A stretch of DNA of 64,000 nucleotides from contig NZ_CP013854.1 in NCBI RefSeq assembly GCF_001698125.1, forward strand, positions 496,001 to 560,000, read 5' to 3'. Made by a program: the position numbers and the translations under genes. The stretch comes from Pseudonocardia sp. HH130630-07. GTDB lineage: Bacteria; Actinomycetota; Actinomycetes; Mycobacteriales; Pseudonocardiaceae. Shown here in pieces: positions 1 to 64,000 of this stretch (position 1 is the stretch's first letter; each line of letters opens with the position of its first letter). The notes under the pieces were generated by a model. The model had not been told where the DNA came from, did not search any database, and worked only from the letters and a program-made list of their open reading frames with translations.

Positions 1-307
1 CACCGGTGGTGTCGGTCCGGGACAGCCCGACCCCGCGGTGCTCGACCATGATCACGTCGAGGCCGCGGGCCGCGCCGAGCTGCCGGAACGCGTGGTACGG
101 CAGCACGCTCGCCAGTCCCGGCCCGCCGGGGAGGACCACGATCGGCGTCCGGTCCCCGCCGCGGCCCCGGACCCACGCCAGCGGGAGCGTCCGCCCGCCG
201 TCGAGCGGCCGTGGCACCGTGCCGCCGTGCGCCGCCACCTGCGCCCGCGCCGACCGCTCCCGGGCGGCGGCGCCCCGTTCCGACCCGCGTGTCCCGTTCC
301 GTCCCAC
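1..307 (-). CDS. alpha/beta hydrolase (proline iminopeptidase-like), N-terminal part, cut by window edge
   Basis: Only the N-terminal third lies in the window; the gene continues beyond position 1. The translation shows the strand-beta3 oxyanion motif PIVVLPGGPGLAS followed by VIMVEHRGVGLS, which is typical of prolyl aminopeptidase/TAP-like hydrolases acting on small amides or esters. The catalytic Ser-Asp-His lie outside the window. I chose the GTG at 307 because AGGGGGG sits about 5 nt upstream. An in-frame GTG at 355 is possible, and an in-frame TGA (the stop of the upstream MFS gene, 371-373) sets the limit. It follows the MFS gene closely and is probably co-transcribed with it. Confidence 0.7.
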   Translation of the reverse strand, partial: MGRNGTRGSERGAAARERSARAQVAAHGGTVPRPLDGGRTLPLAWVRGRGGDRTPIVVLPGGPGLASVLPYHAFRQLGAARGLDVIMVEHRGVGLSRTDTTG

Positions 308-370
308 CGTGCCCCCCTGCCCCGTTCGTCCCCCCCCGGTGACGACGAACGGCACGGCCCCGGAGTTCCG

Positions 371-1624
371 TCAGGCCGGCGCGGGCAGTCGCCGCAGGAC
401 GAGTGCGAGCCCGAGCGCACCGGCCAGCAGGGCGCTGACGTAGCAGACGACACCGAGCCATCCGGCGTGGTCGTAGGCGATGCCGCCGACCGCTCCCCCG
501 GCGCTGGATCCGGCGTAGTACCCGACCAGGTAGAGCGAGGACGCCTGGGCCGGCACGGCACCGGCCAGCAGCGCGGAGCGCCGCCCCACCCAGCTGCTCG
601 CCACCGAGTGCGCGCCGAAGAAGCCGACGGTCACCATGACGAGTCCGATCAGGACGGTGACCAGCAGGTCGGGCAGCATCACCCAGATCCCGGCCAGCGC
701 GAGCAGGGTCGCCGACCACAGCACCGGCCGCCGCCCGAACCGGTCCCCGAGCCGGCCGGCGCGGGTGGACGCCCAGCCGCCGGCCAGGTACCCGAGGAAG
801 ACCAGCCCGACCAGGGTGCCCGGCAGCGAGAACGGAGCGGCGAGCAGCCGGAACCCGAGGTAGTTGTAGACGGTCACGAACGCACCCATGAGCAGGAACG
901 CCATGCCGAACAGGCAGAGCAGCCCGGGATCGGTGAGGTGCCTGCGCAGCGGCCCGCCGAGGTCGCGGAACCGGGTCCGGGCCGGGATCGGGGCGGTGGG
1001 CGCGGGCAGCAGCAGCCGGAACGCGACCGTCGCCGCGACCGAGACCGCACCGACGGCGGCGAGCCCGGCCCGCCACCCGGCGAGGTCCGAGACCCAGGAC
1101 GCGACCAGCCGGCCGGACAGCCCGCCGAGGGTGTTGCCGGCGATGAGCAGCCCGACGGCGCCGCCCAGGTGGCGCGCGGCGACCTCGTGGGTCAGGTGTG
1201 CCATCGACAGTGCCGGCAGGGCGGCGAGCGTGACACCCTGCAGCGCGCGCAGGACGACCAGCGACTCGAACGTGGGGGCCAGTGGCGCGAGCAACGCCAG
1301 GACCGCGGAGACGGCGAGCGCGCCCGTCATCACCCGGGCCCGCCCCCAGGACTCGGTGACGGCGGAGAGCGGGAGGACAGCGAGTGCGAGCGCCCCGGTG
1401 GTCGCCGAGAGCACCAGGCTGGCCGTCGACGAGCTGACGCCGAACTCGGCCGAGAGCGTCGGCAGCAGCCCCTGGACGCTGTAGACCAGCACGAACGTCG
1501 CCACGCCGGACAGCCAGAGGGCGGCGCCGAGACGGAGGAACCCCGGCGTGCCGCGCTCGTGCGGCGGGGCGAGGCGATCCGGGCCCGCGACGGCCCGGGG
1601 CTCGGGGTGCTCGGTCGTTGTCAT
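371..1624 (-). CDS. MFS transporter (AraJ/YnfM-like drug or metabolite efflux)
   Basis: A 417-residue major facilitator with about 12 hydrophobic segments spread over the whole length, so an inner-membrane proton-coupled exporter is likely. The loop between helices 2 and 3 carries the weakly conserved SWGRARVM motif, and the second half repeats it as DRFGRRPVL, the MFS motif A signature. The ATG at 1624 (MTTTEHPEPRA) is preferred over one at 1663, which would run through the shared promoter region. It is divergent from a LysR gene 69 bp away, a common arrangement in which the regulator controls the exporter. The substrate cannot be read from the sequence. Confidence 0.85.
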   Translation of the reverse strand: MTTTEHPEPRAVAGPDRLAPPHERGTPGFLRLGAALWLSGVATFVLVYSVQGLLPTLSAEFGVSSSTASLVLSATTGALALAVLPLSAVTESWGRARVMTGALAVSAVLALLAPLAPTFESLVVLRALQGVTLAALPALSMAHLTHEVAARHLGGAVGLLIAGNTLGGLSGRLVASWVSDLAGWRAGLAAVGAVSVAATVAFRLLLPAPTAPIPARTRFRDLGGPLRRHLTDPGLLCLFGMAFLLMGAFVTVYNYLGFRLLAAPFSLPGTLVGLVFLGYLAGGWASTRAGRLGDRFGRRPVLWSATLLALAGIWVMLPDLLVTVLIGLVMVTVGFFGAHSVASSWVGRRSALLAGAVPAQASSLYLVGYYAGSSAGGAVGGIAYDHAGWLGVVCYVSALLAGALGLALVLRRLPAPA

Positions 1625-1652
1625 CGCACACGACCGTAGATCGAGCCGATCG

Positions 1653-1699
1653 CATGCGTCCAATGCATGAATCGAGGATCTAACATGCAGATGTGCATG
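1653..1699. promoter_or_regulatory. two CATGC-N6/7-GCATG inverted repeats in the MFS/LysR divergent promoter
   Basis: CATGC (1653-1657)/GCATG (1665-1669) with a 7-nt spacer, and CATGC (1684-1688)/GCATG (1695-1699) with a 6-nt spacer, lie between the divergent genes. The second overlaps the LysR GTG start (1693). Paired dyads are what LysR proteins usually bind, so these are candidate operator and autoregulatory sites; binding itself is inference. Confidence 0.5.
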
Positions 1700-2595
1700 A
1701 GTCCTTCGCGCCCGCGCTGTACCGGTTCGTCGCCGTCGCCCAGGAGGGGCACCTGACCCGGGCGGCCGAGCGGATCGGCGTCGGGCAGCCCACGTTGTCC
1801 CGGGCCGTCGCGCGGTTGGAGGACGAGATCGGGGTCGCGCTGTTCCAGCGGGTCGGCCGGGGCCTGCGACTCACCCGCGCCGGGCGGATCCTGCTCCCGC
1901 GGGCGGAGACCGCGCTGGCCGAGCTGTCCACGGCCGCCGCCGAGCTCGCCGGGGACGCCGACCCGCACACCGGGCGGGTCGCGTTCGGTTTCCTCGGCAC
2001 GCTCGGCCCCGAGGTGGTGCCGCGGATCCTGCGCGGCTTCCGGGACCGGCACCCCCGGGTCCGCATCGAGCTGGTGCAGAACCGGCACGCCGTGCTGCTC
2101 GACCGGGTGCGGGCGGGCTCCGTCGACCTGGCGCTGACCTCGCCGATGCCCGACGACGACCCGGACCTGGTCGGCACCGCGCTCGCGGAGGAGGAGCTGC
2201 GGCTCGGGGTGCCCGCCGGACACCGGCTCGCGACCCGTACCGGGGTCGATCTCGCGGAGGTGGCGGACGAGCCCTTCCTGCTGTTCGCCCGCGGCTACGG
2301 GCTGCGCGGCACCGTCGAGGCGTGGTGTGCCACCGCGGGCTTCCGGCCCCGGGCGGCCTTCGAGGGTGGGGAGACGGGGACCCTGCGCGGGCTGGTGGGA
2401 GCGGGGCTGGGCGTGGCGCTGCTGCCGGTCGGGCCGGATGCGCCCGGGGTGGTGCAGGTGCCGGTCCGTTCGCCGCGCACCGTCCGGACCCTGGGCATGG
2501 TGCACGCGGCGCACGACCGGCCGACCCCGCCGGTACGGGACCTGCGCGCGTTCGTCCTGGAGCACGGAGCCCGTCTCCTCGCGCACGACGCCTGA
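1693..2595 (+). CDS. LysR-family transcriptional regulator
   Basis: A 300-residue protein. The N-terminal winged helix-turn-helix (residues ~5-63) contains the classical HLTRAAERIGVGQPTLSRAV recognition region and LEDEIGVALFQR. A periplasmic-binding-like effector domain follows (~90-295). Length and layout are normal for the family. The start is the GTG at 1693, which sits inside one of the inverted repeats, suggesting autoregulation. It most likely controls the divergent MFS/hydrolase unit; the effector is unknown. Confidence 0.9.
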   Translation: MHESFAPALYRFVAVAQEGHLTRAAERIGVGQPTLSRAVARLEDEIGVALFQRVGRGLRLTRAGRILLPRAETALAELSTAAAELAGDADPHTGRVAFGFLGTLGPEVVPRILRGFRDRHPRVRIELVQNRHAVLLDRVRAGSVDLALTSPMPDDDPDLVGTALAEEELRLGVPAGHRLATRTGVDLAEVADEPFLLFARGYGLRGTVEAWCATAGFRPRAAFEGGETGTLRGLVGAGLGVALLPVGPDAPGVVQVPVRSPRTVRTLGMVHAAHDRPTPPVRDLRAFVLEHGARLLAHDA

Positions 2596-2621
2596 GCCGG
2601 ACCCGGGTTACGGTCTCCGGC

Positions 2622-3398
2622 GTGCACCGCGTGATCGACGACGAGCACCGCGAGGTGGCCGTCCCCGCCGAGGTACGCCGGGTGGTCTCCCTCGTACCGT
2701 CGCTGACCGAGGCCGTCGCGACGACCGCGCCCGGCCTGGTCGTCGGCGCCACCGACTGGTGCACGCATCCGGTGGACCTGGGCGCGGAGCGGATCCGCGG
2801 TACCAAGAACCCGGACGTCGAGCGGATCGTCGCACTCGCCCCGGACCTGGTGCTGGCGAACCAGGAGGAGAACCGCCTGCCCGATCTCGACGCGCTGCGC
2901 GGAGCCGGGCTGCCCGTCTACGTCACCGACATCCGTGACGTCGACGGCGGTCTGGGGTCGCTGGGCCGCATGCTCGGCGCGTGCGGGCTCGACGAGCCGC
3001 CCTGGCTGCGCGAGGCCCGCGAGCTGTGGGCGGGGATCCGGCCGGTGCAGCCCCGCCGCCGCGCGGTCGTCCCGATCTGGCGCAGACCCTGGATGGCGGT
3101 GGGGTCGGACACCTTCACCGGTGCGGTCCTCGACCGGCTGGGCGTCGGCAACGCCCTCGCCGACTCCCCCGAGCGCTACCCCCGCTTCGACCCCGCGACC
3201 CTGCCGGAGCACGACCTGGTCGTGCTGCCGGACGAGCCGTACCTCTTCACCGCCGACGACGGCCCGGAGTCCTTCGCCGCACCGTCCGTCCTGGTCAGCG
3301 GCCGCCTGCTGACCTGGTACGGCCCGAGTCTGGTCGACGCGGCGCGGGACCTGCCGGCCGCCCTGGAGCACGCCGTGCCCCGGTCCACGGACCGCTGA
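2622..3398 (+). CDS. helical-backbone metal receptor / BtuF-like cobalamin-binding domain protein
   Basis: A 258-residue protein that resembles the periplasmic-binding fold of BtuF/FecB proteins: N-terminal VRRVVSLVPSLTEAV, then GATDWCTHP, and VERIVALAPDLVLANQEEN, the standard beta-alpha pattern of the metal-chelate receptor family. No signal peptide or lipobox is visible from the GTG at 2622, and no ABC permease or ATPase is nearby. It may therefore be a cytoplasmic or orphan member rather than a transport receptor. It begins 26 bp after the LysR gene on the same strand and could be co-transcribed with it. The ligand is not predictable. Confidence 0.75.
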   Translation: MHRVIDDEHREVAVPAEVRRVVSLVPSLTEAVATTAPGLVVGATDWCTHPVDLGAERIRGTKNPDVERIVALAPDLVLANQEENRLPDLDALRGAGLPVYVTDIRDVDGGLGSLGRMLGACGLDEPPWLREARELWAGIRPVQPRRRAVVPIWRRPWMAVGSDTFTGAVLDRLGVGNALADSPERYPRFDPATLPEHDLVVLPDEPYLFTADDGPESFAAPSVLVSGRLLTWYGPSLVDAARDLPAALEHAVPRSTDR

Positions 3399-3436
3399 CC
3401 CCGGCCGGCCCCGCGGTCCGGATCTAGGGTCGCGGC

Positions 3437-5941
3437 ATGGCTCACGTCGACGAGGACCTGATCGACACGCTCATCGAGCGGCTCGACCTGGCGGCCAAGG
3501 CCCGGCTGCTCACCGGCGCCGACTTCTGGTCGACCCCGCCGGAACCGGTGATCGGGTTGCGGCGCATGGTGCTCTCCGACGGACCGTCCGGGGTGCGGGG
3601 CGAGAACTTCGACGAGCGGGAGCCCTCGCTGTCGCTGCCGTCGGCCACCGCGCTGGGCGCCACCTGGGATCCCGCGGCCGCCCGCCGGTACGGCGCCGCG
3701 CTCGGGGCCGAGGCCCGGCGCCAGCACGCCGACGTCGTCCTCGGGCCGACGATCAACCTGCACCGCACGCCGTTCGGCGGCCGGCACTTCGAGGCGCTGT
3801 CCGAGGATCCGCTGCTGACCGGGGAGCTGGCCGCCGCGTACGTGTCGGGGATGCAGGCGCACGGCGTCGCCGCGACCCCGAAGCACTACGTCGCGAACGA
3901 CGCCGAGACCGCGCGGTTCACCGTCGAGAACCGGGTGGACGAGCGGGCGCTGCGGGAGGTCTACCTCGCGGCCTTCGAACCGGTCGTCGTCCGGGCCGGG
4001 GCCTGGGCCCTGATGTCGGCCTACAACGCGGTGAACGGGCCCACCATGAGCGAGAACCGGTTGCTCACCGAGCCGCTGACCGGCGAGTGGGGCTTCGACG
4101 GACTCGTCGTGTCCGACTGGGGCGCGGTCCGCGGCACCGAGGCCTCGGCGAACGCCGAGCAGCATCTCGCGATGCCCGGCCCGGTGTCATCGTGGGGCGA
4201 GGCCCTGGTGGAGGCGGTCCGCGCCGGGCGGGTCGCCGAGCGGACCGTCGACGGCAAGGTGCGCCGCCTGCTGCGCCTCGCCGCCCGGGTCGGCGCGCTC
4301 GACGGAGCGGCACCGGCGGTCACCGCGCCCCCGGCGGCCGAGGACGGCACCGTCGTCGCCCGGGAGCTCGCCGTGGCCGGGATGGTGCTGCTGCGCAACA
4401 CGGCCGGAGCGGACCCCGCGCCCGGCGGCGGCCGGTCCGGCACCGGGCGAGCAGACACCGGGCGGACGGCCACGGGCGAACTGCCCTGGGACCCGGCCTC
4501 GCTCGGCACGGTCGCGGTGCTCGGGCACAACGCGGCGCTGGCGCGTACCCAGGGCGGCGGCAGCGCGACGGTGCGGCCGGCCGCCGTCGTCTCACCGCTG
4601 GAGGGGCTGCGCGCGGCACTCGGGGCGGAGCGGGTGCGGTACCGGCTGGGGGCGCAGGTCGCGGACGGTGTCCAGCCCTTCGACCCGGCCACCATCTCCG
4701 ACCCGGTGACCGGTGCGCCCGGCCTGCGGGCGGTGTTCCGCGACGCCGCGGGCGCCGAGCTGCGCAGCGAGCACCGGCGGAGCGCGTCGCTGATCTGGAT
4801 GGGCCCCGAGATCCCCGGCGGCACCGACCACGTCGAGATCGCGGTGCGCTGGGCCGCGCCGGCCGGATCGCACCGGATCGGTGCCGCGGCGCTCGGGCAC
4901 GTCGTCGTCGAGGTCGACGGCCGCACCGTGCTCGACGTCGACGCCGTCCGGACCGGCGACGGCGGCCCCGGCGAGGCGCTGTTCGAGGCGCCGTCGGTGA
5001 CCGCGGACGTCGACGCCGACGGCCCGCTGGACCTCCTCCTGCGCTTCCGCCCGACCGGGCGGGACACCACCATGCGGACGGTCGCGGTGACCGTCGGGGC
5101 GGAGACCGTCGTCGCGGATCCCGGGGAGGAGATCGCCGCCGCGGCCGCACTGGCCGCCGGGTCGGACGTCGCCGTCGTCGTGGTCGGCACCAACGACCGG
5201 ATCGAGAGCGAGGGGTTCGACCGGACCACCCTCGCGCTGCCCGGGCACCAGGACGAGCTGGTCCGGGCGGTGGCCGCGGCGAACCCGCGGACCGTGGTCG
5301 TCGTGAACGCCGGTGCACCGGTGCTGCTCCCCTGGCGCGACGAGGTCGCCGCGGTGCTGCTCGGCTGGTTCGGCGGGGAGCGCTTCGGCGAGGCCGTCGC
5401 CGACGTCCTGCTCGGTGCCGCCGAGCCGGGCGGCCGGTTGCCGACGACCTGGCCGGACACCGGCGGGGAGCGTTCCGTGTCGTCCGGGGTCCCGGTGGAC
5501 GGGGTGCTGCACTACGCCGAGGGCGTCCACATCGGGCACCGGAACTGGCTGCGCCACGGGGACACCCCGGCGTACCCGTTCGGGCACGGGCTCGGCTACA
5601 CGACCTGGACCCTGGACGACGCCGTCGTCACGAACCCGCCGGGAGCGGCACCCCGGGTGCACGTCACCCTCACCAACACCGGTGCCCGCGCCGGACGCCA
5701 GGTCGTGCAGGCCTACCTGGCGCGGCCCGGCAGCGCCGTGGAGCGGCCCGCACGGTGGCTGGCCGGCTGGGCCGTCGTCGACGCGGAACCGGGCACCGCG
5801 ACGGCGGTCCTCACGCTGTCCCCGGACGCGCTGCGGCACCGGGCGGACGACGGCTGGGCGGTCGAACCGGGCACCTGGACCGTGCACATCGGGTTCTCCG
5901 TGACCGACACCCCGCTGACCGCGGGGCTCACGACGCCGTGA
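3437..5941 (+). CDS. glycoside hydrolase family 3 beta-glucosidase
   Basis: An 834-residue, apparently cytosolic GH3 enzyme with no signal peptide. The N-terminal TIM barrel (~1-300) includes ATPKHYVANDAET and the nucleophile motif VVSDWGAV, with Asp near residue 227. The alpha/beta sandwich follows, with the acid/base motif RIESEGFDR near residue 592. A PA14-like insert (~400-540) and a fibronectin-III-like C-terminus (~700-834) complete the BglX-type layout. It would hydrolyse beta-linked glucosides or oligosaccharides. A low-complexity Gly/Thr/Arg linker (~330-350) separates the barrel from the sandwich. The start is the ATG at 3437. It stands alone and converges on the betA gene. Confidence 0.92.
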   Translation: MAHVDEDLIDTLIERLDLAAKARLLTGADFWSTPPEPVIGLRRMVLSDGPSGVRGENFDEREPSLSLPSATALGATWDPAAARRYGAALGAEARRQHADVVLGPTINLHRTPFGGRHFEALSEDPLLTGELAAAYVSGMQAHGVAATPKHYVANDAETARFTVENRVDERALREVYLAAFEPVVVRAGAWALMSAYNAVNGPTMSENRLLTEPLTGEWGFDGLVVSDWGAVRGTEASANAEQHLAMPGPVSSWGEALVEAVRAGRVAERTVDGKVRRLLRLAARVGALDGAAPAVTAPPAAEDGTVVARELAVAGMVLLRNTAGADPAPGGGRSGTGRADTGRTATGELPWDPASLGTVAVLGHNAALARTQGGGSATVRPAAVVSPLEGLRAALGAERVRYRLGAQVADGVQPFDPATISDPVTGAPGLRAVFRDAAGAELRSEHRRSASLIWMGPEIPGGTDHVEIAVRWAAPAGSHRIGAAALGHVVVEVDGRTVLDVDAVRTGDGGPGEALFEAPSVTADVDADGPLDLLLRFRPTGRDTTMRTVAVTVGAETVVADPGEEIAAAAALAAGSDVAVVVVGTNDRIESEGFDRTTLALPGHQDELVRAVAAANPRTVVVVNAGAPVLLPWRDEVAAVLLGWFGGERFGEAVADVLLGAAEPGGRLPTTWPDTGGERSVSSGVPVDGVLHYAEGVHIGHRNWLRHGDTPAYPFGHGLGYTTWTLDDAVVTNPPGAAPRVHVTLTNTGARAGRQVVQAYLARPGSAVERPARWLAGWAVVDAEPGTATAVLTLSPDALRHRADDGWAVEPGTWTVHIGFSVTDTPLTAGLTTP

Positions 5942-5959
5942 CCCCCGCGGCGGAGCGGA

Positions 5960-7543
5960 TCAGGAGTGCGCGGCCTTCAGCAGGTCCGAGCACTTCTCGC
6001 CGATCATCATCGTGGTGATGTTCGGGTTGATCGCCGGGAGGAACGGCATCGCCGACCCGTCGGCGACCCGCAGGTTCTGCACGCCGCGCACCCGCAGCTG
6101 CGGGTCGAGGACGGCCGTCGGGTCGTCGTCGGTGCCCATCTTCGCCGTGCACGCCGGGTGGTACACGGTGTTGTGGGTCTTGGCGATGTAGTCGGCCAAC
6201 TCGTCGTCGGTGACCGCGTCCGGGCCGGGCGCGAGCTCCGCGGCGATCCACTCCTTCAGGGCGGGCTGCTCGGCGATCCGCCGGGCCAGCCGGATCCCCT
6301 CGGTCATCACGCGCATGTCGTGGCCCTCGGGGTCGGTGAAGTACCGCGGGTCGACCCGCGCCCGGTCCCGGAAGTCCCTGGTCCGCAGCCGGACGGTGCC
6401 GCGGGACCGGCCACGGGTGACGTTCGGCGTCAGGCAGAACCCGTTGTCGGTCGTCGGGTAGCCCCACCGCAGCGTGTTCATGTCGAACGGCACCGAGCCG
6501 TAGTGCATCATCAGGTCCGGCCGGTCCAGCCGCGGGTCCGTGCGGTGGAACAACCCGATCTCCCACCACTGGGTGGACTCGGCGACCATCGGCTTCGCGG
6601 CGTCCCAGAAGACCAGACCCTCGACGTGGTCGTCCAGGTTCGACCCGACGCCCGGCAGGTCGGCACGCACGTCGATCCCGAACTCGCGCAGGTGGTCACC
6701 CGGCCCGATCCCGGAGAGCATCAGCAGCTTCGGGGTGTCGATCGCGCCGGCGGAGAGGATGACCTCCCGGTCGGCGAACACGCTCTCCCGGCCGGGCCCG
6801 ATCCCGCGCTGGTACTCGACGCCGGTCGCCCGGGTCCCGTCGAACAGCACCCGCGACGCCCAGCAGTCGGTCCGCACCTCGAGGTTCGGCCGCGAGTCCA
6901 GGATCGGGTGCAGGTAGGACGCCGACGACGACGCGCGCGTCCCGTCCGGGAACGAGTTGATCTGGAAGTACCCGGCGCCGTCGGTGACGGTGTGGCCCTC
7001 GTTGAACCGCACGGTCGGCATCCCGACCCCGGCGGCCGCGGCCAGCACCGCGTCCCCGCACGGGTCGTTCGCCGGGACCTGCATGAGGTTCACCGGCCCG
7101 GAGCGGCCGTGCCCGTCCCACTCCCCGTCGTTGGTCTCCAGCCGGGCGATGAGCGGCCAGCACTCGTCGGCGGACCAGCCGGTCAGCCCGGAGGCGGCCC
7201 ACTCGTCGAGGTCCTCGCGCGGGGTCCAGAACGCGATGCACGAGTTGTGCGACGAGCACCCGCCGAGCACCTTGGCCCTGGCGTGGCGCATGTGCGAGTT
7301 GCCGCGCTCCTGCGGCTCCACGGGGTAGTCCCAGTCGTAACCGGAGTCGAGCAGGTTCATCCAGTCCGTCAGCCGCAGCACCGCCGGGTCCCCGACGTCG
7401 GACGGCCCGGCCTCCAGCAGCAGCACCCGGGTCGAGGGGTCCTCGGACAACCGCGCGGCGAGCGCGCACCCCGCCGACCCGCCACCCACGACCACGTAAT
7501 CGAATCGCCCACCCGCCGACCCGCTGTCGAATCGATCGGTCAT
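5960..7543 (-). CDS. betA: GMC oxidoreductase, choline dehydrogenase-like
   Basis: A 527-residue FAD enzyme of the glucose-methanol-choline family. The N-terminal dinucleotide motif is VVVGGGSAGCALAARLSED. GMC signature regions follow (KVLGGCSSHNSCIAFW; LSAGAIDTPKLLMLSGIGP). The C-terminal active-site segments are HPACTAKMG and AINPNITTMMIGEK. With the adjacent aldehyde dehydrogenase it would oxidise choline to betaine aldehyde and on to glycine betaine, an osmoprotectant; other alcohols are possible. Its ATG overlaps the betB stop by 4 bp (ATGA), so translation is probably coupled. The divergent IclR regulator probably controls the pair. Confidence 0.88.
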   Translation of the reverse strand: MTDRFDSGSAGGRFDYVVVGGGSAGCALAARLSEDPSTRVLLLEAGPSDVGDPAVLRLTDWMNLLDSGYDWDYPVEPQERGNSHMRHARAKVLGGCSSHNSCIAFWTPREDLDEWAASGLTGWSADECWPLIARLETNDGEWDGHGRSGPVNLMQVPANDPCGDAVLAAAAGVGMPTVRFNEGHTVTDGAGYFQINSFPDGTRASSSASYLHPILDSRPNLEVRTDCWASRVLFDGTRATGVEYQRGIGPGRESVFADREVILSAGAIDTPKLLMLSGIGPGDHLREFGIDVRADLPGVGSNLDDHVEGLVFWDAAKPMVAESTQWWEIGLFHRTDPRLDRPDLMMHYGSVPFDMNTLRWGYPTTDNGFCLTPNVTRGRSRGTVRLRTRDFRDRARVDPRYFTDPEGHDMRVMTEGIRLARRIAEQPALKEWIAAELAPGPDAVTDDELADYIAKTHNTVYHPACTAKMGTDDDPTAVLDPQLRVRGVQNLRVADGSAMPFLPAINPNITTMMIGEKCSDLLKAAHS

Positions 7544-9027
7544 GCCCGCTCCCCCTCGGTGCTCCCGGCGAACCAGCGCTGCGGCTCCGGGGCCGTGTTG
7601 TGCCAGACGTGCTTGATCTCCTGGTACTCCGCCAGGCCGGTCGGGCCGAGCTCGCGCCCGTTGCCGGAGCGGCCCATCCCGCCCCACTCGGCACCCGGGA
7701 AGTACGGGTGGAAGTCGTTGATCCAGACGGTGCCGTGCCGCAGCGCGTTCGCGACCCGGTTCGCCCGGCCCATGTCCTGGGTGAACACCGCCCCGGCCAG
7801 GCCGTACTCGGTGTCGTTGCCGAGCCGGATCGCCTCGGCCTCGTCGGTGAAGCGTTCCACGGTGAGCAGCGGCCCGAAGGTCTCCTCGCGGATCAGGCGC
7901 GAGTCCGGCGCCAGGCCGGTGATCACCGTCGGGAGGTAGAAGTAGCCGTCGCGCAGCTCCGGGTCGTCCGGGCGGGCACCGCCGCACCGGATCGTCGCGC
8001 CCTCGGCGCGGGCCGCGGCCACGAAGTCCTCGATCTTGGCCAGGTGCGCGGCCGAGACCAGCGGGCCGACCTCGACGCCGTCGGTCAGGCCGTTGCCGAG
8101 CCGGATCCGCCCGGCCCGGCGGACGATCTCGTCGACGACGTCGTCGGCGATCGAGTCCTCGATGATGAGCCGGGCGCCGGCCGAGCAGACCTGTCCGGAG
8201 TGCAGGAACACCGCGAGCATCGCGTAGTCCACCGCCAGCTCGCGGTCGGTGTCGGCGAAGACGATGTTCGGGTTCTTGCCGCCCAGCTCGACGGCCGTGC
8301 GCTTCACCGTCTCCGCGGACGCGCGGATGATCGCCCGGCCGGTGCCGAGCCCGCCGGTGAAGGAGACCATGTCGACGTCCGGGTGCTCGCTCAGCGGGGC
8401 ACCGACCGACGGCCCGTCGCCCAGCACGATGTTGACCACGCCGGGCGGGATCCCCACCTCCTCGCACAGCTCGACGAGCTTCACCGAGGTGAGCGGGGTG
8501 ACCTCGCTGGGCTTCACGACCATCGTGTTCCCGGCCGCGACCGCCGGGGCGACCTTCCAGGACAGCTGCAGCAGCGGGTAGTTCCACGGCGTGATCAGTG
8601 CGCAGACGCCGACCGGCTCGTGCACGATCCGGGAGACCACGGTGTCGCTGCCGGTGTCGACGATCCGCCCGGCGTCGGCGCCGGCGAGCCGCGCGTAGTA
8701 GCGGAAGACGGAGGTCACGTCGTCGACGTCCTGGCGGCCCTCGGCGATCGTCTTGCCGGTGTCGAGGGTCTCGGTACGCGCGATCTCCTCGCGGTCGCGG
8801 ACGAGCAGGTCGGCGATCCGGCCGAGGAGCGTCCCGCGCTCCTCGGCCGAGGTGGACCGCCACGGCCCGGAGTCGAACGCGCGGCGGGCGGCGGCGACGG
8901 CGCGGCCGACGTCGTCCGGACCCGCCTGGTCCACCTCGGTCACGGTGGAGGCGTCGTAGGGGTTGATGACCGGGGCGGTTCCCGCGGAACCGGCGGTCCA
9001 GGCTCCGTCGATGTAGAGGCTCGGCAC
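7540..9027 (-). CDS. betB: NAD(P)-dependent aldehyde dehydrogenase, betaine-aldehyde type
   Basis: A 495-residue aldehyde dehydrogenase of normal length. Visible motifs are the Rossmann/active-site TPWNYPLLQLSWKVAPA, the general-base segment VELGGKNPNIVF and the catalytic-thiol segment SGQVCSAGARL. It is the first gene of a two-gene operon with the choline dehydrogenase homologue, which supports oxidation of betaine aldehyde to betaine, although related aldehydes cannot be excluded. The start is a GTG at 9027. The spacing to a purine-rich AGGGG is long (~13 nt), so a nearby alternative start is possible. Confidence 0.88.
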   Translation of the reverse strand: MPSLYIDGAWTAGSAGTAPVINPYDASTVTEVDQAGPDDVGRAVAAARRAFDSGPWRSTSAEERGTLLGRIADLLVRDREEIARTETLDTGKTIAEGRQDVDDVTSVFRYYARLAGADAGRIVDTGSDTVVSRIVHEPVGVCALITPWNYPLLQLSWKVAPAVAAGNTMVVKPSEVTPLTSVKLVELCEEVGIPPGVVNIVLGDGPSVGAPLSEHPDVDMVSFTGGLGTGRAIIRASAETVKRTAVELGGKNPNIVFADTDRELAVDYAMLAVFLHSGQVCSAGARLIIEDSIADDVVDEIVRRAGRIRLGNGLTDGVEVGPLVSAAHLAKIEDFVAAARAEGATIRCGGARPDDPELRDGYFYLPTVITGLAPDSRLIREETFGPLLTVERFTDEAEAIRLGNDTEYGLAGAVFTQDMGRANRVANALRHGTVWINDFHPYFPGAEWGGMGRSGNGRELGPTGLAEYQEIKHVWHNTAPEPQRWFAGSTEGERA

Positions 9028-9074
9028 GCAGGGCAGCGTTCCCCTGCCGGTGACCGGGACGCAACCCCGTCCCG
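9028..9074. promoter_or_regulatory. two inverted repeats between betB and the IclR gene
   Basis: GCAGGG/CCCTGC (9028-9033 and 9042-9047) directly precedes the betB start, and CGGGACG/CGTCCCG (9055-9061 and 9068-9074) lies 8 bp further upstream. They are good operator candidates for the divergent IclR protein. This is inferred from position only. Confidence 0.4.
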
Positions 9075-9153
9075 CAAGTGGCGATCATGCTCACTCGATG
9101 TGACCGGCGGAGGCGCTCGGGCGGGCGATGGTCGGACCCGGTACAGTTGCGCT

Positions 9154-9924
9154 ATGAGCAACCCGGTGCGGAGCCGCGAGTCCGGGGTGCAGTCGGTCGA
9201 CCGCGCCATCACGGTGCTCGAGCTCATGGCGGTCCGGGGCGAGTCCGGTGTCAGCGAGCTCGCCGCGGCACTCGACGTCCACAAGTCGACCGCGTTCCGG
9301 CTGCTCGGCGCCCTGGAGGAGCACGGGCTCGTCGAGCAGGTCGGGGACCGTGGCAAGTACCGGCTCGGATTCGGGCTCATCCCGCTGGCCGGGCGGGTCG
9401 CGGAGCGGCTCGAGGTGACCACCCAGGGCCGGCCGGTGTGCGACGAGCTGGCCTCCCGTCTCGGCGAGACGGTGAACATCGCCATCCCGGACCGCGGCTA
9501 CGCGGTGAACGTCGACCAGGCCCGCGGGCCGGCCATGGTCACCACCTACAACTGGCTCGGCCGGATCACGCCGATGCACAACACGTCCAGCGGGAAGGTG
9601 CTGCTCGCGGCCGCGCTAGCCGACGACCCGGCCGCCCTGCCCGACGACGTCCGCCCGCGGGACCGGAAGGCGCTCGTCGCCGAGCTCGCCCGGGTCGCCG
9701 AGGCGGGCTACGCGTGGTCGATCGAGGAGTTCGAGACCGGGCTCAACGCCGTCGCCGCGCCGATCCGCGACCACGGCGGTGCGGTGATCGCCGCGCTGTC
9801 GGTGTCCGGGCCCGCCTACCGGCTCCCCACCGACCGGATCGAGGCGATCACGCCGGACGTCGTCGCCGCCGGCCGGGAGATCAGCCACCGGATGGGGTTC
9901 TGGCGCAACGGCTCCGGGGCCTAG
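9154..9924 (+). CDS. IclR-family transcriptional regulator
   Basis: A 256-residue regulator. The N-terminal winged helix (~9-70) contains SGVQSVDRAITVLELM and DVHKSTAFRLLGALEEHG. The C-terminal effector domain includes TPMHNTSSGKVLLAA and AYRLPTDRIEAI. The start is the ATG at 9154. It is divergent from betBA and is the obvious local regulator, possibly responding to choline or an oxidation product. Its stop codon TAG (9922-9924) lies within the CTAG target duplication of the adjacent insertion element, so the insertion did not truncate it. Confidence 0.9.
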   Translation: MSNPVRSRESGVQSVDRAITVLELMAVRGESGVSELAAALDVHKSTAFRLLGALEEHGLVEQVGDRGKYRLGFGLIPLAGRVAERLEVTTQGRPVCDELASRLGETVNIAIPDRGYAVNVDQARGPAMVTTYNWLGRITPMHNTSSGKVLLAAALADDPAALPDDVRPRDRKALVAELARVAEAGYAWSIEEFETGLNAVAAPIRDHGGAVIAALSVSGPAYRLPTDRIEAITPDVVAAGREISHRMGFWRNGSGA

Positions 9925-10818
9925 GGTGTGTCTCCCAATGCGCGGAGCCAGGTGACGATTGCCTTCAGGACGGCGCCGCCGCGGAAGGTCAGGGCGAGCT
10001 TGTCGTAACGGGTGGCCAGCCCGCGCCACTGCTTGACGTGGCAGAACCCGCACTCGACGACGTTGCGGTTTCGGTAGTCGACCGGATCGAATGCGGGCGG
10101 TCGGCCACCGCGTGAGCCCCGTCGTTTGCGGTGTCCCTGCTGGTCAGAGGGCTCCGGAATGACAGCGATGATCCGGCGCTCGCGCAGGTGCCGGCGGATC
10201 GCGCGTGAGGAGTAGGCCTTGTCCGCGCGCACGCGTTCAGGCCGGGTCCGGGGTCGTCCCGGGCCCGGTCGGGCGATGCTCAGGCGCGCCATCAGGTGCG
10301 GAAACATTGGCGAGTCGCCGCCCTGGCCGGGGCCGAGGAGGACCACCAGCGGGCGGCCGTGCCCGTCAACGAGCTGGTGGATCTTCGTCGACAGCCCTCC
10401 GCGGGACCGTCCCAGCGCGTGATCTGCTGGTTCGGCGAGCAGATTCGTGTAGTTCGATCCGGCCCCCTGTGTCGCGCTTGAGGGTCGCGGCGTGCTGGTG
10501 GGCACGGATGATCGTGGAGTCCACGCTGACCGCCCACCCGAGCACCTCGGCGGCGTCGGCCTCGACCAGAAGAGCAGCCAGGATGTGGTCCCAGGTGCCG
10601 TCGCCGCTGTAGCGGCGGTGCCGCTTCCACAACGTCTGCCACGGCCCGAACTCGGCTGGGACGTCGCGCCAGGGAAGCCCGCACCGATACCGGTAGATGA
10701 TCCCCTCGAGCACCCGGCGGTCATCGCGGAACGGGCACCCGCGACGACCCTCGGAAGAGGGCAACAGCGGCGCCAGACGGGCCCACTGGACATCAGTCAG
10801 GACAGCGGTACGCGGCAC
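9921..10818 (-). CDS. IS5-family transposase, orfA + orfB joined by frameshift (copy 1)
   Basis: The first frame (10366-10818, 150 aa, GTG start) encodes the N-terminal part and the first catalytic Asp (SVDSTIIRAHQHAA). The second frame (ending 9921) encodes the rest, with the second Asp in VRADKAYSSRAIRRHL and the Glu in NVVECGFCHVKQWRGL, completing a DDE RNase-H-like transposase. The frames join where homologous sequence switches at a run of five G (coding strand, 10463-10467), requiring a +1 slip. The terminal TAG is supplied by the CTAG target duplication. Both frames are intact, so the element may be active. Confidence 0.85.
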
Positions 10819-10864
10819 CGATCAAGCATCGCGCACCCCGCTCCGCCTATCTGGGAGACACGCC
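9925..10864 (-). mobile_element. IS5-family (IS427-like) insertion sequence, copy 1
   Basis: A 940-bp element with terminal inverted repeats GGTGTGTCTCCCA (left) and GGCGTGTCTCCCA (right, read inward), flanked on both sides by CTAG (9921-9924 and 10865-10868). Because CTAG is palindromic, the duplication could equally be called TA. It differs from copy 2 at 23728-24667 by only about eight substitutions and has the same length and orientation. It carries a two-frame transposase. It separates the stop codons of the IclR and SRPBCC genes without damaging either. Confidence 0.9.
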
Positions 10865-11311
10865 CTAGGCCCGGCCGAGACGTTCGAGGACCGGCGGCAG
10901 CGTCCGCTCCACCTCGTCGCCGATCCGCTCGAACTCACGGCGCAGGAACAACGCGGCGAGCTTGAGCAGCCCCTTGAACCGGACTTCGGTGCGGTAGGTG
11001 ACCACCGAGCCGCCGTCGTCCGCCGGCTCGACGAGCAGCTCGTCGGTCGCCATGATCGTCGGGTTCTCCCCGACGAACGCCAGCCGCGACCCCGTGCGGT
11101 CCACCAGCGTGCAGGTCAGCTCGGACTCCCGGCCGTTGAACAGCGACACCTTGTGCCAGGTCGCCCCGATCCCGATCGGGCCACCGTCGTCGGACCGCGT
11201 GCACGACTTCGTACCCGGGTCCCACACCTCACTGTGGCCGAAATCGGCCAGATAGCCGAGAACCGTCTCGGCAGGGGTGGACACCGTCATCACCCGCGCG
11301 ACGCCGACCAC
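10865..11311 (-). CDS. SRPBCC-family (polyketide cyclase/START-like) protein
   Basis: A 148-residue single-domain protein that looks like the START/Bet v1 ligand-binding fold: N-terminal MTVSTPAETVLGYLADFGH, a central beta-rich segment (GGSVVTYRTEVRF) and a long C-terminal helix (FERIGDEVERTLPPVLERL). It would bind a hydrophobic ligand; no enzymatic role can be assigned. The start GTG at 11311 has GAGGAG about 5 nt upstream. Its stop TAG (10865-10867) lies inside the IS target duplication. Before insertion it would have been convergent with the IclR gene, with overlapping stop codons. Confidence 0.75.
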   Translation of the reverse strand: MVGVARVMTVSTPAETVLGYLADFGHSEVWDPGTKSCTRSDDGGPIGIGATWHKVSLFNGRESELTCTLVDRTGSRLAFVGENPTIMATDELLVEPADDGGSVVTYRTEVRFKGLLKLAALFLRREFERIGDEVERTLPPVLERLGRA

Positions 11312-11643
11312 GACGCTCCTCTCACCCCGACCCGGTCGGCGCAGATGGTCTCACGTCCGGGTTCCATGATCGAGAGCGGCGCCGGGATCGGGCCCGGCGA
11401 CCGGATTCCCGTGTTCCGCGGCGGCCCGCGCCGGAACCCGATACGCTGGGTCGCATTCGGTCGGGCACAATCGACTTTTCGTGACCCTCCGTGATCGGCG
11501 AGTGGCGCTGCACTGCACTCCTCGGCCATCCGGCCGCACCGCGGACACCCTGACGCACCAGAGATAGTGCAGGTCGCAAGTAGTCGTCAGTGAATCAGCG
11601 ACTACCGTACCGACGGTCCGGACACGGGAAGTAGCATGCAAGC
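11312..11643. other. 332-bp intergenic region with candidate operators
   Basis: No coding region is supported here. It holds the divergent promoters of the SRPBCC and TetR genes. Near the TetR start there are two dyads: GTAGTCG/CGACTAC (11580-11586 and 11599-11605) and ACCGT/ACGGT (11604-11608 and 11613-11617). They are plausible TetR operators; the rest shows nothing recognisable. Confidence 0.45.
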
Positions 11644-12288
11644 GTGACCGAGACCGAGAGTAGACCGGCCAGGCGTACCGGACGCCCTCCGCTGACCGAT
11701 CGGGCGACGTTGCTGGCGGCCGCGCGCGACCTCGGCTTCTTCGACCTCACGGTCGGTGCGGTGACGGCGCGCGTGGGGGTCAAGTACTCCACCTTCTACC
11801 GCCACTTCCCCAGCCTCGAGGCCCTCGTGGCCGCGCTGGTGGACGACGTCGTGACCGAGGACGCCTTCCCCGACAGCGGTGGGGACTGGCGGGCCCAGCT
11901 GCTGGAGTTCGCCGCATCGACGTTCGACGTGATGGCGGCCAACCCGGGCCTCACCCCGGCACTGGCCCGGCTGCCCGACGCGCCGGAGACCATGATGGCG
12001 GCCTTCCGCCGGGTGACCGACCGGCTCCTCGAGGCCGGCTTCACCGGGGAGGACTCCGTCCTGGCCGCGAGCACCGCGATGCACGTGAGCGTGCAGCCGT
12101 GGCTGACCGCGAACGCCAGGGGCACCGGCGACGTGCGCCGGGCCGAGCAGGTGCTCCAGTCGCCGCAGGGGTTCGCGCCGGAGGTCCTCGCCGTCTTCCG
12201 CGACGGGATCGACGACCCGCCCCGCAACTGGACGCTGCGGCGGGTGGAACTGCTGATCGCCGGTCTGGAGACCCGTCTGACCTCCTGA
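11644..12288 (+). CDS. TetR-family transcriptional regulator
   Basis: A 214-residue protein. The N-terminal helix-turn-helix (~15-65) reads DLTVGAVTARVGVKYSTFYRHFPS, a standard TetR recognition segment. The C-terminal ligand-binding half (~80-214) is of the TetR_C type. The GTG at 11644 is taken as the start. It is divergent from the SRPBCC gene, with inverted repeats just upstream, suggesting autoregulation and control of its neighbour. The ligand is unknown. Confidence 0.85.
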   Translation: MTETESRPARRTGRPPLTDRATLLAAARDLGFFDLTVGAVTARVGVKYSTFYRHFPSLEALVAALVDDVVTEDAFPDSGGDWRAQLLEFAASTFDVMAANPGLTPALARLPDAPETMMAAFRRVTDRLLEAGFTGEDSVLAASTAMHVSVQPWLTANARGTGDVRRAEQVLQSPQGFAPEVLAVFRDGIDDPPRNWTLRRVELLIAGLETRLTS

Positions 12289-12324
12289 CCGGCGCCGACC
12301 GGCCGGCCGGTCCCACGTACGAGA

Positions 12325-12357
12325 AACGCCCGGGGTGCGGATGCAACCCCGGGCGTT
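12325..12357. terminator. bidirectional hairpin terminator between TetR and cold-shock genes
   Basis: A perfect 12-bp stem, AACGCCCGGGGT/ACCCCGGGCGTT, with a 9-nt loop lies between convergent genes. It starts with AA and ends with TT, so it can serve both the TetR gene (plus) and the csp gene (minus). Confidence 0.85.
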
Positions 12358-12378
12358 ACTCGTCGTGCGTGCGGTCGG

Positions 12379-12582
12379 TCAGGACGGGACGACCTGGTCC
12401 GCCTGCGGGCCCTTCTGGCCCTGCGTGACCTCGAAGGTCACCGCCTGCCCCTCCTCGAGGCTGCGGTATCCGGAGGACTGGATCGCGCTGAAGTGGACGA
12501 ACAGGTCCTGCCCGCCTCCGTCCGGCGTGATGAACCCGTACCCCTTCTCCGCGTTGAACCACTTGACGGTTCCCTGTGCCAT
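12379..12582 (-). CDS. cold-shock protein, CspA family
   Basis: A 67-residue single cold-shock domain. RNP1 (KGYGFITPD) and RNP2 (DLFVHFSAI) are intact, as is the opening [17 protein letters not shown]. It binds single-stranded RNA/DNA and acts as an RNA chaperone or antiterminator. The length is exactly that of the family. It has its own upstream region (12583-12729), which probably includes a structured 5' leader, and shares the downstream hairpin with the convergent TetR gene. Confidence 0.95.
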
Positions 12583-12729
12583 CCGGATGTCTCCTCGCGT
12601 CTTGCCGTTACCTACGACAGCGACCCTAGCCCTCCGACGGCCCGGGAGGGACGCCGCGGGCGGTCGAATGTCCGGCGCGTCGCCGAGGGGCGTCCGTTTC
12701 GTCCGTTCTTCACGGCTTCCGGTGACGCC

Positions 12730-13947
12730 CTACCGGGCACCGATGCGGACGGGCAGCCCGGTGAGACCGTGGATCAGGGTGCTCGTCCGGTGCGGGCCGG
12801 GCTCCTCGGCGAGGCGCATGTCCGGGAACCGGGCCAGCAGCGTGCGGAACGCGATCTCGCCCTCCAGCCGGGCCAGCGGCGCCCCGACGCAGTGGTGGAT
12901 GCCGTAGCCGAACGCGAGGTGCCCCGAGACGTCCCGTCCGACGTCGAGCCGGTCGGCGTCGGGGTAACGCTCGGGGTCGCGGTTCGCCCCGAGGAGCGAG
13001 ACGAGGACGAACTGGTCGGCCGGGATCGTCGTACCCGCGTACTCGACCGGTTCGGTGGTGAACCGGATCGTCGCGAGGTTGATCGGCCCGTCGTAGCGCA
13101 GGAACTCCTCGACCGCGTTCGGCACCAGGTCCGGGTCCTGCTGCAGCCGGGCCCGCTGCCCGGGGTCGCGCAGCAGCGCGAGCATCCCGTTGCCGATCAG
13201 GTTGACCGTCGTCTCGTGCCCGGCGACGAGCAGCAGGAACGCCATCGCCGTCGTCTCGGCCGGGCTGAGCGAGTCGCCGTCCTCCGACGCCCGCACGATC
13301 TCCGACAGCATGTCCTCGCCCGGGTTCGCCGCCTTGTCGGCGACCAGATCGGTGAGGAACCGCCCCATCGAGGCGGCCGCCGCGGCGTGCCGCTCCCCGC
13401 TCTCGCCGGAGAGCAGCGTGTTCGACCACGCCCGGAACTCCTCGCGCCGGTCCTGCGGCACGCCGAGGACCTCGCAGATCACCGTCATCGGGAGCGGGAA
13501 GGCGAACGTGTCCAGCAGGTCGACGTCCGGTGCCGCGGCGTCCATGGCGTCGGCGAGCTCGCTCGCGATCTGCTCGATCCGCGGGCGCAGGCCGGCGATG
13601 GCGCGCATCGTGAACGCCCGCCCGACGAGCTTGCGCAGCCGGGTGTGGTCAGGCGGGTCGGCGTTGAGCATGTGCTGGGCGAGCGAGTCGGCGAGAACCC
13701 GTGCCGAGGGGCCCCCGTCCGTGCGGGCCAGCAGGTCCGGGAGGCGCCGGGCGTCCTTCGACAGCCGGGCGTCGTTCAGCGCGGCCCGCGCGTCGGCGTA
13801 GCGGGTGATCATCCAGAACGGCAGCCCGTTCGGCCCGACGGCACGCACGACCGGCCGGTCGACCCGCAGCTCGCGGTAGCGGGCGTCGGGATCGTCGAAG
13901 AACGACCGGTCGAGCCGCAGCGGCTCGGCCTCCTGGCTGATCGGCAT
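12730..13947 (-). CDS. cytochrome P450 (CYP107-like)
   Basis: A 405-residue soluble class I bacterial P450. Visible motifs are the I-helix AGHETTVNLIGNG, the K-helix EEFLRYDGP, the loop ANRDPERYPDAD and the haem-ligand signature FGYGIHHCVGAPLARLE, with the cysteine intact. It would hydroxylate or otherwise oxidise a small molecule using ferredoxin; no redox partner is adjacent. The ATG at 13947 (MPISQEAEPL) is chosen because GGAGGAGG lies just upstream; a longer form from 13989 is less likely. CYP107 is suggested from motif flavour only. Confidence 0.9.
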   Translation of the reverse strand: MPISQEAEPLRLDRSFFDDPDARYRELRVDRPVVRAVGPNGLPFWMITRYADARAALNDARLSKDARRLPDLLARTDGGPSARVLADSLAQHMLNADPPDHTRLRKLVGRAFTMRAIAGLRPRIEQIASELADAMDAAAPDVDLLDTFAFPLPMTVICEVLGVPQDRREEFRAWSNTLLSGESGERHAAAAASMGRFLTDLVADKAANPGEDMLSEIVRASEDGDSLSPAETTAMAFLLLVAGHETTVNLIGNGMLALLRDPGQRARLQQDPDLVPNAVEEFLRYDGPINLATIRFTTEPVEYAGTTIPADQFVLVSLLGANRDPERYPDADRLDVGRDVSGHLAFGYGIHHCVGAPLARLEGEIAFRTLLARFPDMRLAEEPGPHRTSTLIHGLTGLPVRIGAR

Positions 13948-14044
13948 GATCGGCTCCTCCTCCGGACGCGGGCCCCTGGCGGAAGCCACCCTGGCACAAC
14001 GGGCGGGGCCCGGCTCGGAGCGTGGCCACGACCGGCACCGCGGG

Positions 14045-14063
14045 TTAGGTTAGGCGTCGCTCA
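14045..14063 (+). promoter_or_regulatory. IdeR/DmdR-like iron box
   Basis: TTAGGTTAGGCGTCGCTCA matches the mycobacterial IdeR consensus at about 14 of 19 positions, with a perfect left half (TTAGGTTAG). It lies 31 bp upstream of the siderophore-binding lipoprotein start, so repression in iron-replete cells is likely. Confidence 0.65.
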
Positions 14064-14093
14064 CCATCTCGTCTCTCGCGGAACGGTCCCCTC

Positions 14094-15125
14094 GTGTCGC
14101 TGCGCCCCGCCCAGCTCCGTCGCCTGCGCGCGACGCTCCTGCTCCCCCTCGCCGTCGTGCTGCTGCTGTCCGGCTGCGCCGCCGCCGACCGCCCGGCGGC
14201 CCCGGCGCCGAGCGGCGACGGCACGTTCCCGGTCCGGGTCGACCACGTCTACGGCACCACCGAGATCCCGGCCGCACCGGTCCGGGTGGTGACCCTCGGC
14301 CTGTCCGACCAGGATCCGCTGCTCGCGCTCGGGGTGCGGCCGGTCGCGGTGAGCCAGTGGTACGGCGACTACCCGAGCGCCACCTGGCCGTGGGCCCAGG
14401 ACGAGCTCGGCGACGCGCGTCCGGTCGTGCTGAACGGCGGGGTGCGCAACGAGGAGGCCCCGCCGCTGGAGGAGCTGGCGGCACTGCGTCCCGACCTGAT
14501 CCTCAGTCTCTACAACGGGACCACCGCCGAGCAGTACGCGCAGCTGTCCCGGATCGCGCCGACGGTCGTCCCGGACCAGCAGTTCGGGAACTTCACCATC
14601 ACCTGGCAGGAGGCCACCCGGGCCACCGGCGAGGCACTCGGCCGCGAGCAGCAGGCGCTGGACCTCGTGCGGCAGGTCGAGGCCCGGTTCGCCGAGGCCG
14701 CACAACGGAACCCGCAGTTCGCGGGGCGGCGCGCGGTCGTCGCGGAGCGGTTCGAGCCCGGTGCGAGCGTGGTGCGCTCCGGCAACGACGTCCGGGCCCG
14801 GTTCTTCGCCGACCTGGGCTTCACCGTGCCGACCGAGATCGCCGGCATCCGGCCCGACGAGTACGGCGAGATCGACGTCTCGGACGAGCTGATGTCCGAG
14901 CTGTCCCAGGACCTGCTGGTGTGGAACATCGGCTCCGCGCCCGAGGTGCGGCCGGAGGTCGAGAACGCTCCCGTCTACCGGTCGCTGCCGGTGGTGGAGC
15001 GCGGCACGGTGCTGTGGCTGGAGGATCCCGTGGTGTCCGGGGCGTTCAGCTGGGGGACGATCCTGAGCCTGGACTACGCGCTGGACCAGCTGGTCCCGCA
15101 GATCCGGGCCGTGGTCCCGGAGTAG
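14094..15125 (+). CDS. iron-siderophore ABC transporter substrate-binding lipoprotein
   Basis: A 343-residue FecB/FepB-type receptor. The N-terminus RRLRATLLLPLAVVLLLSGC is a lipoprotein signal with the lipobox LSGC, followed by a Pro/Ala linker. The mature domain has the typical pattern: TTEIPAAPVRVVTLG, LEELAALRPDLILSLYN and a C-terminal EDPVVSGAFSWGTIL segment. It would be anchored outside the membrane and capture ferric siderophore. No permease or ATPase genes lie beside it, so it must work with components encoded elsewhere. An IdeR-like box upstream agrees with iron control. The start is a GTG at 14094. Confidence 0.88.
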   Translation: MSLRPAQLRRLRATLLLPLAVVLLLSGCAAADRPAAPAPSGDGTFPVRVDHVYGTTEIPAAPVRVVTLGLSDQDPLLALGVRPVAVSQWYGDYPSATWPWAQDELGDARPVVLNGGVRNEEAPPLEELAALRPDLILSLYNGTTAEQYAQLSRIAPTVVPDQQFGNFTITWQEATRATGEALGREQQALDLVRQVEARFAEAAQRNPQFAGRRAVVAERFEPGASVVRSGNDVRARFFADLGFTVPTEIAGIRPDEYGEIDVSDELMSELSQDLLVWNIGSAPEVRPEVENAPVYRSLPVVERGTVLWLEDPVVSGAFSWGTILSLDYALDQLVPQIRAVVPE

Positions 15126-15152
15126 GGGTACCGCGCTCCTCCCGTCGAGCGC

Positions 15153-15929
15153 TCATGCGGCGGCCGGGAGGGCGGGGCCGAGGAGGAGCCCGCCGTCGAC
15201 GACGTACTCCGACCCCGTGATGAACGACGCCTCGGGCGAGGCCAGGAACAGCAGGAGGCTGCTGACGTCGGCCGGCTCCCCGAGCCGGGGGACGGCGAAC
15301 GGCTCGGGTGAGTAGAAGTCGGCGATCGCCGCGGTCGCGCCGGCCGCCGGCTCGTGGATGAAGGGCGTCGCGATCACGCCGGGGTGGATGGCGTTCACCC
15401 GGATCCGGTCCCGGCCGAGCTCGAGTGCCGCCGTCCGGGTCAGGCCGCGCACGGCCCACTTGCCGGCGACGTACGGCGCGTAGTGGGCCGTGCCGCCCAG
15501 GCCCATCGTCGAGCCGATGTTGACGACGGATCCCCCTCCGGCGCGGCGCAGCGCGGGAGCCGCGGCCCGGATGCCGAGGAACGTCCCCGTGAGGTTGACG
15601 TCGAGGATGCGCGACCAGGTGGCCTGCTCCGTGTCCTCGATCGTCGCGGGCGGGTTCTGCACGCCCGCGTTGTTGACGAGCACGTCCAGGGCGCCGAAGG
15701 CGTCCTCGGTGGCCTGCACGGCGGCGGCCCAGGAACTCTCGTCGGTGACGTCGAGGCCGACGAAGCGGGCGCGGGCCCCGAGCTCACCGGCGAGTGCGGC
15801 GCCCCGCCCGGGGTCGATGCCGGCGATCACCACGTTCGCCCCCTCCGCATGGAAGGCGCGCACGTGGCTGGAGCCCTGACCGCCGGCCCCGCCGGTCACG
15901 AGCACGGTCTGGTTGTCGAAACGAGGCAT
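15153..15929 (-). CDS. short-chain dehydrogenase/reductase (3-alpha/20-beta-hydroxysteroid dehydrogenase-like)
   Basis: A 258-residue classical SDR. The cofactor motif is TGGAGGQGSSHV, NNAG is present, the active-site YxxxK occurs as YVAGK after the catalytic serine region NIGSTMGLGG, and the C-terminus FITGSEYVVDGG is conserved. It would carry out NAD(P)-dependent oxidoreduction of an alcohol or ketone, perhaps a steroid-like substrate. It is divergent from a TetR gene with two strong shared operators, so it is probably repressed by that regulator and induced by its substrate. Confidence 0.9.
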   Translation of the reverse strand: MPRFDNQTVLVTGGAGGQGSSHVRAFHAEGANVVIAGIDPGRGAALAGELGARARFVGLDVTDESSWAAAVQATEDAFGALDVLVNNAGVQNPPATIEDTEQATWSRILDVNLTGTFLGIRAAAPALRRAGGGSVVNIGSTMGLGGTAHYAPYVAGKWAVRGLTRTAALELGRDRIRVNAIHPGVIATPFIHEPAAGATAAIADFYSPEPFAVPRLGEPADVSSLLLFLASPEASFITGSEYVVDGGLLLGPALPAAA

Positions 15930-15968
15930 GTGGGGCTCCTCCGGTACGGGGGTGTGTCTGCGAGCGAT

Positions 15969-16035
15969 GGTGAGTCGATGGACTCACCTCTCCGAGAGTA
16001 GGTCGGCACGAGAGGCGAGTCAAGCCACTCACCTC
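15969..16035. promoter_or_regulatory. two GGTGAGTC-type palindromes between the SDR and TetR genes
   Basis: GGTGAGTC-GATG-GACTCACC (15969-15988) is perfect. GAGGCGAGT-N6-ACTCACCTC (16012-16035) repeats the same half-sites with one mismatch. The shared GAGT/ACTC core strongly suggests two binding sites for the adjacent TetR protein, one covering each divergent promoter. Confidence 0.7.
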
Positions 16036-16048
16036 GTATGCTCGGCCC

Positions 16049-16723
16049 ATGAGCAGGGCCGTGCCGACCTACCACCAGCGCGTCGCCCGGGAGAAGCGCG
16101 CGCTGATCGTGTCGGCCGCGACCGCGCTGTTCCTCGAACAGGGCTACGACCGGACGTCACTGGCCCGGATCGCGGAGCGCTCCGGCGTCTCGCGGGCCAC
16201 CCTGTTCAAGCAGTTCCCGAGCAAGGCCGCGCTCTTCGACGCCATCGTGAGCGAGTCGTGGTCCACCGCCGACGAGCAGGACCCGCCGCCGGCGGGCGAC
16301 GTCGCCCTGGGGCTCGGCCTCATCGGTCGCCGCTACGCCGAACTGCTGGGACGCGCGCAGATGACCGACCTGTTCAGGATCGTCATCGCCGAGCTGCCAC
16401 GGTTCCCGGAGCTGGCCGACGCGCAGTTCGCCCGCGGGAAGATGCCCTACTTCGAGTCCCTGCGCCGCTACCTGCTGGCCGAGCACGCGGCGGGAACGGT
16501 GCACGTCGAGGACGTGGACCTCGCCGCCACCCAGTTCCTGGGCATGATCTCCAACTACGTCTTCTGGCCGACGCTGCTGGTGCCCGGCTGGGAGGTGGGC
16601 GCCGAACGCACCGCTCAGGTGGTCGACGAGGCCGTACGCACCTTCACCGCCCGGTACGCCGCGACCGGGCCGGGGGCGTCCACCAACGACCGGGGCCGGG
16701 CGTCGCCCGGAGCCGGCGGCTGA
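16049..16723 (+). CDS. TetR-family transcriptional regulator
   Basis: A 224-residue protein. The N-terminal helix-turn-helix reads TSLARIAERSGVSRATLFKQFPSKAALF. The C-terminal domain resembles the AefR/AcrR-type TetR_C (DLFRIVIAELPRFPELADAQFARG). The ATG at 16049 directly follows the second palindrome, consistent with autorepression. It most likely controls the divergent SDR gene. Confidence 0.88.
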   Translation: MSRAVPTYHQRVAREKRALIVSAATALFLEQGYDRTSLARIAERSGVSRATLFKQFPSKAALFDAIVSESWSTADEQDPPPAGDVALGLGLIGRRYAELLGRAQMTDLFRIVIAELPRFPELADAQFARGKMPYFESLRRYLLAEHAAGTVHVEDVDLAATQFLGMISNYVFWPTLLVPGWEVGAERTAQVVDEAVRTFTARYAATGPGASTNDRGRASPGAGG

Positions 16724-16795
16724 GCGGTCGGGGCCGTCGACACCGAGTCCCGAACTCGATGCGTCGCGCACACCGTGGTCTGCCACACTCGGCCG

Positions 16796-17491
16796 GTGCC
16801 AGGCTCCGGCTCCGACATCGCCGCGACGGCCCGGGTCATCGGTGAACCCGCACGGGCGGCGATGTTGTTGTGCCTCATGGACAGTCGCCCGCACACCGCC
16901 CGCGCGCTCGCCGAGTCGGCCGGGGTCACCCCCTCGACGGCGAGCACCCACCTCCGCCATCTCGTCGACGCCGGCCTGGTGACGGTCACGACCGACGGCC
17001 GGCGCCGCCTGCACAGCATCGCCTCACCCGGGGTCGTGGCGGCGATCGAGGCGCTTGCGGTCATCGCCCCGGCGGTCGCCGCCGGCCCACCGCGCGAGGA
17101 CGGGGTCACCGGCCGGCTCCAGGCCGCCCGTGTCTGCCACAGCCATCTCGGCGGGGCGCTCGCCGTCTCGGTGACCCGGCAGCTGAGCCGGTCGGGCACC
17201 ACCGTCGAGCGGCACGACGACGGCTCGGCGACCCTCCGGTCCCTGGACCACCCGCTGCTGGCGAGCCTGGGCATCACGACCCTGACCCACCTGCACGGGC
17301 CCGCGCTGCGGATGTGTCCGGACTGGACGGAGGGCGCGGCGCACCTCGCCGGGCGTCTGGGGACCGCGGTCCTGACCGCGATGCTGGAGCAGGAGTGGGT
17401 GCAGCGGCGGCCGGCCGACCGGGCGCTGACCGTCACCGACGCGGGCCGCGAACACCTGACGCGGCTCGGGGTGCTGCCGGACACGGGATGA
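16796..17491 (+). CDS. ArsR/SmtB-like winged-helix regulator with C-terminal extension
   Basis: A 231-residue protein. The N-terminal winged helix contains ARVIGEPARAAMLLCLMD, then SAGVTPSTASTHLRHLVDAGLVTV. A C-terminal half follows with ARVCHSHLGGAL and LRMCPDWTEGAAHLAG. This two-part layout, with a Cys-x-x-His-Leu segment and a DWTER-like motif, is known in actinobacterial ArsR-like regulators. No classical metal-site pair is obvious. I prefer the GTG at 16796; a GTG at 16775 is also open. A small tautomerase gene follows after 10 bp, probably in the same transcript. Confidence 0.75.
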   Translation: MPGSGSDIAATARVIGEPARAAMLLCLMDSRPHTARALAESAGVTPSTASTHLRHLVDAGLVTVTTDGRRRLHSIASPGVVAAIEALAVIAPAVAAGPPREDGVTGRLQAARVCHSHLGGALAVSVTRQLSRSGTTVERHDDGSATLRSLDHPLLASLGITTLTHLHGPALRMCPDWTEGAAHLAGRLGTAVLTAMLEQEWVQRRPADRALTVTDAGREHLTRLGVLPDTG

Positions 17492-17501
17492 CACTGACCG
17501 G

Positions 17502-17708
17502 GTGCCCCTCATTCACGTGCTCAACGCCTCGCCGTCCGACGTGGACACCCGCCGGGAGCTGATCTCCCGCCTGACCGAGACCTACGCCGACGTGATGCGG
17601 ATCCGGCCGGACACGGTCCGCGTGATCGTGCAGGAGCTGCCCCGGGAGAGCTGGGGCGTCGGTGGTGTCACGCTCGCCGACTCGGGTCAGGACGAGTCGC
17701 TGCGGTAG
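17502..17708 (+). CDS. 4-oxalocrotonate tautomerase family protein
   Basis: A 68-residue tautomerase of family length. The catalytic Pro follows the initiator Met (MPLIHVLN), and the conserved helix VDTRRELISRLTETYADV and the strand segment TVRVIVQELPRESWGVGG are present. After Met removal Pro1 acts as general base in keto-enol tautomerisation; the natural substrate is unknown. The start is a GTG at 17502, 10 bp after the ArsR-like gene, and a strong terminator follows, so the two form a short operon. Confidence 0.85.
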   Translation: MPLIHVLNASPSDVDTRRELISRLTETYADVMRIRPDTVRVIVQELPRESWGVGGVTLADSGQDESLR

Positions 17709-17783
17709 GCCGCGGGTCGTACCCGGCTGGTCCGTCGTGTCCACACGGTGCGGCGTCCGCACAGCCGTCGTGATCGGACATCT

Positions 17784-17821
17784 GGCTGCGTCCGGTGCCA
17801 TCAGCGGCACCGGACGCAGCC
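17784..17821 (+). terminator. strong hairpin downstream of the tautomerase operon
   Basis: A perfect 16-bp stem (17784-17799 paired with 17806-17821) encloses the 6-nt loop ATCAGC. It lies 75 bp after the tautomerase stop. There is no T-run, which is usual in high-GC actinomycetes. Confidence 0.8.
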
Positions 17822-17926
17822 GATCCGACGATCGACGGAGCAGAGCCGGGACGTCAGCGGATGCTGATCCCCCAGTCCCTGGCCGGCATCGGGAACACGG
17901 GTGCCGCGACCCCCTACGCTCCACGG

Positions 17927-18643
17927 ATGCCCAGCTCCCGCCGCGAATCGATCACCACACCGGACGGCACCTTCGACGCCTACTGCGCGCTGCCCGACGC
18001 CACCGCGGCCCCCGCCGTCCTGGTCTTCCAGGAGGTCTTCGGCGTCAACGACAACATCCGGGAGCTGTCCGACCGGCTCGCCGCAGCCGGGTTCCTGGCG
18101 CTCGCACCCGACGTGTTCTGGCGCATCGAGCCGCACTTCGAGCGCAAGGACGAGTCCGGGCTGTCCGACGGCTTCGCGATGGTCGGCCGGCTGGACTTCG
18201 GTCTCGTCGGGGCCGACGTCACCGCCACCATGGCGCACGCGCTGTCCATGCCGGAGTGCGACGGCACCGTCGGCGGCGTCGGGTTCTGTCTCGGCGGGAC
18301 GCTCGCGTACCTGCTCGCCACCGAGGCCAGGGTGGACGGTCGCGGGCCGGACGCCGTCGTCTCCTACTACGGATCGGCGGTCAACGGCATGCTCGGCTCC
18401 GCGGACCGCGTCGAGTGCCCGGTCCTGTTCCACTACGGCGCGAACGACCCGTACATCTCCACCGGACAGATCGACGAGGTCGAGCAGGCGCTGGGCGGCC
18501 GGCCCGACGTCACGGTGCACCGCTACGACGCGGGGCACGCGTTCGCCAACTTCGACGCTCCGTCGCTGTACGACGAGACGGCCGCCGCCCTGGCCTGGGA
18601 CCGGACGCTGCGCTTCCTCGACGGGCGGCTGCGCCCGTCCTGA
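17927..18643 (+). CDS. dienelactone hydrolase family protein
   Basis: A 238-residue alpha/beta hydrolase. It shows VFQEVFGVNDNIRELSDRLA, the nucleophile elbow GVGFCLGGTLAY with Cys as nucleophile, and the catalytic His in YDAGHAFANFD. These match carboxymethylenebutenolidase (dienelactone hydrolase), which opens lactone rings in aromatic degradation; many homologues act on other esters. The ATG at 17927 is used, since upstream in-frame codons cross the preceding terminator region. It sits near a tautomerase and an SDR, loosely suggesting a catabolic neighbourhood. Confidence 0.88.
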   Translation: MPSSRRESITTPDGTFDAYCALPDATAAPAVLVFQEVFGVNDNIRELSDRLAAAGFLALAPDVFWRIEPHFERKDESGLSDGFAMVGRLDFGLVGADVTATMAHALSMPECDGTVGGVGFCLGGTLAYLLATEARVDGRGPDAVVSYYGSAVNGMLGSADRVECPVLFHYGANDPYISTGQIDEVEQALGGRPDVTVHRYDAGHAFANFDAPSLYDETAAALAWDRTLRFLDGRLRPS

Positions 18644-18647
18644 CCTG

Positions 18648-18836
18648 CTCAGCCGGCCGAAGGCCCGCCGTGCGCAGCGCAACGGCCACGGCGGTCCAGG
18701 CGGGGACGGCGGCACCGACGAGCGACAGCGTGTAGATCAGGACCGCGCCGGTGAGCATTCCGTCGACCGCGCGGGGGTGGCGGCGGATCCAGGAACCCGG
18801 TCGGTCCGTCCCACCGTTCGACTCGTCCGCTGCCAC
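18648..18836 (-). pseudogene. remnant of a sensor-kinase-type membrane N-terminus (tentative)
   Basis: Reading from a GTG at 18836, the frame gives SWIRRHPRAVDGMLTGAVLI, followed by a further hydrophobic stretch. This resembles the start of an actinomycete histidine kinase: an arginine-rich turn, then transmembrane helices. It loses recognisable character near 18650 and runs antisense into the dienelactone hydrolase. No kinase domain follows. It is probably a leftover fragment; it could also be a small membrane protein. Confidence 0.35.
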
Positions 18837-18889
18837 GATCCGGAGTATCCCGGGCGGCAGGCGTTCCGGGTGGGCGGCGGGAGGCACCG

Positions 18890-19684
18890 GTGCGGCAGAA
18901 CCTGACGGAGGACGTCGAACTCGCCATCGCGGCGGCGCGCGCCGGTATGGCGGCGCTGGCGCGCAGCGGCCGCGGCGGGTTCGACCGCACGCCGAAGTCC
19001 GGCGACGACTTCAGCACGCCCGCCGACGTCGCCGCGGAGCGCGCCGTTCGTGCCACGATCGCGCAGCGGTGTCCCGGCGACACGATTCGTGGGGAGGAGC
19101 TGCCCGGCACCGACGGCGCGGGAGCTCGGGTCTGGTTGGTCGACCCGCTCTGCGGCACGCGGAACTTCGCGTCGGGCAGCGGCGCCTGCTGCACGAACGT
19201 CGCCCTCGCCGTCGGCGGAACGCCGGTCGTCGCCGCGGTCGGCGACCTCGGGATGGACGGCGTCTACTGGACCGACGGTCGCGTGGCAGCCATCCGCGAC
19301 CGGTCCGGGGACCGGCCCATCCGGCCGGGCACCGCGAACCGCATCGTCGAGGTGAACGCGGACGGCGCCGACGACGTGACCGGGCCCGCGCTCGTCGGCA
19401 GCCGACGTTTCCGCCGGTGGATGACGCCGCGGGTGAGCGCGACGACCCTCTCCCTCGCGTGGGTCGCCGCCGGGTCGCGGATCGCCTACGTCAGCGACGG
19501 CGATCTGCGCCGCAACCTGCACTTCGCCGCCGGGATCGCCCTGTGTCTGGGAGCCGGTTGCCTGGTGACGGACCTCCGGGGCGGGAACGTGGACTCCGGG
19601 GCCGGGCTGCTCGTGTCCGCCGGACCGGAGGTGCACGCCGACCTGGTGGATCACGTAGCAGCGGTCCGATCGGTGCTCCCGTGA
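18890..19684 (+). CDS. inositol monophosphatase-like protein with altered metal site
   Basis: A 264-residue member of the IMPase/FBPase/CysQ superfamily. The N-terminal SGDDFSTPADVAAERAV and the GEE motif (TIRGEELPG) are conserved. The signature WLVDPLDGTxNF reads WLVDPLCGTRNF, so a metal-binding Asp is replaced by Cys. The C-terminal WDxAAG motif reads LHFAAG, so a second metal/substrate Asp is also lost. It may therefore be non-catalytic or use different chemistry. The start is a GTG at 18890 with GGGAGG upstream. The gene stands alone. Confidence 0.75.
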   Translation: MRQNLTEDVELAIAAARAGMAALARSGRGGFDRTPKSGDDFSTPADVAAERAVRATIAQRCPGDTIRGEELPGTDGAGARVWLVDPLCGTRNFASGSGACCTNVALAVGGTPVVAAVGDLGMDGVYWTDGRVAAIRDRSGDRPIRPGTANRIVEVNADGADDVTGPALVGSRRFRRWMTPRVSATTLSLAWVAAGSRIAYVSDGDLRRNLHFAAGIALCLGAGCLVTDLRGGNVDSGAGLLVSAGPEVHADLVDHVAAVRSVLP

Positions 19685-19700
19685 ACGGACGCCGGACTCG

Positions 19701-20060
19701 TCACCCACCACGACCGTGGATCCACCGCACCGCCTGCACTCCCGCACGGGACAACCGGTAGTCGCGCGGTGTTCTCCGGAACCAGCCGCGGCGACGGTGC
19801 TCCACTAGACGTGTCTCGACCCATCCGTGGTGTTCGAGGCGACGCAGTACCCGGGTGACCGCGACCGGAGAGAGGCCGGTCGCCCGGGCGAGATCCGCTA
19901 TTCCGCTCCAGGACGGTGCGCTCGCGAGCGTCACGGCGAGCCGCCGCTCCGCACGGACCGCGGTCCCGCACGCCCGCCGCGTGCACACCACCGGTGCCGG
20001 AGAGGGCACGGACAGCTCCATCCGCGTCCCGCAGACGTGGCAGGTCCCCCGAATCTTCAT
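19701..20060 (-). CDS. zinc-ribbon/winged-helix regulatory protein
   Basis: A 119-residue protein. It opens with a CxxC (CHVCGTRMEL) and then CTRRAC, which could form a small zinc ribbon. A MarR-like winged helix follows (WSGIADLARATGLSPVAVTR, then VLRRLEHHGWVETRLV). A regulatory DNA-binding role is likely; the target is unknown. The ATG at 20060 is used, and a GTG at 20075 is an alternative. It is divergent from an XRE regulator and convergent with the IMPase-like gene. Confidence 0.6.
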   Translation of the reverse strand: MKIRGTCHVCGTRMELSVPSPAPVVCTRRACGTAVRAERRLAVTLASAPSWSGIADLARATGLSPVAVTRVLRRLEHHGWVETRLVEHRRRGWFRRTPRDYRLSRAGVQAVRWIHGRGG

Positions 20061-20105
20061 GACGTCTGAATTCACCTCTCGATCACCATGTCTGCGCGCA
20101 TTGCG

Positions 20106-20183
20106 TCCTTCGGACGAAGGAGACCGCGCATCACCGGCCACGCCCAGGAACCGAAACCCCCATCACCCGAACCGAAACCCCCA
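20106..20183. repeat. palindrome and two 15-bp direct repeats in a divergent regulator promoter
   Basis: GAACCGAAACCCCCA occurs at 20148-20162 and again at 20169-20183, a 21-bp period equal to two helical turns. TCCTTCG-GA-CGAAGGA (20106-20121) is a separate palindrome. They lie upstream of the XRE gene and are likely protein-binding sites. Confidence 0.6.
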
Positions 20184-20251
20184 CCGGGCTCCGGAACGCC
20201 GCTATGCTTCGATCCGACCACCGACGTCCTTCGCACGGGAGTCACCACCCG

Positions 20252-21454
20252 ATGGCCCGCCCCAGGAATCCCCGTACGGCACCGAATCTGGCGGACCATC
20301 GGCGCGCTCTGGGAATGACCCAGGAACAGGTCAGCGAGCGACTCGGCATCTCCGTCGAGATGATCCGGCGACACGAACGCGGTGATTCGCGGCCCGGCGA
20401 GCGATTCCGGCGCGGGTACGTTCGGCTCTACCGGGCGACCGAACGCGATCTGGGGCTCACCGCGCCGGGCGGCGGCTCGGCTGCCACGCAGGATCCGCCC
20501 GTCCTGAGCATGCCGGTGGCGGTCCGGGCGGGTGACCGGCTCGGGCCGGACGATCTCCCCGGGCTCCACCGCCACATGCGGCAGCTCGTCGTCCTCGACA
20601 ACCAGTTCGGCGGGAACGAGCTCGTCCGGGTCGCCGGGCGGTTCCTCCGCTCGCTGACCCGCCAGGTGGGTGCCGGCCTGTTCGAGCCGACGATCCGCAC
20701 CGATCTGTACGCCGCCATCGGCGAGCTCGCGGAGATCACGGGCTGGCTCGCCTTCGACGCCGGCCGTCACGATCTGGTGCGGCGGATGAATCAGGAATCG
20801 CTGTACTACAGCCGGCTGGCCGGTGATACGTCGGTCGAGCTACTCACCGTGCAGAACGCCGGCATGCACGCGGGCCACCTCGGCCGCGCGTACGAGGCGC
20901 TGCAGCTCGCCGAGTCCGCCCTGTCCGGCCCGTACCGTCTCTCGCCCCGGCTGCGGGCCCTGTTCCTCGTCCGCAGGTCCCGTGCACTGGCTCAGGGTGG
21001 CGACCGGGCCGCGTTACGAACCCTCGACGAGGCGATGTCGCTCTACGACGATGGCGTGAGTGCGTCCGATCCACAGTGGGTGTGGTGGATCGACCAGCGC
21101 GAACTGTGGTGGCACGAGGCGATGTGCCGGTCCGACCTCGGTGACACGTCCGGCGCGCTCGACGCGTTCGCACGATCCGCGGACGCGGTGTCCGCCGGGG
21201 AGACCCGCAGTAGGTTCACCCACTGGGCATACCTGGCGCGGGCGCAGGTCAAGGCCCGGTCGTGGGCCGACGCACGGGTCACACTGGATGTTCTCCAGCC
21301 CCTCGCGCTCCACGTCGCGTCGGATCGCACCGCGGCGGTCATCAGGGCCGCGACCGCCGAGCTGCGGGAGCTCGGAGCGACCGCACCGGCGGACGTCGTG
21401 TCGCAGGCGATCCGCCTGGACACCACGGTGGCGGAGGAACTCGGAGCAGGATGA
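20252..21454 (+). CDS. XRE-type helix-turn-helix regulator with TPR-like C-terminus
   Basis: A 400-residue protein. The N-terminal Cro/C1-type helix-turn-helix (~12-65) contains HRRALGMTQEQVSERLGISV and RRHERGDSRPG. The long C-terminal part is made of helical repeats resembling TPRs (RAYEALQLAESAL, LRALFLVRRSRALAQGG, and others), as in the actinomycete NsdA/regulatory ATPase-less family. Such proteins often respond to development or peptide signals. The ATG at 20252 gives a clean HTH N-terminus. An alpha/beta hydrolase gene follows after 72 bp. Confidence 0.8.
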   Translation: MARPRNPRTAPNLADHRRALGMTQEQVSERLGISVEMIRRHERGDSRPGERFRRGYVRLYRATERDLGLTAPGGGSAATQDPPVLSMPVAVRAGDRLGPDDLPGLHRHMRQLVVLDNQFGGNELVRVAGRFLRSLTRQVGAGLFEPTIRTDLYAAIGELAEITGWLAFDAGRHDLVRRMNQESLYYSRLAGDTSVELLTVQNAGMHAGHLGRAYEALQLAESALSGPYRLSPRLRALFLVRRSRALAQGGDRAALRTLDEAMSLYDDGVSASDPQWVWWIDQRELWWHEAMCRSDLGDTSGALDAFARSADAVSAGETRSRFTHWAYLARAQVKARSWADARVTLDVLQPLALHVASDRTAAVIRAATAELRELGATAPADVVSQAIRLDTTVAEELGAG

Positions 21455-21526
21455 CAGCCGGACCGAGCCCTCCGTGCACCGGTTCGGAGAACGATCCGGG
21501 CGACCCGTCGGAACCTGGGAGGACGT

Positions 21527-22390
21527 ATGCCCGACCTGCTGGTCGATGTGGACGGCACGCGGCTCGATGTCCGTGTCGCCGGGGCGGGGGCACCCGCCGT
21601 GGTGTGCATGTCGGCGCTCGGCGGAGCCCACGACTACTGGCGCGACGTCGCCCGGATGCTGAGCGAGGAGACGACCGTCGTCACCTACGCCCGGCCGGGC
21701 CTCGGCGACAGCGACCGCCTACCCGCGGCGGAGACCGCCCTTCCCCGCGACGGCGGCTGGCTGGCCGCCCAGCTGCGGTCGCTCCTCCGGCGTGCCGGGA
21801 TCGTCGCACCGTACGTCCTGACCAGCGGTTCGATCGGCGGCTTCATCATCGATCAGTTCGCCGCCAGATGGCCCGACGAGGTCGCGGGGCTCGTACTCAA
21901 CGACCCGACCGGTCCTCGCCCGTTCGTCGGTCTGGCGGACCCGGACCGTCCGTACGCGACCAATGACGGTGATCTCGCCGATGCCGACGAGGGTGGCGTG
22001 ACCTTCTCGGGCGATCTGCTGCGGACCTTCCTCTCGGTGCCCGCACCCGCCAACCGCGACGGCAGGTACGTGGTGCTGTCGTCCGCCGTGGGCCGATGGC
22101 TCCGCTCCGAGCCGGCCGACTGGCACCGGCCCCTGACCCTCGCCGAGGTCGACGCCCAGTGGGTGGAGATGCAGGTCGAGTGGACCCGGCGTCTCTCGGC
22201 ACTGCATGTCGTCGCCGACACCGCCGGGCACCACATCTATCGCGACGCGCCGGCGCTGACCGCGTTCGTCGTCCGTGAGGTCGTGGATGCGGCCAGGCGG
22301 CGGCGGCCGGTCCGGATCGACCGTGACGCGCTCGCGGCGGTCGCCGGTCACCTGGCCGGACCGGATCCCGGCCGACGCCGAACGAGCTGA
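21527..22390 (+). CDS. alpha/beta hydrolase
   Basis: A 287-residue hydrolase. The oxyanion-side motif is VVCMSALGGAHDYW, followed by VVTYARPGLGDSD. The nucleophile elbow reads LTSGSIGGFIIDQFA, a slightly unusual Ser-Gly-Ser-Ile-Gly rather than Gly-x-Ser-x-Gly. A candidate catalytic His is in VVADTAGHHIYRDAP. The substrate is unknown. The ATG at 21527 has GGGAGGA just upstream. It follows the XRE-TPR regulator and is probably under its control. Confidence 0.8.
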   Translation: MPDLLVDVDGTRLDVRVAGAGAPAVVCMSALGGAHDYWRDVARMLSEETTVVTYARPGLGDSDRLPAAETALPRDGGWLAAQLRSLLRRAGIVAPYVLTSGSIGGFIIDQFAARWPDEVAGLVLNDPTGPRPFVGLADPDRPYATNDGDLADADEGGVTFSGDLLRTFLSVPAPANRDGRYVVLSSAVGRWLRSEPADWHRPLTLAEVDAQWVEMQVEWTRRLSALHVVADTAGHHIYRDAPALTAFVVREVVDAARRRRPVRIDRDALAAVAGHLAGPDPGRRRTS

Positions 22391-22419
22391 GCGGTGCCGG
22401 GTCCGGAACACCACCTCGA

Positions 22420-22953
22420 TCAGCACTCGCCGAGAACCGTCCGTCGCCATTGCGCTGTCCGGGGGCGGGTGAAGGCGTACGGCGAGTCGGCCGGTGTGCA
22501 CAACGACGCGCGGCTCCCCGCAGAACTGCGTACAGGAGGCGTCGGTGGCGGGTGACCCGTCCGTTCGATCAGCGTCGCTCGATCGCGCCGGAACAGGATC
22601 TCCTGGTCGGTTCGACGGAGCACTCCTTCCGGGCGCACCCCGTAGTGGGCGACGTGTGCGCCCTCCTCCCTGAGCGCGCCGCAGTAGGGCCCGAACCAGC
22701 GGAGCAGTCCGTCGAGCGACGCGCAGCCGCACGCGACCGGACTGTGCAGGGCCGGGATGCCGGTGAGCAGGAAGGCGTCGGCGGTCGGTGGATCCGGCCG
22801 GGTCACGTGGTGCTCGGCCGTCATGAACCGGACGATGTGCTCGGCCCGTTCGGTGAGAACCGACGACACGTACGGACCGACCCAGTCGCGGTGCCCGGCG
22901 GGCTGCTGGAACTCCAGCCGCCAGACCGACGAGAGACCGGTCGCGTCGTCCAC
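22420..22953 (-). CDS. hypothetical protein of a phage/mobile-element type
   Basis: About 177 residues from a GTG at 22953; an ATG at 22992 is also open. It reads SVWRLEFQQPAGHRDWVGPY, later CGCASLDGLLRWFGPYCGAL and VLRRTDQEILFRRDRATLIE. This pattern resembles small hypothetical proteins common on actinophages and integrative elements, with a VYRLE...GPY opening and a CGCxSLxxLxxWF centre. That resemblance is from memory and not from a search. The biochemical role is unknown. It lies next to the tRNA-Asn gene, which fits a decayed integrated element. Confidence 0.55.
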   Translation of the reverse strand: MDDATGLSSVWRLEFQQPAGHRDWVGPYVSSVLTERAEHIVRFMTAEHHVTRPDPPTADAFLLTGIPALHSPVACGCASLDGLLRWFGPYCGALREEGAHVAHYGVRPEGVLRRTDQEILFRRDRATLIERTGHPPPTPPVRSSAGSRASLCTPADSPYAFTRPRTAQWRRTVLGEC

Positions 22954-23226
22954 ACACCAATGATGGCGGTGCCTCGCCGAGCGTCGCATCAACTCCGGTC
23001 GAGCAGCTCCGCGAATCCGTGCTCGACCCGCGGCCGGTGACCATCATGTCGGCGGCCTCGAAGCAGCCTCACGGCTGGCCCGCTGGATGAACCTGAGCCT
23101 CGACCGCTCGTCCGGCGACACCGGCGCCCTGGAGAACGAGTCGCTACCCGAGCTCGTAGTTACGGAATTCTCGAGGGACAGACATGGGTCAAAGACTGAC
23201 GAAAATCGTCGACCCCAGAATGAGAG
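22954..23226. other. non-coding stretch on the 3' side of tRNA-Asn, locally AT-richer
   Basis: No supported gene. From about 23150 to 23226 the sequence is noticeably less GC-rich than its surroundings. Immediately after the tRNA (minus strand) lies GACGA-TTT-TCGTC, framed by GGGTC/GACCC, a probable tRNA terminator hairpin. No clear attachment-site repeat or integrase was found. Confidence 0.4.
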
Positions 23227-23298
23227 CTCCTCCGATTGGACTCGAACCAATAACCGCCCGATTAACAGTCGGGTGCTCTGCCATTGAGCTACGGAGGA
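23227..23298 (-). tRNA. tRNA-Asn (GTT anticodon)
   Basis: The minus strand folds into a complete cloverleaf. The acceptor stem is TCCTCCG/CGGAGGA, the D-arm GCTC-AATGGCA-GAGC, the anticodon stem CCCGA/TCGGG with loop CTGTTAA (anticodon GTT), and the T-arm ATTGG-TTCGAGT-CCAAT. The discriminator base is G and no CCA is encoded. It sits inside the segment bracketed by the two IS copies. Confidence 0.97.
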
Positions 23299-23469
23299 CC
23301 GTTCTTCGCTCCCGGAGCCCTGCTCCGGCAACGGGTGAAACTCTACAACACCCCCCGCAACCGTCTCACGACCCCCCGCTCCCACCACGTCCACGCAGGT
23401 CGGGCAGGGTCCGGGTACCAGCAGGAGGCACCGGAGCACCCGGGTACCGTCGCCGTGGGAGGTGAGGGA

Positions 23470-23667
23470 ATGGTCAGGTTCCTCGTGGGGGTCGCCGTCG
23501 GATACGTCCTCGGCACCAGGGCCGGGCACGAGCGCTACGAGCAGCTCGTGCGCGTCTACCACCGGACCGTGGACCATCCCGCGGTGCAGGGCGCGGCGGG
23601 CATCGCCCAGGCCGGCGTGGAGAGCGTGATCGGCCGGGTCCGCGGCGAGCGCGACGGACGCCCCTAG
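23470..23667 (+). CDS. YtxH-like small conserved protein
   Basis: A 65-residue protein starting MVRFLVGVAVGYVLGTRAGH, then ERYEQLVRVYHRTVDHP. The N-terminal hydrophobic helix with GYVLGTRAG is characteristic of small actinobacterial YtxH-type proteins, which are probably membrane-associated. The function is unknown. The ATG at 23470 has GGGAGGTGA just upstream. The much longer upstream open frame overlaps the tRNA and is not used. Confidence 0.75.
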   Translation: MVRFLVGVAVGYVLGTRAGHERYEQLVRVYHRTVDHPAVQGAAGIAQAGVESVIGRVRGERDGRP

Positions 23668-23676
23668 GACACCGGG

Positions 23677-23704
23677 GTCGTCCCGCGGCGTACCGCGGGA
23701 CGAC
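23677..23704 (+). terminator. hairpin terminator after the YtxH-like gene
   Basis: A perfect 12-bp stem, GTCGTCCCGCGG/CCGCGGGACGAC, with loop CGTA begins 10 bp after the stop codon. A second potential hairpin follows at about 23714 and is interrupted by the IS. Confidence 0.85.
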
Positions 23705-23723
23705 CCGTCCGGCGCTGGAGGGC

Positions 23724-24621
23724 CTAGGGCGTGTCTCCCAATGCGCGGAGCCAGGTGACGATCGCCTTCAGGACGGCGCCGCCGCGGAAGGTCAGGGCGA
23801 GCTTGTCGTAACGGGTGGCCAGCCCGCGCCACTGCTTGACGTGGCAGAACCCGCACTCGACGACGTTGCGGTTTCGGTAGTCGACCGGATCGAATGCGGG
23901 CGGTCGGCCACCGCGTGAGCCCCGTCGTTTGCGGTGTCCCTGCTGGTCAGAGGGCTCCGGAATGACAGCGATGATCCGGCGCTCGCGCAGGTGCCGGCGG
24001 ATCGCGCGTGAGGAGTAGGCCTTGTCCGCGCGCACGCGTTCAGGCCGGGTCCGGGGTCGTCCCGGGCCCGGTCGGGCGATGCTCAGGCGCGCCATCAGGT
24101 GCGGAAACATTGGCGAGTCGCCGCCCTGGCCGGGGCCGAGGAGGACCACCAGCGGGCGGCCGTGCCCGTCAACGAGCTGGTGGATCTTCGTCGACAGCCC
24201 TCCGCGGGACCGTCCCAGCGCGTGATCTGCTGGTTCGGCGAGCAGATTCGTGTAGTTCGATCCGGCCCCCTATGTCGCGCTTGAGGGTCGCGGCGTGCTG
24301 GTGGGCACGGATGATCGTGGAGTCCACGCTGACCGCCCACCCGAGCACCTCGGCGGCGTCGGCCTCGACCAGAAGAGCAGCCAGGATGTGGTCCCAGGTG
24401 CCGTCGCCGCTGTAGCGGCGGTGCCGCTTCCACAACGTCTGCCACGGCCCGAACTCGGCTGGGACGTCGCGCCAGGGAAGCCCGCACCGATACCGGTAGA
24501 TGATCCCCTCGATCACCCGGCGGTCATCGCGGAACGGGCGCCCGCGACGACCCTCGGAGGAGGGCAACAGCGGCGCCAGACGGGCCCACTGGGCATCAGT
24601 CAGGACAGCGGTACGCGGCAC
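23724..24621 (-). CDS. IS5-family transposase, orfA + orfB joined by frameshift (copy 2)
   Basis: Same organisation as copy 1: the first frame is 24169-24621 and the second frame ends at 23724, with the switch at five G (coding strand, 24266-24270). The DDE segments (SVDSTIIRAHQHAA; RADKAYSSRAIRR; NVVECGFCHVKQW) are intact. Small differences from copy 1 include GRPFRDD for GCPFRDD and LKRDIGG for LKRDTGG. The stop TAG is borrowed from the CTAG target duplication. Confidence 0.85.
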
Positions 24622-24667
24622 CGATCAAGCATCGCGCACCCCGGTCCGCCTATCTGGGAGACACGCC
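23728..24667 (-). mobile_element. IS5-family (IS427-like) insertion sequence, copy 2
   Basis: A 940-bp element, nearly identical to 9925-10864 (about eight substitutions), in the same orientation. Both termini read GGCGTGTCTCCCA inward. It is flanked by CTAG on both sides (23724-23727 and 24668-24671). It lies between the YtxH-like gene and the molybdoenzyme operon. Joining the flanks across one CTAG restores GCTGGAGG-N7-CCTCCAGC, so the target was the loop of a hairpin. Confidence 0.92.
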
Positions 24668-26845
24668 CTAGTCCTCCAGCAGGTCCTCGATCCCGAACGG
24701 GATGTGCCGGACCCGGACGCCGGTGGCGTTGTGGACCGCGTTGGCGATCGCGGCCGCCATCCCGACCATGCCGATCTCGCCGATGCCGCGCGCCCCGACC
24801 GGGTTGTGCAGGGTGTCGGGGTACTGCACGAACTCGACGTCCACCTCGCCGATGTCGGCGTTCACCGGGATCAGGTACCCGGCGAGGTCACCGTTGGCCG
24901 GCCGGCCGTCCGCCTCGATCTCCAGACCCTCGTGCAGCGCGGCCGAGACGCCCCAGATCATGCCGCCGATCATCTGGCTGCGGGCCGGCTGCGGGTTGAT
25001 GATCCGGCCCGCGTCGTACACGCCGAGCATCCGCGACACCCGGATCTCCCGGGTCCGGCGGTGCACCCGCACCTCGCAGAACTGGGCGCCGAACGAGCTG
25101 AACGAGTGCTTGGTCATCTCCTCCCCCGGCGCTGCCGAACCGGTGACGGCCAGCGAGGAGCGCCCGACCGCCTTCAGCACCTCGCCGAAGGTCAGGCTCC
25201 GGCCGCCGTCGACCTGCACCCGGCCGTCGGCGTAGGTCGGCTCCGTGCCCTCCAGCGGGCCGCCGGGTCCCGAGGCCAGGGCGATCAGCTCGTCGATCGC
25301 CTGCGGGGCCGCGACCATGATCGCCGAGGCGACGCTGGCCGTGGCGGTCGAGCCACCGGACATGCCACCGGCCGGCAGCGCCGAGTCACCGAGACGGGGG
25401 GTGACCCGCTCGGCGTCGATGTCCAGGGACTCCGCCCCGAACAGCGACAGGATCGTCAGCAGACCGGTACCGGGGTCCGCGCCGCTGGTCGCGACCTCGG
25501 CCGTGTCGTCGTCGTTCAGGGTGATCCGGACCGAGGCGGGGAACCGCAGGGCCGGGAACATCGCGACGGCGGTGCCGAGCCCGACCTGCCAGTCCCCGTC
25601 GGTCCGACCGCCCGGAGTGCGCGCCGACCAGCCGAACCGGGCCGCGCCGACGGTGAAGCACTCGTCCAGGTGCTTGCTCGACCACTGCAGGTCCTTGCCG
25701 GGCGGCGCGACCGAGTTGTTGCGCCGGCGCAGCTCGATCGGGTCCATGTCCAGCGCGACGGCGAGCTCGTCGATCGCACTCTCCAGCGCGAACGACCCCG
25801 GTGCCTCACCCGGGGCCCGCATGAACGTCGTCGACGGGATGTTCAGCGGGACCATCTTCTGGCTGATGGCCAGGTTCGGGGTGGCGTACCACTCTCGCGA
25901 CGTCCCGTGCGACGTCGGCTCGATGAACGTCCGGTCCATCGGCGTGCTGGACCACGAGTCGTGGCGCAGCGCGACGAGGGTGCCGTCCTTCTCCGCGCCG
26001 ATCGTCAGCCGCTGCACGGTCCCCGGCCGGTTGGCCGTCGCGGTGAAGACCTGCTCCCGGGTCAGCGCGGCCTTGACCGGCCGGCCCAGTGCGCGGGCCG
26101 CCGCGGCGGCCAGGAACGCCGGCACCGCGGTGTGCCCCTTGCCCCCGAACGCGCCCCCGACGAACGGGTTGACCGCGTGCACGGCCGCGGGCTCCACACC
26201 CAGCGCCGTGGCGAGCGACCCGGCCTGCAGGTCGGAGCCCTGGGTGCCGCTGTACACCGTGAACCGGCCGTCCTCCCAGGTCGCCACGGCGGAGTGCGGC
26301 TCCATGGCGGCGTGGTTCTGGGTGGCGGTGACGTACGTGGCGTCGACGACGACCGGGCTGTCGGCCAGCGCGTCGTCGATCGACTCGACGCCGTCGGCGA
26401 GCACGGCGAGCTCGGGCGGCTCACCGGACATGCTCGGCGGGGCGTCCTCGGCGTCGGCGAGGTGCTCGGTCAGCGAGGTCCGCGCCGGCCGCGTCCGGTA
26501 CTCGGTCCGGACCAGCATCGCCGCGTCCCTGGCCTGCTCGAACGTCTCGGCGACGACGAAACCGATCGGCTGCCCGTGGTAGGCGACCTCGGTGTTCTGC
26601 AGCGGGACCCAGGTCTTCCCCATCACCGGGGACTCGGGCGTGGTCAGCTCCAGCGGCGCGAACGGCGTGTAGACGGCCACGACGCCCGGGGCGTCCCGGG
26701 CCGCGTCGACGTCCATCGCGGTGATCTCGCCGTTCGCGATCGTGCTGACCACGACGTAGCCGTAGACCATGCCGGGCGCGGTGCGGTCGAGCCCGTACCG
26801 CGCGCCGCCGGTCACCTTCAACGGCGCATCCAGACGGCCGGTCAT
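24668..26845 (-). CDS. xanthine dehydrogenase-family molybdopterin-binding subunit (PaoC/YagR-like)
   Basis: A 725-residue catalytic subunit. The N-terminal aldehyde-oxidase a/b-hammerhead domain starts at LDAPLKVTGGARYGLDR. Moco-binding segments include NPFVGGAFGGKG and FMRAPGEAPG. The catalytic-Glu region near the C-terminus reads GARGIGEIGMVG. With the two following subunits it forms a heterotrimeric aldehyde or purine-type hydroxylase. Length and the sister FAD subunit point to the PaoABC (YagTSR) class. The ATG at 26845 overlaps the FAD-subunit stop by 4 bp. Its TAG stop lies in the IS target duplication. Confidence 0.9.
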   Translation of the reverse strand: MTGRLDAPLKVTGGARYGLDRTAPGMVYGYVVVSTIANGEITAMDVDAARDAPGVVAVYTPFAPLELTTPESPVMGKTWVPLQNTEVAYHGQPIGFVVAETFEQARDAAMLVRTEYRTRPARTSLTEHLADAEDAPPSMSGEPPELAVLADGVESIDDALADSPVVVDATYVTATQNHAAMEPHSAVATWEDGRFTVYSGTQGSDLQAGSLATALGVEPAAVHAVNPFVGGAFGGKGHTAVPAFLAAAAARALGRPVKAALTREQVFTATANRPGTVQRLTIGAEKDGTLVALRHDSWSSTPMDRTFIEPTSHGTSREWYATPNLAISQKMVPLNIPSTTFMRAPGEAPGSFALESAIDELAVALDMDPIELRRRNNSVAPPGKDLQWSSKHLDECFTVGAARFGWSARTPGGRTDGDWQVGLGTAVAMFPALRFPASVRITLNDDDTAEVATSGADPGTGLLTILSLFGAESLDIDAERVTPRLGDSALPAGGMSGGSTATASVASAIMVAAPQAIDELIALASGPGGPLEGTEPTYADGRVQVDGGRSLTFGEVLKAVGRSSLAVTGSAAPGEEMTKHSFSSFGAQFCEVRVHRRTREIRVSRMLGVYDAGRIINPQPARSQMIGGMIWGVSAALHEGLEIEADGRPANGDLAGYLIPVNADIGEVDVEFVQYPDTLHNPVGARGIGEIGMVGMAAAIANAVHNATGVRVRHIPFGIEDLLED

Positions 26846-27810
26846 GTGCGGTCCTCCTCCGTCGCCTCGAGCAGGGCGCGGACGACCGTCCGGCGCACCA
26901 GGGACATCTTGTACGCGTTCTGGGCCAGCGGCCGGGCACCGTCGGCGGCCGACGCGGCCGCGGCCTCGAAGGCCTCCTCGGTGAGCGGCGCACCGCGCAG
27001 CGCCTCGGCGACGGCGGGCAGCGCCCACGGCACCGTCCCGACGCCGCCGACCGCCACCCGGGCGTCGGCGATGCGGCCGTCGCGGACGTCGAGGACGACC
27101 GCCGCGGAGCACAGCGCGAACTCGTAGGACGCGCGGTCGCGCACCTTCACGTAGGTGGAACGGACCGAGTCCGGCACCGGCGGGAGCACGATCTCGCTGA
27201 TCAGCTCGCCGGGCCGCAGGTCGTGCTCGACCTCCGGGGTGTCCCCCGGGGTCCGGTAGAAGTCGGTCAGGGCGAGCGTGCGCCCGCCGTCGGCGTGCAC
27301 GAGTTCCACCCGCGCGTCGAGCGCGACGAGTGCGACGGCGAGGTCGCTGGCGTGGGTGGCCACGCAGGAGTCGCTGGTGCCGAGGATGGCGTGCATCCGG
27401 TTGGCGCCCTCGACGGCCGGGCAGCCGGTGCCGGGCTCGCGCCGGTTGCACCCCACGGTGACGTCGCGGTAGTAGCTGCAGCGGGTCCGCTGCATCAGGT
27501 TCCCGCCGATCGTCGCCATGTTGCGCAGCTGCTGGGACGCGCTGAGCAGCAGCGCACGGGAGGCCACCGCGGGCGTCTCCGGGTGCGCGGCGACGTCGCT
27601 CATCCGCTCCAGGGCCCCGATCCGCAGGCCTCCGGTCGCGCTGCCGTGCACGCCGCGCAGGGGCAGCGCGGTGATGTCCACGACGTGCTCCGGCGTGAGG
27701 ACGTCGAGCTTCATCAGGTCGACGAGCGTGGTCCCGCCCGCGAGGACGGTGCCGGGGGCGGCGAGGGCGTCGTCCACCGTCGACGGCGCGGTCAGCTCAA
27801 ACGGACGCAT
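26842..27810 (-). CDS. FAD-binding subunit with extra [4Fe-4S] site (PaoB/YagS-like)
   Basis: A 322-residue member of the CO-dehydrogenase flavoprotein family. The FAD motifs AGGTTLVDLMK and ATIGGNLMQRTRC are present. The insertion CSYYRDVTVGCNRREPGTGC, with four cysteines across this region, is the hallmark of PaoB-type subunits that carry an additional [4Fe-4S] cluster. The C-terminal CO_deh_flav_C domain includes YVKVRDRASYEFALCSAAV. It shuttles electrons between the iron-sulfur subunit and FAD. It overlaps both neighbours (4 bp and 14 bp), so translation is tightly coupled. Confidence 0.9.
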   Translation of the reverse strand: MRPFELTAPSTVDDALAAPGTVLAGGTTLVDLMKLDVLTPEHVVDITALPLRGVHGSATGGLRIGALERMSDVAAHPETPAVASRALLLSASQQLRNMATIGGNLMQRTRCSYYRDVTVGCNRREPGTGCPAVEGANRMHAILGTSDSCVATHASDLAVALVALDARVELVHADGGRTLALTDFYRTPGDTPEVEHDLRPGELISEIVLPPVPDSVRSTYVKVRDRASYEFALCSAAVVLDVRDGRIADARVAVGGVGTVPWALPAVAEALRGAPLTEEAFEAAAASAADGARPLAQNAYKMSLVRRTVVRALLEATEEDRT

Positions 27811-28249
27811 CGGTGCTCCTCGCCTGCTCGATCGCCGCGACGATGTTGGGGTAGGCCGCGCACCGGCGGAGGTTGCCGGACATGAACTCCCGGACGTCGG
27901 GGACGTCCTGCTCGACCGCCGCGACGGCGGACATGACCTGTCCGGAGGTGCAGAAGCCGCACTGCATGGCGTCCTGGTCGGCGAAGGCACGCTGCACCGG
28001 GTGCAGCTCGCCGTCGGGGGCCAGGCCCTCCACGGTGGTCACCGGCTCGCGCACGGTGGCCGCGAGGGTGAGGCAGGACAGCACGGGGCGCCCGCCGACG
28101 TGCACGGTGCACGCGCCGCACTGGCCGCGGTCGCACCCCTTCTTCGGGCCGGTGATGTCGAGCCGCTCGCGCAGCGCGTCCAGGAGCGTGACTCCCGGTT
28201 CGACACTCAGCCGTTCGGGACTACCGTTGATGTCGAGTGAGATCTCCAC
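27797..28249 (-). CDS. [2Fe-2S] subunit (PaoA/YagT-like) lacking one cluster-II cysteine
   Basis: A 150-residue protein. The plant-type [2Fe-2S] domain is intact (GCDRGQCGACTVHVGGRPVLSC). In the second, helical [2Fe-2S] domain MQCGFCTSGQ is conserved, but the family motif NLCRCGAYPNI reads NLRRCAAYPNI. The first Cys of the C-x-C pair is therefore Arg; a single TGC-to-CGC change would explain it. The protein has no Tat signal, unlike E. coli PaoA. It is the first gene of the operon, divergent from a TetR regulator. Confidence 0.88.
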   Translation of the reverse strand: MEISLDINGSPERLSVEPGVTLLDALRERLDITGPKKGCDRGQCGACTVHVGGRPVLSCLTLAATVREPVTTVEGLAPDGELHPVQRAFADQDAMQCGFCTSGQVMSAVAAVEQDVPDVREFMSGNLRRCAAYPNIVAAIEQARSTDASV

Positions 28250-28334
28250 TGGCTCTCTCTCCCGCGGGCCGCGGCGGGATCGCCGACAGGGCCCGGTGGT
28301 GGTTCGGGTGGTGGTTCGGGAACGGACCCAGCCT

Positions 28335-28352
28335 AGCGGATATTTATCCGCT
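28335..28352. promoter_or_regulatory. perfect 18-bp palindrome in the molybdoenzyme/TetR divergent promoter
   Basis: AGCGGATATTTATCCGCT is a perfect dyad, placed 86 bp from the iron-sulfur subunit start and 88 bp from the TetR start. It is AT-rich at the centre in a GC-rich background and is the likely operator for the adjacent TetR protein. Confidence 0.75.
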
Positions 28353-28439
28353 CAGCAGATCGGTAGACTGCCGGATCTGGGAGTAGGCCGCCGACACCGC
28401 ATCTGCGGGCCTACGAGTCGATTCGACGGGCAGGTGAGG

Positions 28440-29003
28440 ATGACGGGATCGGTCAGCCATCGCCGCGCGGACACCCGGCGCAACCACGACCGGATACTGG
28501 CCGCCGCGGCCGCGTCGGTCACGGCGGGCGAACTCTCCTTCAACGCGATCGCGAAGCAGGCGGGGGTCGGGGTCGGCACCGTCTACCGGCACTTCCCCAC
28601 CCGCGACGCGCTGGTCCTCGCGGTCTACCGGCGGGAGGTGGCGCACCTCGTCGAGGTGGTGCCCGGCCTGCTCCGGGCGCACCCCCCGGAGCAGGCGTTC
28701 CGGACCTGGGCGACCGAGCACCTCGCGCGCTACATGATGACCAAGCGGGGCCTGGCCTCCGCGCTGCAGGCCGCGAGCTCGGCCGACGACGGCGTGGCGG
28801 CCGACGCCTACCGGTCGATGCTCGGGGCGGCCTCGACCCTGGTCGAGGCCAACGTCCTGGCCGGGACGATCCGGGCCGACGTGGATCCCGAGACCGCCCT
28901 GCGCGGTCTGAGCGGGCTCTTCTTCCTCGACCCGGCCGGCGACTGGCAGCAGTCCGCCGCGGACCTCACCGACCTGGTGTGGCGCGGGATGTCGGCCGGC
29001 TGA
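28440..29003 (+). CDS. TetR-family transcriptional regulator
   Basis: A 187-residue protein. The HTH is AIAKQAGVGVGTVYRHFPTRDALVLAVY, preceded by RRADTRRNHDRILAAA. The ATG at 28440 (MTGSVSHRRAD) is preceded by AGGTGAGG, a good ribosome site; a much longer open frame upstream crosses the operator and is not used. It is probably the repressor of the divergent molybdoenzyme operon, relieved by an aldehyde or aromatic ligand. Confidence 0.88.
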   Translation: MTGSVSHRRADTRRNHDRILAAAAASVTAGELSFNAIAKQAGVGVGTVYRHFPTRDALVLAVYRREVAHLVEVVPGLLRAHPPEQAFRTWATEHLARYMMTKRGLASALQAASSADDGVAADAYRSMLGAASTLVEANVLAGTIRADVDPETALRGLSGLFFLDPAGDWQQSAADLTDLVWRGMSAG

Positions 29004-29009
29004 GCCGCC

Positions 29010-29783
29010 TCAGCGGATGCGCGCCACCACGAACACCCGGCGGAACGGGAACCAGGTGCCGCCGTCGGCGGCCCGCGGGTAGGCGGCGCGCAGCTCCGGG
29101 GCCAGCTCGTCGACGAAGGCCGCGTAGGCGGTGTCGTCGAGGGCGTCCCGGATCGGGCGCAGCGCGGTCCCGGAGAGCCAGTGCAGCACCGGGTCCGCGC
29201 CGTCGAGCCGCTGCAGGTAGGTGGTCTCCCAGGCGTCCACCTCGGCACCGGCGACGGCGAGCAGCTCCGCGTAGCCGAGCGGGTCGAGCACGGTCCCGCT
29301 GCCGCGCAGCTCGAACCGGTCGCGCCAGTGCGGCCGGGCCGCGACCTCACGGGTGAGCGCGTGCGACGGTGCGTCGAAGTTGCCGGGCACCTGCATCGCC
29401 AGCCACGCCCCCGGCGCGAGCGCGGTGGCCCAGCTCCGCAGGATCCCGGCGTGCTCGGGCACCCACTGCAGCACGGCGTTGGTGACGACCAGACCGGTGT
29501 CGCGCGGCGGCGCCCAGTCCCGGACGTCGACCAGGCCGGCGTCGACCCCGGCCCGCCGCGCCGCCTCCACCATCTCCGGTGAGGAGTCGAACGCCTGCAC
29601 CGTCGCCGCGGGCCAGCGCCGGGCCAGCAGCCCGGTGAGGTGGCCCGGCCCGCAGCCCGCGTCGACCACCCGCGTCAGGGCGGGATCGAGTTCGCCGACG
29701 CGGGCGAGCAGATCGGCGAACGGCCGGGACCGGTGGTCGTCGAACGCCCGGTACAGGTCCGGGTCCCAGCTGGTCGCCGTCAT
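29010..29783 (-). CDS. tam: trans-aconitate 2-methyltransferase
   Basis: A 257-residue SAM-dependent class I methyltransferase. The SAM motif is VVDAGCGPGHLTGLLARRWP, followed by VQAFDSSPEMVEAAR and VVTNAVLQWVPEH. The opening TSWDPDLYRAFDDHRSRPF and the segment LAMQVPGNFDAPSH are characteristic of Tam, which methylates trans-aconitate that would otherwise inhibit aconitase. The length is normal. It is convergent with the TetR gene (6-bp gap) and follows the dnaG/hypothetical unit. Confidence 0.88.
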   Translation of the reverse strand: MTATSWDPDLYRAFDDHRSRPFADLLARVGELDPALTRVVDAGCGPGHLTGLLARRWPAATVQAFDSSPEMVEAARRAGVDAGLVDVRDWAPPRDTGLVVTNAVLQWVPEHAGILRSWATALAPGAWLAMQVPGNFDAPSHALTREVAARPHWRDRFELRGSGTVLDPLGYAELLAVAGAEVDAWETTYLQRLDGADPVLHWLSGTALRPIRDALDDTAYAAFVDELAPELRAAYPRAADGGTWFPFRRVFVVARIR

Positions 29784-29792
29784 GTCACTCCC

Positions 29793-30329
29793 TCATCCGG
29801 TCCCGCCGGGCAGCCGCCCCGCGATCCCCTCGGCCAGCCGCCGGGCCGCGTCCGGGTCGGTCCCCGGGTCCGGCCGGACCTGGACGACGAGGCCGTCCCG
29901 GCCCGGGATCCTGCGCTGCAGCACCCAGGCCCCGCCGCCGGGCAGCTCGCGCCGGTTGCGGGTCCGGATCGACTGGTTCACCCGCTCCTGGACGGCCTGG
30001 GGCACCTTCCCCGGATCCGCCAGCCGGAACCGGCGGGGCCGGGCGTCGGACAGCAGGTCGGTGCCGGGTGCGATCGGCTCGGCGACCGTCGGGACCACGA
30101 CCAGCGACGTCGTGTCCCAGGTCGCCTTGGCGATCTCGTGCCAGCCGATCCGCTCCGCTGCTCCCCCGGCGTCGTCGGCCGGGGGCCAGATCCCCCACGA
30201 CGTCACGACGAGCGCGCCGCCGCCGGCGACCTCGGCCGTCGCGACCACGGCCTCCTCAGCCTCCAGCCGGGCGGCGACCGCGTCCGGCACCGGGTCGCGG
30301 CCGAACAACCGGCCCCACAGGCCGCTCAC
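29793..30329 (-). CDS. conserved hypothetical protein linked to dnaG
   Basis: A 178-residue soluble protein: VSGLWGRLFGRDPVPDAVAA, then AVVATAEVAGGGALVVTSWG, HEIAKATWDTTSLVVV and a basic C-terminal half (VNQSIRTRNRRELPGGG). The middle section resembles the small PH-like/YokE-type beta domain often found in actinobacterial proteins of unknown function. Its GTG overlaps the dnaG stop by 4 bp (GTGA), so it is translated with the primase. No function is assigned. Confidence 0.75.
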   Translation of the reverse strand: MSGLWGRLFGRDPVPDAVAARLEAEEAVVATAEVAGGGALVVTSWGIWPPADDAGGAAERIGWHEIAKATWDTTSLVVVPTVAEPIAPGTDLLSDARPRRFRLADPGKVPQAVQERVNQSIRTRNRRELPGGGAWVLQRRIPGRDGLVVQVRPDPGTDPDAARRLAEGIAGRLPGGTG

Positions 30330-32203
30330 GACGCCACCCCGGCCGCCTGCTCGCGCAGCGCGATCTTGTACTGCTCCAGCGGCACCAGCACGCCGAACAG
30401 CTCCATGTACTCCTCGTGGTCGGTCTCGGAGTTGGTCCGCTGCAGCTGGGACTTGAGGTCGGCGATCTCGCGCTCGACCAGGCCCAGCCGCACCCCGGCG
30501 AGCACCCCGTTGACGTACCGGAGCTCGTCGGTGTTGCGCTTGGGCAGCTCCAGGTCCTCCACCGCCAGCTCGCTGACCAGCCGCTTCACGTCGTCGGTGG
30601 CGATCTCGGCGCCCACCGCGTCCAGCCACTGCGACCCGTCGAGCCCGCCGGAGACACCGCCGGAGACACCGCCGGCGGCGAGGATCGCCCGGTGCACCGC
30701 GGCGAACTGCGGGTGGGTGAACCCGGCCTCGGGCAGCTCGTCGAACCCGGGGCCGACGACGCCGGGGATCTGCAGCGCGGCCTTGAGCGCCTCCCGCTGC
30801 AGGTGCAGCTGGGTGTCCCCGGCCTTCGGTGCGGGCAGCGGGGCCCGGCGGCGGGACCGGCCCTCGGCCGGCACCCCGGCGGTCTCGCGCACCCGCCGCA
30901 CGACGACGGCGATGTCGTCCCACCCGACCCAGCCCGCGAGCCGCCGCGCGTACTCGTCGCGCAGGTCCTCCCGCTTGATCCGGGCGACCAGCGGCACCGT
31001 GCGCTGCAGGGCCGCGACCCGGCCCTCGGCGCTGGACAGGTCGTGCGAGCGCAGCTCGGTGCGGATCGCGAACTCGAACAGCGGCTCCCGGCGGGCGACG
31101 AGGTCCTTCACCGCGGCGTCGCCGTGGTTGTTGCGCAGGTCGCACGGGTCCTGGCCGTCCGGCGCGACCGCGACGAAGGTCTGCGCGGCGAAGCTCTGGT
31201 CGCCCTCGAACGCCTTCATCGCGGCGTTCTGCCCGGCCGCGTCGCCGTCGAAGGTGTAGATGACCTCGCCGCGGTCGAAGGAGTCGTCACCGATCAGCCG
31301 CCGGATCACCGAGATGTGCTCGGAGCCGAACGCCGTCCCACAGGACGCGACGGCGGTCGGCACCCCGGCCAGGTGCATCGCCATCACGTCGGTGTAGCCC
31401 TCGACCACGACCACCTGCCGGGTCTTCGCGATCTCCCGCTTCGCCAGGTCCAGGCCGAACAGCACGTGGGTCTTGCGGTAGACCGGCGTCTCGGCGGTGT
31501 TGAGGTACTTGGCCTCGATGCCGTCGTCGTCGAACAGCCGGCGGGCACCGAAGCCGACGACGTCGCCGCCGAGGTCGCGGATGGGCCACAGCAGCCGCCG
31601 GTGGAACCGGTCGATGGCGCCGCGCCTGCCCTCCTTCGCGACCCCGGACTTGATCAGCTCGTCGAGCTGGTAGCCCTGCCCGAGCAGGTGCTTGGTCACG
31701 GTGTCCCAGCCGGCCGGCGCGTAGCCGCAGCCGAACTTCTCGGCGGCCGCCGCGTCGAACCCGCGCTCGGACAGGAACTGCACGGCGGCGCGGCCGGCCG
31801 GGGTGCGCAGCTGTTCGGCGTAGAACTCGGCGGCCTTGCGGTTGATCTCCAGCAGCCGGGAGCGGGTACCGCGGTCCCGCTGGACCGACGAGCCGCCGCC
31901 CTCGTAGGTCAGCCGGACCCCGCAGCGCTCGGCGAGCCGCTCGACCGCCTCGGGGAAGCCGATGACCTCCATGCGCATGACGAAGTCGATGACGCTGCCG
32001 TGCTCGCCGCACCCGAAGCAGTGGAACGTTCCGTGCGAGGGCCGGACGGTGAACGACGGCGACTTCTCGTCGTGGAACGGGCAGAGTCCCTTGAGGGACC
32101 CGGCGCCGGCGCGGCGGAGCGCCACGTACTCCTCGACGATCTCCTCGACCCGCGTGCGGTTCCGGACCTCGGTGATGTCTGCGTCCCGGATCCGTCCTGC
32201 CAC
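30326..32203 (-). CDS. dnaG: DNA primase
   Basis: A 625-residue primase that makes RNA primers at the replication fork. The N-terminal zinc-binding domain reads CPFHDEKSPSF and CFGCGEHG. The catalytic core includes the TOPRIM motifs VVVEGYTDVMAMHLAG and YTFDGDAAGQNAA. A DnaB-helicase-interacting C-terminal domain follows (~450-625). The start is a GTG at 32203. The gene order dgt ... dnaG on the minus strand is typical of actinobacteria, although a DMT transporter and a secreted nuclease gene interrupt it here. Confidence 0.96.
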   Translation of the reverse strand: MAGRIRDADITEVRNRTRVEEIVEEYVALRRAGAGSLKGLCPFHDEKSPSFTVRPSHGTFHCFGCGEHGSVIDFVMRMEVIGFPEAVERLAERCGVRLTYEGGGSSVQRDRGTRSRLLEINRKAAEFYAEQLRTPAGRAAVQFLSERGFDAAAAEKFGCGYAPAGWDTVTKHLLGQGYQLDELIKSGVAKEGRRGAIDRFHRRLLWPIRDLGGDVVGFGARRLFDDDGIEAKYLNTAETPVYRKTHVLFGLDLAKREIAKTRQVVVVEGYTDVMAMHLAGVPTAVASCGTAFGSEHISVIRRLIGDDSFDRGEVIYTFDGDAAGQNAAMKAFEGDQSFAAQTFVAVAPDGQDPCDLRNNHGDAAVKDLVARREPLFEFAIRTELRSHDLSSAEGRVAALQRTVPLVARIKREDLRDEYARRLAGWVGWDDIAVVVRRVRETAGVPAEGRSRRRAPLPAPKAGDTQLHLQREALKAALQIPGVVGPGFDELPEAGFTHPQFAAVHRAILAAGGVSGGVSGGLDGSQWLDAVGAEIATDDVKRLVSELAVEDLELPKRNTDELRYVNGVLAGVRLGLVEREIADLKSQLQRTNSETDHEEYMELFGVLVPLEQYKIALREQAAGVAS

Positions 32204-32213
32204 GGGCCCGAGT

Positions 32214-33164
32214 CTAGGCCCGCCGGTCCGGCTCTGGGGCGCGGTCCCGTCCGGGCTCCTCCGGCGCGGGTGCGCGGGAGCCGGGCAGGCGCCCGACGCC
32301 GATGAACATGCCGACGAGCGCGATGCCCAGACCCAGCAGGGCCTGCCCGGTCAGCGGCTCGCCGAGGATCGGGACCGCGCACAGCGCCGTCGTCGCCGGG
32401 ACCAGGTTCAGCAGCGACGACACGAAGACCGTCGAGCGCCAGCGCAGCAGCAGGAACATGAGCACGAAGGCCCCGGCCGAGTTGACGACGCCGAGCCACC
32501 CCACCGCCAGCCACGCCCCGCCCGACGGCGGCAGCCAGTGCGCCCCCAGGAACGGCCAGGCCACCAGGGTGGCGACCAGCGAGGTGGCCATCTGGACGAC
32601 GACGCTCGTCACCACGGGCGTCCGATCGTTGAACCGCTTCTGGTAGAGCGTGCCCGCCGTCAGCGACGCCATGCCCAGCACCGGGAACACCACCGAGCTC
32701 CCGAGCCCGGAGCCCAGGTCACCGGCCAGCACGACGTACACCCCGACCGCGCCGACCAGCAGCCCGAGCACCGGCGCGACGCCGACCCGGGTCGCGAGCA
32801 GCAGCGGGGTCAGCAGCCCGACGAGCAGCGGGGCCATCCCGAGGATCAGGCTCGACAGCCCGGCCGGGACGCCGGCCGAGAGGCCGGTGTAGACGAACGT
32901 GAACTGCCCGACCTGCAGCAGCAGCGCGGTCACCGCGAGGTGCAGCCAGGCCCGGCCGCGGGGCAGCCCGGGTCGCAGTGCCACCGCGGCCACCAGCATC
33001 ACCGCGAGCGCGATCACGAACCGCCAGAGCAGTACCGCCGGCACGTCCATCGAGCCGGTCGCGATCTTGCCCGCGATGAAGCCGGACGCCCACACCGGGA
33101 CGAAGAGCACCGCCAGCAGCGGGACGAGCCAACGGGAACCGATCACCCCACCACTGGAACGCAT
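32214..33164 (-). CDS. EamA/DMT-family transporter
   Basis: A 316-residue membrane protein with about ten hydrophobic helices in two repeated EamA halves (PVWASGFIAGKIATGSMD near the start; LGEPLTGQALLGLGIALVG near the end). Such proteins export amino acids, nucleobases or other metabolites; the substrate is not predictable. The ATG at 33164 (MRSSGGVIG) is chosen; an ATG at 33182 is also open. It lies 10 bp upstream of dnaG and is divergent from the HNH lipoprotein. Confidence 0.85.
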   Translation of the reverse strand: MRSSGGVIGSRWLVPLLAVLFVPVWASGFIAGKIATGSMDVPAVLLWRFVIALAVMLVAAVALRPGLPRGRAWLHLAVTALLLQVGQFTFVYTGLSAGVPAGLSSLILGMAPLLVGLLTPLLLATRVGVAPVLGLLVGAVGVYVVLAGDLGSGLGSSVVFPVLGMASLTAGTLYQKRFNDRTPVVTSVVVQMATSLVATLVAWPFLGAHWLPPSGGAWLAVGWLGVVNSAGAFVLMFLLLRWRSTVFVSSLLNLVPATTALCAVPILGEPLTGQALLGLGIALVGMFIGVGRLPGSRAPAPEEPGRDRAPEPDRRA

Positions 33165-33265
33165 TGCTAAACAGTTCGGCAAGCCGGCGTGGTGTGCACC
33201 TCAGCACCGGGACGGGTACGGCGTGTCGACCCGGCGTGCACCCCCGGCCCGGCGAGCATCGACGG

Positions 33266-34051
33266 GTGCGGCTTCGGACGGGGATGCGGGTCGGTGCCGC
33301 GCTGGCGGCGGTGGCGGTGCTGGCCGGGTGTGCGGGACCGGTGTCGTGGCCGGACGCGCTGGACCGGGCGCTCGCCGCCGGGGACACCGGGACGGGTGCG
33401 GTCGTGCCCGCCACGGTGGGCCTCCCGGGGCCCGACGCCACCGGGAGCGCGGCGACGTCGCTGGACGCGCTGGCGGTCAAGGGCCGGGCGCCGAAGACCG
33501 GGTACGCGCGGGAGGAGTTCGGCCGGCGCTGGGCCGACATCGACCGGGACGGCTGCGACCAGCGCAACCAGGTGCTCGCGCGGGACATGGACGCCGAGAC
33601 CTTCAAGCCCGGCACCCGGGAGTGCGTGGTGCTCACCGGCACCCTGCCCGACGCCTACACCGGTACCTCGATCCCCTTCACCCGCGGTCAGGGCACCAGC
33701 GACAAGGTCCAGATCGACCACGTCGTCGCGCTGTCGGACGCCTGGCAGAAGGGCGCCCAGCAGCTCGACCCCGCGACCCGGGAGCGGCTCGGGAACGACC
33801 CGCTGAACCTCGTCGCCGTCGACGGGCCGACGAACAGCCGCAAGGGCGACGGCGACGCCGCCACCTGGCTGCCACCGGACCGCGGGTACCGCTGCGCCTA
33901 CGTGGCGCGGCAGGTCGCGGTGAAGACCCGCTACCAGCTGTGGGTGACCGACGCCGAGCGGGACGCGATCGACCGGGTGCTGGCGACCTGCCCGGACCGG
34001 GTCGTCCCCACCGAGGAGGACGCCGCCCGCCCGGCGGTCACCCTGCGCTGA
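33266..34051 (+). CDS. secreted HNH-endonuclease-type lipoprotein (DUF1524)
   Basis: A 261-residue protein. The N-terminus has a basic start and a hydrophobic core ending in the lipobox LAGC, so export and lipid anchoring are likely. The C-terminal half is an HNH-like nuclease: KVQIDHVVALSDAWQKGAQQ and NDPLNLVAVDGPTNSRKGDG carry the His, Asn and His/Lys positions of the DUF1524/GmrSD-type domain. It could degrade external DNA or act in competition. I chose the GTG at 33266; the ATG at 33284 also works. Its 3' end overlaps the convergent dgt gene by 14 bp. Confidence 0.82.
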   Translation: MRLRTGMRVGAALAAVAVLAGCAGPVSWPDALDRALAAGDTGTGAVVPATVGLPGPDATGSAATSLDALAVKGRAPKTGYAREEFGRRWADIDRDGCDQRNQVLARDMDAETFKPGTRECVVLTGTLPDAYTGTSIPFTRGQGTSDKVQIDHVVALSDAWQKGAQQLDPATRERLGNDPLNLVAVDGPTNSRKGDGDAATWLPPDRGYRCAYVARQVAVKTRYQLWVTDAERDAIDRVLATCPDRVVPTEEDAARPAVTLR

Positions 34052-35342
34052 CCCCGCTCCGGCACAGCTCCCGGTGCCGGGCGACCGCCTGCGGGTCGGT
34101 GAGCAGCGCGACCTGGTCGACCACGACCCGCAGCCGGGCACGGTCGTCGGGCGCGGCGGCCCAGTCCTGCGCCCGCACCGGATCGAGGCCGCCGGCACCC
34201 AGCCGGGTCAGGGTGGCGACCAGCTCGTGCAGCAGCTCGCGCTGCCGGGCCTGCATGGCGAGCCGCTGCGGGTCGCTCATGACGTAGCGGGTCGCGAGCG
34301 CCTTGAGCAGGACGACCTCGGCGCCCGCCGCAACCGGGACCACGAGATCGGCGCGGTGGCGGGCGAGCGGGGCGTCGCCGTGGGTGTCCAGGGTGGCGTC
34401 GGTGGCCGCGAGCGCGAACCGCCCGACCAGCTCGGAGGTCATCCGCTTCATCGCGACCAGGTCGCCGCCGGTGGCGGTGCGGACGTCGAACCCGCGCAGG
34501 GCGCGGACGACCGGCAGCGCGTCGAGCCGGGCGGCGGCCTCGGCGCAGGCACCGGCGTCGGCCCCGAAACCGACCGCGGCCTCCCCGGCGAGCGCGGCCC
34601 GCTCGGCGGGCGAGGACAGCACCGCGAGGTCCATCCGGCCGGCCAGGATCGCGTCCTCCACGTCGTGCACCGAGTACGCGACGTCGTCCGCCCAGTCCAT
34701 GACCTGGGCCTCCATGCTCCGCAGACCGGGACGGGCACCGGCGCGCACCCACTCCAGGGCCCCGACGTCGTCGGGGTAGGCCCCGAACTTGCGCTCGGCA
34801 CCGCGGCGCGGCCAGGGGTACTTGGTCGACGCGTCCAGCGTGGCCCGGGTCAGGTTCAGCCCGCCGGGCACCCGCTTGGGTTCGAGCCGGGTCAGGATCC
34901 GCAGGGTCTGCGCGTTGCCCTCGAAACCACCGCAGGCCCCGGCCGCCTCGTCGAGCGCGCGCTCGCCGTTGTGCCCGAACGGCGGGTGGCCGATGTCGTG
35001 CGCGAGACCGGCGGCGTCGACGACGTCGGGGTCCAGACCCAGTTCCTCGGCGATCCCGCGGCCGATCTGGGCGACCTCCAGCGAGTGCGTGAGCCGGGTG
35101 CGCGGCATGCCGGTGATCTCGGCACCCTCCCCCGGCCCGACGACCTGCGTCTTGCCCGCGAGCCGGCGCAGGGCCGCGGAGTGCAGCACCCGGGCGCGGT
35201 CGCGGGAGAACGGGCTGCGCCGCTCCACCCGGCCGCGCTCGCCGAGCCCCGCGCCCTTCGGCGGCTCGGGATGCCGGCGCTCGACGTCGGCCGGCTCGTA
35301 GCCGGGGGCACCGGTCAGCACCGGGACGGCGGGCCCGCTCAT
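34038..35342 (-). CDS. dgt: deoxyguanosinetriphosphate triphosphohydrolase-like protein
   Basis: A 434-residue HD-domain protein. The metal-binding set is HSLEVAQIGRGIA, LAHDIGHPPFGHNGE and ADDVAYSVHDVEDAI. The opening RRSPFSRDRARVLHSAALRRL is characteristic of the dGTPase family, which releases tripolyphosphate from dNTPs and helps control nucleotide pools. The length is normal. The start is the ATG at 35342, overlapping the DUF218 gene stop by 4 bp, so the two are translationally coupled. It is usually next to dnaG in actinobacteria. Confidence 0.93.
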   Translation of the reverse strand: MSGPAVPVLTGAPGYEPADVERRHPEPPKGAGLGERGRVERRSPFSRDRARVLHSAALRRLAGKTQVVGPGEGAEITGMPRTRLTHSLEVAQIGRGIAEELGLDPDVVDAAGLAHDIGHPPFGHNGERALDEAAGACGGFEGNAQTLRILTRLEPKRVPGGLNLTRATLDASTKYPWPRRGAERKFGAYPDDVGALEWVRAGARPGLRSMEAQVMDWADDVAYSVHDVEDAILAGRMDLAVLSSPAERAALAGEAAVGFGADAGACAEAAARLDALPVVRALRGFDVRTATGGDLVAMKRMTSELVGRFALAATDATLDTHGDAPLARHRADLVVPVAAGAEVVLLKALATRYVMSDPQRLAMQARQRELLHELVATLTRLGAGGLDPVRAQDWAAAPDDRARLRVVVDQVALLTDPQAVARHRELCRSGVSAG

Positions 35343-36058
35343 CCCAGCCCGCTGCCCGCCGTGTCGACCGAGGCATGGGTCAGCTCATAGAACAACAACG
35401 CCCCCGTCTCGCGGTAGATGTAGCGCAGCTGGGTCTCCCGGGTCTGCACGATCGGCCCGCTGCGGGTGGGTGAGGTCCATGCGTCGAGCCCGGCGTCGCG
35501 GGCCATGGTGCGGGCCCGGAGGCTGTGCCAGGGATCGGACACCAGCAGTGCCGAGTCCCAGCCCTGCTCGCGCGCGACGGCGGCGACGGACTCCAGGCTC
35601 CCGAGCGTGTCGACGCCCTCCGGGACCGCCTCCACCGCCGTGCTCGGCACGCCCCGGCCGAGCAGCCACTCCCGGCTGGCCTCGGCCTCGGTGTAGCGGT
35701 CCCCGGCCTGCCCGCCCCCGACCGTCACGATCCGGGGGGCCACGCCGTCCCGGTAGAGCTGTTCGGCGTGCCGGAGCCGGGCACGGAGCACCTCGCTCGG
35801 CTCGCCGTTGTACTGGGCGGCGCCGAGCACGACGACAGCATCGGCCGGCCGCTGGTCGTCCACCCTGGCGATCTGCCAGACCCGCAGAGCGGTGACCCCG
35901 ACCACGGCGAGCAGCATCACGAGCCCACCGGCCACCAGCCGGGCGCCCCAGGTCATGCCGGTGCGCACCGGGCCGCGCGGGGAGCGGGAGGGTGCGGGGG
36001 GCCGCGGGGCGGGCGGTGCGCCACCGCCCCAGCCGCGCCGCGAGGACGGTGCGTTCAT
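35339..36058 (-). CDS. YdcF/SanA-family (DUF218) membrane-anchored protein
   Basis: A 239-residue protein. A Pro/Arg-rich cytoplasmic N-terminus is followed by one transmembrane helix (~38-62). An extracytoplasmic DUF218 domain then shows DAVVVLGAAQYNGEPSEVLRARL, TVGGGQAGDRYTEAEASREW and LLVSDPWHSLRARTMARDAG. Homologues (ElyC, SanA) influence envelope integrity. It overlaps xdhC and dgt by 4 bp each in one operon, although no functional link among the three is evident. Confidence 0.88.
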   Translation of the reverse strand: MNAPSSRRGWGGGAPPAPRPPAPSRSPRGPVRTGMTWGARLVAGGLVMLLAVVGVTALRVWQIARVDDQRPADAVVVLGAAQYNGEPSEVLRARLRHAEQLYRDGVAPRIVTVGGGQAGDRYTEAEASREWLLGRGVPSTAVEAVPEGVDTLGSLESVAAVAREQGWDSALLVSDPWHSLRARTMARDAGLDAWTSPTRSGPIVQTRETQLRYIYRETGALLFYELTHASVDTAGSGLG

Positions 36059-37089
36059 GCGCCGATCCGCCCCGACGACTCCGCCAGTACCGCCGCCGAG
36101 CGCCCGGCCCGCGCGGCGATCACCTCGGCGACGATCGACACCGCCGTCTCCGCCGGGGTGCGGGCGCCGAGATCGAGTCCGACCGGGCCGCGCACCGCGG
36201 CCAGCTGGTCGGTGGTGACACCGGCGGCGAGCAGCCGCTCGCGGCGGGCGGCCTGGGTGCGCCGGGAGCCGAGCGCGCCGAGGAACCCGCGCCCGTGGGC
36301 GATTCCGGCCAGCAGGATCGCGTCGAACTCCGGCGCGTGGTCGAGCAGCACCAGCACGTCGGCCTCGGTGAACGCGGCGACCGCGGCGTGCGCGGCCGCC
36401 ACGGTGGTGGCGGTGCGCGCCGACCAGCCCAGCAGCCCGGCCTGGGCGTGCAGCGCGGCACCGAGCGCGCCCTCACCGACGACCAGCACCGAGGGCACCG
36501 GCACCCACACGTCGACCAGCACGTCGGCCCCGTCGGCGGTGATCCGCTCGGTCGCCGTGGCTCCACGGCGCAGCAGGCCGCGCGCCTGCTCGACCGCTGC
36601 GGCCGGCACGGTGCCGGGTGCACCGTGCTCCTCGGCCAGCTCGGGGCCGGTGAGCACCAGGGCTGCGCCGTCACCGGCCCGGGACAGCAGCGCCGCGGGC
36701 CGCGCGGCGGCCAGCGCCGCGCCGAGCGCCAGCGCCGCGCCGGTGGGCAGCGGGTGCGCGAGCAGGGTGGCCCCGCCGCCGCAGGCGAGGCCAGCGCCCA
36801 GCGCGGACTCGTCACCGACGAGCGCCTCCCGCCGCGTCGTCGCCCCGGCCGCGGCCCCGGTCGCGAGCGGGTGCGCCGCGGCGTCGAGCGCGCCCCGGTA
36901 GACCTGGCCGGCCAGCTCGCCTCCGGTGGTGCCGGCGAGCAGCTGCCCCGCCTCCACCGAGCCGAAGCCGTGCCGGTCGAGGACACGGACGACACCGATC
37001 CCGGCGGCGCCGCCCGTGGCCCAGCGCTGCAGCGCGATCCCCAGCTCACGCCGGGGATCGGCCGGTGGGGGCGTCACGGGTGTGGTCAC
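36055..37089 (-). CDS. XdhC/CoxI-family molybdoenzyme maturation factor
   Basis: A 344-residue protein. The N-terminal XdhC_CoxI domain reads DPRRELGIALQRWATGGAAG and HGFGSVEAGQLLAG. The C-terminal Rossmann-like XdhC_C domain has VLVVGEGALGAALHAQAGLL and HGRGFLGALGSRRTQAARRE. XdhC proteins bind molybdenum cofactor, help its sulfuration and insert it into xanthine-dehydrogenase-type enzymes. The likely client is the PaoABC-type operon at 24.7-28.2 kb, which has no maturation factor of its own. The GTG at 37089 is chosen. Confidence 0.85.
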   Translation of the reverse strand: MTTPVTPPPADPRRELGIALQRWATGGAAGIGVVRVLDRHGFGSVEAGQLLAGTTGGELAGQVYRGALDAAAHPLATGAAAGATTRREALVGDESALGAGLACGGGATLLAHPLPTGAALALGAALAAARPAALLSRAGDGAALVLTGPELAEEHGAPGTVPAAAVEQARGLLRRGATATERITADGADVLVDVWVPVPSVLVVGEGALGAALHAQAGLLGWSARTATTVAAAHAAVAAFTEADVLVLLDHAPEFDAILLAGIAHGRGFLGALGSRRTQAARRERLLAAGVTTDQLAAVRGPVGLDLGARTPAETAVSIVAEVIAARAGRSAAVLAESSGRIGA

Positions 37090-37125
37090 GGGCGTCAGGG
37101 TAGCGACGGGGTCTGACAGGACGCT

Positions 37126-37213
37126 GAGAGCGGGCTCTCGGAGACCACACCGGGAGCGGGCTCTCGGAGACCACACCGGGAGCGGGCTCCCGGGGACCAC
37201 ACCGGGAGCGGGG
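37126..37213. repeat. 26-bp tandem repeat, about 3.3 copies
   Basis: Successive units begin at about 37126, 37152, 37178 and 37204 and share GAGCGGGCTCTCGGAGACC-type sequence with a few substitutions. They lie between the xdhC start and the VOC gene stop. Each unit contains a GAG...CTC mini-dyad, so the array may fold when transcribed. Confidence 0.8.
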
Positions 37214-37214
37214 C

Positions 37215-37577
37215 TCAGAGCGGGCCGGCGAGGTTCAGCGCGTTGCCGTCCGGGTCCTTCACGTGCGCCACCCGCTGGCCCCACGGCATGTCGTTCGGCG
37301 CGCCGTCCACCGTCCCGCCGAGCGCGGTGACCCGCGGCAGCACCGCGTCGACATCGGACGCGGACGCCAGCACGGCGGAGAGCAGGAACCGCTGCGGCCC
37401 CTGTGGCGCGGCGGCGTCGCACACCACGCCCAGCCGGGCACCGAGGACGTCCAGCCCCAGGTAGAAGGGCGCGCCCTCGGCGGGGACCCGCTCGGTCTCG
37501 GTCGCCCCGAGCAGGTCGCGGTAGAAGCGGGCGAGCCGCTCGCCGTCGGTGCTCACGAGCATCGTCTCCAGCGTCAT
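37215..37577 (-). CDS. VOC-family (glyoxalase/bleomycin-resistance-like) protein
   Basis: A 120-residue single-domain protein with the paired beta-alpha-beta-beta-beta modules of the vicinal-oxygen-chelate superfamily: STDGERLARFYRDLLGATET at the start and VAHVKDPDGNALNLAGPL at the end. It could be a metal-dependent isomerase/dioxygenase or a ligand-binding protein; no specific role is visible. The ATG at 37577 is used. Downstream lies the 26-bp tandem repeat. Confidence 0.8.
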   Translation of the reverse strand: MTLETMLVSTDGERLARFYRDLLGATETERVPAEGAPFYLGLDVLGARLGVVCDAAAPQGPQRFLLSAVLASASDVDAVLPRVTALGGTVDGAPNDMPWGQRVAHVKDPDGNALNLAGPL

Positions 37578-37720
37578 ACCGGTGCCGACCCCCGCGGCCG
37601 CCGGTTCTCATCGGTCCGTCCGGGTGACGCACACGACGCGACGCGGGTCCCGCGGAACCGTACGATTCCGGCACGCGTTGTACGCGTCGACGCCCACATC
37701 CGAATCCCGAGTCAGGAGTC

Positions 37721-37837
37721 ATGGACCCCAGCGACAGTCCCGGCGCCGTCCGCAGCCACTGCGGACGGCGACCCCGCACCGCCCTCCGTCCCGCCCGCCC
37801 GCACGGGCCCGATGACCGGGCGGTGACGCTCCGGTGA
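37721..37837 (+). CDS. 38-residue leader peptide overlapping the CNNM transporter gene
   Basis: A short ORF with a strong ribosome site (AGGAG two bases before the ATG). It encodes MDPSDSPGAVRSHC and then a Pro/Arg-rich tail (RRPRTALRPARPHGPDDR, then AVTLR). Its TGA (37835-37837) overlaps the GTG of the CNNM gene (37834) in a different frame, giving a GTGA coupling site. A 12-bp hairpin lies inside it. The Asp/Pro-rich start and later prolines recall MgtL-type leader peptides whose translation senses Mg2+, and CNNM proteins are linked to Mg2+ transport. That function is inference. Confidence 0.55.
   Translation: MDPSDSPGAVRSHCGRRPRTALRPARPHGPDDRAVTLR
37744..37770 (+). promoter_or_regulatory. 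stable hairpin inside the leader ORF
   Basis: A perfect 12-bp stem, CGCCGTCCGCAG/CTGCGGACGGCG, with the tri-loop CCA lies 64 bp upstream of the CNNM start. A ribosome on the leader would open it. It could act as an attenuator or mask RNA. A TACGAT sequence at 37661-37666 is a plausible -10 for this transcript. Confidence 0.6.
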
Positions 37838-39243
37838 TCGGCACGATCTCGGGCATCCTGCTCGGTGTGCTCGTCGTCCTGGCGATCACCGCGCTGACCG
37901 GCTACTTCGTGGCCCAGGAATTCGGCTACATGGCCGTCGACCGCTCGCGGCTCAAGGCCAGGGCCGCCGACGGCGACACCGGAGCCGCGCGGGCACTCGA
38001 CATCACCCGCCGCACCTCGTTCATGCTCTCCGGCGCCCAGCTGGGCATCACCGTCACCGGTCTGCTCGTCGGCTACGTCGCCGAGCCGCTGATCGGCAAC
38101 GGCATCGGCGAGCTGCTCGGCCTGGCCAGCGTCCCGACCGGCGTCGGCGTCGCGATCGGCACCGTGTTCGCGCTGCTGCTCTCCACGGTCGTCCAGATGG
38201 TCTTCGGCGAGCTGTTCCCGAAGAACCTCGCGATCGCCCGCCCGGAGCCGGTCGCCCGCTGGCTGGCCCTGTCCACCAAGACCTACCTGGCGCTGTTCGG
38301 CTGGATCATCAAGATCTTCGACGCCGCCTCGAACCTGCTGCTGAAGATGCTGCGGATCGAGCCGGTGCACGACGTCGAGCACTCCGCGACCCGGCGGGAC
38401 CTGGAAGCGATCATCGACGACTCGAAGGACTCCGGGGACCTGGATCCGGAGCTGGCGACCCTGCTGGACCGGGCGGTGGACTTCAGCGACCGCACCGCGC
38501 GGGCCGCGATGATCCCCCGGCCCCGGGTGTCCTGGGTGCGGGACGACGCGACGGTCGAGAGCCTGGTCGCGCAGATGGCGGTGCAGCACTCGCGCTACCC
38601 GGTGCTCGGCACGCCGCCCGAGGCGGCCGACCCGGACAACGCGCTGGAGCTGGTCGGCGTCGTCTGCCTCAAGGACGTGCTGGCGGCCGGCGAGCGGTTC
38701 GGCGACCGGACGTTCGCCGAGGTGCGGGTGTCGGAGCTGATGCGGGCACCCGTGCTCGTCCCGTCCTCGCTGCCGCTGCCGCAGGTGCTGGCCCGGCTGC
38801 GTGCCGACGACGAGGAGCTGGCCTGCGTGCTCGACGAGTACGGCGGGCTCGCCGGCGTCGTCACGGTCGAGGACATCGCCGAGGAGCTGGTCGGCGAGAT
38901 CACCGACGAGCACGACCAGGCCGGCACCGACCAGGCCACCGCGGCCGGCGACGGCTGGGTCGTCCCCGGCGACCGGCACGTCGACGAGGTCGGCAGGCTG
39001 ATCGACGCCGAGCTGCCCGACGGCGACTACCAGACCGTCGGTGGCCTGGTGATGGCCGAGCTGCAGCGGCTGCCGGAGACCGGTGACGAGGTCGTCGTGG
39101 TGATCGCGGCCGACAACCCGGACGACGAGGACCGCGCCCTGCGCCTGACCGTGCACGAGGTCGACCGGCGGGTGCCCTCGGCGGTGCACCTGGTCTGGAC
39201 CGAGTACTCGGCCAGCGACGACGAGCAGGAGGTCCGGGCGTGA
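37834..39243 (+). CDS. CNNM/CorC-HlyC-family membrane protein (Mg2+/Co2+ transport-linked)
   Basis: A 469-residue protein. The N-terminal CNNM/DUF21 membrane domain (~1-200) includes GYFVAQEFGYMAVDRSRL, SFMLSGAQLGITVTGLLVG and FGELFPKNLAIARPEPVARW. Two CBS domains follow (~215-345; ARAAMIPRPRVSWVR, VLDEYGGLAGVVTVEDIAEE). A CorC_HlyC C-terminal domain (~360-450) reads YQTVGGLVMAEL. Homologues move or regulate divalent cations and use ATP-Mg at the CBS pair. It is translationally coupled to the leader ORF upstream and to a second CNNM gene downstream. Confidence 0.9.
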   Translation: MIGTISGILLGVLVVLAITALTGYFVAQEFGYMAVDRSRLKARAADGDTGAARALDITRRTSFMLSGAQLGITVTGLLVGYVAEPLIGNGIGELLGLASVPTGVGVAIGTVFALLLSTVVQMVFGELFPKNLAIARPEPVARWLALSTKTYLALFGWIIKIFDAASNLLLKMLRIEPVHDVEHSATRRDLEAIIDDSKDSGDLDPELATLLDRAVDFSDRTARAAMIPRPRVSWVRDDATVESLVAQMAVQHSRYPVLGTPPEAADPDNALELVGVVCLKDVLAAGERFGDRTFAEVRVSELMRAPVLVPSSLPLPQVLARLRADDEELACVLDEYGGLAGVVTVEDIAEELVGEITDEHDQAGTDQATAAGDGWVVPGDRHVDEVGRLIDAELPDGDYQTVGGLVMAELQRLPETGDEVVVVIAADNPDDEDRALRLTVHEVDRRVPSAVHLVWTEYSASDDEQEVRA

Positions 39244-40235
39244 GCACCGTCGAGATCGTGGTGTCCGTGGCGCTCATCGCACTGAGCGCGTTCTTCGTGG
39301 CGGTCGAGTTCGCGCTCGTCGCCGCCCGCAACTACCGGCTCGAGGAGGAGGCGCAGACCTCGGCCGCGGCCCGGGCCGCGCTGCGCAGCGCGAAGGACAT
39401 CTCGCTGCTGCTCGCCGGGTCCCAGCTCGGCATCACCCTGTGCGTGCTGGGCCTGGGCGCGGTGACCAAGCCGGCCGTGGACTACGCGCTGCGCCCGGTC
39501 CTGGAGGGCTGGGGGCTGCCCGGCGGGGTGGCCGGCGTCGTGTCGTTCGTGCTCTCGCTGATCGTCGTGACGTTCCTGCACCTGGTCGTCGGTGAGATGG
39601 CGCCGAAGTCCTGGGCGATCTCGCACCCGGAGCGGTCGGCGATCCTGCTGGCGCTACCGATGCGGGCGTTCATGGTCATCGCCCGGCCGCTGCTCCTGCT
39701 GCTCAACGGCGCGGCCAACGCGTGCCTGCGGGCCGTGGGTGTCGAGCCGGTCGACGAGATGGCGTCCGGCCGCAACGCCGAGGACCTGCGCGAGCTGGTC
39801 GACCACTCGGCGAAGACCGGGACGCTCGACCAGGAGCGGCGCGACCAGCTGGTCACCGCACTGGAGCTGGAGCGCACACCGGTGCGGGAGCTCGCGCACG
39901 AGCCGTCCGGGGTGTCCGCCGACGACGACGTCGCGGCGATCCAGGACACCGCGCGCCGGACCGGGCACCTGCGGCTCGTCGTCCGTGAGGGCACGGAGCC
40001 GATCGGCTACGTGCACGTCCGGGACACGATGACCCGCGAGCCCGGCACCCGGGCCCGGGACCTCATGCGCCCGGTGCTCACCCTGCCGGGCGACACGCAG
40101 TACCACACGGCCGTCAACACGATGCGCGACCAGCGCGCGCACCTGGCCCTGGTGCAGTCCGACGACGGGCTGGTCGGCATCGTCACGCTGTCCGACCTCG
40201 TCGAGCGGCTGCTGCCCGAGCCCGTACAGGCCTGA
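39240..40235 (+). CDS. second CNNM-family membrane protein, without CorC_HlyC domain
   Basis: A 331-residue partner. The DUF21 membrane domain contains AFFVAVEFALVAARNYRLEE, DISLLLAGSQLGITLCVLG and GEMAPKSWAISHPERSAILL. The two CBS domains (~200-330) end DDGLVGIVTLSDLVERLLPE, and the protein stops there. It overlaps the first CNNM gene by 4 bp (GTGA). This long-plus-short CNNM pair is common in actinobacteria and probably forms a heterodimer. Confidence 0.9.
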   Translation: MSTVEIVVSVALIALSAFFVAVEFALVAARNYRLEEEAQTSAAARAALRSAKDISLLLAGSQLGITLCVLGLGAVTKPAVDYALRPVLEGWGLPGGVAGVVSFVLSLIVVTFLHLVVGEMAPKSWAISHPERSAILLALPMRAFMVIARPLLLLLNGAANACLRAVGVEPVDEMASGRNAEDLRELVDHSAKTGTLDQERRDQLVTALELERTPVRELAHEPSGVSADDDVAAIQDTARRTGHLRLVVREGTEPIGYVHVRDTMTREPGTRARDLMRPVLTLPGDTQYHTAVNTMRDQRAHLALVQSDDGLVGIVTLSDLVERLLPEPVQA

Positions 40236-40238
40236 CAC

Positions 40239-40281
40239 ACGACGGTGCCCCCGCCCGGATCCCGGGCAGGGGCACCGTCGT
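40239..40281. terminator. bidirectional terminator between the CNNM operon and glyS
   Basis: ACGACGGTGCCCC (40239-40251) pairs perfectly with GGGGCACCGTCGT (40269-40281). A further GCCCGG/CCGGGC stem lies inside. It serves both convergent transcripts. Confidence 0.88.
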
Positions 40282-40295
40282 CGTCGGTCCGCGGC

Positions 40296-41702
40296 TCAGC
40301 AGCCGAGCAGCCGGGTGGCCAGGTAGGTCTCGACCTGGTCCAGCGCCACCCGCTCCTGGGCCATCGTGTCCCGCTCGCGGATGGTCACGGCCTGGTCGGT
40401 CAGGGTGTCGAAGTCGACCGTGATGCAGAACGGGGTGCCGATCTCGTCCTGCCGCCGGTAACGACGGCCGATGGCCCCGGCGTCGTCGAAGTCGACGTTC
40501 CAGTTCCGGCGCAGCTGCGCGGCCAGGTCCTTCGCCTTCGGCGACAGGTCGGCGTTGCGCGACAGCGGCAGCACCGCGGCCTTGATCGGGGCGAGCCGCC
40601 GGTCCAGCTTCAGCACGACGCGCTTGTCGACGCCGCCCTTCGCGTTCGGCGCCTCGTCCTCGGTGTAGGCCTCGATCAGGAAGGCCATCATCGAGCGCCC
40701 GACGCCGGCCGCGGGCTCGATCACGTACGGCTTGTACCGGGTGTCGCTGGCCTGGTCGTAGAACGACAGGTCCACGCCGGAGTGGTTCGAGTGCGCCGTC
40801 AGGTCGAAGTCCGTGCGGTTCGCGATGCCCTCGAGCTCGCCCCACTCCTGGCCGGTGAAGTTGAACCGGTACTCGATGTCGACGGTGCGCTTCGAGTAGT
40901 GGGAGAGCTTCTCCTTGGCGTGCTCGTAGTGCCGCAGGTTGTCCGAGGAGATGCCCAGGTCGGTGTACCAGCGGGTGCGCTCGTCGATCCAGTACTGGTG
41001 CAGCTCCTCGTCGCTGCCCGGCTCGACGAAGTACTCCATCTCCATCTGCTCGAACTCACGCGTGCGGAAGATGAAGTTGCCCGGGGTGATCTCGTTGCGG
41101 AAGCTCTTGCCGATCTGGCCGATACCGAACGGCGGCTTCTTGCGCGAGGTCGTCTGCACGTTCAGGAAGTTCACGAAGATGCCCTGCGCGGTCTCCGGGC
41201 GCAGGTAGTGCAGCCCCTCCTCGGACTCCACCGGGCCGAGGAAGGTCTTCAGCATCATGTTGAACTCGCGGGGCGCGGTGAACTGCCCGCGGGTGCCGCA
41301 GTTCGGGCAGGGCACCTCGGAGAGGTCGTTCTGGTCGGCCTGCTCCGGGTCGCGGCCCTTGCGCTCGGCGAACTCCTCCGCCAGCTGGTCGGCGCGGTAG
41401 CGCTTGTGGCAGGACTCGCACTCGACCAGCGGGTCGGAGAACGTGCCGACGTGGCCGGAGGCGACCCAGGTCTGGCGCGGGAGGATCACCGAGGAGTCCA
41501 GGCCGACGACGTCGTCGCGGCCGGTCACCACCGTCTTCCACCACTGGCGCTTGATGTTGTCCTTCAGCTCGACGCCGAGGGGCCCGTAGTCCCACGCCGA
41601 CCGGGTACCGCCGTAGATCTCCCCGGAGGCGAAGACGAATCCGCGCCGCTTGGTCAGCGCGACGATGGTCTCGATCTTGGCTGAGGTGGGCTTGCTGGCC
41701 AC
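40296..41702 (-). CDS. glyS: glycyl-tRNA synthetase (alpha2, eukaryotic-like type)
   Basis: A 468-residue class II synthetase. It opens [20 protein letters not shown]; motif 2/3 regions include [40 protein letters not shown] and [11 protein letters not shown]. It charges tRNA-Gly. The GTG at 41702 matches the usual start of this protein; an ATG at 41744 would add a non-conserved extension. It ends just before the bidirectional terminator and lies near arsR-zur, as in mycobacteria. Confidence 0.94.
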
Positions 41703-41863
41703 AGCGGTACTCCAGGAACGTGGTTCGGACTCCCCCACCGCCACGACGGCCGGATGGGCCGTCCCAGGCTACCGATCCCCCTGTCCACATAACTACACAA
41801 CCCCGACTCGCAGCTCCGCGCCGTCCGACCGGCGTCCACGGACACGCTCACCGGTTCGGATCC

Positions 41864-41904
41864 TGCTCACGCGATCGGGTGCGCGTGGCCGGAACGCGTG
41901 AGCG
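41864..41904. repeat. GCTCACGCGATCGG palindromic repeat, left of the DUF559 gene
   Basis: GCTCACGCGATCGG (41864-41877) is followed by the inverted partial copy AACGCGTGAGCG (from 41893), giving an imperfect dyad just beyond the stop of the minus-strand DUF559 gene. The same 14-mer recurs on the other side of the gene at 42935-42948. Confidence 0.65.
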
Positions 41905-41913
41905 TCTCGACCG

Positions 41914-42756
41914 TCACGGGGTCGTCAGGGAGCGGAGGCGGGTGGCTGTGGGGTCGAAGGGGTCCAGGTCACGCCAGGTCCAGCGGACCACCGCGCGGAC
42001 ACCGGGCTGGGCGCGCAGGGCGTCCTCCCGGTGCTTCTCCCGGAGGACCGCGGTGGCCACGGTCTCCTCGCCGCGCAGCGATCTGCCGTACTTCTCCATA
42101 CCGTCGAACTCCCCCACGACCCCGTGATCCGGCCACCAGAAGTCGACCCGTCCGACGTGGCCGCCACGGTGGTCGCGCACGACGTGCTGCAGGACGGGCG
42201 GCGGTACCCCGAACCGCTGCATGCGGACGCGGCTCCGGGACTCACCGGGTCCGTCGGCGCACCGGTCCGCGAACACGGCGACCGCGCGCGCCCCCGCCGC
42301 GCCACGCCGTCCCGCGGCCCGGGCGGCCGCGTCGGTGAGATCGGCAGTGGTGCAGAGACCACGGAACAAGGCGGCGTCGGCGACCGTCACCGCCGTCTCG
42401 AACGACGCGGTGCGCGCGAGGTCGGCGACGGTACGGGCCACCGACGTCACCGCGACACCGTCGACGACGGTCACGTCACCGGGCGGCAGCGGGGCGGCCG
42501 TGAGACGCAGGCGCGCCGTGGTGCGCCCGCCACCCGCCCGCTCCCGGATGATCTCGACCCTCCGCAACGAGGTGCCCCACACCGGGAGCCCGTGCAGCAC
42601 CGCGGCGGACGCGTGACCGACCACGGCGCCCGGGCCGAGCAGCGGGAGCGTCGCCGCGACCAGCAGCCGGTGCCGCTCGACGGTGTCCCGTCGCTGCGGG
42701 TCCTCGGCGTCGAGGTAGGCACCGGGACGCACCCGGCAGAGCGTTCCCCGTCGCAA
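41914..42756 (-). CDS. AbiEi-like/DUF559 protein (VSR-type endonuclease fold)
   Basis: A 280-residue protein. The N-terminal half (RRGTLCRVRPGAYLDAED, HASAAVLHGLPVWG, TSVARTVADLARTASFETAV) resembles the AbiEi antitoxin-type domain. The C-terminal half (HVGRVDFWWPDHGVVGEFDG, KHREDALRAQPGVRAVVRWT) is a DUF559/very-short-patch-repair-like nuclease fold with the D...E(x)D pattern. Function is unknown; a defence or toxin-antitoxin role is often suggested. The start is uncertain: no ATG/GTG is in frame, a TTG at 42756 is used, and the family-like sequence continues upstream (DAEIRAAL) to a TGA, so a frameshift or CTG start is possible. Confidence 0.7.
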   Translation of the reverse strand: MRRGTLCRVRPGAYLDAEDPQRRDTVERHRLLVAATLPLLGPGAVVGHASAAVLHGLPVWGTSLRRVEIIRERAGGGRTTARLRLTAAPLPPGDVTVVDGVAVTSVARTVADLARTASFETAVTVADAALFRGLCTTADLTDAAARAAGRRGAAGARAVAVFADRCADGPGESRSRVRMQRFGVPPPVLQHVVRDHRGGHVGRVDFWWPDHGVVGEFDGMEKYGRSLRGEETVATAVLREKHREDALRAQPGVRAVVRWTWRDLDPFDPTATRLRSLTTP

Positions 42757-42875
42757 CGCGGCCCGGATCTCCGCGTCACCGCGCCCCTCGGCCAGGAGGG
42801 TCCGTCGCAGGTGCAGTCATCCCATGGCCCGAGCCTGCCCCGCCCGACGGCCGGCGGACGCCCGACCTCGCCACC

Positions 42876-42975
42876 TGTGGACACCGCCCCTGCCTGTGGA
42901 CACCCGCGCCGCCGGGCCCTGCACCCCCCGATCCGCTCACGCGATCGGCCGTCGCTCACGGGATCGCGTGAGCGG
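42876..42975. repeat. 14-bp-arm palindrome and half-sites right of the DUF559 gene, plus two TGTGGACAC motifs
   Basis: CCGCTCACGCGATC (42933-42946) pairs perfectly with GATCGCGTGAGCGG (42962-42975), and a third half-site CGCTCACGGGATC starts at 42953. Two TGTGGACAC motifs, DnaA-box-like, lie at 42876-42884 and 42895-42903, 19 bp apart. The region between the DUF559 gene and the ABM gene (about 42757-43024) has no other gene. Confidence 0.65.
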
Positions 42976-43024
42976 CGGCGCATCGCGTGCGCGTCCTCTA
43001 CGCACGACCGGGAAGGGAAGCGGG

Positions 43025-43349
43025 TCAGGGGGTCAGGAGGGTGGGGTGGTGGATCGGTTCGGTGCCGGGGGTCACCGAGAGGCGGGTCTCGTGGGTGGCC
43101 TCGGTGCTGGTGTCCGCCTCGGCGAGGAGGGGGTGGACGTGCTCCCGGACCGCACAGGGCCCGGCGGTAGGCGTCGACGGACTCGAAACGGACGGTCAGC
43201 GTCCACTGCTCCCGGTCCTCGATGGCGCGGCCCACCTCGCCGCCCCGGCATCCGGGCTGGGCGGCCAGGAGCTCCAGCGCACGGGCGGCGCGGGCGGTGA
43301 ACGAGGACTCGTCGGCGGGCGACACGGTGAACCGGCATACCAGCAGCAC
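43025..43349 (-). pseudogene. antibiotic biosynthesis monooxygenase (ABM)-domain gene with a frameshift
   Basis: From a GTG at 43349 the frame reads LLVCRFTVSPADESSFTARA, then CRGGEVGRAIEDREQWTLTV and FESVDAYRRAL, a dimeric alpha/beta-barrel ABM-like start. At about 43154 the sensible reading jumps one base, and the continuation in the other frame is AVREHVHPLLAEADTSTEAT, then RLSVTPGTEPIHHPTLL and a TGA at 43025. The total length, 325 nt, is one base more than a multiple of three, so one extra base explains it. It may be a real pseudogene or a sequencing error. Confidence 0.7.
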
Positions 43350-43389
43350 GGCGCGACGATAACGAACACGCCTACCATGTCGGATGCGG

Positions 43390-43413
43390 CCGGCACGGCT
43401 CGACACGTGCCGG
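43390..43413 (+). promoter_or_regulatory. inverted repeat upstream of arsR-zur
   Basis: CCGGCACG-N8-CGTGCCGG lies 38 bp before the arsR start, downstream of a TACCAT (43373-43378) -10-like sequence. It is a candidate operator for the ArsR/SmtB protein or for Zur. Confidence 0.5.
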
Positions 43414-43451
43414 GGGTGTGGCCGCCGCCCCCGGGGACGGGAAACCACCAC

Positions 43452-43814
43452 ATGTCAGCCGCCACCACCCCGCTCCCCGACGACCACGCCGGGGAGCACG
43501 TCCCGGCGCCGGCGCCCGGTCCCGTCCGGGACCAGCGCACCCTGTCCGCGGCCGGTGACCTGCTGCGTGCGCTCGCCGCGCCGGTCCGGATCGCCATCGT
43601 GCTGCAGCTGCTGGAACACTCACGGTGCGTCCACGACCTCGTCGACGCGCTCGGCGTCGCCCAGCCGCTGATCAGCCAGCACCTGCGGGTGCTGAAGTCG
43701 GCGGGGGTGGTCGAGGGCGAGCGCAGGGGGCGCGAGGTGGTGTACTCGCTGGTGGACGATCATCTGGCGCACATCGTCGTGGACGCGGTGGCGCACGTGG
43801 AGGAGGGCTCGTGA
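43452..43814 (+). CDS. ArsR/SmtB-family metal-sensing repressor
   Basis: A 120-residue winged-helix repressor: LRALAAPVRIAIVLQLLEHS, then DLVDALGVAQPLISQHLRVL. The C-terminal helix DDHLAHIVVDAVAHVEE carries the D-x-H...H-x-x-E pattern of the alpha5 zinc-type site found in SmtB/CzrA/NmtR. The ATG at 43452 is used. Its stop overlaps the next gene's GTG (GTGA). The order smtB-zur is typical of actinobacterial zinc homeostasis. Confidence 0.88.
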   Translation: MSAATTPLPDDHAGEHVPAPAPGPVRDQRTLSAAGDLLRALAAPVRIAIVLQLLEHSRCVHDLVDALGVAQPLISQHLRVLKSAGVVEGERRGREVVYSLVDDHLAHIVVDAVAHVEEGS

Positions 43815-44260
43815 CGGACCAGGCGGTGCAGGACGGACCGGCGCGGTCGACCGCCGGCCCGCGCGGTATCCGGGCGACCCGGCAGCGGGCGGCGGTCACC
43901 GCGCTGCTCGACCGGATCGAGGACTTCCGCTCCGCGCAGGAGATCCACGAGGAGCTGCGCCGCACCGGCGAGGGAATCGGCCTGACCACGGTCTACCGCA
44001 CCCTGCAGACCCTCGCCGACGGCGGCGAGGTCGACGTGCTGCGGACGGCGTCCGGCGAGGCCGTGTACCGCCGGTGTGCGACCGAGCACCACCACCATCA
44101 CCTGGTGTGCCGCCGGTGCGGCGCCGCCGTCGAGATCGAGGGCCCGGCCGTCGAGTCGTGGACGCAGTCGGTCGCGGAGAAGCACGGTTTCACCGAGGTC
44201 TCGCACACGCTGGAGATCTTCGGCCTGTGCGCGGGGTGCGCGGCCCAGCGCTCCTCCTGA
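43811..44260 (+). CDS. zur: Fur-family zinc uptake regulator
   Basis: A 149-residue Fur-family repressor. The DNA-binding part is ATRQRAAVTALLDRIEDFRS, and LTTVYRTLQTLADGGEVDVL is present. The metal regions are YRRCATEHHHHHLVCRRCGA and FGLCAGCA, with both structural CxxC pairs. Its coupling to an ArsR/SmtB gene identifies it as Zur (FurB) rather than Fur by analogy with mycobacteria. It would repress zinc uptake genes when Zn2+ is sufficient. It ends 27 bp before an insertion sequence. Confidence 0.9.
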   Translation: MTDQAVQDGPARSTAGPRGIRATRQRAAVTALLDRIEDFRSAQEIHEELRRTGEGIGLTTVYRTLQTLADGGEVDVLRTASGEAVYRRCATEHHHHHLVCRRCGAAVEIEGPAVESWTQSVAEKHGFTEVSHTLEIFGLCAGCAAQRSS

Positions 44261-44286
44261 TCCCCTGCGGCCCGGGGCGGGCTCAG

Positions 44287-45207
44287 AGAGTGTTTGAGAA
44301 GATCATGTTGAGGGTGTGACTACGTACTTCTGCTGGCGTCGGGCGGGTTCGCCACGGGCGATGCGGCGGGTGATGGTGTTGATCGCCGCCCAGCGGATCA
44401 TGGCCTCGGACACTGCGGGGTGGCGTTCGTAGTCGCGGGCCAGGCGGCGGTGTGCGGTGACCCAGGCCAGGGTCCGCTCGACCACCCACCGCCGCGGGAG
44501 GACGGCGAATCCGCGCTGCTCAGGCGGTTTGCGCACGATCTCGACGCTGGTGTGCAGGATCGTGGTCGCCCAGTCCAGCAGGCGCCCGGCGAACCCGGCG
44601 TCGGCGTAGACGAACCGCACCCTCGTGCGCAGGTAGAGGTCGAGCAGGATCGACTTGGCGCCATCGCGGTCCTGCACCGACGCCGAGCACACCATCGTGG
44701 TCAGCAGCAGGCCGAGGGTGTCGGTCACGATGAACCGCTTCCGACCGTTGACCTTCTTCCCGGCGTCATAGCCGCGGGTGTCCCGCCCGACCGTGTCAGC
44801 GCCCCTCACCGACTGCGAGTCGATGATCCCCGCGCTGGGTTCGGGGTCGCGGCCCTCATCAGCGCGTAGCTGACGGCGCACGATCGGGAGGATCTGCTCG
44901 GTGACCCTCTGCTGCTCCCACCGGTTGAAGTACCAGTACACCGTCTGCCACGGCGGGAAATCCACTGGTAGAGCCCGCCACGCGCACCCGGCGCGCACGA
45001 CGTAGAGGATCGCATCCACCACATCACGGCGCGCGTGCTTCTCCGGCCGGCCTCCCGCCCCCGCCGCTGGCAGCAGCGGCTCGATCAACGCCCACTGCTC
45101 ATCGCTGGTGTCCGAGGGGTACCGCCGCCTACGCCGAGCCACTCCTCCACGATGGACCACACCCGGACGCATCCAGCGCAGACACGCCGACCCTTCTCAA
45201 ACACGCT
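44287..45207 (-). mobile_element. IS5-family insertion sequence, third element (single-ORF type)
   Basis: A 921-bp element with 15-bp terminal repeats AGAGTGTTTGAGAAG (left) and AGCGTGTTTGAGAAG (right, read inward), one mismatch. It is flanked by CTCAG on both sides (44282-44286 and 45208-45212), a 5-bp target duplication. It is unrelated in sequence to the two IS427-like copies and lies between the convergent zur and cysteine-desulfurase-like genes. Confidence 0.92.
44303..45142 (-). CDS. IS5-family transposase (IS112-like)
   Basis: About 279 residues in one intact frame. The N-terminal DUF4096-type segment reads YPSDTSDEQWALIEPLLPAA and CAWRALPVDFPPWQTVYWYF. The DDE core shows SAGIIDSQSVRGAD, VRFVYADAGFAGRLL and the Glu in RRWVVERTLAWVTAHRRLAR. 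A GTG at 45142 matches the family start; an ATG at 45172 is also open. The frame appears functional. Confidence 0.9.
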   Translation of the reverse strand: MARRRRRYPSDTSDEQWALIEPLLPAAGAGGRPEKHARRDVVDAILYVVRAGCAWRALPVDFPPWQTVYWYFNRWEQQRVTEQILPIVRRQLRADEGRDPEPSAGIIDSQSVRGADTVGRDTRGYDAGKKVNGRKRFIVTDTLGLLLTTMVCSASVQDRDGAKSILLDLYLRTRVRFVYADAGFAGRLLDWATTILHTSVEIVRKPPEQRGFAVLPRRWVVERTLAWVTAHRRLARDYERHPAVSEAMIRWAAINTITRRIARGEPARRQQKYVVTPST

Positions 45208-45208
45208 C

Positions 45209-46594
45209 TCAGTGCCCGCAGCCGCGTGCGGCCCCCGGACGCCCCGAGCCCGGCCCGTCGAGCGGACGCGGGTCCGGCGTCGGCGCCCAGCGCCCGTCGA
45301 CGATCGCGTAGGTCCATCCCGGCTCGCGCCGGGCGATCCGGTCCAGCGCGTGTACCAGCCGGTCGACGTCGGACGCGGTGCTCCGCAGCCCCAGCGAGGC
45401 GCGGACCGCGTCGCCGCCGGTCAGCCGCTCCAGCAGCGGGTGCGCGCAGAACCGCCCGTCGCGGACACCGATCCCGTGCTCCGCCGACAGCGCCGCCGCG
45501 ACCAGCCCGGCGGGCAGCTCGCCGAGGGTGAACGAGACGGTGGCGGTGCGGTCCCCGGAGCCGGCCGGGTCGTCGAACACCGACAGGACCCGCAGCCCGG
45601 GCACCGTCGCCAGGCCCGCCCGCAGCCGCCGGAGCAGTGCCCGCTCGTGGGCCGGGACGTCCTCGTCGATCAGCGGGTCCAGCTCGCGGCAGGCCGCACC
45701 GAGCGCGGCCGAGCCCAGCACGTTCGGTGTGCCGCCCTCGTGCCGCTGCGGCGCCGGCAGCCACTCGGTGCGGGTCCGGTCGCCGTCCACCGCGACCGAT
45801 CCGACGGCGCCGCCCCCGGCGAGGTGCGGCTCGGCGGTGTCCAGCCAGTCCCGGCGCCCGACCAGGGCCCCGATCCCGTACGGGGCGTAGAGCTTGTGCC
45901 CGGAGAGCGCCACGTAGTCCGCGCCCCACCCGGCGAGATCGACCCTGCGGTGCGGTGCGAGCTGGGCCGCGTCCACGCAGACCCGGGCCCCCGCCGCGTG
46001 CGCGATCCGGACGATCTCCGGGATCGGCAGCAGCTCACCCGTCACGTTGGACGCGCCGGTCACCGCGACCAGCGCGGCGTCCGGACGCTCGGTGAGCTCG
46101 GTGCGCAGCGCGTCCAGGGTCGCGGCGAGCGTCCGGCCGGCCCGCACCACCCGGTGCTCGGTGTGCCGCCAGGCCAGCAGCGTCGCGTGGTGCTCCAGGT
46201 CGAGCGTCACCACCGGCCCCGGGACGGCACGGGCCAGCAGGCCGAGCGCGTCGGTGGTGTTCCGGGTGAACACGACGACGTCGTCGGCGCGCGCCCGGAC
46301 GAACCGCGCGACGTCGGCGCGCGCGTCCTCCACCAGCGCGGTGCAGACCCTCGACGTCCAGCCGGCGCCCCGGTGCACGCTGCCGTGGTAGGGCAGCACC
46401 TCGGCGACGTGCGCGGCGACCGCCTCCAGGGCCGGCGCCGACGCCGCGGAGTCCAGGTCGCAGTACCGGACCCGGGACCCGTCGACGACCGGGACGCTCA
46501 GGTCGGCGCCGACCACCCGGGGCAGTTCGGCCCGGTGCGGAGCACGGTCCGCGGCCACGTCGCAGGGGGTGTCGGTCAGCAGTGCAGCAGTCAT
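45209..46594 (-). CDS. cysteine-desulfurase-like class V aminotransferase under SAM-riboswitch control
   Basis: A 461-residue PLP-dependent enzyme. It shows DDVVVFTRNTTDALGLLA, TLDLEHHATLLAW, ARVCVDAAQLAPHRRVDLAG and the PLP-lysine segment VALSGHKLYAPYGIGALVG. A C-terminal small domain follows. It resembles IscS/SufS-like desulfurases, although the persulfide cysteine loop is not obvious, so the reaction could be a related C-S lyase or aminotransferase. The ATG at 46594 follows a SAM-IV-type riboswitch, linking it to sulfur/methionine metabolism. Its TGA stop lies in the CTCAG target duplication of the adjacent IS. Confidence 0.82.
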   Translation of the reverse strand: MTAALLTDTPCDVAADRAPHRAELPRVVGADLSVPVVDGSRVRYCDLDSAASAPALEAVAAHVAEVLPYHGSVHRGAGWTSRVCTALVEDARADVARFVRARADDVVVFTRNTTDALGLLARAVPGPVVTLDLEHHATLLAWRHTEHRVVRAGRTLAATLDALRTELTERPDAALVAVTGASNVTGELLPIPEIVRIAHAAGARVCVDAAQLAPHRRVDLAGWGADYVALSGHKLYAPYGIGALVGRRDWLDTAEPHLAGGGAVGSVAVDGDRTRTEWLPAPQRHEGGTPNVLGSAALGAACRELDPLIDEDVPAHERALLRRLRAGLATVPGLRVLSVFDDPAGSGDRTATVSFTLGELPAGLVAAALSAEHGIGVRDGRFCAHPLLERLTGGDAVRASLGLRSTASDVDRLVHALDRIARREPGWTYAIVDGRWAPTPDPRPLDGPGSGRPGAARGCGH

Positions 46595-46640
46595 GATCCG
46601 GCCTCGCGGGATCTCATGGACCCGGCGGTACGCCCCGGAT

Positions 46641-46752
46641 CCGCGCTTGCCGCCCGCGGGTGTCGCGGCGGCCCGGTCATCACCCGGGGCACCCCACCGC
46701 GGAGGAGGGTTGCCGGCCAGCAAGCCGGGGCTTCGCGCTGGCACTCGTGACC
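46641..46752 (-). ncRNA. SAM-IV riboswitch
   Basis: On the minus strand the aptamer starts GGTCACGAGTGCCAGCG, continues AAGCCCCGGCTTGCTGG and CCGGCAACCCTCC, then GGTGGGGTGCCCCGGGTGA, and closes with TGATGACC to form P1. A GC-rich 3' hairpin (46641-46674) completes the SAM-IV-like architecture. A TAGCGT -10 (46763-46768) places the start of transcription just before it. It should switch off the downstream PLP enzyme when S-adenosylmethionine is high. Confidence 0.88.
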
Positions 46753-46877
46753 TTCGGCGGCGACGCTAGCACGATCCCGCGCCCGCCCGGTGCGGCGTAG
46801 GTCACCGACCGTCTCATAACGCGACGCCGGAGCGGGGGCCGCGGCACTAGCGTCGGGCGGTGGAGGTGAGGTCGACG

Positions 46878-47510
46878 ATGACCGACACGCAGGAGGACGG
46901 CGCCCCCTCGGCACCCACGTCGGTGCGCCGGATCGACGTGCCCGAATCGGGCGAGCTCGCCCAGCTGGCCGCCGTGCTCGACGACCTGCAGTACGTGCTC
47001 CGCTGCTGCGAGCACCTGGTCACCGCGCTCGGCGGGCCGGAGTCCGGCCCGGTCCGGGTGGACGCCGACCCGGCGCTGGTGGAGGCGCTGTGGACCGGTG
47101 CCGTCGTCGGCTACGTGCGCTGCTTCTCCGGCCGCACGAAGACCCTGACCCGCGACGACCTGGCCCGGCTGGAGCTGGACGGCGACGTCTCCGGGTTCCA
47201 CGACATGCTGTCCACCCTGCGCGACCACTACGCCTCCCGGCACGTGAACCCGCGCGAGTCGTACACGGTCGGTGTGGCCCAGTCCAACGACGGCAACCCG
47301 CGCGGGGTCGCGGTCGTCTCCACGCCGCGCCCGCAGGTCGACGAGACCACCGTGCGCCTGCTCGGCCGGGTGGCCTACTCGCTGTCCGCCCTGGTCGACG
47401 CGCGGATGAAGAAGTCCCAGAACGACGTGCTCGGCGTCGCGCACCAGATGTCTCCGGGCCAGCTGTCTGCGTTGCCCGTGGTGCACCTGGGCGAGGAGGG
47501 CACCGGCTGA
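46878..47510 (+). CDS. conserved hypothetical actinobacterial protein
   Basis: A 210-residue soluble protein: VRRIDVPESGELAQLAAVLD, then LRCCEHLVTALG, VVGYVRCFSGRTKTLTRDDL, LRDHYASRHVNPRESYTVGV and FLGRVAYSLSALVDARM-like helices. The internal FHDMLSTLRDHYASRHVN stretch is a marked helix. No enzymatic motif is recognised. The ATG at 46878 is preferred because GGAGGTGAG precedes it. It is divergent from the riboswitch transcript and has its own TAGCGT -10-like box (46848-46853). Confidence 0.7.
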   Translation: MTDTQEDGAPSAPTSVRRIDVPESGELAQLAAVLDDLQYVLRCCEHLVTALGGPESGPVRVDADPALVEALWTGAVVGYVRCFSGRTKTLTRDDLARLELDGDVSGFHDMLSTLRDHYASRHVNPRESYTVGVAQSNDGNPRGVAVVSTPRPQVDETTVRLLGRVAYSLSALVDARMKKSQNDVLGVAHQMSPGQLSALPVVHLGEEGTG

Positions 47511-47587
47511 GCCGCGGCGTGCATGGAACGTCCGGGATCGGCAACCCCGCCGGGGACACATCCGATCCCGCCGAGGAGGACGACCCC

Positions 47588-47923
47588 ATGACCACCCGCA
47601 CGACCACCCCCGCCGCCGTCCACGCCGCGCTGGAGGGTGTGCACTTCCCGGCCGGCAAGGACGAGCTGGCCGCCGGCGCCGAACGCAACGGCGCGGACGC
47701 GGCCACCGTCGAGGCGATCCGCGCGGTGCCCGCTGAGGACTACGGCTCGGTGTCCGACGTCGTCGCCGTGGTCGACACCGCCGACGAGTACGACGAGGAG
47801 ACCGAGCAGCTCCGCGCCCAGCGCCGGACGCAGCACACCCACAGCGGGCTGTCCGAGGGCACGAAGGACGTGGACCCGGTCAACCCGATCGCCGAGGAGC
47901 TGGGCACGAACCGCAAGAAGTAG
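47588..47923 (+). CDS. DUF2795-containing small protein
   Basis: A 111-residue protein. The first ~70 residues (AALEGVHFPAGKDELAAGAE, then AIRAVPAEDYGSVSDVVAVV) match the DUF2795 fold, a small helical module seen in actinobacterial stress-related proteins. The acidic/basic C-terminal tail ends in ELGTNRKK. The function is unknown. The ATG at 47588 has GAGGAGG upstream. It converges on an MFS gene with a 10-bp gap. Confidence 0.78.
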   Translation: MTTRTTTPAAVHAALEGVHFPAGKDELAAGAERNGADAATVEAIRAVPAEDYGSVSDVVAVVDTADEYDEETEQLRAQRRTQHTHSGLSEGTKDVDPVNPIAEELGTNRKK

Positions 47924-47933
47924 CGGTGGTGGC

Positions 47934-49115
47934 TCAGGCCGGGGCCCGCGGGCGCAGCAGGGCGACCGCGGCCGCCCCGGCCAGCACCGACACCAGGATC
48001 GTCACCGCCATCGCGACCGCGGTGACCCCGCCGGTCGAGACCAGGGGCGGGACGACCGCGCCGAACGCGAACTGGGCCGTCCCCAGCAGCCCCGACGCCG
48101 CCCCGGCCCGCTCGCGCTGCCCGGCGAGTGCCAGTGCAGTGCCGTTCGGCAGCACCAGCCCGACCGCGGCGACGACCAGGAACAGCGGCACGAGCAGCAC
48201 CCACACCGGCGTCGCGAGCAGCGTCGCGACGAGCAGCCCGACCGCGCCGGCGAGGGCCACCACGACCCCGGCCAGCAGCAGCCGCCGCGGCCCGTGCCGG
48301 TCCACCAGCCAGGCGCTGACCTGCCCGGCGACGAGGATGCCGACCGCGTTCACCGCGAACACCGCGCCGTAGGCCTGTGCGCCGAGCCCGTACCCGTCCT
48401 GCAGCACGTAGCTGCCCATGGCGATGTAGACGAACATCCCGGTGCAGGTCAGCGCGAGGACGAGGGTCGGGCCGAGGAACGTGCGGTCGGCGGCGACCAC
48501 CCGCAGCGAGGCGGCCGTCCGGGCCAGCCCACCGGCCCGGCGCCGCTCGACCGGCAACGTCTCCGGCCGGGTCAGTGCGGCGACCAGCAGCAGCACCCCG
48601 ATCCCGGCGAGCACCCAGAACAGGCCCCGCCAGTCGGTGACCCGCAGCAGCTGGCTGCCCAGCACCGGTGCCACCACCGGCGCCGCCCCGCTCACCACCA
48701 GCAGCATCGCGAACATCCGGGCCGCCGTCGCGCCGTCGTAGAGGTCGCGGACCATCGCCCGCGCGCAGACGATGCCGCAGGCCCCGGCCAGGCCGCCCAG
48801 CAGCCGGAGCACGAGCAGCAGCTCGATGGACGGCACGAGGGCGCACAGCGCCGACGTCACCGCGAACGCCCCGACCCCGGCCAGCAGCGGCACCCGGCGG
48901 CCGAACCGGTCCGACAGCGGCCCGAACAGCAGCTGCCCGCCGGCCAGGCCGACCATGCACAGCGACATCGTGGCCTGCCCGAGCGACTCGGTGGTCCCGA
49001 GGTCCCGGGTCAGCGCCGGCAGCGCGGGCAGGTAGAGGTCCAGCGCGAGCGGCCCGAACGAGGTCAGCCCGCCGAGGACGAGCACCTGCGACAGCGGGAG
49101 CCGGGCGCGCTCCAC
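47934..49115 (-). CDS. Bcr/CflA-family MFS multidrug exporter
   Basis: A 393-residue transporter with 12 predicted helices. The N-terminus GLTSFGPLALDLYLPALPAL and the motif LFGPLSDRFGRRVPLLAGV are characteristic of the Bcr/CflA drug:H+ antiporter group; CARAMVRDLYDGATAARMFA also matches. It would export antibiotics or metabolites. The GTG at 49115 is used. It lies 1 bp after the preceding hypothetical gene and so is in the uppS transcript. Confidence 0.88.
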   Translation of the reverse strand: MERARLPLSQVLVLGGLTSFGPLALDLYLPALPALTRDLGTTESLGQATMSLCMVGLAGGQLLFGPLSDRFGRRVPLLAGVGAFAVTSALCALVPSIELLLVLRLLGGLAGACGIVCARAMVRDLYDGATAARMFAMLLVVSGAAPVVAPVLGSQLLRVTDWRGLFWVLAGIGVLLLVAALTRPETLPVERRRAGGLARTAASLRVVAADRTFLGPTLVLALTCTGMFVYIAMGSYVLQDGYGLGAQAYGAVFAVNAVGILVAGQVSAWLVDRHGPRRLLLAGVVVALAGAVGLLVATLLATPVWVLLVPLFLVVAAVGLVLPNGTALALAGQRERAGAASGLLGTAQFAFGAVVPPLVSTGGVTAVAMAVTILVSVLAGAAAVALLRPRAPA

Positions 49116-49116
49116 G

Positions 49117-49518
49117 TCAGGCGTCGACGAGCTCGGCGCGCATGCTCGACGCCGAGGAGACCACCAGCATCAGCAGCGTGCCCATCGCCTGCTCGGCCAG
49201 GCCGGACGCCGGGAACGCGTAGCGCAGCGTGACGTCCCAGCCGTGTTCCCCGCGCACCACCCGCGGCGTGCCGAACAGCCCCTCGCCGACCCCGAGCCCG
49301 ACCCGGCGCGGGACGTCGTCGGACGCCAGGTCCCAGGCGACCACACAGGTGAGGTTGAGGACCGGCAGGCCCTCCTCCAGCTCGGTGCCCTGGACCACGC
49401 AGAGCACGCCGCCGTGGGCGAAGGTGAGGGCACCGTCGTCGTCGGTCTGCACGTCGTGGAACCGCTCCAGCGCAGCGCGTGCGGTCGCGAGCATCCCGGC
49501 GATCACCCCGCCCGTCAC
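49117..49518 (-). CDS. hypothetical protein, YbjN-like fold suspected
   Basis: A 133-residue protein. It reads [20 protein letters not shown], then [36 protein letters not shown] and [20 protein letters not shown]. The pattern of an N-terminal helix, a beta sheet and helix resembles small YbjN/type-III-chaperone-like proteins. That is only a structural impression. Its GTG overlaps the uppS stop by 4 bp, so it is co-translated with uppS. Confidence 0.65.
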
Positions 49519-50357
49519 GACGACACACCGCTCGCGCCGGCATCGGTGCTCGCGGGGCGACGCTCGGTATCGATGCTCGCGCCCGCGGGGCGACGCTCGG
49601 CTGCCCCGCCGAAGCGCCGGTCCCGGCGTGCGTAGATCTCGATCGCCTCCCAGATGTGGCGCCGGTCGAAGTCCGGGAACAGCGTGTCCAGGAAGACCAT
49701 CTCGGCGTAGGCGCTCTGCCAGAGCAGGAAGTTCGACGTCCGCTGCTCGCCGGAGGAGCGGACGAACAGGTCGACGTCGGGCATGTCCGGCTCGTCCAGG
49801 TGCCGGGCCAGCATCTTCTCGTCGATCTTGTCGGGGTTGATCCGGCCCTCGGCGGCGAGCCGGGCCAGCTGCCGGACCGAGTCGACGATCTCGGCGCGGC
49901 CGCCGTAGTTCACGCACATGGTGAGGTCGAGGACGTCGTTGTGCTTCGTCCGCTCCTCCGCGACCTCCAGCTCCTTGATCACCGACCGCCACAGCCGCGG
50001 GCGGCGCCCGGCCCAGCGGACCCGGACGCCCATCGCGTCCATCTCGTCGACCCGGCGGCGGATGACGTCGCGGTTGAAGCCCATGAGGAACCGGACCTCG
50101 TCCGGGCTGCGCCGCCAGTTCTCGGTGGAGAACGCGTACGCCGACAACCAGCGCACCCCGACGTCGATGCAGCCGCGGGCGACGTCCATGAGGGACTCCT
50201 CGCCACGCTTGTGCCCCTCCGTGCGGGGCAGGCCGCGGGCGTTGGCCCACCGGCCGTTGCCGTCCATCACGAGGGCGACGTGGCGCGGGACCAGCTCCCG
50301 CGGGATCTCCGGCGGCCGCGCGCCGGACGGGTGCGGCGGAGGGGGCTGGAACGGCAC
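49515..50357 (-). CDS. uppS: isoprenyl transferase (undecaprenyl/decaprenyl diphosphate synthase)
   Basis: A 280-residue cis-prenyltransferase that builds the polyprenyl carrier for cell-wall synthesis. The motifs are [20 protein letters not shown] with the catalytic Asp, [20 protein letters not shown], and [20 protein letters not shown] followed by [15 protein letters not shown]. The last ~30 residues are an added Arg/Ala/Ser tail containing an 11-residue repeat encoded by a 33-bp duplication. It sits in the conserved era-recO-uppS order. Confidence 0.95.
49551..49600. repeat. 33-bp-period duplication in the 3' end of uppS
   Basis: CGCGGGGCGACGCTCGG occurs at 49551-49567 and 49584-49600. 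The period is 33 bp (11 codons), so the frame is kept, and the protein tail carries [11 protein letters not shown] followed by RRPASTDAG. Confidence 0.8.
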
Positions 50358-50404
50358 GGGACCACCCTACGTCCGGCCGGGCCGGGGCCCGCCCGCGAGG
50401 GCGG

Positions 50405-50785
50405 TCACCGGGTGAGGTTACGGAACTCCTCGTCCGGTTCCTCCCGCTGCGGCCAGGCCGGGACCTGCGGGTCGCCCAGCCGGTCCATCGCCTCGCGCAC
50501 CCCCCGGTTCCCCCGGGCGCGCTCGGTCTCCGAGATCGGGTCGGACTCCTCGGGCCGGATCACCGGCAGCATCGGGATCGCCGGCCAGTCACCCTCCTCG
50601 GTCCGGGCCCGGACCTGGCGCATCGCGCGGGTGGGGCCGTCCTGCGGCGACTCGGGCAGCACCTCGGTACGCACCGGGATCTGCTGGGTCGGCGCTACCG
50701 GGATCCGCTGCGTGGTGGCGGGGAGCCTGCGGGTTGTGCCCTCGGTCCGGCCACCACCGTCGCGCGGGGTGTGGGGTCGCGTCAC
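50405..50785 (-). CDS. hypothetical Pro/Arg-rich protein between recO and uppS
   Basis: A 126-residue, probably disordered protein: RRLPATTQRIPVAPTQQIPV, then EEGDWPAIPMLPVIRPEESD and REAMDRLGDPQVPAWPQREE. No domain or membrane segment is visible. Codon use is like that of its neighbours. The start is a GTG at 50785. The 214 bp between it and recO contain only short GC-rich dyads. Confidence 0.55.
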   Translation of the reverse strand: MTRPHTPRDGGGRTEGTTRRLPATTQRIPVAPTQQIPVRTEVLPESPQDGPTRAMRQVRARTEEGDWPAIPMLPVIRPEESDPISETERARGNRGVREAMDRLGDPQVPAWPQREEPDEEFRNLTR

Positions 50786-50999
50786 GACTGCCTCTCCGTC
50801 GACGGGCTGGGGTCCCCTCGATCACGGGATCGTAACGAGTTCCGGAGTCGGTTGCCCGTCCACCAGGATGATCACCCGGTGGAGTCGGCGGATGTGTCGT
50901 GCAACGCGTCCGGCGGCGCGCCGGGCCGGACGGACCGGCGGGGCCGGACCGTTCGTCGGCCCGATCCCCCCGCTCGTCAGCGCGCAGTGCGCGCGACGA

Positions 51000-51866
51000 T
51001 CACCGCGCGGCGGCCGGGCCGGGGCCGGGCTCCGGCAGCGACACCGCCGTCGCGGTGCCCGGCGGGCCGGAGTCCCCGGACGGGCCCGCTCCCGGCGGGT
51101 CGCCGGTGCCGGACGGGGACGCCGTCTCCCGGCGCCGCCGGTCGACCAGGGGCAACGACCGCAGCTGCCGTTCCAGGTGCCACTGCAGGTGCGCCGCGAC
51201 CAGCCCGCTCGCCTCGCGGCGGGTCGGCGAGCCGGCCGCGTCCGCGGTCGGCCAGTCACCGTGCAGCAGCGCCCCGAGCAACATCACGGTCTCCGCCGCC
51301 GGGGTGACCGAGCCGGGTGGCCGGCAGCGGGGGCACACCATGCCGCCGCCGGCCACCGTGAACGCCCGGTGCGGTCCCGGGGTCGCGCACCGGGCGCACT
51401 CCGACAGCGAGGGTGCCCACCCGGCGTGGCTCATCGCCCGCAGCAGGAACGCGTCGAGCACGAGCGCGGGCTCCCGGACCCCGTCGGCCAGCGCCCGGGT
51501 CGCGCCGAGCAGCAGCAGGTAGACCCGCAGCGCGGGCTCACCCTCCTCGGACACCAGCCGGTCCGCGGTCTCCAGGATCGCGCACCCGCACGAGTACGCC
51601 GACCAGTCCGCGACGACGGCGGGCGCGAACGCGTCCACGGTCTGCGCCTGGGTGACGACGTCCAGGCTGCGGCCGGTGTAGCACTGCACGTCGACGTGGT
51701 TGAACGGCTCCAGGCGCGCGCCCCATCGGGACCGGGTGCGCCGGACGCCCTTGGCCACCACCCGGATCTTGCCCCGCTGCCGGGTCAGCATCGTGACGAT
51801 CCGGTCGGCCTCGCCCAGCTTCTGGACCCGGAGGACGATCCCGGTGTCGCGGTAGAGCTGGGCCAT
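51000..51866 (-). CDS. recO: DNA repair protein RecO
   Basis: A 288-residue RecO: N-terminal OB fold ([20 protein letters not shown], then [20 protein letters not shown]), a helical domain and a four-cysteine zinc site (CARC...CPRC). It loads RecA on SSB-coated DNA with RecR in recombinational repair. The last ~40 residues are a low-complexity Gly/Pro/Ser tail beyond the usual end. The start is the ATG at 51866, 21 bp after era. Confidence 0.93.
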
Positions 51867-51887
51867 GCGCCCCAGCCTAGAACGTCC

Positions 51888-52796
51888 TCAGAAGCCCAGC
51901 TTGCGCAGCTGCTTGGGATCCCGCTGCCAGTCCTCGGCGATCTTCACGTGCAGGTCCAGGTGCACCCGGGTGCCCAGCAGCTTCTCGATCTGCCGCCGGG
52001 CGTCGGTCCCGACCTGCTTGAGCCGGGCCCCGCCGCGGCCGATCACGATGCCCTTCTGGCTGGACCGCTCGACGTAGATGATCGCGTAGATCTCCAGCAG
52101 GTCCTTCTTCTCGATCGTCTCCTCGACGACGACGGCGATCGAGTGCGGCAGCTCGTCCCGCACGCCCTCCAGCGCGGCCTCCCGCACCAGCTCGGCCACC
52201 AGGACATCGGTGGGCTCGTCGGTGAGATCGCCGTCCGGGTAGAGCTGCGGGCCCTCCGGGAGCAGCCCCACCAGCAGGTCCGACAGCAGCTGGACCTGGA
52301 ACCCGGACTGCGCCGACGTCGGGACGACCTCGGCGAAGTCCATCAGCTCCGAGACCTCGGTGAGCCGCTCGGCGACCTGCTCCGGGCGGGCCACGTCGGT
52401 CTTGGTGACGACCGCGACCACCGGGGTGTGTGCGGCGATCTTCCGCAGCTCCCCGGCGATGAACCGGTCCCCCTTGCCGACCTTCTCGTTCGCCGGCACG
52501 CAGAACCCGACGACGTCGACCTCGGCCCAGGTCTCGCGGACCAGGTCGTTCAGCCGGGAGCCGAGCAGCGTCCGCGGCCGGTGCAGGCCGGGGGTGTCGA
52601 CCAGCACGATCTGCGCGTCGGAGCGGTGCACGATGCCGCGGATGGCGTGCCGGGTGGTCTGCGGGCGCGACGAGGTGATCGCGATCTTCTGCCCGACGAG
52701 TGCGTTGGTCAGCGTGGACTTGCCCGCGTTGGGCCGGCCGACGAAGCAGGCGAACCCGGAACGGAAGCCCTCGCCGCCGGGCTGTTCGACGGTCAT
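51888..52796 (-). CDS. era: GTPase Era
   Basis: A 302-residue GTPase with a C-terminal KH domain. G1 is FVGRPNAGKSTLTNALVG, G2 lies in SRPQTTRHAIRG, G3 is VLVDTPGLHRP and G4 is VTKTDV. The KH part contains GIVIGRGGARLKQVGTDARR. It binds the 3' end of 16S rRNA during 30S maturation. The start is the ATG at 52796, overlapping the lhgO stop by 4 bp. Confidence 0.96.
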   Translation of the reverse strand: MTVEQPGGEGFRSGFACFVGRPNAGKSTLTNALVGQKIAITSSRPQTTRHAIRGIVHRSDAQIVLVDTPGLHRPRTLLGSRLNDLVRETWAEVDVVGFCVPANEKVGKGDRFIAGELRKIAAHTPVVAVVTKTDVARPEQVAERLTEVSELMDFAEVVPTSAQSGFQVQLLSDLLVGLLPEGPQLYPDGDLTDEPTDVLVAELVREAALEGVRDELPHSIAVVVEETIEKKDLLEIYAIIYVERSSQKGIVIGRGGARLKQVGTDARRQIEKLLGTRVHLDLHVKIAEDWQRDPKQLRKLGF

Positions 52797-54025
52797 GCGG
52801 CACCCAGCCGGTCGAGGATCTCGCGGCCGATCGGCAGGGCCGCGGTCGCCGCCGGCGACGGTGCGTTGAGCACGTGCAGGATCGACCCGGGGCGCCCGGC
52901 GCCGTCCGGGCCGTGCTGGTCGAGGAACAGGAAGTCGTCGACCAGGGTGCCGTCGGCCTTGACCGCCTGGGCGCGGACCCCGGCACCCGCCGGGTGCAGG
53001 TCCTCGGCGGTCACGTCGGGGAGCATCCGCTGGATCTGGGCGACCATCGCCCGCGTCGACAGCGACCGCCGTACCTCACCGATCCCGTACCGCCAGTGCT
53101 TGCGGGCGACCTTGAGCATGCCCGGGTAGGTCAGGGTGCCGAGCAGCTCCTTCGGCTTGACCGTGGTCCAGTCGTAGCCCTCGCGGGCCATCGCCAGCAC
53201 GGCGTTCGGACCGGCGTGCACGTGGCCGTCGATCCCCCGGGTGGCGTGCACCCCGAGGAACGGGAACGCCGGGTCCGGTACCGGGTAGATCAGGCCGCGG
53301 ACCAGCGAGGCGGCCCGCTCGGAGAAGCCGGAGTACTCCCCGCGGAACGGGATGATCCGGACCCCGGGGTCGGCGCCGGCGAGCCGGGCGAGCTCGTCGC
53401 AGCGCAGCCCGCCGCAGACCACGACCCGTGAGCCGAGCAGATCGCCGGAGTCGGTGCGGACCACGACGTCGCCCGGGCGGCGGGCGAACCCGGTCACGGT
53501 GCGGCCGAGGTGCACCTCACCGCCGTTCTCACCGACGAGCTCGGCGAGCTTCTCGGCGATGGTGCGGTAGTCGCAGATCCCGGTGGACGGGACCCACAGC
53601 GCCGCGAGCCCCCGCACGTCGGGCTCGTGCTCGCGCATGCCGTGCTCGTCGAGCCGGTGGTTCTCGACGCCGTTGGCGTCCCCGCGCCGGGCCAGCTCGT
53701 CGAGCCGGGGCAGTTCGTCGGGCTCGGTCGCGACGACCAGCTTTCCGCACACCTGGTGCGGCAGGTCGTGCTCCCGGCAGAACGCGACGGTCTCCGCGCA
53801 GCCGCCGACCGCGAGCCGGGCCTTGTAGCCACCCGGCGCGTAGTACAGCCCGGAGTGGATGACGTTGGAGTTGTTGCCGGTCTGGTGGTTCGCCGGCCGC
53901 GACTCCCGCTCGACGACCGCGACGGAGCGCCCCGCCCGGGTCGCCGCGTAGGCGGTCGCCAGGCCGACGATCCCGCCGCCGACGACCACCAGGTCGTAGG
54001 ACGGCGTCGCGGGCAGCCCGGTCAC
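52793..54025 (-). CDS. lhgO: L-2-hydroxyglutarate oxidase
   Basis: A 410-residue FAD-dependent oxidoreductase (DAO family). The dinucleotide motif is DLVVVGGGIVGLATAYAATR. The family-specific segments are RPANHQTGNNSNVIHSGLYY and YKARLAVGG, with RIIPFRGEYSGFSERAASLV and PFLGVHATRGIDGHVHAGPN further on. It oxidises L-2-hydroxyglutarate to 2-oxoglutarate, repairing a side product of central metabolism. The start is a GTG at 54025. Its insertion between the CNNM gene and era is unusual compared with the textbook order. Confidence 0.93.
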   Translation of the reverse strand: MTGLPATPSYDLVVVGGGIVGLATAYAATRAGRSVAVVERESRPANHQTGNNSNVIHSGLYYAPGGYKARLAVGGCAETVAFCREHDLPHQVCGKLVVATEPDELPRLDELARRGDANGVENHRLDEHGMREHEPDVRGLAALWVPSTGICDYRTIAEKLAELVGENGGEVHLGRTVTGFARRPGDVVVRTDSGDLLGSRVVVCGGLRCDELARLAGADPGVRIIPFRGEYSGFSERAASLVRGLIYPVPDPAFPFLGVHATRGIDGHVHAGPNAVLAMAREGYDWTTVKPKELLGTLTYPGMLKVARKHWRYGIGEVRRSLSTRAMVAQIQRMLPDVTAEDLHPAGAGVRAQAVKADGTLVDDFLFLDQHGPDGAGRPGSILHVLNAPSPAATAALPIGREILDRLGAA

Positions 54026-54142
54026 GCGGTACGTCCCGGCGTCGGCACGGTCGTGGGTGCAGCCATCGTTCCTCCTCCGGCCCCGGCGTCTCCCGGGACC
54101 GTCCTTCCTGCTCGTCGTGCTCCCGCGCCGCGGGGGACCGGC

Positions 54143-55582
54143 TCAGGCCCGGCCCGCGGCGTCGCCGGCATGCGCGGTGGGGTCACCCGCGACCGGGTCC
54201 GGCACGTCGTCCTCGGAACGGCCCTCGGAACGGCCGTCACCGGCGTCCGGGCCGCCGTCGAGGTCGGCCGGGTCGATCGGGGTCACGAGGACCGAGGTGA
54301 TGCGGATCCGGCCGCGCGCGTCCTTGCCGCCCTCGCCCTCCAGCCGCAGCAGACCCTCGACGTCGGCGGTCGCGCCGGGCAGCGGGACCTTGCCGAGCCG
54401 CTGGGCCAGCAGGCCACCGACGGTGTCGACGTCCGCGGCGGCCAGTGCCTCGCGCAGCTCGTCCTCCCGCGGGGTGCCGCGGAAGCGCCCGGCGAACAGC
54501 TCCTCCAGGTCCTCCACCGGGACCCGGGAGGCGACCCGGAACGCACCGTCGCCGGCGTCGGCGACCTCGGGCACCTCCTCGGTGTCGTACTCGTCGGTGA
54601 TCTCACCGACGATCTCCTCGAGGATGTCCTCGATGGTGACGACGCCCGCGGTCCCGCCGTACTCGTCGACCACGACGGCCATGTGGTTGCGGGTGCGCTG
54701 CATCTCCCGCATCAGCTCGTCGCTGCGCTTGGAGTCCGGGACGAACGCCGCCGGGCGGATGATCTCCAGCAGCGACTTCTGCGCCGCGCCGCGGAACTGC
54801 GCGTCGTCGCGGGCCCGCACCAGGTCCTTGAGGTAGGCGACGCCGACGACGTCGTCGATCCCCTCGCCGAGCACCGGGATCCGCGAGTAGCCGCTCTTCA
54901 GCGCCAGCCGCAGCACCTTGTCCACGGGGGTGTCGCGCTCGGTCCAGATCACGTCCGGGCGCGGGACCATGATCTCCCGGACCGGGGTCTCCCCCAGCTC
55001 GAACACCGAGTGGATCATCTTGCGCTCGCCCTCGTCGACGACGCCGCGGTTGCTGGCCATGTCGACGAGCTCGCGGAGCTCGATCTCGGTGGAGAACGGC
55101 CCGTCCCGGAAGCCGGGCCCCGGGGTGATCGCGTTGCCCACCAGGATCAGCAGCTTCGCCAGCGGTGAGGCCACCGTGCCCAGCGCACGGATCGGCGCGG
55201 CGAGCAGCAGCCCGATCCGGTACGGGTGCTGACGGCCGAGGGTGCGCGGGCCGACGCCGATGAGGACGTAGCTCGCGAGCACCATGATCACGCCGGTGAG
55301 CAGCAGCCCGATCCAGGGCGCCGGGAACAGCGGCGCGAGCACGATCGCCAGCAGGATCACCGCGGCCGTCTCGCACGTCACCCGCAGCAGCATCAGCAGG
55401 TTGACGTGCCGCGGCCGGTCGGTGACGACGGCGGCGAGCGCCCGGCCACCGGCCCGGCCGGCCCGCACGACCTCCTCCACCCGGGCCCGGGAGATCGACA
55501 TCAGCGCGGAGTCGGCGGCGGCGAACAGCCCCGCGAGCAGGACGAGCAGGACCGTCGTCAGCAGCAGCCAGACGGTGCTCAC
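54143..55582 (-). CDS. CNNM/HlyC-CorC-family protein with CBS pair
   Basis: A 479-residue membrane protein. The DUF21 domain is ~1-185 (FAAADSALMSISRARVEEVV; a hydrophobic core of three or four helices). CBS domains follow (~200-335: PVREIMVPRPDVIWTERD; AVVVDEYGGTAGVVTIEDIL). The CorC_HlyC domain is ~355-430 (VDTVGGLLAQRLGKVPLPGA). The C-terminus is acidic. It is linked to Mg2+/Co2+ homeostasis. It is the third CNNM protein in the window, and this ybeY-CNNM-era context is the universally conserved one. It overlaps ybeY by 4 bp. Confidence 0.92.
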   Translation of the reverse strand: MSTVWLLLTTVLLVLLAGLFAAADSALMSISRARVEEVVRAGRAGGRALAAVVTDRPRHVNLLMLLRVTCETAAVILLAIVLAPLFPAPWIGLLLTGVIMVLASYVLIGVGPRTLGRQHPYRIGLLLAAPIRALGTVASPLAKLLILVGNAITPGPGFRDGPFSTEIELRELVDMASNRGVVDEGERKMIHSVFELGETPVREIMVPRPDVIWTERDTPVDKVLRLALKSGYSRIPVLGEGIDDVVGVAYLKDLVRARDDAQFRGAAQKSLLEIIRPAAFVPDSKRSDELMREMQRTRNHMAVVVDEYGGTAGVVTIEDILEEIVGEITDEYDTEEVPEVADAGDGAFRVASRVPVEDLEELFAGRFRGTPREDELREALAAADVDTVGGLLAQRLGKVPLPGATADVEGLLRLEGEGGKDARGRIRITSVLVTPIDPADLDGGPDAGDGRSEGRSEDDVPDPVAGDPTAHAGDAAGRA

Positions 55583-56118
55583 TTCTCGTCCTCGAACCCG
55601 GCGGCACCGAGCAGCCGGTCGTCGGTGCGACGCTGGGCGTCGCGGGCCATGGACTGCGCCCGGTCGTCGCGCCAGCGGACCAGCAGCCGGTTCTGCAGCG
55701 CGAACATCTCGCGCTCGTCCTCCGGCTCCAGGTGGTCGTAGCCGAGCAGGTGCAGGATCCCGTGCACGGTCAGCAGGTGCAGCTCGTCGGCGAGGGTCTG
55801 CCCCGCCTTGCGCGCCTGCTCCCTCGCGAACGCCGGGCAGAGGACGACGTCACCGAGCAGCGCCGGGCCGAGGTCCGGTGCGTCCGGCCGGCGGCCGTCG
55901 TCGGCGAACGAGTCCATCGGGAACGCCATCACGTCCGTCGGCCCCGGCTCGTCCATCCAGCGGACGTGCAGTTCCTCCATCGCGTCCAGGGCGACGGCGG
56001 TGATGGCCAGCTCCGCCGCCGGGTTCACCTTCATCGCGTCCAGCGCGTACCGGGCGACCGACACGATCTGTGCCTCGTCGATCGCGATCCCGGACTCGTT
56101 GACGACCTCGATGCTCAC
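55579..56118 (-). CDS. ybeY: endoribonuclease YbeY (rRNA maturation factor)
   Basis: A 179-residue zinc-dependent endoribonuclease. The metal-binding motif [11 protein letters not shown] (HxxxHxxxxxH) is intact, and [16 protein letters not shown] is the other conserved block. It processes 16S rRNA 3' ends and takes part in ribosome quality control. The start is the ATG at 56118 ([10 protein letters not shown]). It lies between phoH and the CNNM gene as in most actinobacteria. Confidence 0.95.
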
Positions 56119-56187
56119 GCCGGCGTCGCCTCAACCCACCTGTCTCGTCCACAACTGTCCCGGCCAGCGTAGTCGGGGCCGTGCGGG

Positions 56188-57303
56188 TCAGCGGCGGCGG
56201 CCGCCGTGCCGGGTCGGCGGACCGTTGCGCGGGGCCCCGTTGCCGCCGTTCACGGCGGCGCGGCGGTCGGCGACCGCGTCGAACCGGGCGTAGGCGTCGA
56301 CGATGTCGGAGACCAGCCGGTGGCGCACCACGTCGGCGCTGTCGAGGTGGGAGAAGTGCACGTCGTCGACGCCGTCCAGGATGTCCTGCACGACGGCGAG
56401 CCCGGACCGGGCGCTGCCGGGCAGGTCGACCTGGGTGATGTCGCCGGTCACCACGATCTTCGAGCCGAAGCCGAGCCGGGTGAGGAACATCTTCATCTGC
56501 TCGGGCGTGGTGTTCTGCGCCTCGTCGAGGATGATGAACGCGTCGTTCAGGGTGCGGCCGCGCATGTACGCCAGCGGCGCGACCTCGATCGTCCCGGCGG
56601 CCATCAGCTTCGGGATCGAGTCCGGGTCGAGCATGTCGTGCAGCGCGTCGTACAGCGGGCGCAGGTACGGGTCGATCTTCTCGAACAGCGTGCCCGGCAG
56701 GTAGCCGAGCCGCTCCCCCGCCTCGACCGCGGGCCGGGTGAGGATGATCCGGTTGACCTGCTTGGCCTGCAGCGCCTGGACGGCCTTGGCCATCGCCAGG
56801 TAGGTCTTGCCGGTACCGGCCGGGCCGATCCCGAAGACGATCGTGTGCACGTCGATCGCGTCGACGTAGCGCTTCTGGTTGAGCGTCTTCGGGCGGATGG
56901 TCTTGCCGCGCCGGGACAGGATGTCCAGGCTCAGCACCTCGGCCGGGGACTCGCCCATCCGCTCGTTCGCCGCCGAGTCGGCGTCGGCCAGCATGCCGAC
57001 GGTGCGGCGGACGGTGTCGGCGCCGACCAGCTGGCCACGCCCGGCCAGCGTGATGAGCTCGGCGAAGACGCGCTCGGCGAACGCCACGTCGGCGGGCTCG
57101 CCGGACAGGGTCAGCTCGTTGCCCCGGACGTGGACGTCGGCCGTCAGCTCCTCCTCGGCGGCCCGCAGGCTCTCGTCGCGGGAGCCCAGCAGCGCGAGCA
57201 GTGCGGTGTCCGGCACCGCCATCCTCGACCGGACGGTCCCGCCCTGATCGACGTCGGACCGCAGGTCGGTCCGGGATGCGGGGCCGGGTTCGGTACCGGT
57301 CAA
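56188..57303 (-). CDS. PhoH-like ATPase
   Basis: A 371-residue P-loop ATPase of the PhoH family. Walker A is [20 protein letters not shown]; Walker B lies in [40 protein letters not shown] sequence follows. A KH-like N-terminal region (~30-110) precedes it. It is thought to be an RNA-associated ATPase working with YbeY. The start is taken at 57303 ([10 protein letters not shown]); the recognisable homology begins further in. Confidence 0.93.
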
Positions 57304-57400
57304 GGGTGCGATCGCCTACCTCGGGAGTCGGAGTGGGAGCCGGTGTCCTGGCACCGGCGATGGTACCCGCCCCGGCCCCGTCGGCACCCCCGCATTCCGG

Positions 57401-58315
57401 CTAACCGGCGAGTCGCTGCACGGCCGCCAGGCTCGCGGCCCAACCCGGGTGCGCGACGTCCACCAGCTGCATGTGGTCGGCGCCCTCCACCCGGACGAGC
57501 TCGGAGCGGTCCCCGGCGGCCGTGGCCCCGGCGACGAACTCCTCGCTCTGCGCGATCGGCACCACCGCGTCCGCGCTGCCGTGCACGCACACCGAGGGCA
57601 CGCCGAGCGGGACCGCCTCGGCCGGGCTGACGGCCCGGTACCGGGCCGGGTCGGCGCCCGGCGTGGTGGCCACCAGGTCGTCGACGGCGGTCCGGTCCCC
57701 GGTCCGCCGGAAGGACGCCAGGTCCAGTACCCCGGCCTGGGTGACGACACCGGCCGGGCGCACCGCCGGGCCGGCGCCGGGCTGCCCGGCGGCCAGCCCG
57801 GCGCGCATGGCCAGCCACGCGGCCAGGTGCCCGCCCGCGGAGTGCCCGAGCACGACGATCCGGCGCAGGTCGATCCGGGTGCTGCCGAGCGCGGCGAGCC
57901 GGTCCGCGGCTTGCGCGACGTCGTCGAACGTCGACGGCCAGCCCCCGCCGCCGCCGATCCTGCGGTACTCGATGTTCCAGGCGACGTACCCCGCGGCGAC
58001 CAGGGCGGCCGCGGCCGGGCGCATCACCGTGAGATCGGTGTCGGCGCGCCAGAAGCCGCCGTGGACGACGATCACCGTCCCCTTCGGCAGGCCGCGCGTG
58101 CGCGGGAACGTGATCTCGCCGAACTGCTCGGGCTGCCCGCCGTAGTCGATCCGCTCCGGCTGGGCCGGGGCCTCGGCGGACCGGGACCGCGGCGGCGGCT
58201 CGGCGGCCTCGTCGGAGCCGCCGCACCCGCCGAGCACCGGGGACGCGGCCGCCGCACCGAGCAGCAGGCCGAGGGTCCGGCGCCCGAACCGGGTGCTGTG
58301 CTCTGGATCACTCAC
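57401..58315 (-). CDS. exported alpha/beta hydrolase (lipase/esterase-like), Tat lipoprotein
   Basis: A 304-residue protein. The N-terminus RFGRRTLGLLLGAAAASPVL has a twin-arginine motif and ends in the lipobox LGGC, so it is probably exported folded and lipid-anchored. The hydrolase core shows the oxyanion HGG (VIVVHGGFWRADTDLT), the nucleophile GHSAGGHLAAWLA and the catalytic His in VEGADHMQLVDVAHP. It resembles carboxylesterases of the BD-FAE type. The GTG at 58315 is used. It interrupts the phoH-rsmE order found in relatives. Confidence 0.85.
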   Translation of the reverse strand: MSDPEHSTRFGRRTLGLLLGAAAASPVLGGCGGSDEAAEPPPRSRSAEAPAQPERIDYGGQPEQFGEITFPRTRGLPKGTVIVVHGGFWRADTDLTVMRPAAAALVAAGYVAWNIEYRRIGGGGGWPSTFDDVAQAADRLAALGSTRIDLRRIVVLGHSAGGHLAAWLAMRAGLAAGQPGAGPAVRPAGVVTQAGVLDLASFRRTGDRTAVDDLVATTPGADPARYRAVSPAEAVPLGVPSVCVHGSADAVVPIAQSEEFVAGATAAGDRSELVRVEGADHMQLVDVAHPGWAASLAAVQRLAG

Positions 58316-58425
58316 GCCGCGGATCATGGCAGGTCCGCACCGCGAACACGAGCGGGGCGCCGCGGGCGACGAGATCGACGGGCCCGGCCACGCGGCGGCC
58401 GGACCGCCCCGCGCGGCGGCGCCGG

Positions 58426-59187
58426 TCAGGTGTCGGCGGACCAGCGCCCGGTGCGCACGGCGAGCGCGCCGAGCGCGACGCAGGCCGCGGTGGAGGCGCG
58501 CAACACCTCGGGGCCCATCCGCACCGGGACCGCCCCGGCCGCGGTGAGCCGCTCCAGCTCGGCGTCGTCGACCCCGCCCTCCGGTCCGACGGCCAGCAGG
58601 ATCTCGCCGGCGGACGGCAACGCCACCCGGGCCAGGCCGGTCCCGGCGGACTCGTGCAGGACCAGCGCGGCGTCCGCGGACCGGACGCGCTCGGCCAGCC
58701 CGGCCGTCGTGACGGGGTCGGACACCTCCGGCTGCCACGGGCGCCGGGCCTGCTTCGCGGCCTCGCGCACCGTCGAGCGCCAGCGTTCGAGCGCCTTGGC
58801 GCCGCGCGGGCCGTCGTCCCAGCGGGCGACGCAGCGCGCGGCCCGCCACGGCAGCACGCCGTCGGCGCCGGCCTCGGTCGCGGTCTCCACGGCGAGCTCG
58901 CCGCGGTCGCCCTTGACCAGGGCCTGCGCGACGACGACCCGGACCCGCGGCGCGGGGACCCGGGTCCGGTCGAGGATCCGGACCGTGGGCGCGTCCCGGC
59001 CGGCCGCGGCGGCCATCTCGGCGCGCGCGAACCCGCCCCGGCCGTCGGACAGGACCAGCGACTCGCCGGGCCGCAGCCGGCGCACGGTCACCGCGTGCCG
59101 GCCCTCCGGACCGTCGAGCAGCGCCTCGCCGCCGGGCCCCGGCAGCTCGTCGACGTCGGGGACCAGGAACAGCGGCGCCGTGGTCAC
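58426..59187 (-). CDS. rsmE: 16S rRNA (uracil1498-N3)-methyltransferase
   Basis: A 253-residue SPOUT-class methyltransferase. It has RHAVTVRRLRPGESLVLSDG (PUA-like N-terminus), VVAQALVKGDRGELAVETAT, AAKQARRPWQPEVSD and the knot motif LLAVGPEGGVDDAELERLTA, followed by MGPEVLRASTAACVALGAL. It methylates U1498 of 16S rRNA. The GTG at 59187 is the start, 4 bp after the dnaJ stop, so it is expressed with hrcA-dnaJ. Confidence 0.95.
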   Translation of the reverse strand: MTTAPLFLVPDVDELPGPGGEALLDGPEGRHAVTVRRLRPGESLVLSDGRGGFARAEMAAAAGRDAPTVRILDRTRVPAPRVRVVVAQALVKGDRGELAVETATEAGADGVLPWRAARCVARWDDGPRGAKALERWRSTVREAAKQARRPWQPEVSDPVTTAGLAERVRSADAALVLHESAGTGLARVALPSAGEILLAVGPEGGVDDAELERLTAAGAVPVRMGPEVLRASTAACVALGALAVRTGRWSADT

Positions 59188-59191
59188 CGGC

Positions 59192-60364
59192 TCAGCGCCC
59201 GCCCCAGGTGTCGCGCAGCCGGGAGAACAGGCCGTGCCCGTTGCGCGCGCCACCCAGGAGGTCCGGCTGCTCCTCGCCGCGCAGCTTCGCCAGCTGGCGC
59301 AGCAGCTCGGTCTGCTCCTTGTCCATCCGGGTCGGCACGGCCACCTCGACGTGCACGAGGAGGTCGCCGTGGCCGTCCACCCGGCCGGTCGAGCGCAGCC
59401 GCGGCATGCCCTTGGCCCGCAGCGTCCGCACCGAGCCGTGCTGGGTGCCCGCCTCGATGTCGAGCTCCTGCACGGTGCCGTCGAGCAGGGCCAGCGGCAG
59501 CGTGGTGCCGAGCGCGGCGGCGGTCATCGGCAGCGGCAGCGTGCAGTGCAGGTCCGACCCGTCCCGGGTGAAGATCTCGTGCTGCGCCTCCTCGACCTCC
59601 ACGTAGAGGTCGCCGGCCGGGCCGCCGCCGGAGCCGACCTCGCCCTGCCCGGCGAGCCGCACCCGCATGCCCTCCGCCACACCGGCGGGGATCTTCACCG
59701 CGACGGTGCGCCGCGAGCGGACCCGGCCGTCGCCGGAGCACTGGCGGCACGGGTCCGGGATGACCTCGCCGAACCCGCGGCAGGTCGGGCACGGACGGGC
59801 CGTGACGACCTGGCCGAGGAAGGAGCGCTGCACGCTCTGGATCTCCCCGGACCCGCCGCAGGTGTCGCAGGACGCCGGCCGGGTGCCCTCGGCGCAGCCG
59901 GAGCCCTTGCACAGCGTGCACAGCACCGCGGTGTCCACGGCCAGGTCGCGCTGCACGCCGGCGGCGCAGTCCTCCAGCGTCAGCTCCATCCGGATCAGCG
60001 CGTCGGCGCCCGGCTGGACCCGGCTGCGCGGCCCCCGGCCGCGGCCGCCGCCGGCCGAACCGCCGAAGAACGCGTCCATGATGTCGCTGAACCCGCCGAA
60101 CCCGCCGAACGGGTCGCCGCCACCGGCGCCGCCCCCACCCCCGCGCGGGTCCATCGGGTCGCCGCCGAGATCGACGATGCGCCGCTTCTCCGGATCGGTC
60201 AGGACCTCGTAGGCCGTGCTGACCTCGCGGAAGCGTTCCTGCGCCGCCGCATCCGGATTGACGTCGGGGTGCAGCTCGCGGGCGAGCTTGCGGTACGCCC
60301 GCTTGATCTCCGAGGCGTCGGCGCCGCGTTCGACGCCCAGGATCCCGTAGTAGTCGCGTGCCAC
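59192..60364 (-). CDS. dnaJ: molecular chaperone DnaJ (DnaJ2 type)
   Basis: A 390-residue type I DnaJ. The J domain has [20 protein letters not shown] and the HPD motif. A Gly/Phe-rich linker follows ([20 protein letters not shown]). Four zinc-finger repeats are present: [27 protein letters not shown] and CRQCSGDGR. It stimulates DnaK and acts in protein folding. It follows hrcA in the same direction, the typical heat-regulated hrcA-dnaJ2 unit of actinobacteria. Confidence 0.96.
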
Positions 60365-60418
60365 CTGGCTTCTTTTCCCTCTAGGTCCTTCGTTCGCTGC
60401 GGCGGAGCTGTCCGCCGA

Positions 60419-61438
60419 TTACCGCCCGGTCAGGATCTCACCCACGTACCGGGCAACCGCATGCACCGCCGAGATCGTCCCCGGGTAGTCCATCCGGGTG
60501 GGGCCGACGACACCCATCCCACCGAGCGGAGTACCCGCCCCGTACCCGACGGTGACGACCGACGCCGTCCGCAGGTCCTCGGCCTCGTTCTCCTCACCGA
60601 TCCGTACCGTGACCAGCCCGGACTCCGCCGACGCCGCAAGCAGCCGCATGACCACGACCTGCTCCTCCAGCGCCTCCAGCACCTGGCGCAGCGAGCCCGG
60701 GAAGTCGGCGTGGCCCCGGGTGAGGTTGCCCGTGCCGCCGAGCACCATCCGCTCCTCGGGGTGCTCGACCAGCGTCTCGATCAGCACCGTCGCCACCTGG
60801 GTGAGCGTCATCCGCAGGTCGTCCGGGCCGGTGCCGGGCAGCTCCGCGACGGCCGCCGACGCCTCGGCGAGCTTCCGCCCGTTCAGCGCGTTGGCCAGCA
60901 TCTCCCGCAGCCGCACGACGTCGGCCTCGACGAGCACGTCCCCCAGGTCGACGACCCGCTGGTCGACCCGCCCGGAGTCGGTGATCAGCACCAGCATCAG
61001 CCGGGCCGGGGTGAGCTGCACGACCTCCAGGTGCCGCACCGTCGACCGGGTCAGCGTCGGGTACTGGACGACGGCGACCTGCCGGGTCAGCTGGGCCAGC
61101 AGCCGGACCGAGCGGCGCAGCACGTCGTCGAGGTCGACCGCGCCGTCCAGGAACGACTGCACCGCCCGCCGCTCCGCCGAGGACAGCGGCTTGACCTGCG
61201 CGATCCGGTCGACGAACTGGCGGTAGCCCTTGTCGGTCGGGATCCGGCCGGCGCTGGTGTGCGGTTGGGCGATGAGCCCGTCCTCCTCCAGCACCGCCAT
61301 GTCGTTGCGCACCGTGGCGCTCGACACCCCGAGGTTGTGCCGGTCGACGATCGCCTTCGATCCCACCGGCTCCTGGGTGGAGACGTAGTCGGCGACGATG
61401 GCCCGCAGTACGGCGAACCGCCGGTCGTCGGCGTTCAT
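60419..61438 (-). CDS. hrcA: heat-inducible transcription repressor HrcA
   Basis: A 339-residue repressor. The winged-helix N-terminus reads [20 protein letters not shown], then [20 protein letters not shown] and [20 protein letters not shown], all diagnostic. The rest is the GAF-like HrcA domain. HrcA binds CIRCE operators (TTAGCACTC-N9-GAGTGCTAA); I did not see one in the 107 bp upstream, so its targets are probably groE/dnaK elsewhere. The start is the ATG at 61438. Confidence 0.95.
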
Positions 61439-61545
61439 CCCGGCACCTCCCCCGTCACCTGTCCTGTTGTCCCGGCCGTGCGAATCCGGTGTACCTCACC
61501 CAGTGTAGGTGCCGTCCCCGACGGCCCGCCGGGACGCGCGGGCGC

Positions 61546-62721
61546 TCAGACCCGGACCGGGCCGTCGTCGGCGACGAGCAGGTCGGTGACCACCCGGTCG
61601 GCGAGCAGCCGGCCGCGGTCGGTGAGCACCGCGCGGCCGGTCGCGTGCACCGCGGGGTCCAGCAGCCCCTCGGCCGCGGCCCGGACGGCGGCGGCGCGGC
61701 CGCCGTCGTCGAGCAGGTCCAGCGGCATGCCCTCGGCCAGCCGCAGCCGCAGCATGACCCGCTCGGTGTGCCGCTCGGCCGCGGTCAGCTCCTCCCGGCC
61801 GGCCTCCGGCACCGCACCCTCGGCGAGCAGCCCGGCCCAGCGGGCCGGGTGCTTGACGTTCCACCAGCGCACCCCGGCCAGGTGCGAGTGCGCACCGGGG
61901 CCGACGCCCCACCAGTCGCCGTCGCGCCAGTAGCCGAGGTTGTGCCGGCACTCGCCGCCGGGCCGGGACCAGTTCGACACCTCGTACCAGTCCAGGCCGG
62001 CCGCGCGCAGCCGGGCGTCGAGGATCTCGTAGCGGGTGGCGGCCACGTCGTCGTCCGGCGCGGGCAGCTCGCCGCGACGCACCCGGCGGGCCAGCGCGGT
62101 CCCGTCCTCGACGATCAGCGAGTAGGCCGACACGTGGTCGACCCCGGCCTCCAGCACGGCGTCGGCGGAGCGGCGCAGGTCGTCGTCGGTCTCGCCCGGC
62201 GTGGCGTAGATCAGGTCCAGGTTGACGTGGGTGAACCCGGCGGCGGCCGCCTCCCGGGCCGCCGCGACCGCCCGGCCGGGGGTGTGCCTGCGGTCCAGGA
62301 CGGCGAGCACGTGCCGGGCCGCGGACTGCATGCCCAGCGAGACCCGGGTGTAGCCACCCGCCCGCAGGCCGTCGAAGAACTCCGGCGAGGTCGACTCGGG
62401 GTTGGACTCGGTCGTCACCTCGCAGCCGGGCGCGACCCGGAACTCCGACCCGATGGCGGCCATCACCGCGGACAGCCGCTCGGCCCCGATCAGCGACGGC
62501 GTGCCGCCCCCGACGAACACCGTGTCGACCACCCGGTCGCCGACGGTCCGGGCCGCCAGCGCGATCTCCCGGCGCGCCGCGGACAACCAGCCGTCCGGGG
62601 ACGACGCGTCGCCGGCCAGCTCCGAGGCGGTGTAGGTGTTGAAGTCGCAGTAGCCGCAGCGGGTCGCGCAGAACGGCACGTGGACGTAGATGCCGAACGG
62701 CGTTCCCGACGGATGCTGCAC
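61546..62721 (-). CDS. hemW: radical SAM haem chaperone HemW (coproporphyrinogen-oxidase-like)
   Basis: A 391-residue radical SAM protein. The cluster motif is VPFCATRCGYCDFNTYT (CxxxCxxC). GGGTPSLIGAERLSAVMAAI, ETNPEST-like TTESNPESTSPEFFDG and RVSLGMQSAARHVLAVLDR follow, and a C-terminal HemN domain is present. HemW is now regarded as a haem-insertion chaperone rather than the oxidase. The start is a GTG at 62721. It is the first gene of the hemW-hrcA-dnaJ-rsmE series. Confidence 0.94.
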   Translation of the reverse strand: MQHPSGTPFGIYVHVPFCATRCGYCDFNTYTASELAGDASSPDGWLSAARREIALAARTVGDRVVDTVFVGGGTPSLIGAERLSAVMAAIGSEFRVAPGCEVTTESNPESTSPEFFDGLRAGGYTRVSLGMQSAARHVLAVLDRRHTPGRAVAAAREAAAAGFTHVNLDLIYATPGETDDDLRRSADAVLEAGVDHVSAYSLIVEDGTALARRVRRGELPAPDDDVAATRYEILDARLRAAGLDWYEVSNWSRPGGECRHNLGYWRDGDWWGVGPGAHSHLAGVRWWNVKHPARWAGLLAEGAVPEAGREELTAAERHTERVMLRLRLAEGMPLDLLDDGGRAAAVRAAAEGLLDPAVHATGRAVLTDRGRLLADRVVTDLLVADDGPVRV

Positions 62722-62752
62722 GCCGACGAGTGTGCCAGTGCCCTCCGCCCGG

Positions 62753-63922
62753 TCACGGCCGATGGGCGGCGATCGCCGTCCGGAGCGCCTCGCCGTCGTA
62801 TCCGGCCAGCGGGTACTCGATCGTTCCCCGCGAGGTCTCCAGCACGTCGAGCACGGCGGAGTCGTACGGCCGGGAGGTGATCCGCAGGTGCAGCCGCTGC
62901 CGGGACGACCGCCCGGTGCCCTGCGACCGCGGGTCCGGCCCGACCCGCACCTCGGCGACCGCGATCCACGCCCACGGCAGCCGGACCGGGCGGTCCGGCT
63001 GGGACGGCAGCACCAGCGTGATCCCGTACGGGCCGACGTCGACCCGGGACCGGAAGCGGAACCGGGCAGTGTGGGCCACCAGCGCCGCCGTCACGCCGAG
63101 CGCCAGTACGCCGGAGCCGACGAGGTAGGCCTGGTGGAACGGGTTCCCACCCTCGCCGAGTGCGCGGACGAACACGTATCCGGCGCCGAGCGTGCTGAGC
63201 ACCGCGAACAGCAGAGGCATGAGGAGGATGCCCTTCGGGGGCCGGAAGGAGACGGCCGCGGGCGGCCGGGACGGTGCAGCCGCGCGCGGCCGGGACGGTG
63301 CAGCCGGGAGCGGCCCGGGCGATCCGGCGGAGCGCGGTGGGACGGTCCGGTCGTCCGTGCCGGGCTGCGCGTGGTCTCCCGCCCGGTCACCGTCGTCATC
63401 GACCGTCGCGGTCTCCGCGCCGGACCAGTACCGGGCCCGGTGGGCGGCGACCGCGTTGGCGACGGCCACGGGATCGAAACCCGCCAGGTCCAGCCGGAGA
63501 TCGGCGCGCCTGGCCCGGACGATCAGGACGAACCGGTGGGGGTGTCGCTGCCGCGGGTGACCGAGCTGCTTCACCCACATGCTCGTCAGGTCCGCCGTCG
63601 GTACGTGCACGGACGTCGTCCAGCCCTGTGTCGAGAGACCGTCCCGGTCGAGCGTGATCCGGCGGTGCGGTGCCCGTGCGAGGCCGTGCAGATCGCGTGC
63701 GGCGGGCACGACGGTGAGCACGGCCATGATCGCGGGGACCAGTGCGCGCATCGCCGGGCCGGCGGTCGCCACCCAGGCCACCGCCCAGACCGCGAACCCC
63801 ACCATGATCATCACCTCGGTGCAGGCGCGGACCCGGAGGCGCTGCAGACGGGTGGGCGACGCCGTGCGGACGATCGGCGGCCAGGACCGCGGAGCGGCCG
63901 GCTGCGCCTCGGGCGAGATCAT
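62753..63922 (-). CDS. membrane protein with two [two-helix + PH-like] modules
   Basis: A 389-residue protein built of two similar halves. Each half has a pair of transmembrane helices (~38-80 and ~235-285) followed by a beta-rich PH-like domain. The halves end LAGFDPVAVANAVAAHR and LAGYDGEALRTAIAAHR, clear evidence of internal duplication. A Pro/Arg/Ala-rich cytoplasmic linker (~175-230) joins them. No catalytic motif is visible; a membrane-associated scaffold or lipid-binding role is possible. The start is the ATG at 63922. The last 78 bases of the window hold no supported gene. Confidence 0.72.
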   Translation of the reverse strand: MISPEAQPAAPRSWPPIVRTASPTRLQRLRVRACTEVMIMVGFAVWAVAWVATAGPAMRALVPAIMAVLTVVPAARDLHGLARAPHRRITLDRDGLSTQGWTTSVHVPTADLTSMWVKQLGHPRQRHPHRFVLIVRARRADLRLDLAGFDPVAVANAVAAHRARYWSGAETATVDDDGDRAGDHAQPGTDDRTVPPRSAGSPGPLPAAPSRPRAAAPSRPPAAVSFRPPKGILLMPLLFAVLSTLGAGYVFVRALGEGGNPFHQAYLVGSGVLALGVTAALVAHTARFRFRSRVDVGPYGITLVLPSQPDRPVRLPWAWIAVAEVRVGPDPRSQGTGRSSRQRLHLRITSRPYDSAVLDVLETSRGTIEYPLAGYDGEALRTAIAAHRP

Positions 63923-64000
63923 GACGCGAATTCTGCGACGGACCGCGGGCCACCGTGGCCGAACCGGGAACTCAGCCCGGCTGCGGGCGACGGCGGGCGA

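Follow-up and report, generated by a model that had tools for sequence, protein, structure and literature searches.

Coupled leaders and Mg2+ leader peptides are already known kinds of regulatory element, and among the latter MgtL carries an arginine-rich tail. In Salmonella, the YoaL leader peptide overlaps the upstream region of mgpA (yoaE), and a start-to-stop change in the leader was reported to lower MgpA, while high Mg2+ was described as inducing mgpA itself when the pH is neutral or alkaline (PMC12421838). According to the same report, an excess of Mg2+ induces Salmonella CorC and MgpA, which protect the cell against it. Relatives of the CNNM/CorB type have been described as implicated in Mg2+ efflux, with no consensus in the field on the mechanism (PMC8242095).

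We analysed a stretch of 64,000 nucleotides from Pseudonocardia sp. HH130630-07 (the window), in which a small gene, absent from the annotation, ends on the start codon of a CNNM gene. This leader ORF, at 37721-37837, is real, and its conservation goes beyond chance. From its sequence context, it most likely helps to set how often the CNNM transporter, a probable transporter of Mg2+ or another cation, is made. The means by which actinobacteria turn on export of Mg2+ or polyamines are, to our knowledge, little understood. A CNNM leader in several actinobacterial families represents a compact and mutable handle on the control of export, and its combination of an AGU codon with a hairpin is an unusual kind of constraint, through which a ribosome checkpoint can be put to a direct test.

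Leader ORF and downstream genes in the window

The coordinates of the locus are given in Table 1. A preliminary description, made from the letters of the sequence, had reported an AGGAG two bases before an ATG, 38 codons and a TGA overlapping the GTG of the CNNM gene, all of which were found in place, and the perfect 12-bp hairpin inside the ORF was confirmed as well. The description of the later part of the peptide as rich in Pro and Arg is correct for the window (6 Pro, 8 Arg) but does not extend to relatives, in which this tail varies in length and sequence and the leaders range from 11 to 48 aa. These lengths and the variable tails argue against a small functional protein, and an N-terminal extension of the CNNM protein was ruled out by the frame. 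Counted position by position in 47 genus leaders, CAGGA gave the commonest bases at -8 to -4. The gene upstream of the leader is divergent and glyoxalase-like; between it and an XdhC-like gene we observed a tandem array (37128-37212) with a 26-bp unit, GAGCGGGCTCTCGGAGACCACACCGG, in 3.3 copies with 96% matches.

Table 1. Features of the leader and CNNM genes, in window coordinates
Feature	Position	Strand	Description and basis
sigmaE/sigmaH-type (ECF) promoter motif	37654..37679	+	GGAAC 37654-37658, 17-nt spacer, CGTT 37676-37679; predicted
Leader Shine-Dalgarno AGGAG	37714..37718	+	Two bases, then ATG at 37721; read from the sequence
Leader ORF	37721..37837	+	38 codons, MDPSDSPGAVRSHCGRRPRTALRPARPHGPDDRAVTLR; sequence and phase tests
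Conserved core, codons 1-8	37721..37744	+	MDPSDSPG in the window; AGT codon 6 at 37736-37738
Hairpin 1	37744..37770	+	Perfect 12-bp stem (37744-37755/37759-37770), 3-nt loop, 23 nt after the A of the ATG
Possible hairpin 2	37777..37825	+	CACCGCCC (37777-37784) pairs with GGGCGGTG (37818-37825), the SD-like stretch before CNNM; window fold
GTGA stop-start overlap	37834..37837	+	Leader TGA 37835-37837 over CNNM GTG 37834-37836
Long CNNM/CorB-type protein, 469 aa	37834..39243	+	Pfam PF01595 (2.2e-36), PF00571 (8.8e-13), PF03471 (6.1e-16)
Short CNNM protein, 331 aa	39240..40235	+	Pfam PF01595 (4e-41), PF00571 (2.4e-13); GTG start overlaps the stop of the first gene (GTGA)

The long protein contains CNNM, CBS and CorC_HlyC domains, and the pair of a long and a short gene is conserved: a homologous stretch lay downstream in all 111 loci when 3200 nt were compared; in 104 of them it lay between -13 and +8 nt from the end of the first gene, and in 41 the overlap was 4 nt. 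Alignment with MtCorB revealed the GExxPK turn of the pi-helix, with G125, E126, P129 and K130 of the window protein corresponding to G110, E111, P114 and K115. At the Mg2+ ligand positions of TM1, MtCorB S21 aligned with T22 and S25 with V26. The best NCBIfam match was the polyamine exporter PaeA, which at 153.5 bits was far below the cut-off of 500. By analogy with its relatives, export of Mg2+ by the window protein is plausible, with export of polyamines as a possible alternative. A further CNNM-type gene (54509-55561, minus strand) lies directly behind an upstream frame that runs into its start, and inspection by eye found no MDP-AGT leader before three further genes of CNNM type in the window genome (L002, L003 and L006, the last being the gene at 54509-55561).

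Spread of the leader among relatives

CNNM orthologues were identified in 53 of 62 genus genomes (E up to 1e-100). Besides the window, 29 genus loci came from the search and 20 more were taken by coordinates; G016, G034 and G049 of the 53 were left out. Among the first 30 genus loci, the window included, 28 had an MDP leader that ended on or directly before the CNNM start, and the other two (L016 and L030) had MDTPSDRP and MDLPRSTG leaders there as well. Among forty loci of the family outside the genus (L058-L097), MDPSRST, MDPSHSPD, MDDSCSTG and further forms were seen, and some of these forty, e.g. L082, L086, L087, L089 and L097, had no recognisable leader.

The family leader pattern matched 21 times, in 20 of 249 family genomes; CNNM followed in 16 of these cases. 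The pattern occurred once in the window genome. The five matches elsewhere (L037, L041, L042, L043 and L055) were excluded from the 179 loci described below. When the exact pattern ATGGACCCSTMYCGAAGTACCRG was searched in a collection with one genome per species (84,980 species), 11 matches were obtained, from Pseudonocardia (three species), Actinophytocola (two), Kibdelosporangium (three), Tamaricihabitans, Actinosynnema and one entry titled Rhodococcus rhodnii. All 11 stood directly before a CNNM start, including L153, whose CNNM start is equal to that of L025.

Loci beyond the genus are mostly the best-scoring matches of drawn samples and not a random set (order sample, 58 of 140 genomes at E up to 1e-80; class sample, 132 of 196 at E up to 1e-60). 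In other families of the order and class, drifted leader starts were found in the same place, such as MSPYHSPQ, MADSHRPV, MDSDRPGP and MIDSSAQEGSSSQPG, together with forms started by GTG or TTG, e.g. MSSPDPWSTC; a few loci of this group, e.g. L158 and L171, had no leader by the script rule. With the CNNM protein as the query, leaders of drifted form were seen in the class. A class-wide pattern search returned 0 of 393 genomes, a count that says little, as the pattern could not match the window's own AGTCCC and few family members had been drawn. Two groups of loci differed in appearance. Polybasic leader starts (e.g. MRRKRRRHRSPRPG) were seen in the same place and phase in L118, L119, L163, L167, L170, L188 and L195. 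L215 and L216, from another genus and with a CNNM protein of about 37-38% identity, had a longer open leader frame ending in SRPG or SSRRPG, with a GCCGGG/CCCGGC repeat that resembles some leaders of the closer type.

The preliminary description had named a lack of conservation of the leader frame or start in close relatives as a ground against it; when the relatives were compared, the opposite was seen, and the frame, the DP start and the GTGA or ATGA overlap were kept within the genus and, in drifted form, beyond it. Judged by these comparisons, the leader is kept in several actinobacterial families.

Reading phase and stop-start overlap

For a frame-blind search, 330 nt upstream of CNNM were scanned for [AGT]TG-GAY with an AGT behind it, six spacings between the two being allowed. 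The 179 loci used spanned genus, family, order and class; they remained from 211 locus records once exact duplicates (over 150 nt upstream plus 60) had been taken out, along with any record that lacked a CNNM match or had too little sequence. The motif was found in 87 of the 179 loci, one of which, L206, is a chance match (spacing 4). AGT stood at spacing 9, which makes it codon 6, in 84 of the 87, and the distance to CNNM was 2 modulo 3, i.e. the same phase, in 85 of the 87. With L206 left out, the in-phase leaders had 28 different lengths between 29 and 143 nt. L040 kept an intact leader start, but its CNNM frame had an unusual phase, which looks like damage to the gene or the assembly.

As evident from the leader ends, the stop and the CNNM start overlapped as NTGA in 81 of the 84 spacing-9 loci (48 ATGA and 33 GTGA), and the NTG of the overlap was in the CNNM frame in 80 of these 81. 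The remaining three of the 84 either abutted (TAG-ATG) or overlapped as TGATG; in L034, the leader stop lies directly before an ATG. The preliminary description had proposed coupling of the leader to the CNNM gene, and the common phase (85/87) together with the NTGA overlap (81/84) supports a coupling by position.

The 95 non-strict loci showed the same tendency. AGT triplets in their last 140 nt numbered 99 in the leader phase versus 24 and 28 in the other two, and leader-phase stops in the last 45 nt were found in 0 loci, with 47 and 20 loci in the other phases. By a permissive rule, a stop-start overlap was present in 86 of the 95 and in none of the other nine. The control codon AGC also favoured the leader phase (107 vs 51 and 79), whereas CGA showed no such excess (111 vs 129 and 148). 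Since AGC leans the same way and CGA does not, part of the phase bias of AGT may reflect general serine use, and the preference for CGA does not hold generally. In the strict set, one leader-phase stop occurred in the last 45 nt, and the AGT phase count of 106 versus 17 and 22 was biased by selection and was not counted as evidence. Most of the loci are related, so these counts are not independent events, and the 28 in-phase lengths are a better measure. Taken from sequence comparison, the facts on phase, overlap and open frame would be difficult to account for without a translated leader whose end position matters.

Conserved core and codon 6

The best-conserved parts of the leader were the first eight codons or so, above all the rare AGT, followed by the hairpin (mostly from nt 20-25) and the overlap. 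We compared 102 leaders that had been picked by start and overlap and not by AGT; among them some starts are misassigned, as in L019 and L020, where an inner start had been picked. Codon 6 was AGT in 81 of the 102 and AGC in 6, whereas AGT accounts for 1.7% and AGC for 14.7% of the 1872 serine codons in the same CNNM genes. As AGT is kept so far above its usage in CNNM, the constraint appears to lie on the codon or the RNA and not just on serine. Additionally, codon 5 was CGA, rare in the same CNNM genes, in 36 of the 102. Codon 5 varied among CGA, GAC, TGY and CAC, and codon 6 differed in some clades.

The core variants elsewhere included MDPSRSTG, MDPSCSTG and MDPSHSPD, with the consensus MDPSxST. 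Leader starts with MDP or MD were common, but the acidic/proline start was not universal, and MSPYHSP, MADSHRP, MRRKRRRH and others were seen in other families. The preliminary description had likened the peptide to MgtL; this likeness proved to be weak, as the Arg/Pro tail is not conserved, the core is MDPSxST with AGT kept at the codon level, and some clades have polybasic or other starts.

Hairpins and RNA structure

To place hairpin 1 among its relatives, we counted Watson-Crick stems of 6 bp or more that begin between nt 15 and nt 29 and found them in 52 of 84 loci, with none in the other 32; the corresponding control rates were 9.8% for positions within CNNM and 10.5% for leaders with shuffled codons. 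With the threshold lowered to 5 bp, 58 of the 84 loci had a stem, with 39 distinct 5' arms; the stem began at nt 20-25 in 48 of the 58, at 18-19 in four and at 29 in six, a clustering that lies within the searched range of nt 15-29. In 16 gapless relatives, the stem of hairpin 1 was 100% paired, 12 cells were changed on both sides against a shuffled mean of 4.5, and the covariation score was 0.267 versus 0.147 in shuffles. A two-sided change was found in two of eight stem pairs versus 1.7, and further pair types numbered 4 versus 5.0, so that two of the five measures in these relatives were no higher than in shuffles. Overall, the leader folds were somewhat more stable than dinucleotide shuffles, with a mean z of -1.25 over the 84 loci and a value below -1 in 49.

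Sequestration of the CNNM Shine-Dalgarno stretch was considered as a general rule, since folds of single relatives hinted at an arrangement like that of the window, and was rejected: pairing at -14 to +3 was 0.679 in the 84 loci versus 0.677 in codon-shuffled leaders and exceeded 0.6 in 67 of the 84 versus 77% of the shuffled leaders. Pairing of GGGCGGTG with CACCGCCC is kept as a possibility for the window alone, on the basis of its predicted fold.

Three other kinds of element were searched for. Rfam gave 0 matches at E up to 1 for 37100-38100 and five relatives, and the riboswitch reading was dropped. No terminator with a T run was found in 37500-38000 by a scan that is blind to terminators lacking such runs, and the terminator/attenuator reading was dropped on this ground; the window leader likewise has no attenuator-type run of codons for one amino acid.

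Promoter motif and translation starts

Of 47 genus loci with a strict leader, 43 had the motif GGAAY-N15-19-CGTY 34-60 nt ahead of the leader start, with a spacer of 17 in 40 of the 43, as compared with 1 on the reverse strand and 0.35 in mononucleotide shuffles. Outside the genus, it occurred in 16 of 37 loci (control, 1). The consensus reported for sigmaE/sigmaH of Corynebacterium glutamicum is GGAAC-N17-18-cGTT, which the window motif, a predicted promoter, fits (PMC10012870). A scan for sigma-70 sites found none in 37500-38000. Transcription would be expected to begin a few nt past the CGTT and before the leader ATG; with the motif lying upstream of 37721, the leader should be transcribed.

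The CNNM start had an SD-like stretch with a mean duplex energy of -9.1 versus -5.1 at random sites and -6.7 at the leader start. Because the CNNM start has this stretch of its own, the leader need not be obligatory, and because the CNNM ribosome site is also no more paired than shuffles, unfolding alone may not explain the coupling. In one family (L159-L168, L170 and L172-L177), inspection by eye placed the leader ATG mostly 6-7 nt behind a TANNNT box, as in leaderless messages, so that the leader seems to be started differently in different families.

Proposed mechanism and alternative explanations

The reading that we favour, with somewhat better than even confidence, is that of a coupled leader ORF whose main product would be ribosome traffic and in which a checkpoint formed by the early codons and the hairpin would set CNNM output. 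Pausing, abortion, reinitiation and the signal are what we infer to join the observed frame, AGT, hairpin position (in most strict loci), overlap and promoter motif. A stress-type promoter similar to those of sigmaE/sigmaH would give rise to a message whose 5' end lies ahead of the leader. A ribosome starting at the leader ATG would meet hairpin 1 with approximately codons 5-6 in its P and A sites, a geometry obtained with the known distance at which mRNA enters the ribosome. At this encounter, the codons would be the rare AGU and often CGA or UGU, and the nascent chain would consist only of MDPS(D/R/C). Ribosomes that pass the checkpoint would open the structure, stop at the UGA and either reinitiate at the CNNM start or expose the CNNM SD, and the short CNNM gene would follow via the second GTGA overlap. 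CNNM output would thus depend on how well the first leader codons are translated.

The most likely signal may be ribosome stability set by free Mg2+, with the transporter made at high Mg2+, the reverse of MgtL; we offer this only tentatively. Mg2+ sensing by the leader is unproven and is suggested by the kind of gene downstream. As CNNM/CorB relatives are implicated in efflux, the expected sign, if Mg2+ is the signal, is opposite to that of MgtL, and the coupling of the leader would then give more transporter at high Mg2+. The broadest form, which we hold slightly more doubtful still, would be an ancient, actinomycete-wide checkpoint on cation export, in which the hairpin arrests the ribosome at the rare AGU with a five-residue chain, passage depends on free Mg2+ and the overlapping CNNM start is reached solely by ribosomes that get through. 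If true, the transporter pair would be translated in proportion to Mg2+, and the leader ORF would be an Mg2+ sensor of a sign opposite to MgtL, built on the geometry of a codon and a hairpin rather than on a conserved peptide.

The strongest alternative, to which we give a minor but appreciable chance, is that the leader is a plain delivery device that brings ribosomes to the CNNM start by coupling and carries no signal, control being exerted at the promoter. It has been proposed that, in Actinobacteria, short leader genes near start codons enhance translation through reinitiation (PMC4833913), and uORFs have been described as possibly just delivering ribosomes (PMC12548453). The overlap and the conservation of the frame need nothing more, and the upstream motif is of a stress type, yet such a device leaves unexplained both the codon-level AGT at position 6 and a hairpin mostly 20-25 nt from the start.

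These two features would be accommodated by a sensor of translation stress other than Mg2+, which is unlikely in our estimate: slow decoding of AGU/CGA, tRNA charge or ribosome drugs would stall the ribosome at codons 5-6, and the stall would reshape the hairpin and change CNNM output. The rare AGT at codon 6 (81/102) and CGA at codon 5 (36/102) fit this reading, as does a hairpin placed to meet the ribosome at these codons, and a uORF of E. coli has been reported to sense ribosome-targeting antibiotics of several classes (PMC12121999). However, the window leader lacks a run of codons for a single amino acid, codon 5 varies and codon 6 differs in some clades, and there is no obvious reason for a CNNM gene as the output.

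The model of the preliminary description, in which low Mg2+ makes leader translation fail and thereby turns the transporter on with the sign of MgtL, appears highly improbable. The MDP or acidic start is as in ribosome-destabilising leaders, and Salmonella MgtQ is reported to act via acidic codons 2 and 5 together with alternative stem-loops (PMC8092293). In contrast, the leader stop overlaps the CNNM start, so an aborted leader would be expected to reduce the coupled CNNM output, and the CNNM/CorB relatives are implicated in efflux, albeit in a field without consensus (PMC8242095). Equally improbable is an RNA element recognised, in the manner of a riboswitch, by a protein or a small molecule and merely overlapping the ORF, for although the codon-level conservation goes beyond the needs of the peptide and a hairpin is present, Rfam gave no match in the region and five relatives searched and the strongest conservation is that of the reading phase.

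Comparison with known systems

An actinomycete CNNM leader with a preferred rare codon and a hairpin was not found in the open-access literature searched; an entry in a small-ORF catalogue or supplementary table is possible. Two described groups of coupled ORFs resemble it in part. The reinitiation leader genes surveyed in Actinobacteria are also short, unannotated ORFs that end at the start of a structural gene; that survey, as described, left out leaders overlapping structural genes, and its main text is without the words CBS, hemolysin and transporter (PMC4833913). The mycobacterial MIRU coupling ORFs share a coupled ORF and a 4-nt overlap, but they are described as mobile repeats at various genes (PMC12548453), whereas 16 of the 21 matches to the CNNM leader pattern stand before CNNM.

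Among Mg2+ leaders, MgtQ of mgtB (PMC8092293) and MgtL of mgtA (PMC12421838) are likewise described as short ORFs with an acidic start upstream of a Mg2+ transporter gene and with a stem-loop nearby. They differ in that impeded translation of the leader is reported to raise expression of the transporter (PMC8092293, PMC12421838). The CNNM leader, unlike these two, overlaps the start of a gene with relatives implicated in efflux, and what is kept in it is a rare codon with a hairpin at a nearly fixed distance.

YoaL and mgpA also share part of the arrangement: a leader before a gene with a CorC domain, and a downstream gene that is reported to protect from excess Mg2+ (PMC12421838). The layout is similar and the proposed effect has the sign expected here, with the role of YoaL in the Mg2+ response being itself only proposed in that report (PMC12421838). 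The two systems belong to different phyla, and the transmembrane domain of mgpA is described as TerC and not CNNM.
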